Positions 1 through 64,000 of a stretch of DNA of 64,000 nucleotides are shown in pieces (position 1 is the stretch's first letter; every line of letters begins with the position of its first letter). The DNA comes from Coleophoma eucalyptorum. Its lineage: Eukaryota > Ascomycota > Leotiomycetes > Helotiales > Dermateaceae. The stretch is from the NCBI GenBank assembly GCA_026120035.1, contig JALRME010000012.1, forward strand, positions 1,071,293-1,135,292, given 5' to 3'. Position numbers and translations under genes: made by a program. The notes beneath the pieces are model-generated. The model ran no database searches, was not told the origin of the DNA, and saw nothing but the letters and a program-made list of their open reading frames with translations.

Positions 1-128
1 TGAGATGTTTATAAGAAATTTATATCCCTTGCTTGAAACAAGCTAGCATTATATGAAGCCGACAAGGCGGATTTACAATTAAAAATATATATGCCGAGTC
101 AAGAACAGAGAAAAGAAACTACACATAC

Positions 129-587
129 TATTGCAATATGCTCCGGTGGTCGAATCCGTAAGACATGTTCGGTTCTGATAAGCCCAGAGTCTATCTCCCC
201 CGTACTAGATTGAATCAACAAAGAAATCCAACAGAGTCCAAAGCATGTTGAACTTACTAGAGCTGGAATTCCATCCCATGGGTCAGGGTCGGCCGCACAT
301 GCAGTGGCAACAGCGGAATGGTACGAGGCTAAAGACTGAGAGCAGGTTGTCGAACAGAAGGAGTCTTGGGCAGTAGAGTCACCGAAAGGCCCAGCATAGT
401 CAGTATTAGGATAAAACTGAAAACTGGATTCGCAATCAATAGTGGCATTTAAGGCAGTTGAGCAAGCTGTCGATATAGTATTATCGGTGCTTGTTGCGTT
501 AAACAAGTTAATCTGCGCAGCTACTTGTGAAGCAGCATTGATTGCAACCGCAAGCCGTAGCAACCGTGGGGCCTGAAAAGACAGCAT
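129..587 (-). CDS. LysM-domain secreted protein, N-terminal part (continues past window start)
   Basis: Exon 1 runs 587 to 258: a start Met, a hydrophobic signal peptide of about 24 residues ending near AAQ, then a Cys-rich, Ser/Thr-rich region with the spacing seen ahead of the LysM repeats in fungal LysM effectors. A GT-AG intron (257-205) leads to exon 2 (204-129), which encodes a stretch starting Tyr-Gly-Gly-Asp and ending Thr-Gly-Ala-Tyr-Cys-Asn, a typical pre-LysM Cys motif. The next donor is at 128; the following exon is not resolved in the last 100 bases before the edge, where the most obvious acceptor leads quickly to a stop, so the LysM repeats themselves are not visible. LysM effectors bind chitin outside the cell. 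The divergent neighbour is a chitin-binding GH18 chitinase, a common fungal pairing. The family call is inference from the N-terminal signature. Confidence 0.6.
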
Positions 588-1949
588 GATTCTGTTAAAT
601 GAATGTGGTATTGTGAGAATTATCTTGCCAAAAGAATGACTGTAGTTAAAAGACTGACAGAAAGAGTGACTGCTGGGAAATGGTGAGAGCGGACACGGCC
701 ACGACAGCTACTCCAACATACGATGGGGATCATGATGCTAAGTATTATTTCCCAGGGCGACTCAAGTGCACTACTACCTACTATGAAATTGGCAGCTATT
801 AGAAGAATGGAAGGAAGGTAGAGTATTCCCGCAAATGCAGGCGAGGAATAAGACTGCCTGACCTATTTCCGCCTACCTATATTGACCCTTGTCATCTCAT
901 ACGTGGGGCTTAAATAATTAACGTTACTTTGCAGCATCCGAATTAGTTGATTAACACTGTATGAAGGTGGTTCTAGGAGGGTTCGCGCGGACGATCTCCA
1001 AAAGCCATTGCCACGACATGGGGGGGGGGGGAAAGTCAGCCAGGGCATCCGAGTGATCGGCTCATTGGATCGATGCAACACACGTGCTATGGTAGCCAAG
1101 GGTTCTCTGCCAAAAGGCCCTGACTTACTGCCGATGCGCAGGTACAACAGCCGACTTTGGGCTGTGCCGTAGGGCTGCAGTGCCTAACCGATACACCATA
1201 ACGTACAATTTTATGGGGCGCTGTGCCCTGGGGACTTATAAGGACGCTTCTTCATTTCCTAATTAGCCTGGCTTATTCTTTATGGACCTGCCACGGTAAG
1301 GTAGCACGAGACGGCATTTGGAATCTGACAGTGGATACAAATTCCCTGGTACGCTAGGCAACATGATATCTCTTCTATTTCGTACACACTAACAATTCTC
1401 TCGAGGCTTTCTTACTGTGCCTTCGGCAGACATTGCATTTACTCAGCATGTGGGGGTCTTCATTGGGTGCTGGCCGCTCTATTAGCTGTTGCCTTATTCC
1501 TGTAGCAGGCTAGACATATACCAATGAAGGGGGGGGGGGTGAAACGAATCTAAGGTTGTACTGCCGCTAAGGTAAGAGATGTGACTGGGAATTTGACTTG
1601 TTCTCATAGCATGGGGCAGTCGCAAATTTGAAGTAAGATAACTCTATGCTTTAGTCTGTATTCGGTAGAGTTTATTTCACCGGCTGGGAGCGGGTTACTA
1701 CAAGTCTTTTGTGTATGGCGGATATACTTATATAAACCCAAGTCCTCAGATGCGGTCCATTCAGCCAAGGCAGGTGAATCCAAGGAAACATCGTCTCTCT
1801 CACATCCTCATCTTGGGTCGCGCACTTTCACTCTTTCAGTGCGAGGCTTGCCAGTCTCTTCAGTACCTTTTATTTGTCCATTTCGTAGTCCATTGTTTCT
1901 TATTTATATCTCACACACTCATTTTATTCTGAACAATTTGAAAAATAGA
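588..1949. promoter_or_regulatory. Divergent intergenic region between LysM gene and chitinase
   Basis: 1.36 kb between two head-to-head genes, so it should hold both promoters. Seen directly: a G12 run at 1020-1031, a G11 run at 1529-1539, and a TATA-like TATATAAA at 1729-1736, about 215 bp before the chitinase ATG. Open frames inside it show no recognisable protein. Confidence 0.4.
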
Positions 1950-4900
1950 ATGTGGTGGTCGCCAGCGGTCCTCGGCCTACTAACGGCCAGTTTCCTCTCT
2001 TTAGGGGCTTTCGCAGATGATACGCCTTGCGACGAGGACAACCAGTGCGCACTTGGATGTTGCTCCGTTTCGGGAAAGATTTGTGGCTATGGTCCAGATT
2101 ACTGCGCTGCTGATAAGTGTAATGCAGCGGCGAGTGAAGATGGTAGCTGTGCTCAACAGTCCGACTGTGACCCAGGAACCTGGGGGTCGACGTATTCACT
2201 TTCTGAAACATGCCCTCTCAATGTTTGTTGCAGTGCTTATGGCTTTTGTAAGTTATGAACTCTTGCCATTGACCTATTCCTATTCTAATCAAATTCAGGC
2301 GGAACAACCAGTGATTACTGTGGAGATGAAGTCTTTGCCACTGAACCTTCTGGGTCTGGCACCAGTGCGAACCAGCGAACCATTGGCTATTACGAAGGGT
2401 GGAGTCAAACCAGAAACTGCGATAGTAAGATAGCCATACTTTCTAAACCATACCAAGTCAGTATTTGCAGAACTAACCGGGACCTTTATTTTCAAACAGT
2501 CATGATGCCAGAGGATCTTCCTACAGGCGCATATACACATCTCAACTTTGCTTTTGCCTACATTGATCCGACCAGCTTTGCAGTAAGCCCCATGGATGCT
2601 GACCAGGTTCCTCTTTATAAGAGGACGACAGCGCTCAAGCAAACCAACCCCGGGATGGAGGTCTGGATTTCCATTGGAGGATGGAGCATGAATGATGCAG
2701 ACCAACCCACAGCATCTACCTTCTCTGATCTCGTCGGATCTTCAAGTGCCCAAAGTGCTTTCTTTGCTTCTCTTATATCTTTTATGGAAACATATGGCTT
2801 TGATGGTGTAGACATTGACTGGTAAGTCACCCCGAAATAGTTTAAGCATAGAATTAACCTTCTTCTTAGGGAATATCCTGGCGCAGATGATCGAAGTGGC
2901 AAAACCGCAGATATTGACAACTATGTTACCTTCCTACAAAATCTACGAGCTGCTTTTTCAGCCGCCGGTCATAATTACGGTGTAACCATTACTCTGCCAA
3001 CATCATACTGGTACATGCGTCATTTTGATATTGTCAATATCGCAAAGACCATCGATTGGTTCAATGTCATGTCCTATGATCTTCATGGAACCTGGGACTC
3101 CGCTGCTGACCACATTGGATCCATCGTTCTAGCACACACCAATCTGACTGAGATCAAGCTCGCATTGGATCTCCTGTGGAGAAACGACATTGATCCTAGT
3201 CAAGTTGTCCTTGGTCTCGGTTTCTATGGAAGAAGTTTTACCTTGGAGGATGCATCGTGCGCTGACCCCGGATGTCCATTCTCGTCAGGAGGTGATGCGG
3301 GCATCTGTACGAACAGCGTTGGGACACTATCCTTCACTGAGATTAATCGTATTATCGCAGACTCAACCTATAATGCGAAGGTCACGCTGGATAGCGAGGC
3401 AGCCGTGCAAATTGTGACTTACAGTACGGATCAATGGGTCAGTTATGACGATGCAACGACATTCGGCCTAAAGTATGAATATGCAAATAAAATTGGCTTG
3501 GGCGGTACCATGGTATGGGCTGCAAGTCTCGACGACAGCAGTGGAACTGCTGCAAAGGCGCTCTCAATTAGCACCGGTCGTGACGTCAAGGCAATGGACG
3601 AGTCTTCCCAATCGGCCGACGCAGCTAGCTCGTGTTATATCACCGAGTGTGCTACTTCAGCGACATGCGCAAGCGGTTACTCAGCAGTCCAACAAGTGTC
3701 CGGCACCAAGCAGGATGTTTCCATTGCCACAGGTTGCTCAACTGGCCAAACAAAGACTTACTGTTGCCCAACAAATGATATGCCTACTTGCAGCTGGGAA
3801 GGTACAGGTCCTATTTGTGCAGGCAGCTGCAGTTCTGGTCAAATTAATCTGGCATCCGAGACTGGCGGCTGTTTAAGCGGGCATAAAAGCTTATGTTGCA
3901 CAACAAGCTCTTCTTCCTCTGTTTCAGGATCCTGCAGTGAGTTGAAGACCAGATCTCATTTTTCTCTGCCATGAGACAAATACTAACCTTTTTCCTTGTT
4001 AGAATGGGTAGGAGACGGCCCGATTTGTGGCACAAACACTTGCAGTGGAAGCTATCCTAACCTCATTGCCCAGTCATCTACGGGTGATTCAGGAAGTCTA
4101 TGCGAAAGTGGAGCTAAAGCTCTATGCTGTACAGATCCGCCCCCTTTGACTAATTGCGCTTGGAATAACAAAGGAACCGAAGCTGCCTCACCTGCGCCCG
4201 CTGTGTGTTCCGGCAAATGTGCAAGTGGACAACAGACAGTGGCAACCTCCAAGGACAAATGTGCTTTAGGAGGAACAGCAACGCTTTGTTGTGATGGGCC
4301 ATCCGCTTATGATGAAGTACTTCTCCAGTCATCAACAGATGATCTCACTAGCTTCGCTGAGGATTCCACGTGTTTAGCCATCACAAGCACAATAACGACT
4401 CGAGGTTTATTGGAAAGTCGCGACTTTGAGACTCTTGGTGGCAACAACACCATTTCCATGCTCTATGCAAGTTTAAAAAACGATACCTACTTCAAGCAGC
4501 AATTCCTCCAGGCTTTTGATGATACCATCGGTGCTAAGCTTGGATATTACGTCGACGATTTGGTAGACTCTCTTAATGACTGGTATCCAGCTCTGAGCAA
4601 GAGGACCAGCAGTCTCCTCACGACTGGGGATCTAACAAGTTCTATCACAGACTCTCTCTGCCGCGCATCAACCACGACCTCAACCGGCACTGATCCAGCA
4701 ACCCCCAACCCACTTTGTTCCAATATACCAGAGGGTGTTAACGGCGGCGACTACAATTGTGTTGTATGTACAGACGACGAACTTGACCTCATTACGAATA
4801 CCCCGGAATCCGTATGGGACTATGCCGACGGTGATGATGCATATAGCTTCATCTCTGGATGGTACTCAATCATTAGAGATGATGGTTTCACCGCCGGTCT

Positions 4901-6565
4901 TCCGGGACTAGCAAATAACTTCCCGGCTATGGCTGCCTATTACTGGAATGTCACCGCACCGACTGCTGTCGATCAGATCGATTGTAACCTTGATAATGCA
5001 GGTAGTTGTCTCTCCGTCAAGATATGCGACGCCGCTATCCCTGCAGCAGCTCTTATCATGACTTCCTTTCATAACATCAACAAGCTTTTGCAATGGCAGT
5101 ATGATGCTCTTGGAAACGCTCGTAGCTCTCTAACTGACCAAATGGGAGATGTGAGTAATTACTTCTATAAAGGCATCAAGCAATACTTGAGTAGCTAATT
5201 AAACTATTCTTTAGTTCACTGAAAAATTTGTCAAAGTCAAGACTGCATCTGAAAGCGAAGCTTTAAAGATTTTGGTAGATGTTCTTGGTCTTGGGTTTGC
5301 CCTTGTATCTGCTGGCACATGGAATAAGGTCAGTAATATTATTCTAGTGATTTCAATTTCTTCTGTTTTCATATTACTAAAACCAAATCTATAGGTTCTA
5401 AAAGATATTCCTTTCTTCACTGCCAGTAATAGTCGCAAAAATGATCATGGATGGTTCAAAGACAGTGCCAACGCCATGGTTTCCAACGGCCTAACAATTG
5501 CTAAAGATGCCGGTATCGCAGCACAGGTTGAAATGAACGACCAAAACAAGCTCACCTCTGGAATGGGCAAGATAGTGGATCAATACCAGAGCTTTGTTGA
5601 AGATCAGATGACAAGTATTGCTACGGGCACCGAGGCCGGAGTTGATCTGTTGACTACCATGCTGCAGAATGGCGCCTTTATTGGCGGCTCTGGAATGGAC
5701 ATGTCGCTGTCAGATATGAATGATATTGTGAAGAATATCATTTTTGGCCAACTTATTCCTGAAGCTTGGGGTATGTCTTATGAAGTCACTCCGGTTATCA
5801 TCATGCAGGATCCAGCTACAGATGATAATCCTTTCAAGGGTGTTTTCAATGATGATGAAGACAATTGTCACAACACAGGGGGTGCGAACAATTGGGGTTT
5901 ATCAGATGATGATAAAGAGGCATATCGTGTTACAATTGACAACAGTAAGCTTTTATATTTGGAGTTGGCATCGATCATTCTAACATCAGAACAGAAAATT
6001 TCTGGCTCGTTTCAGTGCATCCCTACATGGACAGTGACGGACATTGCGACCACATGGGCTTGCCTCCTGGAATCGAGGAATTGTCTGAAGGCAACGATTG
6101 GGGAGGAGTCACCTGGACAAACATGGTCAATAGGTAAGTTCAGATAGGCATGAATAGTCCATGCTTGTGTCCTTCAGAGGCTGGACTTAAACAACTAACT
6201 TTGAGTTCCTCATTCTAGCTCTTACATGGGATACCAATTGAACAACAATGCCAACGGATATGTAATGCCAGACGACTCCAAGATCATCGACGGATCTGGA
6301 AATGAAGGTGATTTCCTCTTTCAAAAGTAAGTTGATATGCCCTCTTATAATATCTTATTGTTGCTGTAGAGAGGAAACTAACTGAATTAACAGTGGTGTC
6401 GAAACTCCTGGCTTCTTTAACTTCCCAATCTGCGATGCTGCCACTGTTGTTTGGAATGCATGGGTTATGACAAAAAAGAAGAAGGGTTGTACCACTTGGC
6501 CATGTTGTGCCGTGTCTGCTGCAGATATTGCATCTATCACAAATGATAATTACAATGTACATTAG
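1950..6565 (+). CDS. GH18 chitinase with chitin-binding domains (killer-toxin alpha-subunit-like, subgroup C)
   Basis: Ten exons: 1950-2247, 2299-2424, 2500-2821, 2870-3936, 4003-5150, 5215-5328, 5395-5944, 6016-6133, 6219-6326, 6394-6565. Together they are 4023 nt, giving 1340 residues with no frame break. A signal peptide ends near AFA-DD. Two Cys-rich chitin-binding type-1-like segments follow (residues about 25-110, with motif CCSAYGFCG). The GH18 barrel carries the catalytic motif DGVDIDWE at residues 243-250 (Glu250 is the acid), with the SIGGW strand upstream. After the barrel come repeated Cys-rich modules (about 420-560) and a long C-terminal region without a clear domain. Size and order match the subgroup C chitinases that resemble yeast killer-toxin alpha/beta subunits. 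Expected role: secreted hydrolysis of chitin, in fungal-fungal interaction or wall remodelling. Divergent from a LysM-type gene. All catalytic residues look intact. Confidence 0.9.
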
Positions 6566-7486
6566 TAGTTGATATCATCTTATACTACAAAAGCGCATGA
6601 ATGCATATATTTGAAGTAGAGAGAATCGGAAAACTAGTGAAAGCGGTCATGACTATAGGAGTGGAGGTAGGAAGCGGCTGCAGCGACGAGGCAGGTTAGC
6701 CATCAAGCAGTCTAAGGGCCATATGTCAAGGCAATACAGAAAACAAAAGATAGAAGATACAGCTCAATAACCAGCATGAAATGTGTTGACCTCACCTTAC
6801 ATGCTCTACTTTGTAAACAATATTCAATTAACAATCAATCATATCTATATTTGTATATATGACGTGGCAGTGACTACATACTAAATATAGTCACAAAAAT
6901 TGCCAATAGGTGAAATAAGCAGGGATTCCACACTTTATTCAGCTAAGCCATTCCTTCAAAATTCTCCGTCGCTGAAATAACTTGGAGCCAATTACTATTG
7001 GAATGTTATTCATAGGTCAATCACGAGACCTAGTCACATATATACAGTATCATTAGCGAGGGAGGTACTTATACCTCCCTACCTCACACTCTCTTCAATC
7101 ATTATCGATTACACACCTTATGAACACTACCTGAACCTGATTTGACTTGAGAGTCACTCACTACGTTACCTAACGTAAACCAACAATTACTCTTTCGTTT
7201 ACAAAAAAATTCTTGTTGTAGCTCGAAAGCAATCCGCTTGCCTTGCGCCGAACCATCCTTGCTCTCATCAAGACAGCCCGCCATCAGCATGACACAGCCT
7301 CTCACCATGTCGCTAGTCTCATTTGTGGTGATAAAATTCGAGCCACATATGCTACAAAACATACGCGTTGGCGGTCCCCCAGAATCAGTTCCCCGATCGA
7401 CATAGCGCGTCAGCTTGTCTTCGCCTGACAGGAATTTAAGTTGCTAGAATTCTTTTAGCTAGTTAAGCTAAGTTTTAGAGGGGATT
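6566..7486. other. Intergenic, AT-rich, with a solo-LTR-like segment
   Basis: No supported gene. A segment at about 6998-7110 (ATTGGAATGTTATTCATAGG, then a short palindromic GGGAGGTA...TACCTCCC) resembles segments near 34557 and 40677: all have a TTGGAATG-like or related start, AGGTCAATC/AGGTCATC and a CTTAGCAA/CATTAGCGAG block. I read these as degenerate copies of one LTR-like repeat. Confidence 0.35.
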
Positions 7487-7747
7487 GATGGCGCAATGGC
7501 CGGAAAATTCTCAGGCCTCAGTGAGAAAGAATCCATCAGGCTAGTGTCAACGAATATTGAGAAGATTCTCGGGCTTGAGAAGCAACTCAGAGGTGGATCT
7601 GAGCAAAGATCGGGGCAAATATACAACGGTGATTTTGTTGTGTGGAGTGGAAATCCCCTCAAAGGCGAGGTTAGTGTAGTTGTGACTGTACAAGATAATG
7701 GCAAAGTGGGAGACTGCTGGCCATATAGTGAAGGTGCTGTACTATAA
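7487..7747 (+). pseudogene. Amidohydrolase C-terminal relic
   Basis: The frame encodes about 85 residues that look like the end of an amidohydrolase-family metalloenzyme. It has a Ser-Thr-Asn-Ile-Glu-Lys-Ile-Leu-Gly-Leu-Glu helix, a short insert, GDFVVW-GNPL, and a final strand with VVVTVQDNGKV. This is the usual last section (the composite beta-sandwich return) of imidazolonepropionase/dihydroorotase-like enzymes. The metal-binding TIM barrel is absent upstream, so this is a fragment of an old gene. It is followed by another enzyme relic. Family assignment is inference. Confidence 0.45.
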
Positions 7748-8211
7748 GATATAGAACTCGTGTCATAATACGGTTTTACAAGTAGGAAGGTAAATCATGG
7801 CGATAACAGTCCATTACCTGGAGCTAGAGCCTACCCTTTTTCATGAAACGAAAGCAAAGCGGGCCTAGAATATAAATTTTAACCACACCTCAAAATTCAA
7901 AGTTGGAATACTCGGGAAAAATGAACTACGGAAAAAGATATGTTAGCTCATGCGTCGAGATTCTTAGAGAGAACCAGAAGTTTAAGAGAAGAGAGTGCAC
8001 TATTAGACGATTGGGATAGGTTTCAAGAAACCTGTGACGCTAAGAGGAAGCCAGGATCAGATGTTGCACCAAGGTTTACTAAGATAGGTCTCTTTTATTC
8101 CGCTTGTGAATACAGGAAAATTTGTACCCTCGGGAAATCCCGTTCAAGATTGCTGACATTTATTGACCGTAATTTTTCTCCTGGGCTTGTGTATCTGGCT
8201 CATGTTGTGAC

Positions 8212-8836
8212 AAGCTTGGTTCGACATCCTTGGCTCCCACGTCCGACATCGACATTGAGAACTTCGATAATACCATCGCTGTGAATATCAAAGGGACTAT
8301 GCTCTGCGTCCGAGCCGTGACAAAAGCCATGAGTTCTCAAGAGCCTAAGAAGTACAGCGGCCGCCATGGCACTGAGCGTAGTCTCGGGAGAGGTTGCATC
8401 GTCAACTTAGGCTCCGCACTCTCATACGCAGCTGGGCCTGGTATGATGGCTTATGTGAGTTCTAAGCATGCAGTTATAGGCATAACCAAAGTAGCAGGTA
8501 GGTGCGCTCTGTTCTCTTCCCCGTTATGCTCCTTGCCTCGCAATCTCAACTAGATATTAACAATTTTCTTTCTCAAAAGCATTGGACAACAAAAAGCACC
8601 AAATTCGGGTCAACGCTCTGTGTCCCTCCTGGGTAGCCACGCCAATGCTAGAACGTAGCCTGAAGCGCTGGCCAGGTTTGCAGAAACTGATCGAGTCTGC
8701 GTCTCCAGCTGGACGTCCGGCAACTCCGGAAGAGGTGGCAAATGTGGCAGTCTTTTTGTGCAGCCCATCAGCGAGTTATATCAATGGGACGGGTCTCTTG
8801 ATAGATGCTGGGATGTTGGTTACGGCGCAGGGTTAA
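8212..8836 (+). pseudogene. Short-chain dehydrogenase/reductase, N-terminally truncated
   Basis: Two exons joined by an intron at 8496-8579 (GTAGGT...AAAAG) read through in frame. They encode the SDR core from the DN..AVN-KGT helix onward, a GCIVNLGSALS strand, the catalytic Tyr-x-x-x-Lys (YVSSK), RVNALCPSWV, a GRPATPEEVANVAVFLCS segment and the C-terminal INGTGLLIDAG. The first half, including the Gly-rich TGxxxGxG cofactor loop, is not found upstream and no ATG precedes the retained core in frame. The gene is probably dead, although the retained half is well preserved, so the loss may be recent. Confidence 0.65.
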
Positions 8837-10586
8837 GGATGTAATTTTCCTTCAGTTTCTGCCCGGCTGTGCCTTCTACAAACCTCACTAGTACAATCCT
8901 AACCGTGTAGGGCACGCACAAGTGGCCTCACTTTGTTTCTTTATACACATTCTCTTTGCAATATCTGTTAATGGCTCTCGTAATCGTGTTTAGATTGGAT
9001 TTTGCGACTCTACTCTGTATATCTTACAGTTATGACGCAAGAATATCAACACTTTTATCGAATTTTCGCGTGTTGCCTTTCAACTGTCTTAATATTGCCG
9101 CTTTAACTCTATATATGCTATTGCAACATCATCCAACTTGATAGCCTCTCATATACATTAAAAGGAGCCAGTTCTATATATGAGGCTAGGTAATAGCAGC
9201 CAAGCTGTACAGTCCCAGATTTCCAAAGTCTTTAATATACCACATCAACTATTAGGACTAATATCCTCCGTGCTCCGTAAGACTAGAGGTATCAATAGTT
9301 AGTCAAAATTAGACTAATAAGAAATTATCACGTCTTGAAATAGGAACTACTCATAAATGACATTCTTAGTGTCTGATTGGCAAAGGTAGGAGCCTGGAAA
9401 CTCTTCAGCTCAACATGAGTAAGAAGTCTTACATAGTCTAGGTAACTAATAGTGATCAAGTAACTAAGGCGATTATAGAAGCATATGACTATTTCATACC
9501 AAACTTAAATAAGAAATATATCCTAAAGTCAAGAACGAAAGCTTTCATCTACTTATGAGCTTCGTGCTCCTGTATACTAAATAAGTCTTAGGAATCTGCA
9601 GCAACATGTAAATATATGCTACAAGTGGTCGTTTTGGGACTATATATAGCTTATGCCATGACAAGCCCAGTGATACGTTGCAATAGCCTTTTGCGAGTGA
9701 TATGGCTGTGTCTTTCTAAAGCTATATTATTGTATTTATAGGGTTTATAGGCTTGTAAATAACAAGGTTACACAAGTTCCTCACGTGTGCCTTCATCATG
9801 TGATCACATAGAGTGGGATCAGGCTATACGCTTCCTCTCTTTACAATGCAGGCTTATAATACTTGATGCTCTATTCTATCCTCTAGAGTGTATAGAGTAC
9901 GCTCTCACAGGGAGCCATATATTTTTGAAGCTATGTTCTGCTGTCAATAGGAAACAATCTACACGCATGAATCAGACATCGGAATATGGTAGAGGTATAA
10001 TTAAGGTCTGTCTGCAAAGATTACTCATCCTAACCGGCCATCTTACTTTATACTTCTTCAATATAATATCAGTAGTAGTAGTTATAGTAGTAGTAAAAAG
10101 CCAATTAAACCTGCTCGAACTAGCAAATCCATAATGGTAATCTCACCCCCACCTTCAAGCCCAAACCGATGACCATCTTATCGCCTCGAAACTCGGCTGA
10201 GGCAGTAAATCGGTGCGCAAGTTGCACCGTTTCACACCCCCATTCTATTAACAGCAATGTTAGCAACTTTGTCGCATTTTTCCCAGTTCCTGCTTGCCTA
10301 GAAAGTAAGGCACCAGATCCATTGGGGAATATGGGGACAGATCTGTGCACGAGAGTTTAATATAATCATTTGCAGAAGGCAATATTTTATGGGTTTATTC
10401 ACCCCACCTATCTCTCCATTTTTTTTCTTGAAGTCTAATGCGAAAGTAATCATTTGAACAGCCGTATTCACCACCAATTTGAAGCATTCAATACTCCTTT
10501 GAGCCCATAAGGGAAGCCTAATCCGCCACCCTTCGTTGATTCTTTACGATTCAAGCTAGTGATCAAAACTCGATTTCCAAACCCAG
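8837..10586. other. Gene-free AT-rich region
   Basis: About 1.75 kb without a protein I can support. Numerous short TATA/TAGT runs and low-complexity stretches (for example TAGTAGTAGTTATAGTAGTAG near 10074-10096). The largest open frame (9787-10134) has no domain-like composition. Confidence 0.4.
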
Positions 10587-11195
10587 ATGCCGAGCTTCAT
10601 TACATTGGGTGGAGGAAACCCGGACTTTGGTACGAACCATGCGCTAGCTCTCCAGAGATACCTAGACTTTCACGGCGTCTCAGATGCAGAGCTGGTCAGC
10701 TCGAAATCATTTCATGGTGCGCTTGAGCAAGTCCGAAGTGGAGAGGTTGACTACCTGATGGTAAACGCAGTCCACCCAGAAGCCAGCTCTATTATTGGAA
10801 AATACTTCAGAGAGGTCTTCGTCATTGATTCATTCATCATGCCTAGCCATCCGCTTTGTATTGCCACTCGTAAAGATCGCCAACCACCGAACAGTATTGC
10901 TGTTCTCCACCCAGCCACCACCACTTATACAGATCTAAGTCGCTGGGAGAAGCACATACTGTGTTCGACAGGCAGCTTGCTCTCCGTCTGCGATGGTCTT
11001 CTTAAAGGAGAATACGACTCAGGGTTGATTTACAAAGAAGCAGCGGAGCGCTATGCTGAGATCCTAGATGTGGATGAAGATCTTGGCTCTCCAGATGATT
11101 GTTGGATTATCATGGGTCGCGAAAGGGCATTTACGGGAACAGTTCTTGCATGGAAAGACGCTCCTGGTGCTAGGGCATTCACCAAGAAGGATTAG
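10587..11195 (+). CDS. Prephenate dehydratase-like (PDT-fold) small protein
   Basis: A single-exon frame of 202 residues with ATG, stop and good coding character. It opens ITLGGGNPDFGTNHA, like the GPxGTxS-A start of prephenate dehydratase domains. It continues with a helix and FHGALEQVRSGEVDYLMVNAVHP, matching the phase where dehydratases have F-A-V--G-AD--V-PIEN. A strand FIMPSHPLCIATRKD and a second half with a SLLSVCDGLLKGEYDSGLIYKEAAERY segment follow, like the second lobe. There is no ACT regulatory domain. Length and layout fit the stand-alone PDT-fold proteins that include prephenate decarboxylases of the BacA type. The substrate is unknown, and the canonical Thr of the TRF motif is not visible. 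Function is inference; a periplasmic-binding-like two-lobe protein is the alternative. Confidence 0.45.
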   Translation: MPSFITLGGGNPDFGTNHALALQRYLDFHGVSDAELVSSKSFHGALEQVRSGEVDYLMVNAVHPEASSIIGKYFREVFVIDSFIMPSHPLCIATRKDRQPPNSIAVLHPATTTYTDLSRWEKHILCSTGSLLSVCDGLLKGEYDSGLIYKEAAERYAEILDVDEDLGSPDDCWIIMGRERAFTGTVLAWKDAPGARAFTKKD

Positions 11196-13254
11196 CGTGA
11201 ACGTAGTGGTCATTCAACCAACTAGAAAGGCCCCTGGATAACCCGTGATCAATATATAAAAGAGAAAAATCATTCGACAAGAACCTCAGCTGGCCTGGAC
11301 GATCAATATGGGTAGCAAGAGAAGGAAGAAAGGATACGGTTACTGACTAAGCTATTTGTTTAACTAATCTGACCTGGGCTGATGTAAATATCTTCAAGAA
11401 CCTATCACAATGTGGAATTCCGCACTTCTTTGCTATTTGATGCCTTGTGCAGCTTGCCTGATGGACCAACTTAGCCAATGTGAAGGTTGTTGGAAGCGCC
11501 ACTTCTTGCTTCCCCCCCCCCCCCAACCAAATGAGAGAAGCCATAACCAAATTCTGTTATCACTCATGCTACTGATCATGCATCGAACAAGTATAAATAT
11601 CAATTCAACTTCTACTCTACCGATTGAGAGGCAGCTCCTTTTCAGTAAGTGGACTTCGAAACACTTACGTTATCATGGGGCAATGATTCTTATCGCCGAT
11701 TACCGCTGGAGGAGTTCGGCTCCCAGATAAGTTCGCCCGAGAGGCTGCGGCTCCTTCTATTACATATCTTCTTGTGAGATATTTCATCTCTGGAAAAGAT
11801 AGTCTCCCAGTGAATGTTATCGTCACGATTCCCAGACGGTTTGCCCACCTCTTGTCTGCCGTCAAAAATAGGTTTGAAATTGGTGGGGAAGCCATAGAAG
11901 CTGGCTCCCGGCTGTAGTAGGCTTATGGTATGGTGCAATTCTGGTTGCTCCATACCATATGCGTAATGCCGAGAAAATCCTGCCAGGCAAGTTAGAATGT
12001 GACTGCAGAAACTGTGCTGCACTCCTACAGGAATCTGCATTAACCTATCACTACTTACAGGGACCATTCGTGCTGTAATAAATCGATTTATATATCGAGC
12101 TCTAAGTAAAGGTGTACTCGTTTGGTTATAGGCGACAAATAAACATGTATATGATGTTTATACCTACCTGAAGTTTCGCATGGTAGAAGCCATCAAGATT
12201 GGAGAGGGTACCGTAAATCTCCAGGAAGACGATTTACCAGGCGTAGAGGGATAGGTATATGTGGAATGATATATGATATACAAATAAATACTTGCGATTG
12301 TACTTTGGCTGTATCCGCTTGGGCGTTGACTTGCGCTGTTGAACCAGTCTTGATTGATACTCGCGTTGTTCCAAGATCTGTCATTTAGCGTTACCATACG
12401 TCCTGGTTTCCACATGGCCTTCCATTTGTGTTTTATGGCAAGTCCAAATAATGATCGTTGGAATCTCCATAAACTGACACTGGGAAAGTTACAACTTCAT
12501 GGCTTCGTACTAAGTCAGTCAGAAATTGCCGTTCCGCAATGTAAGCTTGACCTTCGAGAATGGTGTTCGCAGGAAAGGGCCGAATGATATCATCACAGAG
12601 GATGCCAACCTAAAATGAAGAATGATGCATTATTCGAAGCAGACGTTTGGTAAAGGCAAGTGAAGCGGTAAACTCCCCCGAGTCTTTCGCGACCGACGAG
12701 ACTAGCCAAGCGAGGATCAAAACCCGTCGCCGGTCACACAACACGGCTAAATCGGAGCCAATTCGGATACTGGGCTCACAGAAGAAAAGGTCTCTATGAT
12801 TAAGCGGAGGTGCCATTGGCAAACAAAGGTTAGTAGTAACAGTGAGGGGTTAGCAGTAGAGAACTGCAAACCAGGGGGACTCAAGCGAGCGAAGGAAAAA
12901 TTAGTTCGGGCACAGCTGATTCACGTAGCCTCTCTATATCATCAAACCCCGCTTCTAGGCAAAGCAGCAGGTATCTTTGTGCCTAAACTCATTTATCCGC
13001 AATAGGATACAAGATATACTTCTAGCTCGTATACAAATTAAAAATTCTAACAAGGGAACCAAAATTACACCCATTTTCATCTAAGGCCGGAAAGACGGGC
13101 CATATCTCCTCCTTAGATCGCCTGGGGACTTTAATTAATCCGATTATCCGGCTAAATACACAATATAGAACAATCATGATTGCCCGTAAGTGATACTCTC
13201 CCCTTTGTACCTTGTTTGGTTTCTGTCTCGATTTTAGGCAAGTAGACGGTGAAA
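11196..13254. other. Intergenic region upstream of the xyloglucanase
   Basis: About 2 kb without a supported gene. It contains a C13 run at 11512-11524. Near the 3' end, GTAAGTGATA (13188) to TTTTAG (13238) could be a 5'-UTR intron of the GH74 gene; splicing an upstream ATG into the frame meets a stop, so it would be non-coding. Confidence 0.3.
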
Positions 13255-15720
13255 ATGGTGGTTAGTGACGAGTTCGCGGCTCATAGGCTGTTCGCCTTTA
13301 TCTTCCTTCTCAGTAGCCTCATCACTACTGGGTCGTCTGCGTACACAAATGGAACAAATGCTTATCCATATAGATTCAATTCAGTGGCGGTTACTGGTGG
13401 TGGATTTATCACTGGTCTTTTCGGGCACCCGACAGAACCCAATCTACTATATGCAAGGACTGATATTGGGAGCTCCTATCGTTGGAGCCATGTTGACCAG
13501 CAGTGGATTCCATTAACCGATTTCATCAGCGAATCAGATGTTAATTTGTTCGGCACAGAGAGTCTAGCTCTGGATGCTTCTAACCCAAACATGCTCTACC
13601 TCGCCCAAGGCCAGTACACAACATCCAACAACACAGCATTCTTTGTGTCAGATGATCAAGGACAGACATTCTCCATCTATCCTGCTCCATTCCTTATGGG
13701 ATCCAATGAGCTTGGTCGAAATAATGGGGAACGGCTCGCAGTCAATCCTTTCAACTCCCATGAGCTCTATTTTGGTACCAGAACCGAGGGTCTCTGGAAA
13801 AGCACAGATCAGGCAAAGACGTGGAAAAATGTCACTGACTTCCCCGATGCTTTTGCTAATGGCATTGGGATCGTTTTTGTAGTCTTCGACCCGAACCATA
13901 ACGGAACTATCTATGTTGGAGCTAACGTACCTAATGGTATTTACTACACTAAGGATGCCGGCGTCAGCTGGAACATTGTGCCTGGGCAACCGACGACTTG
14001 GACCGATGATGTTCTTATTTTCGCGAACTCGACACCAACCTCAGCTCCGTTGAGTGATGGACCGCAACCTATGAAAGCCTCGCTGGCTTCGAATGGTGTT
14101 ATGTACGTTACTTACGGAGATGGACCTGGCCCTTATGGTGTATCATATGGCATTGTACAGAAGTTTGATACCATAAACTTTACATGGACGGATATCACAC
14201 CGGGATTAAATAACTCTTATCCTCCTCCGTACACACCACAAGCATTCCCACGCGGTGGTTACAACGGACTGAGTGTTGCACGGGATGACCCTAATACTCT
14301 TGTAGTTGTTTCGCTTGACCGTGATCCCGGGCCTGCTATCGATAGTATGTATTTTTCTCGGGACGGCGGAATTTCATGGAAAGATGTCTCACAACTTAGC
14401 TCGCCAGAGGTACCTGACGGTACATGGGGCCATCCAGTCAAAGAAGCTGCGCTCAAGAATGGTACCGCTGTACCATGGCTGAGCTTCAATAATGCTAAAC
14501 AATGGGGTGGGTATGGCGCTCCCAGTCCCAATATCGGCCAAACCAAGTTCGGATGGTGGATGTCTGCGGTTCTCATTGACCCTCACAATTCGGAGCATAT
14601 TATGTATGGCACCGGTGCAACAATTTGGTCGACAGATACCATTTCACGAGTTGACTCGGACTGGGCTCCAACTTGGTATGTACAAGCACAAGGGATTGAG
14701 ATGACAGCTATTCTTGCTCTTATCAGTCCCACGGAAGGCGCAAACCTCCTTAGTGGTTTCGGCGACATTCATGGATTCCGACACGATGATCTATTCACTC
14801 CACAGCCTATGCTTGGGGAGCCAACCTTCTCTAATCTAGACCAACTTGACTGGGCTGGCCAGCAACCCAATGTCATCGTCAAGGTCGGTTCTACCGGACG
14901 CCCATTCGTGGATGCATGTCCCATGGCAGCCATATCGACCGATGGTGGCCTTGGATGGAATAGGTTCCCTAATTGTGCGCCTATGACAAACAATAGCTTC
15001 CAAACTGGCGGATCCATCGCAGTTGATGCCTCGGGGAAGCACCTGATATGGACAAGCGGGGGACTTTTAACGTATCGCAATAACACAGGTCCTTATTACT
15101 CAGGCGACTATGGCAAGAGCTGGGATGCGCCAACGGGACTTAACATTGGGACAGGGAACATCAGCTCAGACAAAGTACAACCCAAGACCTTCTACGCCTA
15201 TGATTCTGGCATCTGGTATATCAGTGAGGATGGTGGTGTCACATACAATTCCAGCATCGCAGCCGATATTGGTTTACCCGACAATACGGGCGCAGTTCCC
15301 GTTGTCAGTTTCAAAGATGCTGGTGAGATATGGTTACCCCTCGGCGAAGATGGAGTATACCACAGTACGAACTTCGGGAGCACCTGGACGAAGATCGGCC
15401 CAGAAGGATTATCCACAACTATGTTCTCCGTGGGCGCACCAGCGCCAGGCCGCAACAACCCGGCGTTATATTTGTGGGGAAATACAACTGCGGAAGCTGA
15501 TGCCGTAACAGGCCTTTTTCGCTCAGATGATGCCGGCAGTACTTGGGGGCGGGTCAATGACGAGGCGCATCAGTATGGTGGTCCAACAATTGTGCTGGGC
15601 GATCCTCGAGTTTACGGGCGCGTATACCAGGGATACTTTGGTCGTGGAATTATCTATGCCGACATTGACACAGAGAACAATGGAACTATCGCTGTGCGGC
15701 CGGGGACATATGGGATATAG
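13255..15720 (+). CDS. GH74 xyloglucan-active endo-/oligosaccharide-releasing glucanase
   Basis: Intronless, 821 residues from the first ATG in frame. A hydrophobic signal peptide covers roughly residues 10-29 (cleavage near SSA). The mature protein opens with the GH74 signature: FNSVAVTGGGFITGLFGHP and YARTDIGSSYRW, whose Asp70 is one catalytic acid. The second catalytic Asp lies in GDIHGFRHDD (Asp504). Multiple Asp-box/BNR-type turns (SxDxGxTW) recur across both halves, as expected for the two seven-bladed propellers. There is no C-terminal CBM1, unlike many secreted GH74 enzymes. Expected role: extracellular cleavage of xyloglucan in plant cell walls. No frame damage is seen; the family call is firm. 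Endo versus reducing-end exo mode cannot be read here. Confidence 0.93.
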   Translation: MVVSDEFAAHRLFAFIFLLSSLITTGSSAYTNGTNAYPYRFNSVAVTGGGFITGLFGHPTEPNLLYARTDIGSSYRWSHVDQQWIPLTDFISESDVNLFGTESLALDASNPNMLYLAQGQYTTSNNTAFFVSDDQGQTFSIYPAPFLMGSNELGRNNGERLAVNPFNSHELYFGTRTEGLWKSTDQAKTWKNVTDFPDAFANGIGIVFVVFDPNHNGTIYVGANVPNGIYYTKDAGVSWNIVPGQPTTWTDDVLIFANSTPTSAPLSDGPQPMKASLASNGVMYVTYGDGPGPYGVSYGIVQKFDTINFTWTDITPGLNNSYPPPYTPQAFPRGGYNGLSVARDDPNTLVVVSLDRDPGPAIDSMYFSRDGGISWKDVSQLSSPEVPDGTWGHPVKEAALKNGTAVPWLSFNNAKQWGGYGAPSPNIGQTKFGWWMSAVLIDPHNSEHIMYGTGATIWSTDTISRVDSDWAPTWYVQAQGIEMTAILALISPTEGANLLSGFGDIHGFRHDDLFTPQPMLGEPTFSNLDQLDWAGQQPNVIVKVGSTGRPFVDACPMAAISTDGGLGWNRFPNCAPMTNNSFQTGGSIAVDASGKHLIWTSGGLLTYRNNTGPYYSGDYGKSWDAPTGLNIGTGNISSDKVQPKTFYAYDSGIWYISEDGGVTYNSSIAADIGLPDNTGAVPVVSFKDAGEIWLPLGEDGVYHSTNFGSTWTKIGPEGLSTTMFSVGAPAPGRNNPALYLWGNTTAEADAVTGLFRSDDAGSTWGRVNDEAHQYGGPTIVLGDPRVYGRVYQGYFGRGIIYADIDTENNGTIAVRPGTYGI

Positions 15721-16336
15721 AGGTGCTTCTTGCTAGAGAAACAGGACTGAATAGAGGCTGGGTACAAATACCAAGGTGATCTGCAGAGAAGTGGCCCTGC
15801 AGCTTGAGAATATCATCAGTCCTATAAAAGCTAGCACCAAATAAATAGCTCTAATTTCCCCTCATTTTGCCATAGGACAAGCTGATATTGACTTTGCGAG
15901 AAACAAAGTCTGGCCTATCGCCGATATTCAGCACTTCAGATGCGAAATACCATAACTACTGCATAAAAAAGACATACAAGTGGTTAAAATCGGTGCTTGG
16001 TTCGTTTTTATTCCAGTTAGGCTTCAGATATATCTCTATCACACTTTAAGGTCACAGCAAGTGCACTGTACTCCCTATAAGCGTCATAAATGGGCCTGGC
16101 ACTGCTGGTTACCCTGTATTTTGTACATCCATCCGTACAGATGTGGCTGAAAACGCCGTTTTTTTATGCACAATGGAGGAAGGGCTTGGAAATTGTATCG
16201 TTCCTTGACCATCTTGGGCTAGTTTTAGCCGATATTTTGCTATAATTTTAGTCCTAACCTGCTTTATTATAAGCTCGTTACTACATACAGACGTAATAAT
16301 ATTCAAATTCTGTCATTTTAAGACGATCATATAAAT
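15721..16336. other. Intergenic
   Basis: About 600 bp downstream of the GH74 gene. No coding or structural signal that I can support. Confidence 0.3.
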
Positions 16337-16770
16337 CTACCAGTTGCCTTTATGTTTCCAAGAGCTCACTCTACCGTCAACCAATAGATCTTGGCCAGTT
16401 ATCCAGTTGCGGGTCGCGTGGTAGAGAAGCACTGGCTTTATCTCCTCTGGATTGCGCATCCGACTAAACATCGATTCTTCGTTGTATTGTTTTCGGAGAT
16501 CCGGGGAGACCTTTTCCGCCCGCAAAAACATATCCGTCTACATAGTGCCCGGGGAGAGGCGGTTGACTATGATTCGGTACTAAGTTAACTCCATAGCCAT
16601 AGGCTTCATATAGCCACATACAGCCACCTTGGATGTAGTATAGCAGGTGATCTGTTGCACATACATACTAATATGTGTCACAAAAAACCTGATAAAGATG
16701 ATAGAACCCATTGGAGCTGACTCAGCAGGCTTCGACTTACCCAGCTTCTCCCATTTTCGAACCATGGCGA
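16337..16770 (-). pseudogene. Short-chain dehydrogenase/reductase relic
   Basis: On the minus strand two frames together encode the second half of an SDR. There is a GSIIFI strand, a decayed stretch, the catalytic Tyr-x-x-x-Lys segment (YTTSKVAV), a helix KPMAMEL, then after a frame change R-IVNRLSPG and TDMF. A second frame carries MRNPEEIKPVLLY and the C-terminal NWITGQDLLVDG. Frame changes and missing segments show it is dead. It is unrelated in detail to the SDR relic near 8.5 kb, so it is a separate loss rather than a copy. Confidence 0.6.
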
Positions 16771-18044
16771 TGGAACGGGCGTGGGCAACTCAAAACGAAA
16801 TGCAACAAACTGAGTTATAGGAAATAAGTTCATTTCAGTAAATTTTTACAGGTAACTCATGTTAATGTCAAATGTCTAGGATAGGCTCTAGTCGGATGTA
16901 GTGAGAAAAGACTCATCGGTGACCACACCAGCGGCACTGATGCTACAGTCAGGTGTCAGCTATATGTATCCTGGAAACCTGCGAACAATAATTCACTTGA
17001 TATCCACAGTACCAAATACTCTCGGAGGTGGTTGATAGCTTGGTCTGATCGAATGCTCTGATCAGGCTTCAACCTAGTATTGTGCCTGTAGTTGTGATTC
17101 AATTGCTTCTTGACCTTTAGGGTTTACTCTGCCAACCCGATAGACGTCCCTCATATCTTCTTATGTGCAAAGATTGAGCTTATATGACTCTTACAGAATA
17201 GAAAATCAAGGGGTCCAGATATGCCCACTATGTTCAAGGCTGAAGAGAAATATTAAATATTGTAGACACTAGTCGCACACCATTATATTTCGATTCAGAC
17301 AAGTAGATAAGATCAAAATCTAAACTCTAGGAACACGAGAATCTCTATCAGACTCCTTTTATGGCTCCCCCACTTCCAGTTGATTTGTCAAAAGTGACTA
17401 AAGTACAAATTCAGGTCATTTCTTCACGCAAATTTCGGCTCTTTAGCATGGGTATGTTAAAGTATAATTCAAATGCGTACATAATCCCATCGTAGGCCAA
17501 TACAAAGCCTCTAAGAGAAAATGATCTACCACGGGTTGTAATGGCCGTTTTGTTTCTTTTCGTATCTTGGAGGTGCCCCTCCTTCACTATGTCCTATTTT
17601 CTGCTATGTTCTCGGGAAGAGCGGGGAAATAGTGCATCTGCATGAGATTGAATTACCTGTTGAATGGGACTAAATTCCGGGGTAAGAGAGCGGGCATGAA
17701 ATTTAACATGTCACTCCACCTTAACCCAGAGCCATACATATGCGTAAGCGTGTCACAGCACACCCCTTAATATGCGGGTATTGCATATCTATCTCTATTG
17801 CTCGACTGCGGGGTCGGAAATGTTCAGCAAACAGTTGCCACAAGCTATCGGAATACTACAATTGGGTCAAATCGCTCTAAATGTGCGTTAGTTTCCAGAT
17901 GGGCGTTAGTTCCGCAGATGTCTATCTGGAAGACATAAGAGACATAAACAATGTTAAAAATGAACGCATCATGACGCGGCAGATTTGCCAAGTGAACTCA
18001 AGTCTTGCTTGCATTAATTCTGCCCCGATATTTCAAGAGTCAAA
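16771..18044. other. Intergenic region upstream of the P450
   Basis: About 1.3 kb, AT-rich, with no supported gene. The promoter of the P450 should lie in the last few hundred bases; no unambiguous TATA box was found. Confidence 0.3.
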
Positions 18045-19532
18045 ATGCTACTCCTTCTTGCCCCATACACTTTATACGCGGCGGGTATTTGTTTATTCGT
18101 TTACTCTACCTTAAATTACTTGTACGATCCTAAAAGCCTAGGAAAGTTTCCATCTCCGTCTGTCGCCGGGCTCACTTCCTTCTGGCGCATCTGGCACAAC
18201 CTAAATCGAAGGCATTATGCAGTAATAGATGCTGCTCATAAGCGCTTCGGCAGCCATGTTCGAATCGCACCTGATCATATCTCTATTTTGGATCCAGAAG
18301 CTGCCTATCAAGTATATGGCCATGGCGCAAACATGCTTAAAGGGCTATGGTACAATGCTGGAGCTGGTGCCCACCGACACCTTGCCGACGCACGAAACAA
18401 ATTGGAACACCAGAGAAAGCGCAAGATGTTTGCTCATGTCTTCGCTGCGAAGACCGTGGTGTCGTTTGAACCTCTCCTCGTCGACACTATTCAAGTTTTT
18501 ATGAAGCAGCTTGATGAACGCGAAAAAAGTGGCACAGAGGTCGACATGAGGCTAATGTTGAATTATTTCACGATCGATCTTTTCGGTGATCTCCTCTACG
18601 GCAGTAAGCTTGGCTGTCTATCCCGTGGTGACGATCTGCTCGATGCCGAGACAAGGGATGGTGTTGTATACAAGGTTCCCTTCATCCAGTCTCTTTTAGA
18701 TGTAACCGTTATTAACACCGCTATTGGGTTATTACCTTCGGTGATGCCATTTACAAAGAAATTATTCAAGAACCATCCATACAAAAAGAAAGGCGCCGAC
18801 TGGGAAAACATCGTCTATCACAACACCAAGACGCGAATGCAGAAGGAAAACCGCGACGATCTGTTCAGCAAACTCCTGAAGAACAGCAAAGGAGAAGAGA
18901 TGAACCTTTCTCTCGGTGAAATCATTGCTGAGTGTTCTGTCATGATGAATGCGGGAACAGAGACCACAGCTGCTTCGATGACGAACACAACATATTTTCT
19001 ATACACCCATCCCAGAGTACTCGCTAAGCTACGAGCTGAAATAGATGCTGCGATTCCCGGGGATGGAATTTTGGCATATGAAGTTGCTTCAAGTCTACCC
19101 TATCTGCGCGCATGTATCGAGGAGTCTCTCCGACTTCGACCGCCGAATGCATTTGGCCTTCCACGACTAGTTCCTCCTGGTGGAAGGGTTATCGCAGGCC
19201 AATTCATTCCAGAAGGCGTGACAGTTTCTGTGCCGACGTACTCGCTCCTCAGAGACGAAAATGTTTTCGAGAACGCCTCGGAATATGACCCAGACCGATG
19301 GATGACCGAAGACCAAGAGAAGAAGCATCGCATGATGAACAGCCACCTTCCTTTCAGCACTGGGCCCCGGGCGTGCATAGGAAGAAATATTGCATACTTT
19401 GAGCAGATCGTTGTCATTGCTATGATTGTCAAGTTCTATGACTGCATCGTGCCGGAGGGGTTCAAGCTAGAAATTCAGGAGCGATTTAACTCAAACGTTG
19501 GAAATCTTCTTGTTGGGATTCAACGCCGTTGA
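18045..19532 (+). CDS. Cytochrome P450 monooxygenase
   Basis: Intronless, 495 residues. A single N-terminal membrane anchor (LLLLAPYTLYAAGICLFVY) is followed by a Pro-containing hinge (FPSPSVAG). The I-helix oxygen-binding motif AGTETT starts at residue 303, the K-helix ExxR is Glu360-Arg363, a DPDRW segment follows, and the haem loop FSTGPRACIGR carries the ligand Cys444. All hallmark residues are present. The N-terminal and YGHGANMLKG regions remind me of the benzoate-4-monooxygenase-like fungal P450s (CYP53 neighbourhood), but I cannot place it firmly. It sits convergent to the A-T-TE synthetase about 1.3 kb away, so a tailoring role in that pathway is plausible but unproven. Lack of introns is unusual beside its multi-exon neighbours. 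Confidence 0.9.
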   Translation: MLLLLAPYTLYAAGICLFVYSTLNYLYDPKSLGKFPSPSVAGLTSFWRIWHNLNRRHYAVIDAAHKRFGSHVRIAPDHISILDPEAAYQVYGHGANMLKGLWYNAGAGAHRHLADARNKLEHQRKRKMFAHVFAAKTVVSFEPLLVDTIQVFMKQLDEREKSGTEVDMRLMLNYFTIDLFGDLLYGSKLGCLSRGDDLLDAETRDGVVYKVPFIQSLLDVTVINTAIGLLPSVMPFTKKLFKNHPYKKKGADWENIVYHNTKTRMQKENRDDLFSKLLKNSKGEEMNLSLGEIIAECSVMMNAGTETTAASMTNTTYFLYTHPRVLAKLRAEIDAAIPGDGILAYEVASSLPYLRACIEESLRLRPPNAFGLPRLVPPGGRVIAGQFIPEGVTVSVPTYSLLRDENVFENASEYDPDRWMTEDQEKKHRMMNSHLPFSTGPRACIGRNIAYFEQIVVIAMIVKFYDCIVPEGFKLEIQERFNSNVGNLLVGIQRR

Positions 19533-19808
19533 TTAACGCAGGTTATTTGTACTTGGGTTAATTGTAGGTTATTCGAATACTACGTGTTACTTAAATATAT
19601 TGTCAGTAAGGCCCAATGGTGCCGATATGCCTATGAACGCATGTCGAGGAGGCCGCGATGAAAAGTTATATACTGAGGGAAGCGGCTGCTAGATCAAATA
19701 TTTGATATCCATCCATAGTAACAGCTTTGAATCAATCGTACGCTTCGCCATCCTAAAATCACTACTATATTAAAGATCCAACTTTAAAATTAACAAAAGA
19801 ATATCAAA

Positions 19809-20044
19809 ATGGTAGGACTACTTGGAGGCGGTAGAAAAAACAACAACAACAGGGGCACCGGTGGTGGTCTCCTTAGAGGGTAAATTATATATTTTATTTT
19901 TGAACTATTAGTATAATATATCCGAATAACAACTAACTTAATTTCACGTAGACTCTTAGGTATAGTTGATGATACAATCAAGGGTCTCCCAATCGTCGGC
20001 GCAATCACCTCTCCTCTATGTAAGAACATGACCTGCTCAGAATA
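19809..20044 (+). CDS. Small Gly/Asn-rich hydrophobic peptide gene, 3' end replaced by repeat
   Basis: Exon 1 (19809-19879) encodes MVGLLGGGRK followed by an Asn run and a Gly-rich tail. An intron 19880-19951 (GTAAAT...CACGTAG with a CTAAC branch site) joins exon 2, which continues LLGIVDDTIKGLPIVGAITSPL in frame. The reading then enters TGTAAGAAC at 20019, which is the first base of a repeat also found near 30.4 and 31.5 kb, and stops at 20042-20044. Splicing at GTAAGA (20020) would also stop at once. The peptide (46 to 54 residues) resembles short fungal proteins of unknown function that begin with Gly-rich turns. Its original C-terminus was probably lost to the insertion. Whether it is expressed is unknown. 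Confidence 0.4.
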
Positions 20045-20295
20045 GACAATTGGATAATCCAGACATGTGTCATGTGACCAAGCATATTTCATGTGACCCA
20101 GAGGATAGTAGGATAAGCGAGTATGAGCAGAGTCGGAGGGGTTTCGGACCCAGGAAGTATATAGAGGGACATGTCAGGGAAATTGGTTTCTTTCCTCTCT
20201 TCTCTTTTTATCTTTTTTATGTCTTTCGTACGAGACCTATAGGATTCAGTCAATATAAGGTTATTATGCTCCCAAACACCTCTATCCTGCCATTG
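20019..20295 (+). repeat. Repeat family A, copy 1 (LTR-like, ~280 bp)
   Basis: Starts TGTAAGAAC and contains CAATTGGATAATCC, GCGAGTATGAGCAGAGTCGG, AGGGGTTTCGGACC and TCTTTCCTCTCTTCTCTTTT, ending at GATCAAACCTGT. The same blocks occur in the same order at 31462-31742, and inverted at 30086-30364. Length, TG start and a pyrimidine-rich tract suggest a solo LTR. No target-site duplication was convincing. Confidence 0.7.
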
Positions 20296-20842
20296 ATCAA
20301 ACCTGTACCGATGCAGACATCAAGCTGGTCAATAAAATCACCGACTACTACATCTCGCAATTCCCGGACGATATATCTAGCTGTGATTTTGGCCACCTAC
20401 GACTATACCAATCAAAACATTCTAGCAAAAGTAAAGAAAGTCGATCCTAAGAGCATTTTCTGCCTCAGCCAACTAGCTTGACATCATGGGAAGGCGTCGA
20501 CTTAATCCAAGTGACTATAAAGATTATCTGATATCTATTAGCCTCGAGTGTTATGAGTTTTGCAAAGCTGCCGTGAATTTGCATTACCAAGGAGGCTACT
20601 TTACTCGCAATTCTGACCAAATATTTTTGTTGACTCGTCTTGCCTCGCTCTTTTCGATTGACTTGGCCAATGCTTCCTTGCTTACAACCCCTTTCCAAGT
20701 AATCTCCTCGCCTGCTATAAGTAAAATGATTTTGGGCCACTTTTCAAAGTCAATATTAAAAGGTAACAAGTAAAATTTGATCGATCAACTAGTGAACCAT
20801 CTAGATTAATGAAGAAACAAATGTTGGATATCCTAACATCAT
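20296..20842. other. Downstream flank of repeat; no supported gene
   Basis: Open frames exist (for example 20486-20773) but none carries a recognisable motif. It may hold decayed coding sequence displaced by the repeat insertion. Confidence 0.25.
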
Positions 20843-23800
20843 TCAGATCCCTCGCTCCCTTAGCACTGCCCGTAGCTTCTCCGCAAAGCTTACTACGAAC
20901 TCTGGGTCTAGCATCGTATAGTGAGCCCCTCCCACATCATGGAAGCGGACATCTCCCCTCACGAAGTCCTTCCACGCCGACAATTTATTATCGACCCAGT
21001 CTTTTCTATCCTTGGCGACATGGCTCAATGGATCGGCCACAAAAACATCCATGCACTTAACATTTCCACAAGGCTCGTAGTCGACGGCCATACCCTGCAT
21101 TTTGGCTGCGAGTCCCACCCATACTAGGTAGTATTCTTCACTAAGGCCGAGCTCGTCCCAACGCTTCTGGTCGCAATACGACTTCAGATAGCGGATACCA
21201 TCGAGGCGACGGTTCTCTTTCTCGAATGCACAGAGAATTGGCTTATGAAAGAGACAGTCTGACTCGTCCATCAGACCGATGAAGTAAAACAGGTGGGTAA
21301 CGCACTCGTCCCAAACGAGCTCGCGCATACGTGACTTGATATGCGGCGGCAGGTTCCAACTACCGCAGTAGCGTACTTCGTCTCCCGCACTCTCAAGCAG
21401 CTTCGATACCTCGAACGCAATCATGCCACCAAACGAGTAACCAGCGATGGCATACGGCCCTTGCGGCTGTCTCTTCTTGATGGCGGAACGATACGTTTCA
21501 AATACCTCTTCAAATGACTCGAAGGGCGTCTCACCCTCAGTGGCATTAAATCCCCTGGCGCGCAAGGCGTAAATAGGACGGTCAGTTAAGCGGTAGGCTA
21601 GATTTATAAAGACAAGGATTTCGCCAACACCAGGATGGATCAGCCAGAGGGCTGGCTTGTTTCCGTGGGGCTGGAGGCATACCACAGGATCGTACTCATG
21701 CATCCCATTGGTGGCTCCCGCATATGTCGTCAAGCCCCTGACCGTGGGGTAATTTAGAAGGTCGGTTAGGCGCACTTGCTTGGATAGCTTCAGCTTCTTG
21801 TTAAGATTCTGTATAATTGCCACGAGATCCATTGATGTAGCCCCCATCGAAAGCATTGAATCGTTCACAGAAAAATCGTCCCCAGCTGATATCTCGAGCT
21901 GTTCCCGAATAATATCTAGAATAGCGGCCTCCTCTGTCGACCTTGGCTCACCTCGCGTCTTCTGGCGATGTCTTTTGATGGCATCGTTATTGAGAATCTG
22001 CTGGTCTGCGAATTTTCCATCTTCTAGAGCGGCCTTTAGCTTGCCTCGGGATAGCTTACCCAAAGTTGACTTGGGCAAGTCTACAACACGCAACGGTACT
22101 ACGTTAGGCCGGGACTGGGTATGCATGCTTGTGATGCGCACAATACTATTCTATACAATCATTGAGAGTAAGTACTGGATGCCATCAGGTATCTAGGATA
22201 AGTTAACTAACCTGCGTCTCAAACCGGGCCTCGTCGTCGCCTTCCTCATACGAAGGAAGGTAGAGCACTGTGACTACTTCGGTATCTTCAGAGGCTTTGC
22301 GCGTGCTGAAACAACAGAAGTAGCTTGGTGTTGCGTTAGGGATTCCAGCCTGCTCAAGGGCTGCATCAAGTTCGTGTGGGAGGTACTTTACGCCGTTAAT
22401 ATTGATGACTTCCTTGGTGCGCCCGTCGAGGTGTAGATAGCCGCTCTTGTCGATGTAAGCCAGATCGCCCGTGCGGAACCAACCATCGCTGGTGAAAGCC
22501 TCAGCTGTGGCCACATCATTGTTATAGTATCCTTTGAATACTGCATCACCTGTCAGCTCCAGGCTACCCCGTTCCCCGGGCTTAACTTCGCCAACTAAAT
22601 GGTCAATAGAAGTGATGCGCATTTGCACGCCTGGCATACAGTCTCCAACCGAGCAAAACTCGAGATGTTCTTTACAGTCGTAGGTGGGGCATTGTGTGTT
22701 GAATATGCACCCGGCACAGGTCTCTGTCATTCCAAACCCGGGCTTGAAGACATCTTTGGGCGCGCCATACTTGTTTAAAAGAGACTGTAGTGCAACACAG
22801 ACCTCTGTAACATTAGCCTCGCCTCCTGTATCCAGGTGAAGCCCCTGCAGGCTAACTACCGGATCCAAGGTGCTCGTTCTGCCAGATTCGAGCTGCCTAC
22901 GCAACTTGGCTAGCATGAAGTTTGGTGCGAAACTACGCGATACTCGGTGGCGGCTAATTAGATTCAGGAACTGTACCGGATCAGACACAATATCGGCCGC
23001 TGGAACCTGGATCTGTGAGACGCCCGATATGATGGCGAATATGTGGCATTGGACAAGGTTTGCAACGTGATCCATATGCACCCATGAGAGGTACGGGTTG
23101 TTTGGATATAGGAGATTTGCAGTCTCCGCCTTGCCACGACAAGCAATAAGCACTTGATGGTGGGTCAATGGTACAGCTTTCGCGTTGCCGCTGCTTCCAG
23201 ATGTGAGCATGATAGCCGCTAGATCAGAGCTTGATATCTTGAAAGCTTTGGGCTTTGATTCTGTAGCAGGTTGCAGAGCCTCAATGTCTTCTATAGAGCA
23301 CGTTTCGATACAGGATTCCCTAGTCTGCTCCCTAAAAGGGCCAAGAAGAGATTGTCGAGTGAGACACAGCGGTCCGTTGAGCATACGGCGAAGATGCTCT
23401 AGGTGTTTCTTCTGGTCCTGCAGATTCTGATTGAACATGCCAGGTCCGGTGACGGCTGGAACTGCGCCAGCCAACAAAACAGACCAGTACCAGATCATAC
23501 TATCCAGGGCATTGTCGAAGTGTACAAGTACAACAGAGCCATGTTTGAACTTAGATGGGGCGTACTGAAGGAGTTTGGCTTTGTTTACTTCCGCCAGATC
23601 TAGAAGCTCCTTGTACAAGAGTTGATGGGCTGCGCTGGGTTCGGTGATGCCGTTTGCTGAATAGGCGATGATGCCTTCAGTTTCGCTTTTCGCAGCATAT
23701 CTCAAGGCGTCTATAACATTGGAAGGGACATATTTTTCCTCTGGTGCGATTTCTGTAACTGTAACGACTACATCCGATTCAGACAACGATTTTCTGTCTA

Positions 23801-23861
23801 CGATAGCACCGTCCACCAATATAGTGGTTTCTGAAAGAGATTTTACAACTGCCATCCTCAT
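20843..23861 (-). CDS. NRPS-like A-T-TE synthetase (aryl-pyruvate quinone/furanone synthetase type)
   Basis: Two exons, 23861-22212 and 22150-20843, joined by a phase-0 intron (GTTAGT...GTATAG), giving 985 residues. The adenylation domain spans about 30-600: P-loop TSGSSG at 220-225, GMTETCAG at 377-384, TGD at 464-466 and the A10-type Lys582 in STLGK. The thiolation domain has its phosphopantetheine Ser656 in MGATSMDL. The thioesterase has GYSFGG with Ser789 and a late His960 in GGAHYTM. There is no condensation domain. The TE opens [18 protein letters not shown] and has a NLPPHIK segment, both as in fungal synthetases that dimerise two aryl-pyruvates to benzoquinones, furanones or butyrolactones (TdiA, AtrA, MicA family). 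Substrate (indole-, phenyl- or hydroxyphenylpyruvate) cannot be read safely. Followed upstream by an MDR reductase and a prenyltransferase, so a prenylated dimer is the likely product. Confidence 0.92.
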
Positions 23862-25088
23862 AAATTGTTGACAATAAAGAAAATTGTTCTGACGGTGGAT
23901 TTGGAGATGCAAGCCCAAGGGAGAGCCGCTCAAACAAATATTATAATATAATTCTACATGATAAGCTGATAATAAGCTTCAATGTGATACAGTACCCCAA
24001 GCCAACTGTCCGTATCTCTTGCTGATAATAAACCTGGACAGAGACACGTTTGAATAACCCTGTAACTCCACTTAACCCATATTTATGCATAAAGTATATT
24101 ATATTATTAACCCTAATCTGCTCCTACTGTTCCTTTCTCCTATCCCCTGGCATAATTTAGGCATTATAACTCCGAGCTATCGGCAAAATTAATATTCTAA
24201 CCATTCTCATCCACTTTTGAACTATATAGCCAAGTCTTCTGAAAAGTTTTTCAAAATGCTACTAAAGAGAGCGGAAATCCCCATTAGGAGTGATATTATT
24301 AGAGTTTGAAGCTAATAACACATATTCCATAGAATAAAAAGGGGTGGTTGGAGGGTATAATAGATCTTTTTATTTATCGATGAACTTTCGAACAGAAAAT
24401 TTTGATTTTTTAGCAATCGAATTACCTTTTTAGATATCCGAATTGTACACTTGATTATATTTTGAAGGAAGGTTTCGAAATTGGTCCTTATATTTAAAGA
24501 TAATCATCGGTTTCGTCCCCTGTTTTTATGCCCCTGGCTGAGCTTCAGGTTTATAAAATCCTACATTCGCAACTTTAGGTATTACCGACAATGTTCCATG
24601 CCTACCCCCCCTAAAGCCCACTATTCTTCATAAACAGGCAAGGACTTGTCCCGATATCCAATATTCTTCACGGTCCTTCTATCGGCATATCCGACTTTTA
24701 TGGAAATTGCTGAAAACGATAAAATGAGTTCTGATCCTAAAATAAAAATTCCGGTCTTTGTTATCCCGTCTTTGTTTGCTTATAAGCAGTATTGAGTAAG
24801 TAGCAGCGTATTAATATTAAACAAAATCATATGATCATAAGCGAGAAGTGTACATACTCCCTCAATTTCATACTCAGAAAGAATTGAATGCGTTCTACAA
24901 CGCCACATATCCTGTAATTGAAGTTGTTCGGAGATTTATACGATATGAAAAATTACCATGTATTTTATGTTAGAGCTTTTCTGGAATTACAATACACTTT
25001 GAGGAGAAATGAAATATATGTCTAGCCATCCACTGGATCTATACTCATGAAGTGATGAATAGCTTTAAGCGGCGGTGATACAAGTTAT
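23862..25088. promoter_or_regulatory. Promoter region of the A-T-TE synthetase
   Basis: 1.2 kb very AT-rich gap between the synthetase start and the 3' end of the MDR gene. No coding signal is seen. It must hold the synthetase promoter; no clear operator was recognised. Confidence 0.35.
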
Positions 25089-26135
25089 TTACGGGATCAA
25101 CACAAGCCTCTTATTCTTAGCATCCACGGTATCCCAGACAGACTGTACGTCTGCCATTGGTGCAGTGAAGACATCATCAGGTCTTTTGATCGCAGCTGCT
25201 GTAGCCACTAAGCCAGCCGTCTCTCTCTTGATCTCCTGCTTACTCCAAGCTCCCATCCCTGATCCTGTGATGTAAAGCTGCTTCTTATTGAGCAAGCTCG
25301 AGGGCACCACAATATTGTCTTCACCAGCAAGGTCTCCCACATGGATGTATTGCAAATTTTCTCCTGTCTCAATCTCGGCAGTTTGCATAACTGCCACGGC
25401 TGCACGCCCCCCGACATAATCCAGTACAATATGGACTGGTCCGATACTTGGAGGTAAGGTGAAGGGCTCTCGCAGCAATACGTAGTCGTCCAGTCCATCT
25501 ACTTGAGCGAGTGTTTCCTCACTACGTGCCATGCCCACCACACGTGCGGCGCCCAGAGAGCGTGCTACAGCTACTGCGGCCCGGCCACTGGTACCAGTCA
25601 CGCCCATAATAAGAACGGTGCGGCCTTTACAGCCCCCTATAGAACGGCATTGCAGAGCCATCCAGCTACTGCTTACGGGGTTGACGAGTGCCGCGACTGC
25701 AACAGGGTCGGTGCCTGGCTCCAGCTTTATGATCTGGCTGCGATCAACATTAGCCCGCTCAGCAAACAGCGGCGCACTTCCTGCGGGACCGATGGTAATG
25801 AAGTATAAGTCACCTGTCGCTTCATCAAGTCCCACGCCGTCCATGCTAGGGTCGAATGGCAGTTGTGCATTCAAGGCGCTGGAGTGCTTGCCAGCGGCCC
25901 GATATTGCACCACTCGTGGTATTCCAACAGCCATAACCTTGAGCTGGCGTTGCGTTGGCGACGGAGGTGGCAGGTCAGGTACATCTAAGTACTGCGGAGG
26001 CGAGCCCCAAGACATGACACGAGCGGCCTTCATTACTAATGATTGAGATTGGTGGAATCCAGCTCTTTGTTGAACCGAAAATGCTGACAATGATCGATTG
26101 ATTTTTTTGGAGAGGTTTTTGGCTAGGCGTGGCAT
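25089..26135 (-). CDS. MDR-family NAD(P)H quinone/enoyl reductase
   Basis: Intronless, 348 residues. It starts with a basic, Ser-rich leader (about 35 residues) before the usual MKAARVM-type MDR start, so it may carry an organelle targeting peptide or use the internal Met at 35. The GroES-like half has MAVGIPRVVQYRAAGKH. The Rossmann half has GVTGTSGRAAVAVARSLGA with an alanine-type nucleotide loop. No structural zinc Cys cluster is visible, pointing to the zinc-free quinone-reductase branch. It lies upstream of the A-T-TE synthetase on the same strand and is divergent from the prenyltransferase. In the terrequinone pathway an MDR-like reductase (TdiC) reduces the quinone before prenylation, so an equivalent role here is a reasonable inference. 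Confidence 0.85.
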   Translation of the reverse strand: MPRLAKNLSKKINRSLSAFSVQQRAGFHQSQSLVMKAARVMSWGSPPQYLDVPDLPPPSPTQRQLKVMAVGIPRVVQYRAAGKHSSALNAQLPFDPSMDGVGLDEATGDLYFITIGPAGSAPLFAERANVDRSQIIKLEPGTDPVAVAALVNPVSSSWMALQCRSIGGCKGRTVLIMGVTGTSGRAAVAVARSLGAARVVGMARSEETLAQVDGLDDYVLLREPFTLPPSIGPVHIVLDYVGGRAAVAVMQTAEIETGENLQYIHVGDLAGEDNIVVPSSLLNKKQLYITGSGMGAWSKQEIKRETAGLVATAAAIKRPDDVFTAPMADVQSVWDTVDAKNKRLVLIP

Positions 26136-27701
26136 AGTAGGTATTGATTGTAAAGCCGTCCTTGGAACGAACAGATTAAATAATCGGAAAAAATTATGTC
26201 CTTTGAACTGAGTTCAAAATAAAGCTCTACGTCGTATAGAACACCTGAGATAGCTACTTACGTAGAAAGTTACAGAGCGCTAGGCGGCATGTAAGATACA
26301 GTCATGAACAGAGCTTATAAGTTCCCCGCGGGCCCGGAGATTTGGATTAGTAACCTACATTATATTGTACGTGGCTATCTTAGGAATTTGGTCTTGAGAT
26401 CCTAGAAAAAGGATGAATCAGACTAGGTCCTAAATTAGGACAGTTTCTGCCCTCTCCACAATCCCAACACCTGCCTATCGTAATCTAAAAGATTATAGAC
26501 GCCCCTAGTATTGATATGTCGAGTAATAGAATCGAAACAATTTCAAAGAGAATAAGTATTAAAGTTCGACTCTCAATTTTATCGTCATTGAACGCGTTAT
26601 CTTTAAGCTACTAAAATCTTATTAAATTAGAAAGTAAATGAAGTAGTTACTTGCTACTAGGCCTAATGCCAAGCACACAGCGATGCAAAGGGCGAGATTT
26701 CCTTTCCCTTCATCAATGAAGCGGTCAATACCTACCTAGCCCTAGTATGGCCTTCCTCTTAAGGTTTATGGAGTATCTGCTGATGGAAATCATATTTAAA
26801 ACGTACTAGTAATACCTCTTCTTTTAGGTGCCGCCGGTACGGACATTTGAGGAGGGGCAAGCGTATTTACACCCACAAGTGGTGCCAAGAGACGCTTAGG
26901 ACTGCACGAAAGTCTAAAACCGAGGGAATATACGAATCCGAACTAAAAAGTAGGCAAGGGGCATATGCCAAGGCTTATTGATTCTTTAGCACTACCAGGA
27001 TAAAATAGATTTAGGCGAAGGCCTACGAATCTACTATATCGGAGAAATAACGGGCTTTTAGAAAAGATAAGGAAAACTACCTTGCCGAGAGCTTATTACT
27101 ATCTCTGCTGCCGAGTAGGATAACAACTTAGTTCATGTTCTGTTTTCCCCGAAGTCGCTAAAAGTCACTCAAGTATATCTAAAGTTCAGGACCCCTAATA
27201 AAGTTCCGTTACAACTTCGGAATTGGAAAAACATATGTGTTAATTTAGAAATCAATATGTGCGAATGTTTCGAAGATCAACTGAAGCTAATGCTAGATAT
27301 CTATAGAAGGATCAGATACCAAAGTTTGCTTTTCTAGCAGCTAAGTGGATAAGCTGGTAGTATGTTAACTTAACCTTATGTGGAACACGGTTCACTGAGT
27401 ACGAAGTCCGCACTTGACACTTATGCGGCAAAAGCGTTACAAGATAACATGAGTCACCAGAGTGGATCGATATATGTCTAAAATGATTCTCAATCATGCA
27501 ATCATGCTTCGCCGTATCGGGTACGAGAAATAGGATAGTTGAAAAAGCGGAAGGATATCTGCTTTAGTTACATGAGCTATACTTACATATAAATAACAGC
27601 TGGGCTGTTATAACTGTGAGCTGGAGACAACATAAAACATTATTTTCAAGTTTTCCGTCTTTCTATAGCCAAGTCTCATTCGTAACCCTCAACATCCAAA
27701 C
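26136..27701. promoter_or_regulatory. Divergent intergenic region between reductase and prenyltransferase
   Basis: 1.57 kb between head-to-head genes. A TATA-like TATAAATA at 27588-27595 lies about 105 bp before the prenyltransferase ATG. The middle (about 26500-27250) shows decayed, stop-rich coding-like text that I could not assign. Confidence 0.4.
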
Positions 27702-29112
27702 ATGGCTTCTCCAAGTGCTGCTCTACCCGCTCAAATCGATGCCGAACTGAATGCAGAAGTAGTAAAGAAGTCTGCGCAAGTATTCTGGTCTCAATATATG
27801 CGCTGCGGTATGGGCGCATTATTTGTATCAAGCGGAACGTACACGCCATCCGAGCAAGCCTCACACTTGAATTTCCTTAGCGAGGTTGTTGCACCAGTTC
27901 TCGGACCACTCCCATCTGAGCCTCATCCCCAGTATACTATGCCATATGTTGGTGCTCCCTTGGAATTCAGCCTCAACTTAACATCATCCGGTGCGGCGAA
28001 GGCTCGCATAGGTTTTGAGGTCGTAGGGCCTTATGACCGACCAGCTGATGACCCGTTCAGTGAAGAGTTATCGCGGATGACGCTAAGGAAAATGGCCCAG
28101 TCCGTAAATGGAGACACGAGATGGATGGAATGTCTTATGTCGTCATTGTTCCTATCACCGTCGGAAACCGAGCTTGCCATGTCTAGGGGCGTGTCGCCAT
28201 TTGCGCCTTCAAGTATGTGGGCCTTCGATTTCGAGGGCTCCAAGACGTCAATGAAGGCGTATTTTCCGGCTCATCGTAAGTCTGTGGCTACACTACGGCC
28301 GGATGCGGAACTCGTTTTTGAGGCATTGCGGGCTTTAAATCCCCTGGGATCCGAGCTTTCACCTTGCTTAGATCTCCTCACAGTGTAAGCAAGGAAACTG
28401 CCTTTGGCTGCCTAAGATCTCTTTTGCTTACATCTGATTGAAAACAGGTATCTCGATAATTGCCAAAATGGCGCTTTCATCACCCTCGTCGGCATTGATT
28501 GTGTGGACCCCAAGGACGCCCGAGTCAAGATCTATATACATGTCAATAGCAATTCTTGGGATACGGTGTACGACTTTATGACACTTGGCGGGCGAATGAC
28601 TGATGAAACCACGCTTAAAGGACTTGAGATTCTACGAACAATTTATCCAACATTGTTAGATGAGCAAGAGCTGCCAAGCGATTCATGGAGTAAGGCTAAC
28701 ACTATCAATGGTATACCCTTCACTGAGTTGCAATTCAGTGTTGAGATAGCACCTGGCAGGGCTGTGCCAGAAATCAAGCTCTATGTTCCCATGTGCCAGT
28801 ATTCGAGGAATTCCAAAGTACTTATAGAGAATTTTGAAGGTGCTCTCAAGACTTTGGGGCATGAATGGGGACACAGTGGCAAGTATATGTCGACTATGAA
28901 CTCATTCTTGTAAGTTCTTTGCCTCCACCGTACAGATTTTTACTCCGGCATCTATTCTGACATTTTATAGCAAAGAGAAAGAGTTCTGCGGTATAGGCTT
29001 TGTCACTTTCTCGTATTCAAAGAGAAAGGGAGCATATACTACAGCTTACCTTATGCTACCAACTGATAACGAGCAACAAGTACTTAAAGAAGATTCATTT
29101 ACGTACAACTAG
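27702..29112 (+). CDS. DMATS-type aromatic prenyltransferase
   Basis: Three exons (27702-28384, 28448-28909, 28971-29112) give 428 residues in frame, the usual length for the family. The fold signature is visible as repeated beta-strand motifs with basic and Tyr residues that hold the diphosphate in ABBA prenyltransferases: R102 in RIGFEV, K185 in KAYFPA, K255 in KIYIHV, K338 in KLYVPM and a final YTTAYL. Glu88 in GAPLEFSLN matches the substrate-NH-binding Glu of indole prenyltransferases. The early QASHLNFLSEVVAPVLGP helix is also typical. Expected reaction: transfer of dimethylallyl from DMAPP to an aromatic (indole or tyrosine-like) substrate, in the cytosol. Divergent from an MDR reductase and next to an A-T-TE synthetase, so it probably prenylates that enzyme's product, as TdiB does. 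Confidence 0.9.
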
Positions 29113-30085
29113 GTTAATTAGCAAGACTTAGGTATGGATCTTTCCCTAGTCCAAAGGGTATTTGATAGCCTATACCTATAGCTCTAGTACCTAATCCTAC
29201 CAAACTCTAAACTATTTAATTGTACTACAAGAAGGATAGAATAGAAGTGTATAAACCTATAGATATAGTGTACATACAATTATAGAATAGACACCTAGAA
29301 TCAATCGAACATAGCTTGTCTCGTTAAAGGAGCTATACCCGAGTATTACTATAAAGAAATGGATAGATTCAAAGACTGAATATAGATAGAGTACTCTCGC
29401 TCGAACCCGAATGAAATTCGTGGTTTACCCAGTTCGCCTTCCCTATATTCATATGAAACCTCTTTGACTATAATCGAATACTACGGCAAAGAGATTAGAC
29501 TAATCGAGTATAAGATATTTGAAATGTAGAAAGAAACAGGTACTCTAGTGTTCTGATCGGATCGCAGAAGGCTAACTTCTTAGGAAGTGATCTTCTTTGC
29601 GACTAGGGATGTGTATATCCATAAGTCGATCTCGTACTAAGAACATCTATTAGATAAGGCGGTAAATTTCGTGTTAATTCAAGGTGGCAAGGGCTCCTAT
29701 TACCAAATATCAAGCTCGCTGGACCCTAAGTGGGGAAAACCATAGAATATCGTAAGGTGAACTTACAGACTTCCTAGATTCCTCGTTTTGTGGTTTCTGG
29801 GTATCAACAAGTACCCTCTTTTCCCTAACAGGTGGAATAAAGGTTGGTTAAGGGGTAAACTGGTGGATAATCTTAGGTCGTCGCTAAAGCTATACTCAAC
29901 TCTACAAGCCCAATATTGTCCCTGCTATTACTGTGTATTTTGACTACACACCACTTCAAACCCCACCACAATATTAAAGTAGAATAGTAGAAGATAGCGT
30001 AATTCTCATAGTATGAAGGAGGGAACATAGTCCGGAGCTAGACGAGTAACACCAAACAAAATAAGAAGAAGTAGTTGTAACGACA
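29113..30085. other. Decayed repeat-rich region
   Basis: No supported gene. Text is stop-rich and AT-rich with many TAGT/CTAT words, consistent with old mutated transposon sequence. It ends at repeat family A copy 2. Confidence 0.35.
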
Positions 30086-30364
30086 CAGGTGAATCAAAGG
30101 CAGGATAGAGGTGTTTGGGAGCACAATAACCTTATATTGATCCGAATCTTATAGGTCTGGTACGAAGGACACAAAAAATATAAGAAGGAAAAGAGAAGAA
30201 AAAATCTAAGTTCCATAACAAGTTCCCTTTACATGCTTCCCAGGTCCGAAACCCCTCCGACTCTGCTCATACTCGCTTATGCAAACTGTCCTGTGGTCAC
30301 GTGACATATGTCCAATGTCCTGTATTATCCAATTGTTCAGTCTGGGTAGGTTAGGTTCTTACAT
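30086..30364 (-). repeat. Repeat family A, copy 2 (inverted)
   Basis: Reverse complement of the repeat at 20019: TTCTTACAT at its right end mirrors the TGTAAGAAC start, with GACTCTGCTCATACTCGCTTA and the AGAGAAGAAAAAATC purine tract in the expected order. It faces copy 3, 1.1 kb away, in inverted orientation. Confidence 0.7.
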
Positions 30365-31007
30365 AGAACTCCTTTTCTTACTCCTGAAGGCGTTAATTTT
30401 TGGCCTATAGGAATTAAGTCTCCTCAAGAAGAGCCATCTAGTAGGAGGTAAGGTCCTTTGAAGCCTTCGTATCGGCTACCAATAGGAATATATCTAGCGC
30501 TACTACGGTAGCCCGGACCTCTCCTTCCTTCTTATATACCTAAAGAGCCATGAACTCTTCCTCTACGAACCAAGGTAGCTATTGAGTATAAGCTAAGTCG
30601 AAGGGGTTTCGAGATTAGAAAGAAGAACTTACTAGAACGTACGTAGCATTCTACTGTACACAATAGGTATATCATAATTATAGTCCCTATAGACCTTCAT
30701 ACGGTATAGGCACTATATATAGTAGACTCAGTAGACACCCGGGAGGGTACTGACGGGAATAGGGATAGGCATAGTACTATACTTATGATCAGCGAGACCG
30801 AAACCCCTACGAAAACCCCTCGACTATAAACCTACGTTGCTTGATTGATTGATTGATTGTCTATATAAGTTAGTACCTAAACAACAAGCCTAGAGGCATA
30901 CGTACGATTTATGATTTTCAGGAAGCCAAAGAAAGAAAGAGAGAAAGCTAGGAAGAAATTTCTTGGCCTACATCTATCTACTGCTATTGTTTAAAATCGA
31001 TAATACT
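30365..31007. other. Decayed sequence between inverted repeat copies
   Basis: No supported gene. Contains a short TTGA-unit microsatellite at about 30839-30858 and stop-rich text likely derived from a mobile element. Confidence 0.3.
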
Positions 31008-31330
31008 GTTGGAATATCGATATATCTACCACCTGCACGCGAGGTAACATCGTTATACCTCATGTAGGTATTGGTATATCGCTACTCCACCTAAAGGTGT
31101 ATAGAGTTGGAATATCGCTATACTACTTGCTTGTTCCCGTGTTTGCGCTCAGGCGCAAACACTACATATGACTGTATTACTACGGAGGTCGAATCGATAC
31201 CCAGAAGGGGTATTTATAAGACCTCTACCACACTCACTTAGAAGAATCATCTATGTTTTTACCTTACCATTTTGACCTGTCTATTACAGCTACAGTTGAA
31301 ATAAGAGGTATACAGATCAACCAACAAATA
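31008..31330 (+). repeat. Repeat family B, copy 1 (LTR-like)
   Basis: Starts near TGTTGGAATATCG. The block from about 31161 (ACTACATATGACTGTATTAC) to about 31300 is almost identical, in reverse complement, to the right end of the window (63890-64000 and a little inward). It includes ACTTAGAAGAATCATCTATG and ATTACAGCTACAGTTGAAAT. Related shorter matches occur near 35790-35950. TG start and conserved terminal blocks suggest an LTR. Confidence 0.7.
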
Positions 31331-31461
31331 CTAAGACTCTTAGTATTATCCTTCATATCAATAGAAATTAATAATACCAAGTAGGATTTCTTTATTCCAT
31401 CCTAAAAACCTACCGTATCGCCTCCAACACTATTTGAGGACAAACAGTCACGAAAGAAGGA

Positions 31462-31742
31462 GGGTAATATAAGAACCTAACCTGGCTAGACTGAATAATT
31501 AGATAATCCAAGACATTGGACATATGTTACGTGACCCTAGGACAGTATGCATAAGCGAGTATGAGTAGAGTCGGAGGGGTTTCGGACCTAGGAAGCATAT
31601 AAGAGGGATATGTCAGGGAAATTGGTTTCTTTCCTCTCTTCTCTTTTTATCTTTTTTGTGTCCTTCGTACGAGACCTATAAGATTCAGTCAATATAAGGT
31701 TATTGTGCTCCCAAACACCTCTATCCTGCCATTGATCAAACC
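31462..31742 (+). repeat. Repeat family A, copy 3
   Basis: Direct-orientation copy of the 20019 repeat. It shares GCGAGTATGAGTAGAGTCGG, AGGGGTTTCGGACC, the TCTTTCCTCTCTTCTCTTTT tract and CCATTGATCAAACCTGT, with scattered substitutions. Together with copy 1 it brackets the synthetase/reductase/prenyltransferase genes. Confidence 0.75.
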
Positions 31743-32852
31743 TGTGTCCATACACCAATGGCCTATGCTCCTCCTTGCTGGCTCATACGAAACCCACCTG
31801 GTTGACAAAGGCGCCTTTCAAGAACTCGATACCGTTTCTTTGCTTAAGCCTCATACAAAATGTACTATTCGATCTTCTTTGGAAAATATTTCTTAGTCGG
31901 TTTCAAACGCTTACCATGTCTCTTGGTATGGTCGTGGTATAGGTTTTGTAGACCTTCCTACCAATATTATTCGAGGCAGCCAGCGAATTGAGCAGATTCC
32001 AGTACGTGTTATCCCCGATATGAAATGTATAGCAGCTTCTCCGGAATTATTAAGTGGGTTATGATGACAGCTCAGCACTGTTGGTCATGGATAGTTTGAT
32101 AGCGATTTTCCTTGGGGAATATAATCCATTTTGGGGTATAGGTGGCACTAGAAACATAAATCCAAGCCAATAAATTAATGACCGTCAAAGCTGATTAGAT
32201 TATGAGGATCCAAATAGATCTAAGACATATCTTTTCTCGTGTTTGTATCTAATTAAGTTCGTAACACTTCGTATTATAAAGTAATTTAAACCTCTCTTTC
32301 CTTAGTTGTGAGACTTAGAGTGCTAAATAACTCTATTAATTATACCTCATTTTGACACCAAAACCTATATATACACCTATTTGATCCTACTAGGGAGGAG
32401 GCTGAATTACATAGTTTTAAACATGAACTGCGCAGTCTTACAATTATGTTAGCAAAGGGTTCAAGAATAAATATAAGTTAGAAAGCTATTAAGATACAAG
32501 GCAGGTCTTTTGCTATAATTAATAAAAGAAAGGGTGTTACTTCTATTCTCTGGAATTCCGACTTTAGGCCACCAAATGCAATGATGTAAATAGTTCTAGA
32601 AGCATGCGTAGATAGCCTAAGCGAGCGGTTGAGGCTATATAAAAACACCGAGTTAGTCTGCCGAATTAAGTAGCCAAAACTGACGTTGTTGACTTATTAT
32701 ATTATTTTATAGTCTTATTTTTATAGTTTTTGCATAAGTCAAAACTTGATTTGGTAAACCTAAAATCATCACTCTAGCTCCTGATCTTAGATTAAGTTTT
32801 TAGACTAAAAACAATGTATTTTATAGTCTAAATGCCATAGATATTCTGAGAT
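31743..32852. other. Gene-free AT-rich region
   Basis: A short frame after the repeat (to about 32060) contains GIGFVDLPTNIIRGSQR-like text but has in-frame stops and no family I recognise. The rest is AT-rich without coding signal. Confidence 0.3.
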
Positions 32853-34133
32853 CTATTGTTTGCTCTCCACCTTAGGGTAGGGCGCCCAAGTGTACTGATT
32901 AGGCAGCTTTATTTCAACCCCCAGTCTTGCAGCAGTTTTTAAAACCCACTCCGGTTCCCTTAAGAACTGCCTCCCAACCAACACTACATCTGCCTTTGCT
33001 AATGTTCCCTGCTCGTCCAGGATTTCAATTGTGCCAGGAGCTTCATCTAAAATGTCCTTTGCCTGCTCAGCCTCCGTGATCGTTCCAACAGCTCCAATAA
33101 GAAGGTTCTTAACGCCGGCTTTGTGAAGCTCTGCTCTAATCCTGCCTGCGATTCCAACCTGGAAACCGTTAAACGGGGTGATCTTCTGTTTCTCGTTGTT
33201 TCCTCCAGAGCTGACGTCTAGGAAATCAACTCCTAGTCCAGGTAACATTTTTGCCAGCCGAATAGTCTGTTCCACATCCCAGCTTTCATTGGCCTGCTCT
33301 TCCATCCACTCGGTTGCACTAACTCTTACCAACAATGGCATGCCGCTGGGTATAACGCCCCGAATCGCCTCAATGACCTCTACTAGCAACCTGGTTCGGT
33401 TCTCAAAACCCCCACCGTATTTGTCAACTCGGCGATTGCTGATAGGACTCAAGAAACTACACAGCAGGTACCCATGTGCAGCATGGATTTCAATGACATC
33501 GATTCCAGCTTGCACGGCCCGCTTCGCACTGTCCCGGAAGGCATCGACAGAGTCGCGAATCTCTTGCTCGGACATCTCCCTTGGCATGCCCTCTGCTTCG
33601 CTCCATTGAATTGCACTTGGACCCATAATATCATCCTCCCATCCACCGGCATCTTTACGGGCCAAAGCCTTCTCTCCCCTCTTCACCAGCCATGGTGCCA
33701 AGGTACTAGCTTTGCGCCCAGCATGTCCTAGCTGGACGCCGATTTTCTGTCCCTGGCTGTGAACTAAGTCGGCTACGCGCTTAAGGGGCGCGATTTGAGA
33801 GTCCTCCCAGAGCCCTAAATCTTCGGGAGAAATTCGACCGTTAGCAAGGACAGCTGTAGACTCCATAATGGTAAGGCCGGCGCCGCGAAAAGCTAGGCCA
33901 CCCACATGCATCACGTGGAAATCCGTCGCATTCCCATCCTGCCCCGAGTACATGCACATTGGGGCGACCCATGCACGGTTTTGAAATGTCATGGAGCGGA
34001 TTTTAAGAGGCTTAAATAGGTTTGGGACATTTTCCTGGTCCTTTAATATAGCGGTTCCCGCAGGAGGGTCTTGGTAAGGAGTGAAGTAAGGTGCATTAGG
34101 CGCAGGTTCATTTCTAAGAGAGATAGAGCCCAT
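32853..34133 (-). CDS. Old yellow enzyme family NAD(P)H:flavin oxidoreductase (YqjM-like)
   Basis: Intronless, 426 residues. The FMN-binding TIM barrel reads NLFKPLKIRSMTFQNRAWVAPMCMYS at the start, then FHVMHVGGLAFRGAGLTIME, GVQLGHAGRK, the catalytic-site segment IEIHAAHGYLL, and SNRRVDKYGGGFENRTR. It ends with ADVVLVGRQFLREPEW. The Cys in PMCMYS and the arginine-rich loop are typical of the YqjM branch. Expected role: NAD(P)H-dependent reduction of activated C=C bonds, cytosolic. It lies about 3.7 kb beyond the prenyltransferase across a repeat-rich gap, so membership in the metabolite locus is possible but not shown. Fully intact. Confidence 0.92.
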   Translation of the reverse strand: MGSISLRNEPAPNAPYFTPYQDPPAGTAILKDQENVPNLFKPLKIRSMTFQNRAWVAPMCMYSGQDGNATDFHVMHVGGLAFRGAGLTIMESTAVLANGRISPEDLGLWEDSQIAPLKRVADLVHSQGQKIGVQLGHAGRKASTLAPWLVKRGEKALARKDAGGWEDDIMGPSAIQWSEAEGMPREMSEQEIRDSVDAFRDSAKRAVQAGIDVIEIHAAHGYLLCSFLSPISNRRVDKYGGGFENRTRLLVEVIEAIRGVIPSGMPLLVRVSATEWMEEQANESWDVEQTIRLAKMLPGLGVDFLDVSSGGNNEKQKITPFNGFQVGIAGRIRAELHKAGVKNLLIGAVGTITEAEQAKDILDEAPGTIEILDEQGTLAKADVVLVGRQFLREPEWVLKTAARLGVEIKLPNQYTWAPYPKVESKQ

Positions 34134-36133
34134 GATGAATTCGCCAGGAATAAGAAAAGTGGTAGCAGTGTGAAGAAATTGAGAGGAGATAGGTAGAGAT
34201 TACTTAAAGCCGGCTCTGATGAAACATAGGCGGCATCGAGATGTTATACAACATCTTTACTTGTATAAATACCACAAGAAACCCACGCCCTGTCTACTCG
34301 CGCATGATGATTCCCTGTGTTGGATTCGTCGAAACCCCTAGTAGCGAAAGAGAGGGCAGGGGTTTATTTATCCCAACTATGCTGTAGAACTGAATCTATG
34401 CGACATTGCGCCAGATTCAACGTTGTCTAAAGTGGATTTCTAAGCAGCATTTATTTCTAAGCAGCATCTATTTCTAAGCAGAATTTATAAGCAATATTAC
34501 GAAACAGTACCACATATTACCCACTTAAAGTAAGCGGGTATCTGAACCTATATCTGTTGGAATGTCACTCTTAGGTCAATCAGTGGGTCTTGTCACGTGA
34601 ATATATCGTTCTTAGCAATTGGAGGTATATACATACATTACAGTTGAGATAAATCAACCCTTACCCTGCCTAGTGTGTTTCTGAGTGGTTTTAGCACTTT
34701 CCGCTTTACAGCCAACCGGTCTATATATTATCTGGGCTGCCGCTTTAATTTGCTGTACGGTAAGTATTACAATATGTTGAAGGTTCGTGGATCGATTATG
34801 AGGTAATTTACATGTGACTTTTGAGAACAATTGGTGATGGCCTTGATTGAATTGAATTGAACTGAAGAGCCCTCTCAGAGGTAGAAAGTAAGCGTATTTA
34901 TGCTAGTAATTAATGCAGTAATGCAAGAAAAAAGGGTAAGTGAAATGAAGCTATTCAGATGAAACAAAGTCAATATATTTGGTGATTCTGCCCACAGGTC
35001 ACGTGTACTGAGCCAGGTCAATACCTCTGTAGGTCAACACGATATTAGGACTTGATAATAGCTATTACTATAGTATTCTAACCACTAAAGTACCGTAAAG
35101 AATAGTCTTACAGAGCAACTGGATCAGGGCTTAAACAGTATACTTTTAAGTTAGATAGCTAAAGGATAATATTGTATTATAGCTAAACCTACGGGTAAGG
35201 CAGGCTACTTATACTATTATATATCGAGCTACACCTCAAAAGACGAGGTTAAGTCGACGTCCTCTGCTTAGTCCGGCTAAACGAAACTAGCTTACTGATT
35301 TGGTCTATATATCAAATAAGAATAGAATTCTGAATTAGGATTGCTCTATGTACGCTATACAGACTAGGGTCAAGGGATTCTCACGACGGACTGCTCAAGC
35401 CAATCCACTTTTAGTAGATAAGCACTGTCAAGTCTAACTCTAATAGGCCCTTGAGTATATTAACTAGTCTCAGGATTAATAGTTGCATATTCTTTAGACA
35501 AACGAGTCCTAGATTAAGCCTGGTAGTTGTAAGTAAAGCGATATACGAATATGTAGTAGAGTCAAGTTATAGTGGCGTAGGTGGAGCGACAGGGTAGGGA
35601 TTTATTTATCCCAACTGTGATGTATACCTCTATTGCACTCTCTTATAACATCTATTTACTATACTTAGGAAACCCAATTGATATATTGTCGATCTTACGT
35701 TGTAACCTCTATAAACCAACATACTTAGTCTCATAGTAACTTATAGTGGAATAACAAAGTAGCCTGTTTATATAGTCTCCTAACTTTCTGCTGGAATATC
35801 GTTATTAAGTCATCAAACGACACCAGGACACTCGTTTATAATCACGTGGTATTGATACCCCCCCCCCCACCACCCCAAGCACATTTCACTTAGAAGAATC
35901 ATCTACATTATCACACCACATTTAACCTATACATTACAGTTGAAACTAGATGTTACTAAAACTTTCCGTTTTAGAAAATAAGACTAATTATTGTTCCAAA
36001 TCTCCTTTTTTATTATTTTATCATTCTCTACATATTCATTGAGACCTTATAAGATTTAACCTCACCCCCCGCACAACTAGAAGCACCGCAGTCCAGTATA
36101 TCTTCTCGACTGCAATCTGACAAAAGACTGAAA
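34134..36133. other. Repeat-rich gene-free region
   Basis: About 2 kb with no supported gene. Contains an LTR-like segment at 34557 and a family-B-related segment at about 35789-35960 (CACTTAGAAGAATCATCTAC and ATTACAGTTGAAA shared with 31008-31330), plus a C11 run at 35858-35868. A TTTCTAAGCAGCATTTAT-like unit is repeated three times at 34436-34490. Confidence 0.4.
34557..34735 (+). repeat. Solo-LTR-like segment, family C
   Basis: Begins TGTTGGAATGTCACTCTTAG, contains GGTCAATCA and CTTAGCAATTGGAGGTATAT, and resembles segments near 6998 and 40677. Ends are not sharply defined. Confidence 0.45.
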
Positions 36134-37981
36134 ATGCTACCCATCGACACATCGACCGGTGCCACTGACGGGGTTCAGAGCACTACAAATTATGTTGCAT
36201 ACCGAGACCCCAAAGCATTAAATCAGCCCCGAATTGGATCACTGGACTTGCAGACTTCACAGACATAGCCCTTAGCGTTTCAATCCGGGGCCCCTATATC
36301 CGATTTATATTTGGTTATCGAAATCGGTGATGATCAAATCAAAGCTCATGGAGAACGATTCCCTCTCTCTTCTGTGGAGCTGCTTCCACCAATCTATGGA
36401 AGGGATGTTCTTGCAGTAGGCAAGAATTACTATACTCATGCAAAAGAATTCAAATCCTCTGGATACGATTCATCTGATAAGGTGGATATACCAAGTGTAA
36501 GTCACATTATCACCACTTTAGCGGTGTACAGAATCATTGACCAACCTCATAGCACCCGGTGATCTTTACCAAGCGAGCAACAAGCATTATTCCAAGCGGT
36601 AAGCCTATCTTTCCCTATCCTGGCTTCACTGAAAGCCCCGATTACGAGGGGAAAAATTAGTGTTATTATTAGGAAATCTGGTTTCTAGATTAGCGAAGCT
36701 GAAGCGATGGATTATATCTAGGGCTATACCATTATCAACGATATAACTACGCGGGAACGATAGTGCGATCACAAACAATTCTATATTGGGAAGTCGTCCG
36801 ATACGTTCTATCCTATAGGGCCAATAGCTACTCCTACGAGTAAACTACCTAAAAATTTGTAAATTCAGACTAGAGTGAATAGAAAAGAGAGGCAAAGCGC
36901 TATTATTAACGACTTGATTTTCTCTATACCGTTTCTTATCAAAATATTATCAGAAGGTCAAACAATACTTCCAGGAGACGTTATTGCTACTAGAACTCCA
37001 GCGGGCGTTGGAATCAGAAAGAAGACCCCGGTGTTTCTTAAACCAGGCGATATTGTTGAAATCTCTATCACTAGTTTGGGCACTCTAAAGAATCAGATTG
37101 TAGGAACTTCGGCACAGAATCATACAACACCCTTGCAAGAAACCCATATACCGAAAAGCAACCTCAACAAGATATATGGTGGAGTTTGCCTTACGTCTGT
37201 CAATAATAAAGTGTTGTATACCCGTCAAATAGGAGCTACTAACCAAAATCCAATCATTATCTTTATTCATGGGCCTAAGAGATCTTCCGAGTATCTTAGT
37301 CCCTTGATCTCTACGCTATCACTAGCGAGTACCTACTCCATTCTTCTTCTGGATCTAGAAGGATATAGTCTTTTACCAACATCGGCAGTATCGACCATAT
37401 CTATCTCTTCCTATGCAGATGATATCGCGGCTCTTGCTAAACTAAGTAAGGTCACCGGTGCTATAGTGGTTACCTATAGTATAGGCTGTCTGGTTGTCTG
37501 TAAGCTGGTAACTTAGCATCCTGAGCTTGTGTCTAAACTGATTCTACTAGGGCCACCTCCCTCTCCAGTCCCAGAAGCCGGCCGCACAGGATCTATAGCT
37601 CGGGCAGCAGCCGTAAGACGTTCTGGTATGGCTGGCGTTATAGATGCTGTTATCTCTGCAGGTACTTCTTCCAAATCTAAAAGCAAGAATCCTATTGCTA
37701 TCGCAGCAATTCGCATGAGTCTTTTGGGACAAGATCCGGAGGGCTATACAAAGGGATGTACTGCCCTTGCTAGGTATTCCAACGCTCTGTCTTTACAACA
37801 GATCAAGGCGCCAACTTTGATTGTCACCGGCGATGAAGACAAGGTTTCTCCACCCTCTATTTGTGAAAAAATAGCCAGTGAAATAGAACACGCGAAGTTA
37901 GAAGTCCTGCCTGCGGTTGGACACTGGCATGTATTTGAGGACACCAAAGGAGTCGCTACCGTAGTAGAAAAATTTCTGTAA
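36134..37981 (+). pseudogene. FAH-family hydrolase fused to an alpha/beta hydrolase, decayed
   Basis: From ATG 36134 the frame reads an FAH-type N-terminus (NYVAYRDP, RIGSLDLQ). It meets an in-frame TAG at 36266, continues in frame through GRDVLAVGKNYYTHAKEF and then a good intron (36497-36552) into PVIFTKRATSIIPSG. The metal-site region that follows is broken by several stops and frame changes (36640-36880) but still shows AMDYI and GYTIIND. The C-terminal FAH segment has GDVIATRTPAGVG and FLKPGDIVE. Without a gap it runs into an alpha/beta hydrolase with IIIFIHG, a nucleophile elbow altered to TYSIGC, a TAG at 37514, then PTLIVTGDEDKVSPP (Asp) and VGHWHVFED (His). This was a two-domain enzyme of aromatic-ring-cleavage type chemistry; it is now dead. 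Confidence 0.8.
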
Positions 37982-38652
37982 GCTATTATAGTCGTACTTG
38001 CTCAATGGAGATATGGCTTATTATGTTGGCTACAACTTATCCATACACTCTTGCCAACTTTTAACGGCAGAATAATGTTGCATGGAAAGTGATAAAATAC
38101 GATATAGCTACATCCAGCCTGTTAATAGCTGGTTATCTAGCCATTTTCATCCCATATTTAAGTACTCAGTAGATTTGTTATAAAATACACCCATTTTACC
38201 ACTATTTAACCATATTGGTTAATCTCATAAAGGTACCTGTAATACACGCACTATTTATATCAGGTGACTAGCGACTGCTACCTTAAAGTGGGGATTCGCC
38301 CCCTCTCCAGACCTCAAACCTTGCCAGCTCCCATTAGCCAAAAAGTGGTGTCCTTACTCACAGTATCCATATCCACAGATATCAGTTCATGTCTTGTTAA
38401 ATGGGGGAGTTCTTATGAATTCGATGGTCTTATAGCAAAGGAGGAGCTTAAGAGTTATGCCACTTTTTACTCTGATAACGTTGCACCTTCCTAAAGCGGA
38501 AGGAGGTTTCGAGGCAGTGCAAGATTCTTTAGACAAGTTTCGGGTACGGCAGGTGTCAGACCACAAGTGATAAGCATCTCCCAGCTCAACTCAAAGTGAA
38601 CTTAATCTTCTGCTTCAATTCCACTGGTCTGGAACCAGACTCAAAAGTAACA
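37982..38652. other. Intergenic
   Basis: No supported gene between the dead hydrolase and the GST. AT-rich first half. Confidence 0.3.
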
Positions 38653-39725
38653 ATGGCAGACATTACCGGCGAGTCCGAGATCATTTTCTATGACTTGCCT
38701 AGCAAAGACCCTCCAGCTTGCTGGTCTCTTAATACTTGGAAAAGTAAGTCGCTTTCTGACGTAGCATATACATTCTAATATGAATTTAGCACGACTTGCT
38801 CTTAATTTTAAGGGTTTAGAATACAAAACCCGTATGCGACTTTCTAATTAATATCTAACCAAATCTGATTGCGTTGAAAATTGTATCTCACAACTCAAGT
38901 GACCTGTGTCAAAGAACGAATTACACCCTGTGTAATTACTTGCACCTGCTGTTTCTTCCACCAAGAATGAAAACACCAGAAATACTAACGGTGTCCTTCA
39001 AGAATGGGTCGAATATCCCGACATTGCACCTCTCTTATCATCTCTGTATACTAGATACTCCTCTACTACTCTTGCTGTCGTCAGATCAGCTGATCAAATA
39101 TCCAGAAACACAACGCCAAATGCCAATCCCCGGTCACCACCATATACGCTCCCAGCTGTGCGTTTCCCAAGCGGCGAAACAGTGCAAGACTCCCTTCTTA
39201 TTGCTGCCAAGCTTGAAGAGTTGTTCCCAGCGCCCTCCATGAAATTCGATGCCCCTATCATACTAGACATCCAAAGAGCCGTTATGCGCGGTAAGTAATA
39301 TCGCATTGCACTCCTCCAATAACTACAACGAAATCCTCAATTCTAACTCTCAATCAGTATTTATCCCGATATTCAGTATCGTGGACCCGAGCAAGAACAA
39401 AATCCTAAATGAGTCCTCATACACCTACTTCTTGGTCAAAAATGCCAAGGATGAAGCCGAATTCGGTCCGGATCTCGAGGGCGAGGCAGCATGGGAGGCG
39501 GGCACGGAGCCATTGAAGAATTTGGCGAAGATGATTGAAGGCCCGTTCGTGCTTGGCCAGGAGGTCACTTATGCGGACTTTGTACTGGTGGGGTTTTTGA
39601 GGCATGCATGGAAAGTGGCAGGGCCGGCGGTCTGGGAGAGGATTGTTGGGATTGATGAGAGTGGAAAAGTGAGGGGGGTTTATAAAAGGTTGGAGGACAA
39701 GGGGTTGTTGGAGAGGGGCGATTGA
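38653..39725 (+). CDS. Glutathione S-transferase-like protein
   Basis: Four exons (38653-38743, 38790-38831, 39003-39290, 39358-39725) sum to 789 nt, 262 residues. The thioredoxin-fold half has IIFYDLPSKDPPACWSLNTWK, then LALNFKGLEYK, VEYPDIAPLL, and the cis-Pro/ESDS-like segment PYTLPAVRFPSGETVQDSLLIA. The helical C-terminal half contains GEAAWEAGTEPL and FVLGQEVTYADFVLVGFLRHAW. This is the LigE/beta-etherase-like fungal GST layout. Expected role: glutathione conjugation or stress response, cytosolic. All splice sites are canonical. One 39-nt stretch (39046-39084) looks like a mini-intron but is open in frame and is kept as coding. Confidence 0.85.
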
Positions 39726-40099
39726 GGTTTGATCTTGATATTAGCAGTATTTTTGAAGTAAGAAACCACCATTTCCAATCTGCTATTTTCAACCGCTGAG
39801 TCGAGAGTCGTTCTCCATCTTCGCACTATAACCTATATCATGTGACCAGTTGCGGTGACCTCGAAGTGATGATTTCCCGCACAGAAGGTCTGATCTCCCC
39901 CACCTCCACAACCCCACACGAGGTCGGGTCACTGTATCCATACTGCCAAGTAACAAGGCCAATGCAAGACCACAATCAAAAAGCCCGTCGCCGCTCGTGT
40001 TTGTGACTGTCGTTGCTATGGATGATACACGAGGCGTACACTGTGGACAGTCCACCTCTTGCCCAGCCTCCTCAGTCAAGGCCCTCCAGTCCTGGCAGC
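39726..40099. other. Intergenic
   Basis: No supported gene between the GST and the dead zinc-cluster domain; open frames on either strand lack domain features. Confidence 0.3.
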
Positions 40100-40260
40100 C
40101 CGTGAACTGTGAGCTCTGTCGCCAATGCGATCAAGTGTTCCAGAACCTGATCACCATGTGACAGGTGTCGAAGACGGCGAGTATCAGAAAGCTGTTACTA
40201 CAAAGTTGATCGTGACAATGCCAATAGCGGTGGTAGCAGTGGCAACATGATTGGTACCAA
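40100..40260 (+). pseudogene. Zn(II)2Cys6 DNA-binding domain relic
   Basis: Allowing one frame change and one stop, the text gives Cys-x2-Cys (CELC), six residues, Cys (AIKC), six positions including a stop, Cys-x2-Cys (CDRC), then RRRR and a last Cys eight residues on (SESCYY). That is the exact C6 spacing of a fungal zinc cluster. No regulatory domain could be followed downstream. A dead or fragmentary transcription factor. Confidence 0.6.
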
Positions 40261-41376
40261 GTTACTCTCCAAAATGGACAAGGTTTAGGCTTATGTTGGT
40301 AGAAGTCCGGGGATGTTTCGAAGCGGCCAAGAAACGGAGTGTCATCTTCGCTCAAGCGGTTCAGGTCTTGATGTGAGTCTTGAGCCACTTCTCATGACCA
40401 AGATAATCCATTCCTCTTCTTCAGTCTTTTGTGAGACGGTGTGCTTACGAGAGTAGGAAAGTACCTGTGATAAACGATGCTCAAACTCTCAACACCCCCT
40501 TAACCGATGCTTCTACAAGCAATATATTGGGTATTGATTCATCATCATTCAATGCTTCTATTTTGCCGGAATTGCAGAAGTCTATCGGAATCATCGGATG
40601 ATCTGAATAATCAACTGCAATTCTTCGCTGAAAGATTGTAGCCACAGAAATGTTTGCAAATCTAACAAGTCAGGTATTGTCGGTATGCGATTTACAGGTC
40701 ATCGCGAGACCGAGTTACATGTTACAGCATTCTTAGCAAGGCAGATATACATACCTGCCTCCCTTACACCCTTTTCTATATAGATATCTATTATCTATGA
40801 ACTAAATTTATACCTGTTGGCCTAAAGTCGTATTTTACGTGACCTACGTGAACTAAGAGGTTTGTTAGGACTAACTTGAATAAAACATACGAATACAGAG
40901 TGTAGATATATCTAAAATAAATTTGATTATTGTGAAGGTTATGTTGATATATACTACTACTGGTAGACTGCACCCCCCAAAAAATTTAGATCTCGTAGCA
41001 CTAGCCTGAATGACCATGTTGCTTTAACTTCGCTGGCCTCGGATATCAATCTCCATCAAAGAACTCTACTTAGTATGTAGAACAAGGACGAGAGTTGTAT
41101 GAGTATCAGTCGTCCAAAGATATCCGCGATCCTTGCTAGCGCTGCTGACTGTGCTATAACACATCGAACAACGTCGACGGTGACAAGCACATTGTAGGTC
41201 ACCTTTGAAAGACATTTGCATGATTTCTAATTCACAAATAGATTGCAGCATCAACCATCAACTTAATTATATTGATATCCCTTGTTATTGTAATTAGCAT
41301 CATCTCCGAGCTCACTACAGCACCGTGTCAGACTCCCGTCGCACGAGAACGCCCGAAATCAGGCCCATGAAGCACG
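40261..41376. other. Gene-free region with LTR-like segment
   Basis: At about 40677-40790 the order AGGTCATCGCGAGACC, CATTCTTAGCAAGGCAG, ATACATACCTGCCTCCC parallels the segments near 6998 and 34557 (family C). No supported gene. Confidence 0.35.
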
Positions 41377-42072
41377 ATGGCAAATTTCATCGAGATTTTC
41401 ACATTTACACCCCTCCCTTCCCATCCTTTCAGCGCGACTATCGTACAGCAAGAACTACAATGGTGTCTTGACGCTCTCGCCTCTGGTCGCGACACGATCA
41501 CAATGCAGTTGCGGCGCTCAGCCAGCAATCCCGAGAATGCCGGCTGCGCGGTCCTCGTCTGGGAGACGGTAGATGCGCACAACGACCTGGATCGCCGTAA
41601 TATGGTTATTCCAATCCTAGGGAAGCTACAGTCGCACGTGCAGGTTGACGTGCACAATGTATTTGTGTTGTATGTGGATGCGAAGACGCTGCCGCTTCAT
41701 GATGAGAGCTTGCCTATCAGCGCGTATTGGGCCGGGAAAGGCGAGAAAGAGGAGGTTTTTCGGCATTTACTTGATGATACGGAGGAATCTTCCCGCATTT
41801 TGGGGGGGTTTCTTGTGCCTAGTCCAATCCCGCCACTGCCGATAGATTTTGAGATGTTGGCGCCGGAGATGCAGGTCAAGCTAGAGGAGAAACGGAGGTT
41901 GAAGGTGGAGTTACGCAAGCAACCACTACCAAGTGTGTTTATTGCTATCGGAAACAGGAAGGAGGTGGAGGAGAATTTGGGAAGGAAAATCGAAAGTTAT
42001 GTAGAGAAGGTCGTGGGTGGGGATTGGGAGACGTGGTTGGTCGGCACGAAGGAGTTCCTCAATCAGGCATAA
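41377..42072 (+). CDS. Hypothetical protein, 231 residues
   Basis: An intronless frame with a clear ATG and stop and GC-rich third positions relative to its flanks. It opens ANFIEIFTFTPLPSHPF, has a central alpha/beta pattern (NVFVLYVDAKTLPLHD), an acidic-basic helix (EMQVKLEEKRRLKVELRK) and ends in a strand-helix (PSVFIAIGNRKEVEENLG, then YVEKVVGGDW). No signal peptide, membrane segment or family motif that I recognise. The last ~40 nt lie inside a direct-repeat block shared with 43035-43470, so the C-terminus may have been copied. Confidence 0.55.
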   Translation: MANFIEIFTFTPLPSHPFSATIVQQELQWCLDALASGRDTITMQLRRSASNPENAGCAVLVWETVDAHNDLDRRNMVIPILGKLQSHVQVDVHNVFVLYVDAKTLPLHDESLPISAYWAGKGEKEEVFRHLLDDTEESSRILGGFLVPSPIPPLPIDFEMLAPEMQVKLEEKRRLKVELRKQPLPSVFIAIGNRKEVEENLGRKIESYVEKVVGGDWETWLVGTKEFLNQA

Positions 42073-42490
42073 CTTGCCTGGCTTGAGTAGTAGCTTGAGA
42101 ATGCCATAGCTCCCGTTACTTAGAAGTCCAAGAGAACGATGTCTGTCTGCCCTCATCCTTAAAGCTGACGCTGACCTTGTCAGCCTCGAGTAGTAGCTTA
42201 ACGACATCATCCTCTTGCCCGTGCCAAGCCGAACAAATAAAGTTGATATTACATTTTACTCGTAGCTGCTACGATTAATATCTACTAGGTTAGCAGCCAG
42301 CTAGGCGAGCCTCACAAAATACGTCTTCTAGCTGCTACTACGAATATTAGGATCTATCTAGCCAGGCTATAGCTACTGTAGCTAGATTCTGTCCCTAGTA
42401 TAAGTACTCCACTAGCAAGGTGAAGCAAATAGTATACCCCAGAATTTTAGATAAGAAAAATCACGTAATAGCCAAGGTTAGGTGGAGAAG
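42030..42490 (+). repeat. Direct-repeat block, copy 1
   Basis: Shares with 43035-43470, in the same orientation, CGTGGTTGGTCGGCACGAAGG, CATAACTTGCCTGGCTTGAG, GAGAACGATG-CTG, and the terminal part TAGATTCTGTCCCTAGTA, GCAAGGTGAAGCAAATAG, ATCACGTAA. Spacing between copies is about 1 kb. Confidence 0.7.
42073..42250 (-). pseudogene. Ankyrin-repeat fragment 1
   Basis: The minus-strand frame reads INFICSAWHGQEDDVVKLLLEADKV followed by FKDEGRQTSFSW and a stop, then ILKLLLK in another frame. These match ankyrin helices (HGHEDVVKLLLEAD, DEDGQTPLSWA). No complete gene surrounds it. Confidence 0.5.
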
Positions 42491-43034
42491 GTCGTAAATG
42501 GGAATTGGGAGCACAAAAAAAGCAAAGCTAGTGGGAAAAATTTTTGCAGACACTAGCGAGCACTAGCGTCCTTTTGAGGTATATATACTTTGCTCCCGAG
42601 CAACTGTTTTTGCTCCTTATACGATCTTACTTCATAGAATCAGTGTGTACACCTTTTAAAACAACACCATCACAACAGCGTACTGACTTCATCATTAGTT
42701 TCTAAAGTTATCGTCCTCTTCTGAGTTTTCTACGAAAGCTACAGACTCCAACCCAGACGATGAGCTGATCCTCGATGCCCCAAAGTGAAGCCGTTTACTT
42801 TCGCACTGCCTGAAAAGGTGGCGGCTCTTCTAGAGGGAGCTGTATAGAAAGTGGTGATGATCTTGGCCCACTCACCTTGGCTTTTGTCTGGGTGTTTGGG
42901 AGGGTGTCGATGGACGTCTGATGGGCTTCTCTTTTCATTGCCTTTCCTGGTTTCCCAGGGCTGCGAAGAAGAAAGTACTCTTTGATATGACGGCCCCCTC
43001 GGGGCTATACTGTAATAGACCGGAGAGCCGAAGC
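42491..43034. other. Spacer between the two repeat blocks
   Basis: No supported gene. A minus-strand open frame (42739-43074) lacks domain features. Confidence 0.25.
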
Positions 43035-43470
43035 CCTGCCCACGTGGTTCGTCGGTACGAAGGAGCTCCTCCATGTATAACTTGCCTGTCTTGAGCGGTA
43101 GCTTGATGCCACCCTTTTGCCCATTCTCACTAGCCTAAGAGAACGATGCCTGCCTTTCATCACCCTTAAAATTGATGTCGACCTATTCAGTCTCGAGTAG
43201 TTGATTGATATCCTGTTATCCATGCTTAGTCGAACAAGTAAAATTAATATTAATTGTAGCTACTTAGATTAGTATGTACGAAGTTAGCAGTCATCCTGCC
43301 GAGCTTCATGACATCCCTTATAGCTACTACTAGGAATATTGTTAGGACCTGTTTGTCAAGGCTATAGATCCTGTAGCTAGATTCTGTCCCTAGTACGAGT
43401 ACTCTACTGGCAAGGTGAAGCAAATAGCATACCTCTCACACTTTTAAATAGAAAGATCACGTAACAATAA
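43035..43470 (+). repeat. Direct-repeat block, copy 2
   Basis: Second copy of the block at 42030-42490. It holds the same minus-strand ankyrin remnant (about 43073-43255), more decayed. It also carries a copy of the last codons of the 41377 gene (TTCGTCGGTACGAAGGAGCT). Confidence 0.7.
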
Positions 43471-44508
43471 TAATACTAATAAAAAGTTATCTGTGTCGCT
43501 TTGGAAATCTGTTTAGCTACCTTACATGTTACAGTCAATTTTGAACTCTCCCAAGAGAAATCCCAGTAAAGGTTAGATAATATGTTCAAGCCAAATGAAT
43601 GTTGTGACAACAACGACTCCTACGAAGGCTGTAGTGTAGATAACTTTTCAGGTAAAAGTCCGGAATGGACTGTATCCGTAGCTTTCTATCCATTCAAGTT
43701 TTAAAAACATAGGCAAGAACTAAGAAAGTCTCAGCAGAAAAACAGATGTTACATTACACATTAATCAGTATAGGCGAAGTTTAGTGACAAGATTATTGCA
43801 CCTATCTCCCAAGCCTCGTGCAACTTGGCTTATTTGTATGCTAGACAGATTTTAGTATGCTTTACGAAGAGCTTCGTTTCAAAAGAGAAAACAAGAGGAC
43901 AAATGAGGCGGCGCGTCTCGAAATATATGTGGACCCGTTGAAACTGAAAAAGGCCGATGATTCCCGAAGTTTCATCCGTGTGCACAGCTGTATCGGTTGT
44001 TTTAGAAATTTCTGACTAAACACGAAGGCTGACTTAAGCGAGCATTGAGCATATCTTCTAACTGCCTTAACGGTCTCTTAATATTAGATGCTCTGGTGTT
44101 ATTCAAACATTTATGATTTAAAATCTTAGGAAATTTCTTGGAAGCTCTAGCTCCACTGCTACTATAACATACTTGTGTGATATCTTTCTTGCTTCGCACA
44201 GCTCAAGGCTTCGTCTGATGAGACAAGTTTTCCTACACGGCTAGCTTGGGCTAGTTAGAACTCTATTGTTTGACACTACGCCTTGACAGCGATTCCTTAC
44301 GTGGAATGTGAAAGAGAATGAAGTTCAGATCAGGGGCTTCTTTAGCGTTTCCCTATATGATCTAGCCTGACAGAACTGACCCACCTCTATGTCTGTTAAC
44401 TTATAAGCCCGACCGCTGTTGTAAAGACTTTAATCAGAGCTTTGTTGATTCAACGGCTTCGGTCGTTTAGAGATCGTTCAAACTAATCCATCTGCTGAAT
44501 AAACTCTG
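43471..44508. other. Gene-free region
   Basis: About 1 kb with no coding signal that I can support. Holds the promoter of the following membrane-protein gene. Confidence 0.3.
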
Positions 44509-45668
44509 ATGATAACGGCGCCGGCGCCGACCATGGCAACTAGAGTTTCGGGCTTGATGGCGAAATCAACAAGGACGGTGTGCTCTACATTTGGTACAAC
44601 GGCATCCGGCATATTTCAACGAGCAGAAGGGCCAGTTGCACCGGCGACAGCTTTGTTGGGTGGTATCCCAACTGTTGAGCTAGATGTTCCTATCACAGCG
44701 GTCTGTCTTTTATTCTTCGTCATAGGTGCCGTCACGCATTTCACATTGCATGCCCGTAATAGTAAGAGAGGACATAAGTTTCACCTCTCGGATATGATAT
44801 TTGACTTCTGTATGGTACGAAATATCACTTGTATTTTGAGGATTGCGTGGTCTACGTAAGTTCTTGCGATATTACTTAAACTCCTTGGTAGTGTAGATGT
44901 TAATGATCTGCAGGCAACCTACAAACAACAGTATGATCGTCGCCGCTCTAATTTTTGAAAATGCTGGGTAAGACTAGGTTAATACTTCTTGAGTTATCAA
45001 TTCTAACAAATGATAGTGTTGTCGTCTTATTTGCTGTTAATGCCATCTTAGCCCAACGTGTTCTCCGAGCACTACATCCCAACTTTGGCTGGCGTCCAAC
45101 AATTCGTATATTCTTTAACAGCATACTTGTATCTGTACCGTTTATTATTTTTTGGAATATCTTCAATCTTACTCTCGAATTTTTCGATGTCCAACCAAAT
45201 GTTACACGCAGCTTCCTGTTATTCGGCTCTGTATACACAACATTTCTATCGCTGCTTCCAATTTTCACTATCTTTGGTGCTCTGATGGCACCGAGTTCCG
45301 CGCCAATCGAAAATTTTGGCACAGGCTGTTTTATAACTAAGGTTCTAATTCTCTTTTTGGCGTCATGCCTTTTGCTGGTCGGGTCTTTAACTCGTCTTGT
45401 CGGTGCATCGGTGCTATTTCCAGTTGACAAGCCGGGAAATATTGACAGCAAAACGGTCTTTTATACGACAGGATTCCTACTTGAAATAATTGTCGTGTAC
45501 GCTTATGCAATATTGCGCATTGATCTGCGATTCCATATTCCTGATGGAAGCTGTAAGGCAGGTGATTACTCTGGAGTGATCGAGATGGAATGCATCTCTC
45601 CCGAAACTACATTGTCCAATCAAGACGACGGAACAAGCTTGCAAAGTATAATCTCAGTCTCAAAATGA
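44509..45668 (+). CDS. DUF3112-type seven-TM fungal membrane protein
   Basis: Three exons (44509-44855, 44914-44967, 45017-45668) give 350 residues. The start could also be the Met at codon 10. The sequence shows GIPTVELDVPITAVCLLFFVIGAVTH (TM1), RGHKF-LSDMIFDFCMVRNITCILRI (TM2), AALIFENAG-VVVLFAVNAILAQR (TM3), ALHPNFGW, four more hydrophobic spans, and the conserved end FLLEIIVVYAYAILRIDLRFHIPDG. These are the landmarks of fungal DUF3112 proteins, which look like seven-pass membrane proteins of unknown function. The C-terminal tail is Ser/Thr/Asp-rich and cytosolic by the expected topology. Intact in frame. Confidence 0.8.
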
Positions 45669-46587
45669 GCCTCGGAACAAAGGAGATAGCGAACGGATCA
45701 AGTCAATTTTCCAGAAGATGATATGCAGCAAGAAGTCAAAGAAGCCGCCTGTGGGTGTTTCTATCTAAACAAAGACTGGCTTCCCTGGCTTAATACTTCT
45801 ACTGCGCATCATCTGGAGAGCTTAAAACAGTCACTGTTAACATCGAGGAGACAGAGAAGCAGTAATCCAGAAGAATTAGGCTATCACTGTTTTACATAAA
45901 TCTATGTTTTCTCTTGAACCACTCTGTGGACAGCGGTAGCGCCAAACGACACGGATTTTGATAAGCTAGCTGTTACAAAGCAAGGGCGGCTGTGCATGGT
46001 ATTGCAATAGGAGCAGCGTTGCAAAGGTGGTTGATGTGACATCAATTGTTCAAGATAGGTTTAGGCGACAGAATCATTCTAGGTTCTAAGAAAGCTGGAG
46101 GGCTTTTGAAATGATGCTGTAGATGTAGTGAGGATAACCTTCGAGCTCCCCTTTACAAGGTCCATTGTTACTTTACATTGTCTTTCTTAGAAAATTTGTA
46201 TCTATCTATTTATTATCTTGCCTATAAGAAACTTGTATGCCTTAGATAATAGCCCTTTGAGCGTCAGCCGACCCAGAGCATTATGGGATTGATTTCCCAC
46301 CGCTCATTGTGGAATAGGATAAGGGCACTATACGAGAAATGCAAGTCAGAAACCATGAGTAATTATTTACTCGGAAGTGAGAGTGGTATGAAGGAAAACA
46401 AGATTTAGCTGGCAATGATAACTCTTGAAGCACTACAGCCTGCATAGTCCTCTACGATTTATAAACTCTTACGCACCTCTCATACCCTCTAGACTTTTAC
46501 ATGCGACTTTGTGATTAATAGACCGCCATCCTTCTCACTTCGCCGTAAAACAGTCTAATCTCCCAATGCGGTTTATGAGAAATTCTC
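45669..46587. other. Intergenic
   Basis: About 0.9 kb between convergent genes; nothing supportable is seen. Confidence 0.3.
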
Positions 46588-47553
46588 TTAATGGTTGTAG
46601 ATCGCGTCCATAATGATACTTTGGTCAAAGTTCGCACCGCATAAGACAATTACGCTGGTCTCATGGGCTAGATTTTGTGCAACCTTTTTAAAGCCAGCAA
46701 GAGCGAGAGCAGCTGAGCCTTCTACAATCATGTTTTCCTCCAAAGCAAGTGCTTTCAAGGCCTCCTTGATCTCTCCTTCATCACATTGAACGACGTGATC
46801 TACCACGGACATCGCAAGCGGGAGTGTGACGGTATCTGGGTCGATTCCACCAGCTACAGCATCAGCGAGAGTATCTAGATGCTCCGTCTCGACTACATGG
46901 CCGGCAGCTATGGACTCAGCGAGGGCCTTGGAATGCGTTGCAGCAACACCATATATCTTTGTCCGCGGACTAAACGCCTTTAAGACTGCCCCAACACCGC
47001 TTATAAGCCCACCTCCGCCCATAGAGATGAAGATATTATCTATTTGCTCACACTGTTCGAGAATCTCAAGACCGATTGTACCTTGTCCAGCTATCGTATC
47101 CAGGTCATTATAGGGTGAAATATAAGTATAATCCTCTTGAGCAGCGAGCTGCTGCGCGTGATGTTCGGCAAGGCCTGTTTCAGCGCCATGTAGAATTACG
47201 GCTACCCCATAAGATTTAATCTTTTCCAATTTTGCGGGCACTACGGTTTGTGGAAGTACCACCGTAAGATTCCTAGAGAGAGTGTGTGACGAATATGCGG
47301 CACCAATCCCATGATTGCCCGATGACGCTGTTATCAATCGCCCCTCAGCGGGTTGGGTAGATACCTTGGACATTGCGCCTCGGATTTTGAAGGATCCTGT
47401 GAGTTGAAAATTCTCTGCTTTGAACAGAACCTTTGCAGCATTGGCTTTTCCCGTTGTCCTAGAGGGAATAAGGGGCGTTTGATAGATGTGACGACGAATG
47501 CGGCTCCTTGCCTGGACAGCGTTGGCAGCGGTTTCGGTAACTATGTTCTGCAT
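46588..47553 (-). CDS. PLP-dependent serine/threonine (or hydroxy-amino-acid) dehydratase, fold type II
   Basis: 321 residues from ATG 47553; the open frame extends about 26 codons upstream without an ATG. The PLP Lys is in GSFKIRGAMSK, and the substrate loop is SSGNHGIGAA. Also visible are AETGLAEHHAQQLA, the TIAGQGTIGLEILEQ helix, the phosphate-binding GGGGLISG loop and the C-terminal EGSAALALAG. There is no ACT regulatory domain, so it belongs with the short catabolic dehydratases (serine racemase, Sry1, EutB-like) rather than biosynthetic IlvA. Expected reaction: beta-elimination of water from L-Ser, L-Thr or 3-hydroxyaspartate to an enamine and then a keto acid. A RidA-family gene on the same strand lies 0.7 kb upstream, and RidA clears exactly such enamines. 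Substrate unknown. Confidence 0.9.
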   Translation of the reverse strand: MQNIVTETAANAVQARSRIRRHIYQTPLIPSRTTGKANAAKVLFKAENFQLTGSFKIRGAMSKVSTQPAEGRLITASSGNHGIGAAYSSHTLSRNLTVVLPQTVVPAKLEKIKSYGVAVILHGAETGLAEHHAQQLAAQEDYTYISPYNDLDTIAGQGTIGLEILEQCEQIDNIFISMGGGGLISGVGAVLKAFSPRTKIYGVAATHSKALAESIAAGHVVETEHLDTLADAVAGGIDPDTVTLPLAMSVVDHVVQCDEGEIKEALKALALEENMIVEGSAALALAGFKKVAQNLAHETSVIVLCGANFDQSIIMDAIYNH

Positions 47554-48229
47554 TGTATTCTCGTTTGTGGCGGCAGTAGTGCGACCGAAGTTGCAAAAAT
47601 GCGCCGAAGGAAAATAGAAGTTCGAAATCAAAGCTGCCTTTGTGTTGATGGGTGTAAAACCAAGTGGTTCACCTGTCCTGAGAAAACAGTTTAATGTTTA
47701 GTAGACGACGAGGAGGGATCGCATTATCAAGTGCTATAATACACATGATAGTCGTAACTCACCTTATCAGCTACAGCTGCTAATTCTCACCGTGCATTTC
47801 TATGCTTACTGCAAAATGAGGAAAATGGAAGGAGTCTCCGAGACAGTAATTACGAAGCGAGCCTTCATGTGCCTGCCAAGCCTCCATGGGTAAGCGAGCG
47901 TGCGGCTCTGTGTGTGTTAGCCATACAAGTCCATGCGGTTTTCTACTCATCCACCTAGTACAGTCTATGACAAAGGTACTTGGTAATTCTATTTAAAAGG
48001 CCTGTTCCATCTCTAAAGCTAATACTACTGCCTTTCTCATAGGCCACATTCCCGCTTCTGCAATTTAGGTTAAAGCGATCTTCATCCAGCAGTTGATCAA
48101 TTGAAATAAATCCTTCCGTAAGATGCTTTAATGATTCACAGATGATTGAAACTCATATACAATTTGTTTTATGGTATCTTTATCAACTCAGAGTCCCCAT
48201 ATAGTAGATCTTCGGCCTTAAATTATAAC
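47554..48229. promoter_or_regulatory. Promoter region of the dehydratase
   Basis: Gap between the RidA 3' end and the dehydratase start, both on the minus strand. No other gene is seen. Confidence 0.3.
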
Positions 48230-48738
48230 TCATAAACTACCTTCGATAACTGCTATACAATCAATCTCAATGTCCGTGTCAAGAGGCAAAGTCTTGACGG
48301 TGACGCAACTGTGGAAGGGATTAGTTAGATGATATTACTTTCCAACTTCAAACGTGCGTTCTGCAGGGTTTAATATCACCCCAATATTGTGTGTAGATGG
48401 AGTTCATAGCATCAAAGTCTCTCATATCTGAAAGATAACGATTGACCTTAACTACACCTTCAACGTTAACACCAGCAGATTCTAGAATATGAATTAGATT
48501 CTCGATACATTGTTTCTACCTGAGTATCAGTTATGTGTAAAATTGTCTCACAAAGGCAGGTTCTGCGTAGACGCACGGTATGGTCTTTAATATCACCGCC
48601 CACCAGGTTTCCATTCAATGGATCTAGCGCGATGGCTCCCGAACAATAAACAACACCATTTGCAACAATTGCTTGAGAGTAAATACTAGTTAGTGGTGCG
48701 GGCGCTCTCTCCGTAAGAATAGCAGTTTTGCAAGACAT
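48230..48738 (-). CDS. RidA (YjgF/YER057c/UK114) family enamine deaminase
   Basis: Exon 1 (48738-48577) encodes KTAILTERAPAPLTSIYSQAIV and GVVYCSGAIALDPLNG, the classic RidA opening. After an intron (48576-48516, ending GTAG) exon 2 encodes KQCIENLIHILESAGVNVEG and VVKVNRYLSDMRDF, then MNSIYTQYW and KPCRT with the active-site Arg. To reach the conserved end (CVTVKTLPLDTDIEIDCIAV) the last intron would need a GC-AG junction (GC at 48357-48356, AG ending 48309). A canonical GT three bases later puts exon 3 out of frame. With GC-AG the product is 132 residues, normal for the family. An upstream Met at 48762 is an alternative start. Role: hydrolysis of reactive enamines made by PLP dehydratases. 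Confidence 0.8.
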
Positions 48739-49663
48739 TTGTGTAGTGATAGTTCTGTTCATTCGAGAAAGGGGTTTTGGAATGTCCTCTTCGATACTAG
48801 GACACAAAGATAAATAATTGTGTCACAATGTTCATAGTAGATTAGAAAGTAGGTTAAAGGTTTATATTCACTGGCTTCTGGCTTTCATAAAGTAGTGAGG
48901 CGCATTGGATTCTTTCTTGTACGGGAACAGCTCGGAGTTAGCTACGGCTTTGGGAGGCAGCAACACTGCTCAACACTATACCTTATTTCACTGTGAGTGT
49001 CTGTATTTAATCACAAAAAGTCGGTAAGGAAGCAACAGGACAATTACGTGTAACTGAATCCATAAATGAAGTGTTCGCAACTGGGCATCGATCTAGAGTA
49101 TGGGTGCCCAAATCATGCTCAACCATCACTGCTATGTACCCCAAAGTTGATGTGAGGGTCACGGGTAAGTACATAGGATCGGCATATAGAGCGGCTGCTC
49201 GTGTAACAATTGCAGTTGACTTCTATAGCTAAATCGTTAACCCAGAATAAGCAGCAAATAAAATGAAGATAATTCTGCAATAAGCGGTCAATCAAGACAT
49301 CACGTGATTTATCACTTAAGCATCTAACTTCACGTAGGATTTCTGTTTGATGGGAAGTAGGTTGAGGGATCGATTGAAACTTCCAGTAATCCCAAGTATA
49401 TTTGTCTACAATGGCAAAGGGCCACAGCTTAACATGTGGTAGCCACGTGACACCCAGCTTAAGTTATTAAGCTGGCTGCAGTTTAAGAGGTATTACATAA
49501 CGCAATGCTTTTATTAGCACGGCTACGAAATGTACTCTACGTGCCGATGATAAGGTCATTTAAATTCTTCATATCAATGTTTTCGTATCACAACGATACC
49601 AACTCTAGTATTCGATAGAGCCTGAAGTACAAAAATGATAAGAATAGGAATGTTGCACGCAAC
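48739..49663. promoter_or_regulatory. Divergent intergenic region between RidA and Zn2Cys6 regulator
   Basis: 0.9 kb between head-to-head genes, a natural place for the regulator to act on the RidA/dehydratase side. I did not identify a specific operator. Confidence 0.3.
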
Positions 49664-51985
49664 ATGGGCAACAAATCAAAGCAGCGGTCTGTAACGTACA
49701 CTGGGTATGTTGAACGGCTTCCGGCTGAGGTTGAGCGACATGTTTGCTAATAGGCAACCAGTTGTTGGACATGCAAAGCACGAAAGGTTAGATGCGATGA
49801 ACGACCAACAGCATGCAGAAATTGTGCTAAGAGGGGTGTCGCTTGTGGTGGCTATGGTATTAAACTGATGTGGATATCAGACCCATTCGAAGACCCTAGC
49901 TCATGTGCTGCATCTAACGGTTTGAAACCCGGACGAAGAACCATTAAGCTCGGTGAGGAATCAGAGAGCACTAATACCTGATATAAAGCCTACAAGCTGA
50001 CTCCTTAGATAAAAATGCCGGTTATCGATACCATGTGGAGGAGATTAATAACTTCCTAGTTACTATTGATAACGATGCCCGAAGTCAACCCTCCTCTAGA
50101 AAGGGACCATTTTCTACCTTTCCTGTTCATATAGGAGATGAAAAACAGAAAAAGAGTTTTAAATATTTAGCTCAGAATACTTCAGCAGCCGATATCGATA
50201 CAGTGGATGGTGAAGGTGCTACGTACATTTATGAAACAGAGACACTAGCACTCACTGATCATGATATGGATGAGTTTGGGCATTTAGACCCCGACTTAAA
50301 TCCACAGTTGCAGTTGTTTTCGAAAACCCTGGATTCTCGAAGTGGCGTTATAACAAAGATTTCTGACTCCACACCCAACCACTTGGACCATGTAGTACAG
50401 GGTCCAGAGACGATCATTGAAAACGATGTCATAGCAAATCTTGCGCTACATAGTGATCACTTTGATGTTGCAATCACCGAGGCAAGCTGTCTGCTGCAAA
50501 GTATGGTATCAGATAATAGACACAGCATCCCTTTAAATGCATTATCTGATCATGGTCACTTTGATGACATCGCTTCAGATCTTTACGCAGACATCACACC
50601 ATATGGCTCAAATACTAGATCGGAGGCAGTATCTACAAAACGAGCTGATCATGTCCATATTCCAATACAACACATATCAAACATGTTGTTTGGCAATAAT
50701 GAAGTCGACAAATTAATGCACCATTACATCATTAATCTTGCAGATGTTCTTCAGCCGGTTCAACATCCGCAAAACCCATATCGTAGTTTGTACATACCTA
50801 CAGCTATGAATGGAGTACAAACCTGCAGGACGGATCCAGAAACAACTGGAAACAACGCCGATCTCTCAATTTATCATGCTTTATTAGCATCAGCGGCATT
50901 CCATCTCTGGAATTGCAATGAAAATCAACTTAAATATTACAAGATAGGTACACAACACCGACTATATGCGCTATGCGCATTGCAGTTAGCGATCAATTCT
51001 CCGGCACCGACCGTGGATTATAGGACCCTTCTAATGGCAATGTTATCTCTAGTCACTGTAGAAGTCAGTATCTTTCACTTATAAGTAAATCACAAACCAC
51101 TGATAAGAGACAAATTAGGTCATTTCTAGCGAGGATGATGACCCCATGGTCCATATACGTGGAACAGTCCAGCTACGAAAATCTCGCCAAAAGTGGAGGA
51201 TGATTAGTAGCCAGACACAGCAACTCCACGAGATTAGCGCATTCCTAGCTCTCTTAGCTCGCACAACTACCTTTCAAGTCTCTCCTTCACCTTGGATCAA
51301 TATTGAAGATGACGAGGCCAGTACTACTAGTCTGATCCAACATGGGAAACACTATGGATACATGTACGGAATAACGCCAACAATCGCAGCAGCCATACAG
51401 GAAACATGCCAACTTGCGGAACGAGTGGTCTGGTTTCAAGAAAATCAAAAACAGGGCTCATTGCCAGAGCCTCTCCTCGATTCTTGTGAAAAACTAGGTG
51501 ATAGACTTCTATCTTGGAATCTCGAATCTGATCCCACAGCATGGATACCAGAGGGCGATGACACGATGGTAGCTATTTTCAAGCACCATGCTAAGGCATG
51601 GTATTGTGCAGCACTGATATACTATTACCGTCGTATCCAACGCTACGATGCGGCGGATCTTGTGCGGGAAGTAGATCGTGTAGCGGAATATATGCACGCA
51701 GTCGAAGATATAAAATTCAGTACAAAGATCCAGGCTACGAATGCAATGGCCCCTATAACGTGGCCAGTTTTCATTGCATCTTGTGAGACTTTACAGTCAA
51801 GGCGAGGTCCATATAGGAGATGGTGGGAAAGAGTACAGAAATATGGGCTTGCAAACATAGGAAGACAGTGGGACATTGTGAATAAGATCTGGCAGAGAGG
51901 AGACGAAGTCCACGATAAGGGTCTTGGGGAAACGAATTGGATACAGGCATTTTCTGATTTAAGAATCAAATTACTGCCAGTGTAA
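49664..51985 (+). CDS. Zn(II)2Cys6 transcription factor (Fungal_trans_2 type)
   Basis: Four exons (49664-49704, 49762-49952, 50009-51063, 51119-51985) sum to 2154 nt, 717 residues. The exon 1-2 junction creates the zinc cluster: Gly-Cys-Trp-Thr-Cys, KARKVRC, DERPTAC, RNC and KRGVAC, six Cys in canonical spacing at residues about 15-42. A polar low-complexity linker follows. The C-terminal half has LMHHYIINLADVLQP, YHALLASAAFHLWN, LLMAMLSLVTVE, and WPVFIASCET, the pattern of the Fungal_trans_2 regulatory domain (ARG81/PRO1-like). Nuclear regulator. It is divergent from RidA and convergent with a tRNA-editing gene only 74 bp away. Confidence 0.88.
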
Positions 51986-52059
51986 GCGCCGGCTCAAATA
52001 GAACCTCCCCATATGTGGTAGGCTCTTTTATCATACACTCTAGAATCTAAGAAGAGATC

Positions 52060-53004
52060 TTAATCTATGAGGTTATACGATACCCTGCTTGTGCCCTTCT
52101 GCCTGCTTATCTTCCTCACCGTGGTCTTGCCACACTGCCTGGTACTGGAAACATGGGTACCACCGCATGGGTAGACCTCTGCACCTACGATGCTGACAAC
52201 TCTGAATTTGGTTTCGCCAGGCATCAGCATACTTCGATCTGGAATGAGTCTCTCCAGCCTGGCTTTCCTAAAGTCCTCTTCGCCCCACCAGTGGATCTCA
52301 ACAGGCATATCTAAATCAATATACTTGTCGACCTTCTCTTGAATTGAATCCTTGGAAGAGCTCAAAATCGAACCTTGAAATTCACATGCTGCGGAATTCG
52401 GGAAATGAGATGCTTTCAGTTCATCGAAGCCTTCTATGTTTTCTTCGAGTAGATGACGCACAGCAGCACCCAGGATATGTCCCGCAGTGTGGTAACGTGA
52501 GTGTAGGTGTCGCTTTTCTGCATCTATAACTTGCTCCACCTTAGTGCCCGTAGCGAAAACACCCGCTGGTGCCGCGAACTGGCCGAGATGAAGAACGACG
52601 CCAGTTTCTATTGTCGAGGTTCGCACAGCTGAGACGGTGAAAACAGAGCTAGATGTCTTAATAATGCCTGTATCTGAAGGCTGGCCACCGCCCTGTGGAT
52701 GGAAAATCGTCTTGTCGGTGATAACTACATAGTCCCCTTCAGCAAGGGATTTGAATAGCGATTTCTGGCTTTCATCAAGTTCGGACGCTGGATAAGCGGA
52801 GATTACTTTGGCCAATAAGGTGGTTTGCGATCCAAAATGGAAAGCAAGATAGGTCGGGTCGATCTTCTGCCTCAGTGCCATTTTGAATGCAGGACGTCCT
52901 ATGGTGTTTCTGGGGTGCGCAGAGTGAAATATTACTGAAAAGAGGGAATGAACACGAGAACCGGCGACGGATATTAGTTCTTTACATTTACTGACTAGTG
53001 TCAT
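52060..53004 (-). CDS. Alanyl-tRNA trans-editing protein (AlaX/AARSD1-like)
   Basis: Intronless, 314 residues. The editing-domain signature is visible: TIFHPQGGGQPSDTG, the zinc motif HTAGH (HxxxH) after RHLHSRY, and CGGTHV (CxxxH) near the end, with the TxR-K--GTSRVSY finish. There is no catalytic synthetase domain. Known role of the family: hydrolysis of Ser-tRNA(Ala) or Gly-tRNA(Ala). The first ~41 residues are basic and Ser-rich without matching the domain, so either they are a mitochondrial presequence or translation starts at the Met at 52881. The neighbourhood of a Ser/Thr dehydratase and RidA makes serine-linked damage control a sensible reading. Confidence 0.88.
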   Translation of the reverse strand: MTLVSKCKELISVAGSRVHSLFSVIFHSAHPRNTIGRPAFKMALRQKIDPTYLAFHFGSQTTLLAKVISAYPASELDESQKSLFKSLAEGDYVVITDKTIFHPQGGGQPSDTGIIKTSSSVFTVSAVRTSTIETGVVLHLGQFAAPAGVFATGTKVEQVIDAEKRHLHSRYHTAGHILGAAVRHLLEENIEGFDELKASHFPNSAACEFQGSILSSSKDSIQEKVDKYIDLDMPVEIHWWGEEDFRKARLERLIPDRSMLMPGETKFRVVSIVGAEVYPCGGTHVSSTRQCGKTTVRKISRQKGTSRVSYNLID

Positions 53005-53463
53005 GGAAATGGTAGAAAACGCTGTGAGATCTGCACAATGTGGCTATTCCGATCTCACCACCACGATTAAGAGACACTAGCACTAAACGACTCTACGATA
53101 ACCGTTTCAGCTTAGCGCGTTCCGTCTCGGAGTCTCCTTCCTACTTCGAGATACAGTCAACTTTCAACACAGACAGATAATGCTGGGCCCTTAACGCGTC
53201 TTTCATTCGAAGATAGATCAGAAATCTCAGAGTCGCACTAATGAAATGGCTCTGCATCCCTGTCAACCATTCGGAATATCATTTATGCCTTCATGGTAAT
53301 AAAGCAACCCGCGATTCGAGTAAGCTATAGTTTTTTCTGTTCTTATGTACGGAAGTACAGCATCTTGACTTCTTATTCGCCGGTGCAGGAGAAAGAAAAA
53401 CAAAATTAAACAGAGCTCTATACTAGGCATGGCTGATCTTGGACGTATAGAATGACAATACCC
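53005..53463. other. Intergenic
   Basis: 460 bp between two minus-strand genes; should hold the AlaX-like gene's promoter. No further signal. Confidence 0.3.
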
Positions 53464-55618
53464 CTAATTGGGTCCCCACTCGTCGCGAAGCTTCTGAGCT
53501 AAGCCGTCGATACGCCAGCCAGCCATTTTAACACGACCCAGACAGGCAATCAAATCATTTCGTTGAGATGGATGCGTTATCCGCTGTGCTGCAAGTGAAA
53601 ATGCCGCTATCATACACGGATCCCAGCAAACTGTATGTTCGGGGTCGCTATTCAGCGCGATACCACAAATGCGTTGCGCATGCCAGAGGGGCGATAACTC
53701 TACTTCATTGAGGTCTGACATCATTTGACTACTAGTCAAGGTTACTGATAGCGACGATCTGTTAGTAAGCAAGAGCAACATAGCGGTGTGGAAGAGCATA
53801 TTGGACGAGACTCCAGCACCGCTAGGGAAAACAATAGTGGGAAAGGTAGCCCCGAGACCGTCGACTTCAGTGAGTTGTTGGAGCTCGGGAGGACGATTCC
53901 TTTGCCATTTCCATAGCTCTTCTAGAAGTTCAGTCCATCGGTGAACAGGAGATCTGTCTGCCAAGGTCGTCGAGTGGGCATCTCGAGATGAAACTCCTTC
54001 ATCTTCTACCTCTGATACTGGGAGGCAAAGCTTCATCACTTCAGCAAGGAGAAAGATGCATTGCATAGAGGAGCCTAGAATCTTTTGTGATTGGTCAATT
54101 CTCGTCTCATACGCCTTTGCCGGAATCAGTATTGTATGCATCAGTCCAGAAACAGTAACTGGAGCAGTCTGATTCATGAGACAATAAGCAATTTCTTTGC
54201 TCGGTGATATATCCGTTAGCTCATGAACAACATGCTGTGAATACAAAACAATGAATAAACCGGGAAATGGCAAATTAAAAGGAGAGAGAGACACAAAGAG
54301 AGAGCGACAGTTTCGGCTCAATTGTTGACGTACCTAGCCGTGATAGCAGCAAGAGGAAGCCAAACCATATTCGCTGATGACTTCCTTCGGCAAATGTGAA
54401 ACGATTCAAGTAATGGATAGGCGAGATCGAGTTCTTATGAAAACTATGCTCCCAGGAATCTGGGCCATCTTGAACATAAAGCAAAGTCCTTGCCAACACA
54501 AAACCCGCCATCAGTGGAAGGGAGGATAACGGAAATTCCAGGCTGGGCAGGTTTGACATAGCCTGAAGATGAAGAAGACCGACGCCGCGGGGCTGCACAA
54601 TCTTCATGGAGAGACCCGAAGATGCGGCTGAGAGCTGAAGTATTCCATCCAATACACACGGCGAATTCATAGCTAGCCGGGCGACGAGGTGGCGGAACGT
54701 TTGGTTTTGGTCATAAACGTCTAGCTGTGAATGAGACGGGATCGGAGTAAGGAGAATCAGTTCAAAATTTCAACTTTACAGAAACTGAGACTCACCCAAG
54801 GGGCGACATGGTGGCCATAGTGTTTCAGGAGCCTTATTTCACCATCTGAAAGCAAACTACGTCCAAACAATGGCCAACTATTATCTACTGCTCTGGTGCT
54901 TGGAGTCAGGAGTATGTCTGACGATAATTTTTGACGATTCAACTCTTCGATATTTTGCAACTCTTCAATCTCAGAATTATTGATAACGCTTTGTTGCAAA
55001 AGCGTACTCCTATTTTCCACGGCCTGGAGCTGCGGATTGCTTATCATGAACTCCTTCCGTGGATCTGGGAATTCTCCGAGGGTGATTTGTCGTTCTTGGG
55101 GATGGCCAGCTTGGTCGGAAACTATTAAGTTAGAGTAGGAGCCGGAAGCTTGTGTTTGGGTACCAATTTCATCATCGGTGACGAACTGGATATCAGGACA
55201 TTGTGTCAGCTGTTCTGGCAGAGAGGTTAGAGCGTCGATGGACACAATACCGACATACCTCCAGGACAGGATAACGCGTACTTGCTGCAGTCCGTGATAG
55301 CACTGAAGCGACATCATCTGGCAAAATATGGGAGTTCTTATCTAGAAAAGATATGTGTGCAACGTACTTGCAAGTGACTCTGGCACCAATGCAGCGCCTG
55401 CATCGCGGTTTCTCTTCGTCGCCTAGAACACATTCAGTATGTACGCTTAACTATGGACCTATGATGACGATTTCTGTAATTGACTCTAGACAATTGCCAG
55501 TCGACTAACATTTTCGATGTTGCGCGCGGCATCGTTCGCAACCGGTTCGGGTACGCCCATGTCGCTTCTTCAGATTCAAAGGGAACCCATCATTATTGGC
55601 GGTGGCGGTAGGTATCAT
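53464..55618 (-). CDS. Zn(II)2Cys6 transcription factor, one exon junction unresolved
   Basis: Exon 1 (55618-55510) and exon 2 (55422-55259) assemble a C6 zinc cluster: GCERC, HRKC, KPRCRRC, VTC, followed by ISFLDKNSHILP. Exon 3 (55209-54796) ends LLKHYGHHVAPW, joined to exon 4 (54724-54334) LDVYDQNQTFRHLVARLAMNSP, and exon 5 (54234-53464) carries EIAYCLMNQTAPV and WDPCMIAAFSLAAQRI to the stop. This is a full Fungal_trans_2 regulator. Exon 4 ends in phase 1 at the only good donor, while the only acceptor gives phase 0, so the total is one base off. Either a one-base indel has broken the gene or a rare splice site is used. Divergent from an MDR reductase 0.4 kb away. Confidence 0.75.
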
Positions 55619-56015
55619 CGACATTATGAGGCGACTTCCTAGTTCCTATTGGAGTTCTATTATTGCCACGAGAGTACTGAACGTCATGGAGGTATTCTGA
55701 AGCGGGTTTCTAGATCGATCCGCTGGCGTCTTGACAGGAAGCGCTGCTTTGTCAGCTGAATGCGGATCGAACAACTCTTTTTGAAACGCGTGCGGATCCC
55801 GTTACCGCCTTGGGCGAGCGAGTCGGATGGGGGGGGTCTATGAACCGCATCAGCTTGGAAATCAATTTAAAAGTTCTATAATTCTGCTGCTAACTCAACT
55901 GCAACCACGAATATAAATTATACTGCTAGGCCAGTCATGTTTCGGTTCTTGGAAATCATGAAGACCATCTTGCGTCTAGATTCATCAATTTATATTTTGC
56001 AGAGCATATATTAAT
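55619..56015. promoter_or_regulatory. Divergent promoter between Zn2Cys6 regulator and MDR reductase
   Basis: 397 bp between head-to-head genes; contains several CGG/CCG triplets and a G7 run near 55830, but I cannot define a binding site. Confidence 0.3.
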
Positions 56016-57167
56016 ATGGCGGATGTTCCAAAAACTATGAGGGCGTGGATTGTCACTGCATCTGGGCAACCTAGGGATGTTCTTCAACTGAAGATAGATT
56101 GCCCAACTCCAGCGCCGCCCCAAACTGGAGAAATCATGATTAGAGTCTCCTATTCGGCAATCAACCCTGGCGAAATCAAAATGATGGGATGGAAGATTCC
56201 ATTCAGGGGGAATAACATCGCCGGCCTTGACTTTGTCGGAGAAGTCATACAAGTTGGACCGTCCGCCTCCAATCCGCCACCACCCTTGGAAGTGCACACC
56301 GGCATGATCGTCGCTGGTACTGTGAATACGATGAAGATGCTTAGCGGAGCCGGTAGCCTGGCTGAGTACCTTGTGCTTCCCGTGCATGCTGTCGCGGAAA
56401 AGCCTGCGGCTTTGGAGGAGTCTGTTGCAGCTGGACTTTTAGGAGTCGCCGGACAGACGAGCGTCACGCTGCTATGCGCTGCTGATTTACATGCGGGCGA
56501 CAGAGTTTTAGTGAATGGCGCGAGTGGCGGTGTCGGTTCAATTCTAATCCAGCTGCTTCGTGGGCTCGGTGCGCATGTTACTGGCATTTGCTCGGGGAAG
56601 AATGAGAGCTTGGTCCGGCGGTTAGGTGCTGACGAGGTGCGTTCATCTTGATAATCGATCCTGATCTCTCATGGAATCTCACATTCTCCGTCTGGCAGGT
56701 TGTGGACTATACCGCTCACGAGTCCTTGTACAATTATCTTTCCTCTATGTCTAAAACATCTGAAAGTAGATCTTTTGATACTATCTTTGACTGCATTGGG
56801 AACCAGACGCTGTATCACAATTCTCCTGCCTACCTGAAGCCCGACGGAAAATACTTCAGCATCAAAGATGGCCCCTTCGGGAAATTCAAGATGAATAACT
56901 GGCCCATTATACTTGGTGGCACACCACGAACATATGTACCAGTCTTTAGTGCAGCATCTGGCTCTTCAGCTGGGGAGATTGCGCGATGCTTCGAAAATGG
57001 ATGGGTTAAGGAGGTTCCCGTCGATTCAATATTCGAAATGGGTGACGTGATACAGGTAAGATCTACCTGCCATTGATTAGTTGCTATTTTTGCTGACTAT
57101 CGTGGAGGCTTTTGAAAGATTAGCAACCAATAGAGCAGCTGGAAAAGTATTTGTCAAGGTGAAATAA
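56016..57167 (+). CDS. MDR-family (reticulon-4-interacting-like) quinone oxidoreductase
   Basis: Three exons (56016-56636, 56699-57055, 57108-57167) give 345 residues in frame; the last intron uses a GGAG acceptor. N-terminal GroES half: MRAWIVTASGQP, VSYSAINPGEIK, GLDFVGEVIQVGPSA. The Rossmann fold has VLVNGASGGVGSILIQLLRGLGA and GADEVVDYT at the exon junction. The C-terminal end FERLATNRAAGKVFVKVK is standard. No zinc ligands, so a zinc-free reductase acting on quinones or enones. Divergent from a Zn2Cys6 factor. Paralogous in family, not close in sequence, to the reductase at 25.1 kb. Confidence 0.88.
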
Positions 57168-57727
57168 GGAATCATAGGCGCCAGTGCATGCTTTAAGCAT
57201 ATGGATCCCCTGGAGATCTCAAATAGGTAGCTTTAGCTCCTGGGAATATGAGAGCTCCTGTCTTTTCTTGATTGTGTTTAAAACTGGAGTACAATGGCGG
57301 TGGTAGCCTGCGCATGATTAGACTGATTATTCAAATCAAGTAACTGCTGAACTCTATTCAAAATCTGAAGAAGTACGGATCAACCCAATATTTGAATTGC
57401 ACGATTAACTAGAGGGAGATGGATCAAGGAATCATTATGTCCACGTTGCGTTCTACTTTGTCTCTCAGGATTCCAGATTTCTATTTCTGCATTAGATGGT
57501 AGGAATGAATATAAAAATGTCTGCTCCAAGTGGCATTGAAGCTTTCGCGAGGATCTCGTTCAAAAGTCCACCTTCCTAATGAATCAATCCACCGGAGCAA
57601 AACTCGTGACTGTCAACTGAACCGACCGAGGCATAGTGAGCTTCCCCATACGGAATGCTATCTCCGAACAATTAATGGTGATAAAATTAGCACGATACAC
57701 CTTTCAACTCACATCACCACCCTTACC
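57168..57727. promoter_or_regulatory. Promoter region of the GNAT gene
   Basis: 560 bp. A TATA-like TATAAAAA at 57510-57517 lies about 210 bp before the ATG. Nothing else is supported. Confidence 0.35.
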
Positions 57728-58440
57728 ATGCAACCCGAATTCCACCTCAGCACCACAATTGGTCCCTCAGACTGGGACCCTATATTTGTCTTCCAATGGC
57801 ACTGCTTCAAAGACTCGCCGCAAATCATGGCTCTCGCCCCGGGCGGCCTTGATCTAGATGTACGTAAAGCGAACATCACTGGGTTCAAAATGGGTGTGTT
57901 TGGTGGTCCAACCGAGAGAGCAATTGCCAAATTGACGGAGACGACGAGTGGGAAGGTTGCGGCTTTTGTTTCCTGTCGGGTGTGGGGAGGTGAGAGGGGG
58001 GTTTTGCACGGGGAGCGACCAGAGCCGATGAAATTGCCTATGATCAAGGACGAAGGGGAAAGGGTATTTTGGGAGTGGTATTGGACGAAGAGCGCTATAA
58101 TGATGTATGAAAACGAAAAGATGCGGGTATATTTCCTTTGCTGAGGCCTTGAGTTTTTGCACTAATAATAATTTAAAAGATTCCACATGTATATATCCAA
58201 GATTTGTGTACGGACCCCACATGGCAAGGTTACGGTGCTGCATCTAAGCTTTTGGGATGGGTGTTTGAGTTTGTAGCGAAAGAGAAGTTGGGAAGTTGTG
58301 TGTTGCAATGTAGCCCAAAAAACAAGTTGTTCTATGAGAGGTTCGGGTTTCAAGCTGTGAGTACTTATATGTATGTAGACGAGGATTTATTTCCAGGAAG
58401 GATCGGACCAACAATTGTATGTATGGTTAAACACATTTGA
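57728..58440 (+). CDS. GNAT-family N-acetyltransferase
   Basis: Two exons (57728-58126, 58180-58440) give 219 residues in phase. The N-terminal half has a FHLSTTIGPSDWDPIFVFQW start typical of fungal GNATs and a KVAAFVSCRVW strand. The second exon carries the acetyl-CoA site: VYIQDLCTDPTWQGYGAASKLLGW (the QGYGAA variant of the Q/RxxGxG/A loop) and LQCSPKNKLFYERFGFQAV. The acceptor substrate is unknown; no targeting signal is seen. Confidence 0.88.
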
Positions 58441-58813
58441 GTACATAAGTATAAAGATAAAGATAAGATTGGACGGGATAGCAACGCAATAAAAGAATAT
58501 TCATTATAGTAAGTTCTAACTATACACACTTATCTCGACACAATGGCTATATATGTACCTTTAGTCATACCGATCTTTTCAATTGAACTATGTCGTATAG
58601 CTCTTTCTATTTAATGTACTAGTGAAAGTTAATCAGATTAAAAATCATGTAGAGTTCAATCGAAAACAGTATTCTATTAGCCGTATACACCGACTAGTCG
58701 CTATTATTATGGATAGTAAAACAAAGAAAGTTCAGAAGACACCTAGATGTGTCTCTCTATGATGAGATCCGTAAATAAATAATGCACATATAGTCAACCC
58801 AGAGACCAAGCAC
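58441..58813. other. Intergenic between convergent genes
   Basis: About 370 bp, very AT-rich; no gene. Confidence 0.3.
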
Positions 58814-59977
58814 CTAGTATGCATAACAGAGTAGGTCTGTATCTGTGCTCATAACATCTGAAACCGGAATATCTCTAGCTAAGCCAAGCATAGGCAATAA
58901 ATCACTTAACTGAGCCTTGGGAGCAGCTGAATCCACTGCATCATCTCCGGTTAACTGTAACTTATTGCCTGAATACTCATCTGTCCGCTGGGTCTTATTT
59001 GCCGTCTGCCACAGCCACCAGAGCCGATCAATCTGAGTATGGTGGAGGAAGAATAGAGGGTCTATCATTCAGTTGCTGTTAATATACATAAAGTTTCAAA
59101 ATTGTGAGGGACAGGGATGGTGCGTACCATTAGGAGACGTTGCTGGACTCATATCCCCTCCGACTCCGCTGTGAATCGCACCATGAGGCCCCGATTCGAG
59201 TTGGATTCGGAAATCATTATAGCTCCCCAGGGCACTTACGTTTGCCACGATCGATGCAGTGTAGAACTGGCCCAGCATGTCGCCAATCTGGTCAGTGCCA
59301 TTGTTGAAGTTGCGCTTGAGGCAGTGAGGTGAGTAGTTGTCCCCAAGGTAGGTAGGGAACAATGATTTGAATGGCCCGTCAGTAACACAGCTTGATGCGG
59401 CATCGCCATTTCCACCAATTCCGGCCAATGGGTCCCATATAGAAGCTGAGGCAGGATCTGCTGCATCTTTGGTCCAGTCCCAGTACCTTATTCGAAGCGT
59501 TAAAGTGTAGTACAGCGGTTTAAAGGCTAATATCCAGACTTACAAGAGGCTACCACTGTATCCGCAGTCTTCCCGGAGTGTATTCTCATATATTTGAATC
59601 CAATACCGGTGCCATGGTAGGAATGAGGCCACAAAGTGAACTATTTAAATAGATTAGTATCAAAACAGATGTTCGGCATCCTTTTTCTGATAAAGTGACT
59701 GACTCTGGTAATTAAGGGCGTTGTGAGTGTGTGCAAAATCATCATAGAGCGTGGTATTGAGACCAATCCGAGATGGGCGAGTAGCTAGGCAATTGACAGC
59801 ACTAGAATATGCGTCTCGTTCTTGTTGGGCCACGGAGCCCCACTCCCGGCGAAGTTCTGGAGAAGTACAAGTGGTCGAGGTAGAATTTCGACGATGCAGT
59901 TGTGGTGCAGCACTCCCAAGTGCTGTGTAGAGTAGAAGAGCACTGAGGGCTGCTCGTTGGATGGATGGATACATCAT
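58814..59977 (-). CDS. Secreted tyrosinase-family copper oxidase
   Basis: Four exons: 59977-59704, about 59640-59550, about 59490-59131, and about 59071-58814. Exon 1 has a signal peptide (cleavage near GSA-AP) and the first copper-A His in FAHTHN. Exon 2 gives the next two His in HFVASFLPWHRYW. Exon 3 starts YWDWTKD and has the copper-B HGAIHSGVGGD. Exon 4 has DPLFFLHHTQIDRLWWLWQ, the last copper-B His. All six copper ligands appear present. It ends shortly after the core, without the long C-terminal lid of classical tyrosinases. Expected activity: oxidation of phenols or o-diphenols outside the cell; a role in metabolite tailoring is also known for this short type. Confidence 0.88.
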
Positions 59978-61067
59978 TGTAAATTTGTTAAAGAACGACA
60001 GGCAGTTTTAAATTGCTTTAGATGGGGTTAATGAGGTGTTGAAACGAAAGTAAACTCGAATGAATGGTGGTGATTATTCCCAATTGAGTACGTGGAAACT
60101 TTTATATATTATTTTCAACATCGTCATAGAGGATGAAAAGGATTTCGGAATATTTGGATTGCATATCAACATATAAACCTTAATTAATTAAATACGAGTG
60201 TGAATTGAGCATCCGATCAGCTAGAATCCATGATATTTAGAGTTTCGTAGTCGCTGCTAAGTTTAGCTTACCAAGTCAAGGGGGAAAAAAAGTATGAAGG
60301 ATGCGAAAGACGACGTAGCCATTCACAGCTCTTAGATCCTAACAGGGGGATCATGGGTAATCGATCCTGAGTGTGGGGAAGACTGTTCATCAGCATTTAA
60401 AATGAGGGAAGTACACGGTCCAAGCTCGTTCATCATGCTCGCTTAATCTAGGTTGCTTGCCACCCAGCAACTGTGGCTATGTTGCCTCAGGGGGTATAAT
60501 ACAGTTTAGATGGATACTTAAGTTGCCTTAAGAAACAAAATCTCGTAAAGGCCGTTGACTGTATATTCCTTTAACACTGGACTTCCAAACACTGTTAACT
60601 CCAATTTCAGTCTGGGCCCGGCGATCTTACTGCATCCATCCACCCATGGCTGAAACAGAATGACTCTTCATTCCTCGTAAATATCAGTTCTAATACCGAA
60701 GCGCCATAAGATTATCTTTGATGGAATTCTGGTCGCTCTTGAGGAAAGTGTGGCAGCAGAAATGATGGTTGAATTTCTTCTAAGGTATATATGACCACAT
60801 GCAATAATCGAAACTGGTGAGAATTATGGGGAAGTGAGCCCTATATCATTTCAATAGCCGAGTTAGAGGTGAATCACTTTGTCAATTGTTCCGAATCTAC
60901 GTTAATATCTCTTCTTTCCTCCTTACTTTGGTATTCTCTTTTCAGCATCGCATTTAAAGGCCTGCCTCCTAGCTTCTCATTTCTAGCCTGTCTGTGAAAT
61001 ACGATCAGAGGTAGAAGTATAAATTTCATATTCCACTTCTCTATCCATGAGATATATTAAAAACTAT
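59978..61067. other. Intergenic
   Basis: 1.1 kb upstream of the tyrosinase and downstream of the GH30 gene. No gene seen; the tyrosinase promoter must lie here. Confidence 0.3.
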
Positions 61068-62616
61068 TTAAAGCTCAACGTTATTTACTTCGAAAGTCAT
61101 AACCATGTCTGTATCGAAGTACGACCAAAAGATTGTCCCATCCAGATATGTGTCATTGTAGTTCACGTATTGGTTGCCACTTCCGATCTCAGTGCTCCAT
61201 CTTGTCACCAGTGCGCCATCGACGCCACCTTGGGTGAACTCCGAAAGATCGAAATTGAGATACTGGGCATCCCCCCAGTTCACCGCTACAATAATTAGCT
61301 TCGATGCATCTGCATCATAAGCCGCAACAGTATAGTCGCTACCCCCAGACAGGATGTACATGCCCTCTGTGATATGTCTTGTGAACTGAGCCAAGATGAA
61401 ATATTTCTGAGTGACATCTCCAATGGTCCCTGCTTCAACATCTGCATCGATCAAGCCCCACCCACTTCCATCCAAAGCCTGCCAGTATACCCATGCAGTA
61501 TTATGTAACCATATGAGATCCAAAATTATGTTGCTTACCAATTCCTCTCCTGTCTCATCAGCCTCGCCATACTCACTATTCCAGACGCTCAATCCTGCAG
61601 CCTGAACAGCAGTGTATAGAGCGTACCTATCACCATCTTGATATTGATAGCCATGCACATTCACACGTCCGACACTCGCTTGGGCAGTGTCGTTAAAAGA
61701 GTTCCATGTGGCTGTCGCTTCATCGTACGTATTCTCATCAGAGGCGGAAACCAACATCCCAGAAAGACCTCGACTATTCAGCTCGTTACGCAAATATATG
61801 ACCACTTCATTTTGAGTATCATGATCGAAATGGCACCCCTCCTGCGTACCAGCATCGCCTGTCCATGAGTCAATAGGTTCGTTGAACGGTTCAACAGAAG
61901 TGAAAGTAATTCCCCATGAATTAACGGCCTCCAAAGCAATGGTTGCGAGATAGACAGCGTGCTGCTGGTAGTTCCAGGCCTGTAGGTTATCGTTACCCCC
62001 AGCATCGTTTCCAGAAGGATTATGGTTAGTACACATCCACCACATTGGCGAGTTAGAAAATAATTCGAAGTAATTAACACCTCTACTCTGCGCTTTAGTC
62101 ATCATAGTGCGTTGATTCGCGTCGGCCGTCCAATTCCATGAACTTGCTGTCAAGTGATCAGTATGAGGAGGTTCCAGCTCAAGATTAAGTAACCCAGCTC
62201 TACGGATGGATATTTTGATATGAGAAGACAAGTTAATACGTACTCGTGGGGTCGCTAGAATCCCAATCCAACCAATACCCATCCATCTGCCGAGTTGAGA
62301 TCATGTCAGGAGATACTACCATGGTAGATCCATCCGGGGCAGTATTGGTGCTGCAAGCTCCCGCATTGTAACGGACAATATTTAGACCTAGACCAGGGAT
62401 CGAAACACCATTGAAGGTAGTATGGTCTGTGGTGAAGAAGATATCTGCGAGATTGTCTTGTTGGCCAAATTTTGCAGCCCACCAAGCTAGAGATACACCC
62501 CACCCCTTCCAAGTCCCCCATTCGGCAACTGGGCTGATAGTTGTTGCTAAATCAGCAGCTGCTAGAGAGAGCAGGAGAGAAAGAAAAAGGAGAGCGCGGC
62601 GGACTGGATAGTACAT
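61068..62616 (-). CDS. GH30-type endo-beta-1,6-galactanase-like secreted hydrolase
   Basis: Two exons (62616-62240 and 62199-61068) give 502 residues. The intron is short (about 40 bp) with donor GTATTA; the nearby GTACGT donor would break the frame. The signal peptide ends near AAA-DL. The catalytic barrel begins WGTWKGWGVSLAWWAAKFG and GLNIVRYNAGA. The acid/base is Glu233 in SVEPFNEP and the nucleophile Glu335 in VWNSEYGE. ELFSNSPMWWM is a hallmark of fungal endo-beta-1,6-galactanases. A C-terminal beta-sandwich (SKLIIVAVNWGDAQYLNFDLS) follows. Expected role: trimming arabinogalactan side chains in plant walls. Substrate is inference from family resemblance. Confidence 0.88.
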
Positions 62617-63829
62617 TGTGGCGGTGAGGACGATACAGAAATGAGTTTCCGGGCTATAGCTCCAGATATCTGAAGCTCACAATCCGACAAACAAGAACAG
62701 CTGGAAGTAAGATTAACCTCTTTGTTTTTATAAACTAGGGTAGGAGCTAGGGGTGTTTATATATTTTATCGCAAGCCTACGGGCCTATCCACACCCTGCT
62801 GTTCCTCGGCACAAACACGGATATGCATGCGCTCAGATTTCACAAAAGCATCACACCGGGACATTGTATATTAGGCTAGAGTCAATTGGAAAGGTGCACT
62901 ATTGCTGGAGAAATAAACCATCCCTATATTATAGGACTAGTGGGACCGGCAGGACTGGGAGGAATATAAATAACCCCACGTGCTGGGGTGAATAGCCGAG
63001 TATTGGATGTCATATGGACGGACTCGTAGTGGTAGTGTCTCGCTTTGCCCTGTAGAGGAACAAGTCCCCGGGAGGTAGCGGGGTTGCATTCCACCGTTGC
63101 AAACTCTGTAATTTGGTTGGAAATATCGCAATTCTACAACGGTTATAGGAAGATAGCTATGATATAGTATAATGGGATTTATTTCAGACTGCTCGATGGT
63201 TTCGTACCGGATGGTGTAAATTATATGCTTGTTTACTCAATATGAATATGAATTCTTTTTGCTCTGCTCTTGGGAATTAAGTCCTACTGAAAAACAATTT
63301 ACCCGGCGTCACTGCAAGCGGCATGTGATTAATACTTGGGATACTTAACCCATGTCGGCTAATGTCCCCAAAAGCGAAGGACGTGAACCTCGTCAATCTA
63401 TTCGCTCTTGATGTCTTACTATGTAATAGGTACTAAGTTAGGTACCAACCGAGTACAGCGTGTTAGGATTACGCTTCCATTTATGTTGCAACCTATGTGG
63501 TGATATCGACATCATCATTCTACTTCTGTACATTGAGATTTATGTACAGTGTATAGTGGCATTCCCTCCTTGAGAACTGTCCTCGTACGGAACTTAGTAA
63601 TTTCGGATGAGATTCGTTACCTGACCTGTACGAGATGGCCCCTCAGCATCACGGATAGTGCTAAACTACGGCCGAAGAAAGACTACCCTCGAATTCTATA
63701 CATATCCATATCCTATAACGACTTGTCAGAAAAGATCACAATAGTATTCGACCACTATACCTTAAGATTTAGAAAGAAAGATCATTATCGCACTATAAAG
63801 AGTTATATATCCATGTCAAACTACTGTTT
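62617..63829. other. Intergenic, right flank
   Basis: 1.2 kb with no supported gene. The open frame starting 63549 runs into the repeat and has no coding features. Confidence 0.3.
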
Positions 63830-64000
63830 GTTAGTGTTTGTTGATCTATATACCTTTTATTTCAACTGTAGCTGTAATAGACAGGTCAAAACGGCAAGGT
63901 AAAAACATAGATGATTCTTCTAAGTGAGTGTGGTGGAGGTCTTATAAATACCCCTTCTGGGTATCGATTCGACCTCCGTAGTAATACAGTCATATGTAGT
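63830..64000 (-). repeat. Repeat family B, copy 2 (cut by window end)
   Basis: The reverse complement of 63890-64000 matches 31161-31290 almost base for base (ACTACATATGACTGTATTAC, GGGGTATTTATAAGACCTC, ACTTAGAAGAATCATCTATG), with weaker match inward to about 63830. The 5' part of the repeat lies beyond the window. Confidence 0.75.

Follow-up and report, generated by a model that had tools for sequence, protein, structure and literature searches.

The DNA analysed here (the window, 64,000 nucleotides of Coleophoma eucalyptorum contig JALRME010000012.1) probably carries a terrequinone-type biosynthetic core, a set of genes whose products would couple two acids derived from tryptophan to form a quinone and attach a prenyl group. 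Judged from its sequence, this core is a relative of the published terrequinone/asterriquinone clusters without a nearby aminotransferase, most likely a side branch of this known pathway family with an unusual substrate pocket. Four genes had been predicted, and inspection of reading frames and splice sites confirmed all of them, intact, at their positions. The features of the locus are the following:

18045..19532, plus strand: P450, 495 aa, intronless; a possible cluster member, candidate only
20035..20306, plus strand: copy of a dispersed repeat, between P450 and synthetase
20843..23861, minus strand: A-T-TE NRPS-like synthetase, TdiA-type, 985 aa; exons 23861-22212 and 22150-20843
25089..26135, minus strand: MDR quinone-reductase-like protein, TdiC type, 348 aa
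26034..26135, minus strand: N-terminal extension of the reductase, 34 codons, mitochondrial-presequence-like
27702..29112, plus strand: DMATS-family aromatic prenyltransferase, 428 aa; exons 27702-28384, 28448-28909 and 28971-29112
30174..31754, no single strand: more copies of the same dispersed repeat family, past the prenyltransferase and partly inverted

The synthetase gene has one intron, the DMATS gene two and the P450 gene none. The trio runs in the order synthetase-reductase-prenyltransferase; the reductase and DMATS genes are divergent, with 1566 bp between them, and the P450 and synthetase genes lie tail-to-tail, their 1310-bp gap containing the repeat copy. A promoter motif common to the four genes was sought in their 1000-bp upstream stretches and gave no evidence of co-regulation. 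One 8-mer occurred in all four stretches (0.3 expected by mononucleotide shuffle), and 37 8-mers and 10 9-mers in three of the four (8.3 and 0.6 expected by the same kind of shuffle), but these counts are not evidence of co-regulation, given a 434-bp overlap between the upstream stretches of the reductase and DMATS genes and given that only mononucleotides were shuffled.

Sequence comparison places the synthetase in the TdiA-type family. Its identity is 63.6% with P0042, which bears the name TdiA in A. terreus, 68.7% with the Annulohypoxylon truncatum protein P0014 and 39.8% with the second A-T-TE enzyme of its own genome. In a tree of the window protein and 35 of the 120 rows of relatives, it grouped with the TdiA-type rows, P0042 included, at 100/99 against P0053, P0056 and the outgroup. 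The thioesterase motif VADPLSHV occurs in 44 of rows 1-58 and in none of rows 59-120, and the carrier serine of the window synthetase is intact, as are the thioesterase residues, whose roles we presume. The window synthetase forms a branch of its own with P0036 (Cytospora paraplurivora) and P0041, supported at 95/93 when three residue columns were dropped (29 of the 120 rows, without P0030, the sole Gln+Ser row, or the far outgroup sequences). The reductase tree is in line with this separate branch. Full-column trees suggest that the branch falls outside the TdiA core (99; 91/99 in a second tree), a placement that we do not claim; its base is unresolved once the three columns are dropped.

The adenylation pocket bears on the substrate through the column of D344, which we take, by our own mapping and with the GrsA code numbering as we presume it, to be the published substrate-linked position. 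This column holds Asp in 55 of rows 1-57 (Gly in two; row 58 is gapped) and in none of the next 62 relatives, rows 59-120, where Ala is found in 39 and Ile, Val or Asn in only 13. The Asp of the window protein favours indole-3-pyruvate as the predicted substrate. Passages of PMC10316625 give Ile, Val and Asn as the phenyl-substrate states, a rule which is a weak guide here because of the many Ala rows; that most of these ordinary relatives fall outside it also counts against our proposal. So does the presence of Gln271 and Gly375 where 51 of the 55 Asp-bearing rows have His and Ser. The same architecture could serve another substrate, with a Q/D/G pocket that takes phenylpyruvate, 4-hydroxyphenylpyruvate or a modified indolepyruvate and leads to a terphenylquinone carrying a prenyl group or to a bis-indolylquinone with substituents. 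We consider this unlikely, but it fits the two replaced residues, the Gly at column 375, which 60 of the 62 sequences in rows 59-120 also have, the same Q/D/G set in P0036 and P0041, which stay on one branch with the window protein when the three columns are dropped, and the prenylated terphenyl pathways already known, such as that of the ucd cluster in the relevant sections of PMC12105029. Against it, Asp344 is kept, with none of the phenyl states in its place, for what that rule is worth here, and overall identity is far nearer the TdiA-type enzymes. Concerning the product, the original prediction had allowed for quinones, furanones and butyrolactones; we keep the bis-indolyl quinone, while bis-phenyl quinones, furanones and butyrolactones become less likely since pocket and thioesterase motif match the TdiA-type rows, a comparison which for furanones was made, on that motif and Asp344, in a set that held no furanone synthetase of known product.

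A different doubt concerns which genes belong together. The synthetase-reductase pair might form one pathway while the DMATS and/or the P450 serve other ends or are chance neighbours, which is possible, though improbable. The P450 lends itself to this reading, lying tail-to-tail across a repeat copy, with its nearest paralogue in the genome at 38%. Its matches to solved structures are generic (the best is CYP3A4) and its NCBIfam matches lie far under the cut-offs, so that it could not be assigned to a known class; it may bear some resemblance to CYP53 benzoate hydroxylases. Among relatives, contig sharing, which was deduced from contigs of equal length and not taken from maps, apparently links 22 of the 58 nearest synthetases to a reductase relative, besides two synthetase-DMATS pairs and one DMATS-reductase pair. 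P0121, a DMATS, is apparently on the contig of synthetase P0036; DMATS P0123 and synthetase P0006 apparently share a contig and have consecutive gene names, as do DMATS P0122 and reductase P0136. In Helicocarpus the DMATS lies beside the reductase and the listed synthetase on a different contig, which again suits chance neighbours. For the window DMATS, however, the divergent arrangement with the reductase argues otherwise, as do the three of five DMATS relatives with a listed contig that apparently sit with a synthetase or reductase. Homologues scattered over unrelated loci had been named beforehand as a result that would speak against a cluster; given the apparent pairs, this is not simply so, the Helicocarpus synthetase being the instance on the other side.

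We consider it very improbable that the locus is a decaying, silent remnant at a repeat-rich contig end. Repeat copies on either side and the position of the contig end would suit such a reading, as would the nearby relic described below; however, the four genes have intact reading frames and splice sites, and the synthetase retains its carrier serine and thioesterase residues. The repeat itself has at least 46 matches genome-wide, some being pieces of one copy, so the flanking copies are unremarkable and the trio was not regarded as a mobile unit bracketed by them. At about 16340-16640 lies a relic which by eye resembles a short-chain dehydrogenase and has in-frame stops, and the end of the contig falls inside a repeat.

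Returning to the terrequinone-type core, its pathway logic follows passages of PMC12105029 and PMC9979454. General aromatic aminotransferases would provide indole-3-pyruvate, which the synthetase would activate and load onto its carrier domain. The thioesterase domain, to judge from clade, pocket Asp and motif, would couple two units to a bis-indolyl dihydroxybenzoquinone, the MDR reductase would convert the quinone to the hydroquinone, as TdiC does, and the DMATS enzyme, by analogy with TdiB, would then prenylate the indole or the hydroquinone ring. The P450, if a member, might oxidise the product, which is a guess.

The nearest relative of the DMATS is P0121 of Cytospora paraplurivora (59%), followed by P0122 (48%) and P0123 (45%). 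TerF, at 33-34%, is the only match with a named function, but it says nothing on substrate, and an identity as an indole-diterpene prenyltransferase was discarded, since DMATS enzymes are in general as divergent as this (parts of PMC3760044). Likeness to TdiB is one of family, the comparison set holding no TdiB sequence.

The reductase belongs, by its sequence, to the TdiC-type family, a type assigned through the linkage of its relatives with TdiA-type synthetases, no protein in the comparison being named TdiC. Its nearest relative, in Cytospora leucostoma, is 71% identical, and a search of its own genome gave one match. The N-terminal extension, also present in some relatives, is basic and amphipathic (six Lys/Arg, no Asp/Glu, hydrophobic moment 0.71); it resembles a mitochondrial presequence, so the reductase may also be mitochondrial. 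The second Met, at 26033, is in frame and conserved, and would give a 314-aa form. Tentatively, two start codons could yield a long mitochondrial and a short cytosolic reductase, the latter readying the hydroquinone and the former protecting the producer by disarming, at the respiratory chain, a bis-indolylquinone that undergoes redox cycling. The tdi passages of the A. nidulans paper PMC3821154 are silent on location. Should the extension prove to be a genuine presequence, a terrequinone-type pathway would have one enzyme with a mitochondrial post as well.

As originally noted, no aminotransferase in the TdiD role accompanies the trio: none was found in the 28 of 37 window ORFs scanned, and in a genome-wide PF00155 search, with 9 of 48 candidates scored, the nearest lay 83 kb outside the window. 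The PF00155 match at C5:986945-988084, on the same contig but about 104 kb from the synthetase, was not counted as part of the cluster. The same 28 ORFs gave no methyltransferase-like Pfam match for TdiE, although short exons could escape. Both results count against our proposal, the former because published terrequinone-type clusters include an aminotransferase, and we class the locus as a variant and not a full five-gene tdi cluster; other A-T-TE clusters often have no dedicated aminotransferase (both points in sections of PMC8403587).

The locus adds an uncharacterised branch to the family that makes terrequinone A, which is antitumour (PMC9979454), and cochliodinol, which is antimicrobial (PMC11088548). 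Its Q/D/G residues amount to a natural experiment on the determinants of indolepyruvate selectivity.

The parallel with TdiA, TdiC and TdiB that had been proposed for the trio stands for a TdiA-type synthetase and a TdiC-type reductase with, for the third member, a DMATS prenyltransferase adjoining. Compared with the A. nidulans terrequinone A cluster (tdiA-tdiE), the window has no nearby TdiD, no TdiE seen, a P450 at its edge and other residues at 271 and 375; its gene order also differs from the one that we take the tdi cluster to have. The Cytospora paraplurivora pair P0036 and P0121, uncharacterised and without any literature found on Cytospora with an NRPS-like enzyme and a prenyltransferase, resembles the window in its nearest DMATS, its Q/D/G set and its synthetase branch. 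The original claim that the locus differs from the known cluster is weaker than stated, as similar clusters are described in the pertinent parts of PMC8403587 for Hypoxylaceae (trq and cld; truncaquinone and cochliodinol) and of PMC11088548 for Chaetomium (cochliodinol). P0014 is apparently on the same contig as reductase P0197 and represents the Hypoxylaceae likeness, but the published core has an aminotransferase, and P0014 has His/Asp/Ser where the window has Q/D/G. The uscandidusin (ucd) cluster, in sections of PMC12105029, likewise combines an A-T-TE enzyme, a quinone-reducing step and then prenylation and hydroxylation; it differs in its 4-hydroxyphenylpyruvate-derived terphenyl, in UcdB being described as a reductive dehydratase and in its methylation steps.

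The protein search with the synthetase, which scored only the 7994 candidates with most words in common, returned 1759 significant matches, and among the best 120, which are those listed, the top one was P0001 with 74% identity; an A. terreus protein named TdiA, after the terrequinone A synthetase, shows 64%. When the synthetase was aligned with these 120 matches, 55 of rows 1-57 had Asp at the residue-344 column, the two exceptions (rows 53 and 56) had Gly, and row 58 had a gap. None of rows 59-120 has Asp there; their residues are Ala in 39, Ile in 8, Thr in 5, Gly and Val in 4 each, and Phe and Asn in 1 each. Judging by the motif, we took this column as code position 5, a mapping of our own. 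This position is tied to substrate in quinone synthetases, with Ile or Val for phenylpyruvate and Asn for 4-hydroxyphenylpyruvate (PMC10316625), and the rule is silent on Ala, the state of most ordinary rows. Because Asp at 344 marks the rows that include TdiA, it speaks for an indolepyruvate type of the window synthetase. The TE motif VADPLSHV is present in 44 of the first 58 rows and absent from rows 59-120. Asp at residue 923 stands in 50 of rows 1-57 and in 1 of the 62 rows 59-120; P0041, among the closest to the window synthetase in the tree, carries Asn at that residue.

The genome has another intact A-T-TE frame on a different contig (C34:85502-88483), with 40% identity to the window synthetase and Glu, Val and Gly at the columns of residues 271, 344 and 375. 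Given the Val at the residue-344 column and the same published rule (PMC10316625), it is probably a phenylpyruvate enzyme of the polyporic acid type.

At residues 271 and 375, His and Ser are found in 51 of the 55 Asp-bearing rows, whereas the window synthetase has Gln and Gly. This pair is also present in P0036 (Cytospora paraplurivora), in P0041 and in the Diaporthe protein P0058, the last of which is gapped at the Asp column; P0030 combines Gln at 271 with Ser at 375. A tree of the window synthetase and 35 of the 120 rows grouped it with P0036 and P0041 at 88/89, and the same grouping returned at 95/93 with the three columns removed (window and 29 rows). Since the 74%-identical P0001 has ordinary residues at 271 and 375, identity and tree disagree on the closest relative; the branches leading to P0036 and P0041 are longer. 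In the reductase tree (window and 50 of 120 rows) a Cytospora leucostoma protein is nearest, and the window reductase falls in a group of five, including P0129, with support 98/82. The nearest DMATS relative is likewise from Cytospora. The trees are of modest depth and one comes from a quick search. Since synthetase, reductase and DMATS all point the same way, these sequences suggest that the trio travelled together.

Linkage among relatives was assessed by a proxy: two proteins whose longest contigs are equal in length were taken to lie on one contig, an approach that may miss pairs and would rarely invent one. The reductase P0129 and the synthetase P0041 agree in this length. By the same proxy 22 of the 58 nearest synthetases are paired with a reductase among the 120 listed, and of the five DMATS relatives with a listed contig two are paired with a synthetase and one with a reductase, two of these three DMATS links being also backed by consecutive gene names.

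The reductase frame opens 34 codons upstream of an inner Met, giving the following feature:

TdiC-type reductase, N-terminal extension resembling a presequence and followed by a conserved inner Met (26034-26135, minus strand)

The extension has six Lys/Arg and no Asp/Glu, and an 18-residue stretch of it reaches a hydrophobic moment of 0.71. A mitochondrial presequence followed by a second start codon would have this appearance. The inner Met is the exact annotated start in 83 of the 120 listed relatives, and 6 more are fragments too incomplete to include it; residues annotated upstream number at least 20 in 26 relatives and 1-19 in 5. All 26 long-extension relatives keep the inner Met, 19 have no acidic residue in the extension, 13 have a window-like FH near its end and 8 are apparently linked to a synthetase; in P0175, P0206 and P0224 the extension is acidic and different. 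Some extension-bearing relatives come from different fungal classes. In ten hand-picked relatives, right-aligned, 3-7 of the last 14 residues are common with the window's extension, and the local score against shuffles gave p <=0.05 in six and not in four. The 83 models that begin at the inner Met may reflect truly short proteins or only the way they were annotated; in the former case, the extension is a minority feature.

The P450 is intact, its closest paralogue within the genome having 38% identity, and it stands tail-to-tail with the synthetase across a gap of 1310 bp that contains a repeat copy; it is no more than a candidate cluster member. On its other side, towards a gene of the sortilin/BNR type (xyloglucanase-like), what looks by eye like an SDR C-terminus relic with in-frame stops separates the two genes (16340-16640, minus strand). 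Just past the repeat block lies an intact NADH:flavin oxidoreductase of the old-yellow-enzyme type (32853-34133, minus strand), which is unlikely to be an additional tailoring enzyme. A second DMATS gene occupies a different locus (contig C69, about 70286-78800), with 33% identity to that of the window; its neighbours, by eye, resemble an NmrA-like protein, a UbiA-like prenyltransferase, a P450 and an epoxide hydrolase. The repeat arms 63835-64000 and 31161-31326 are 96% complementary. The contig stops inside the repeat and its final 2 kb hold no TTAGGG/CCCTAA, so this end of the assembly resembles a break at a repeat.

Judging from enzyme families and residues, the most likely mode of working is that the synthetase would activate and load indole-3-pyruvate and join two units into a bis-indolylquinone, which the reductase would convert to the hydroquinone; the DMATS would then add a prenyl group to the indole or the core, with the P450 perhaps oxidising what results. 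Of these steps, the first three are modelled on TdiA, TdiC and TdiB, as described in two sources (PMC12105029, PMC9979454). The original observation that the window shows no aminotransferase agrees with the analysis, which found none there, in a scan of 28 of 37 ORFs, or nearby. In this the cluster differs from the terrequinone-type clusters of Hypoxylaceae, whose common core combines a synthetase with an aminotransferase, a reductase and a prenyltransferase (PMC8403587). However, the pathway need not be blocked. In related A-T-TE clusters the aminotransferase is frequently outside the cluster. When ucdG of another pathway was deleted, the product fell only slightly (PMC12105029).
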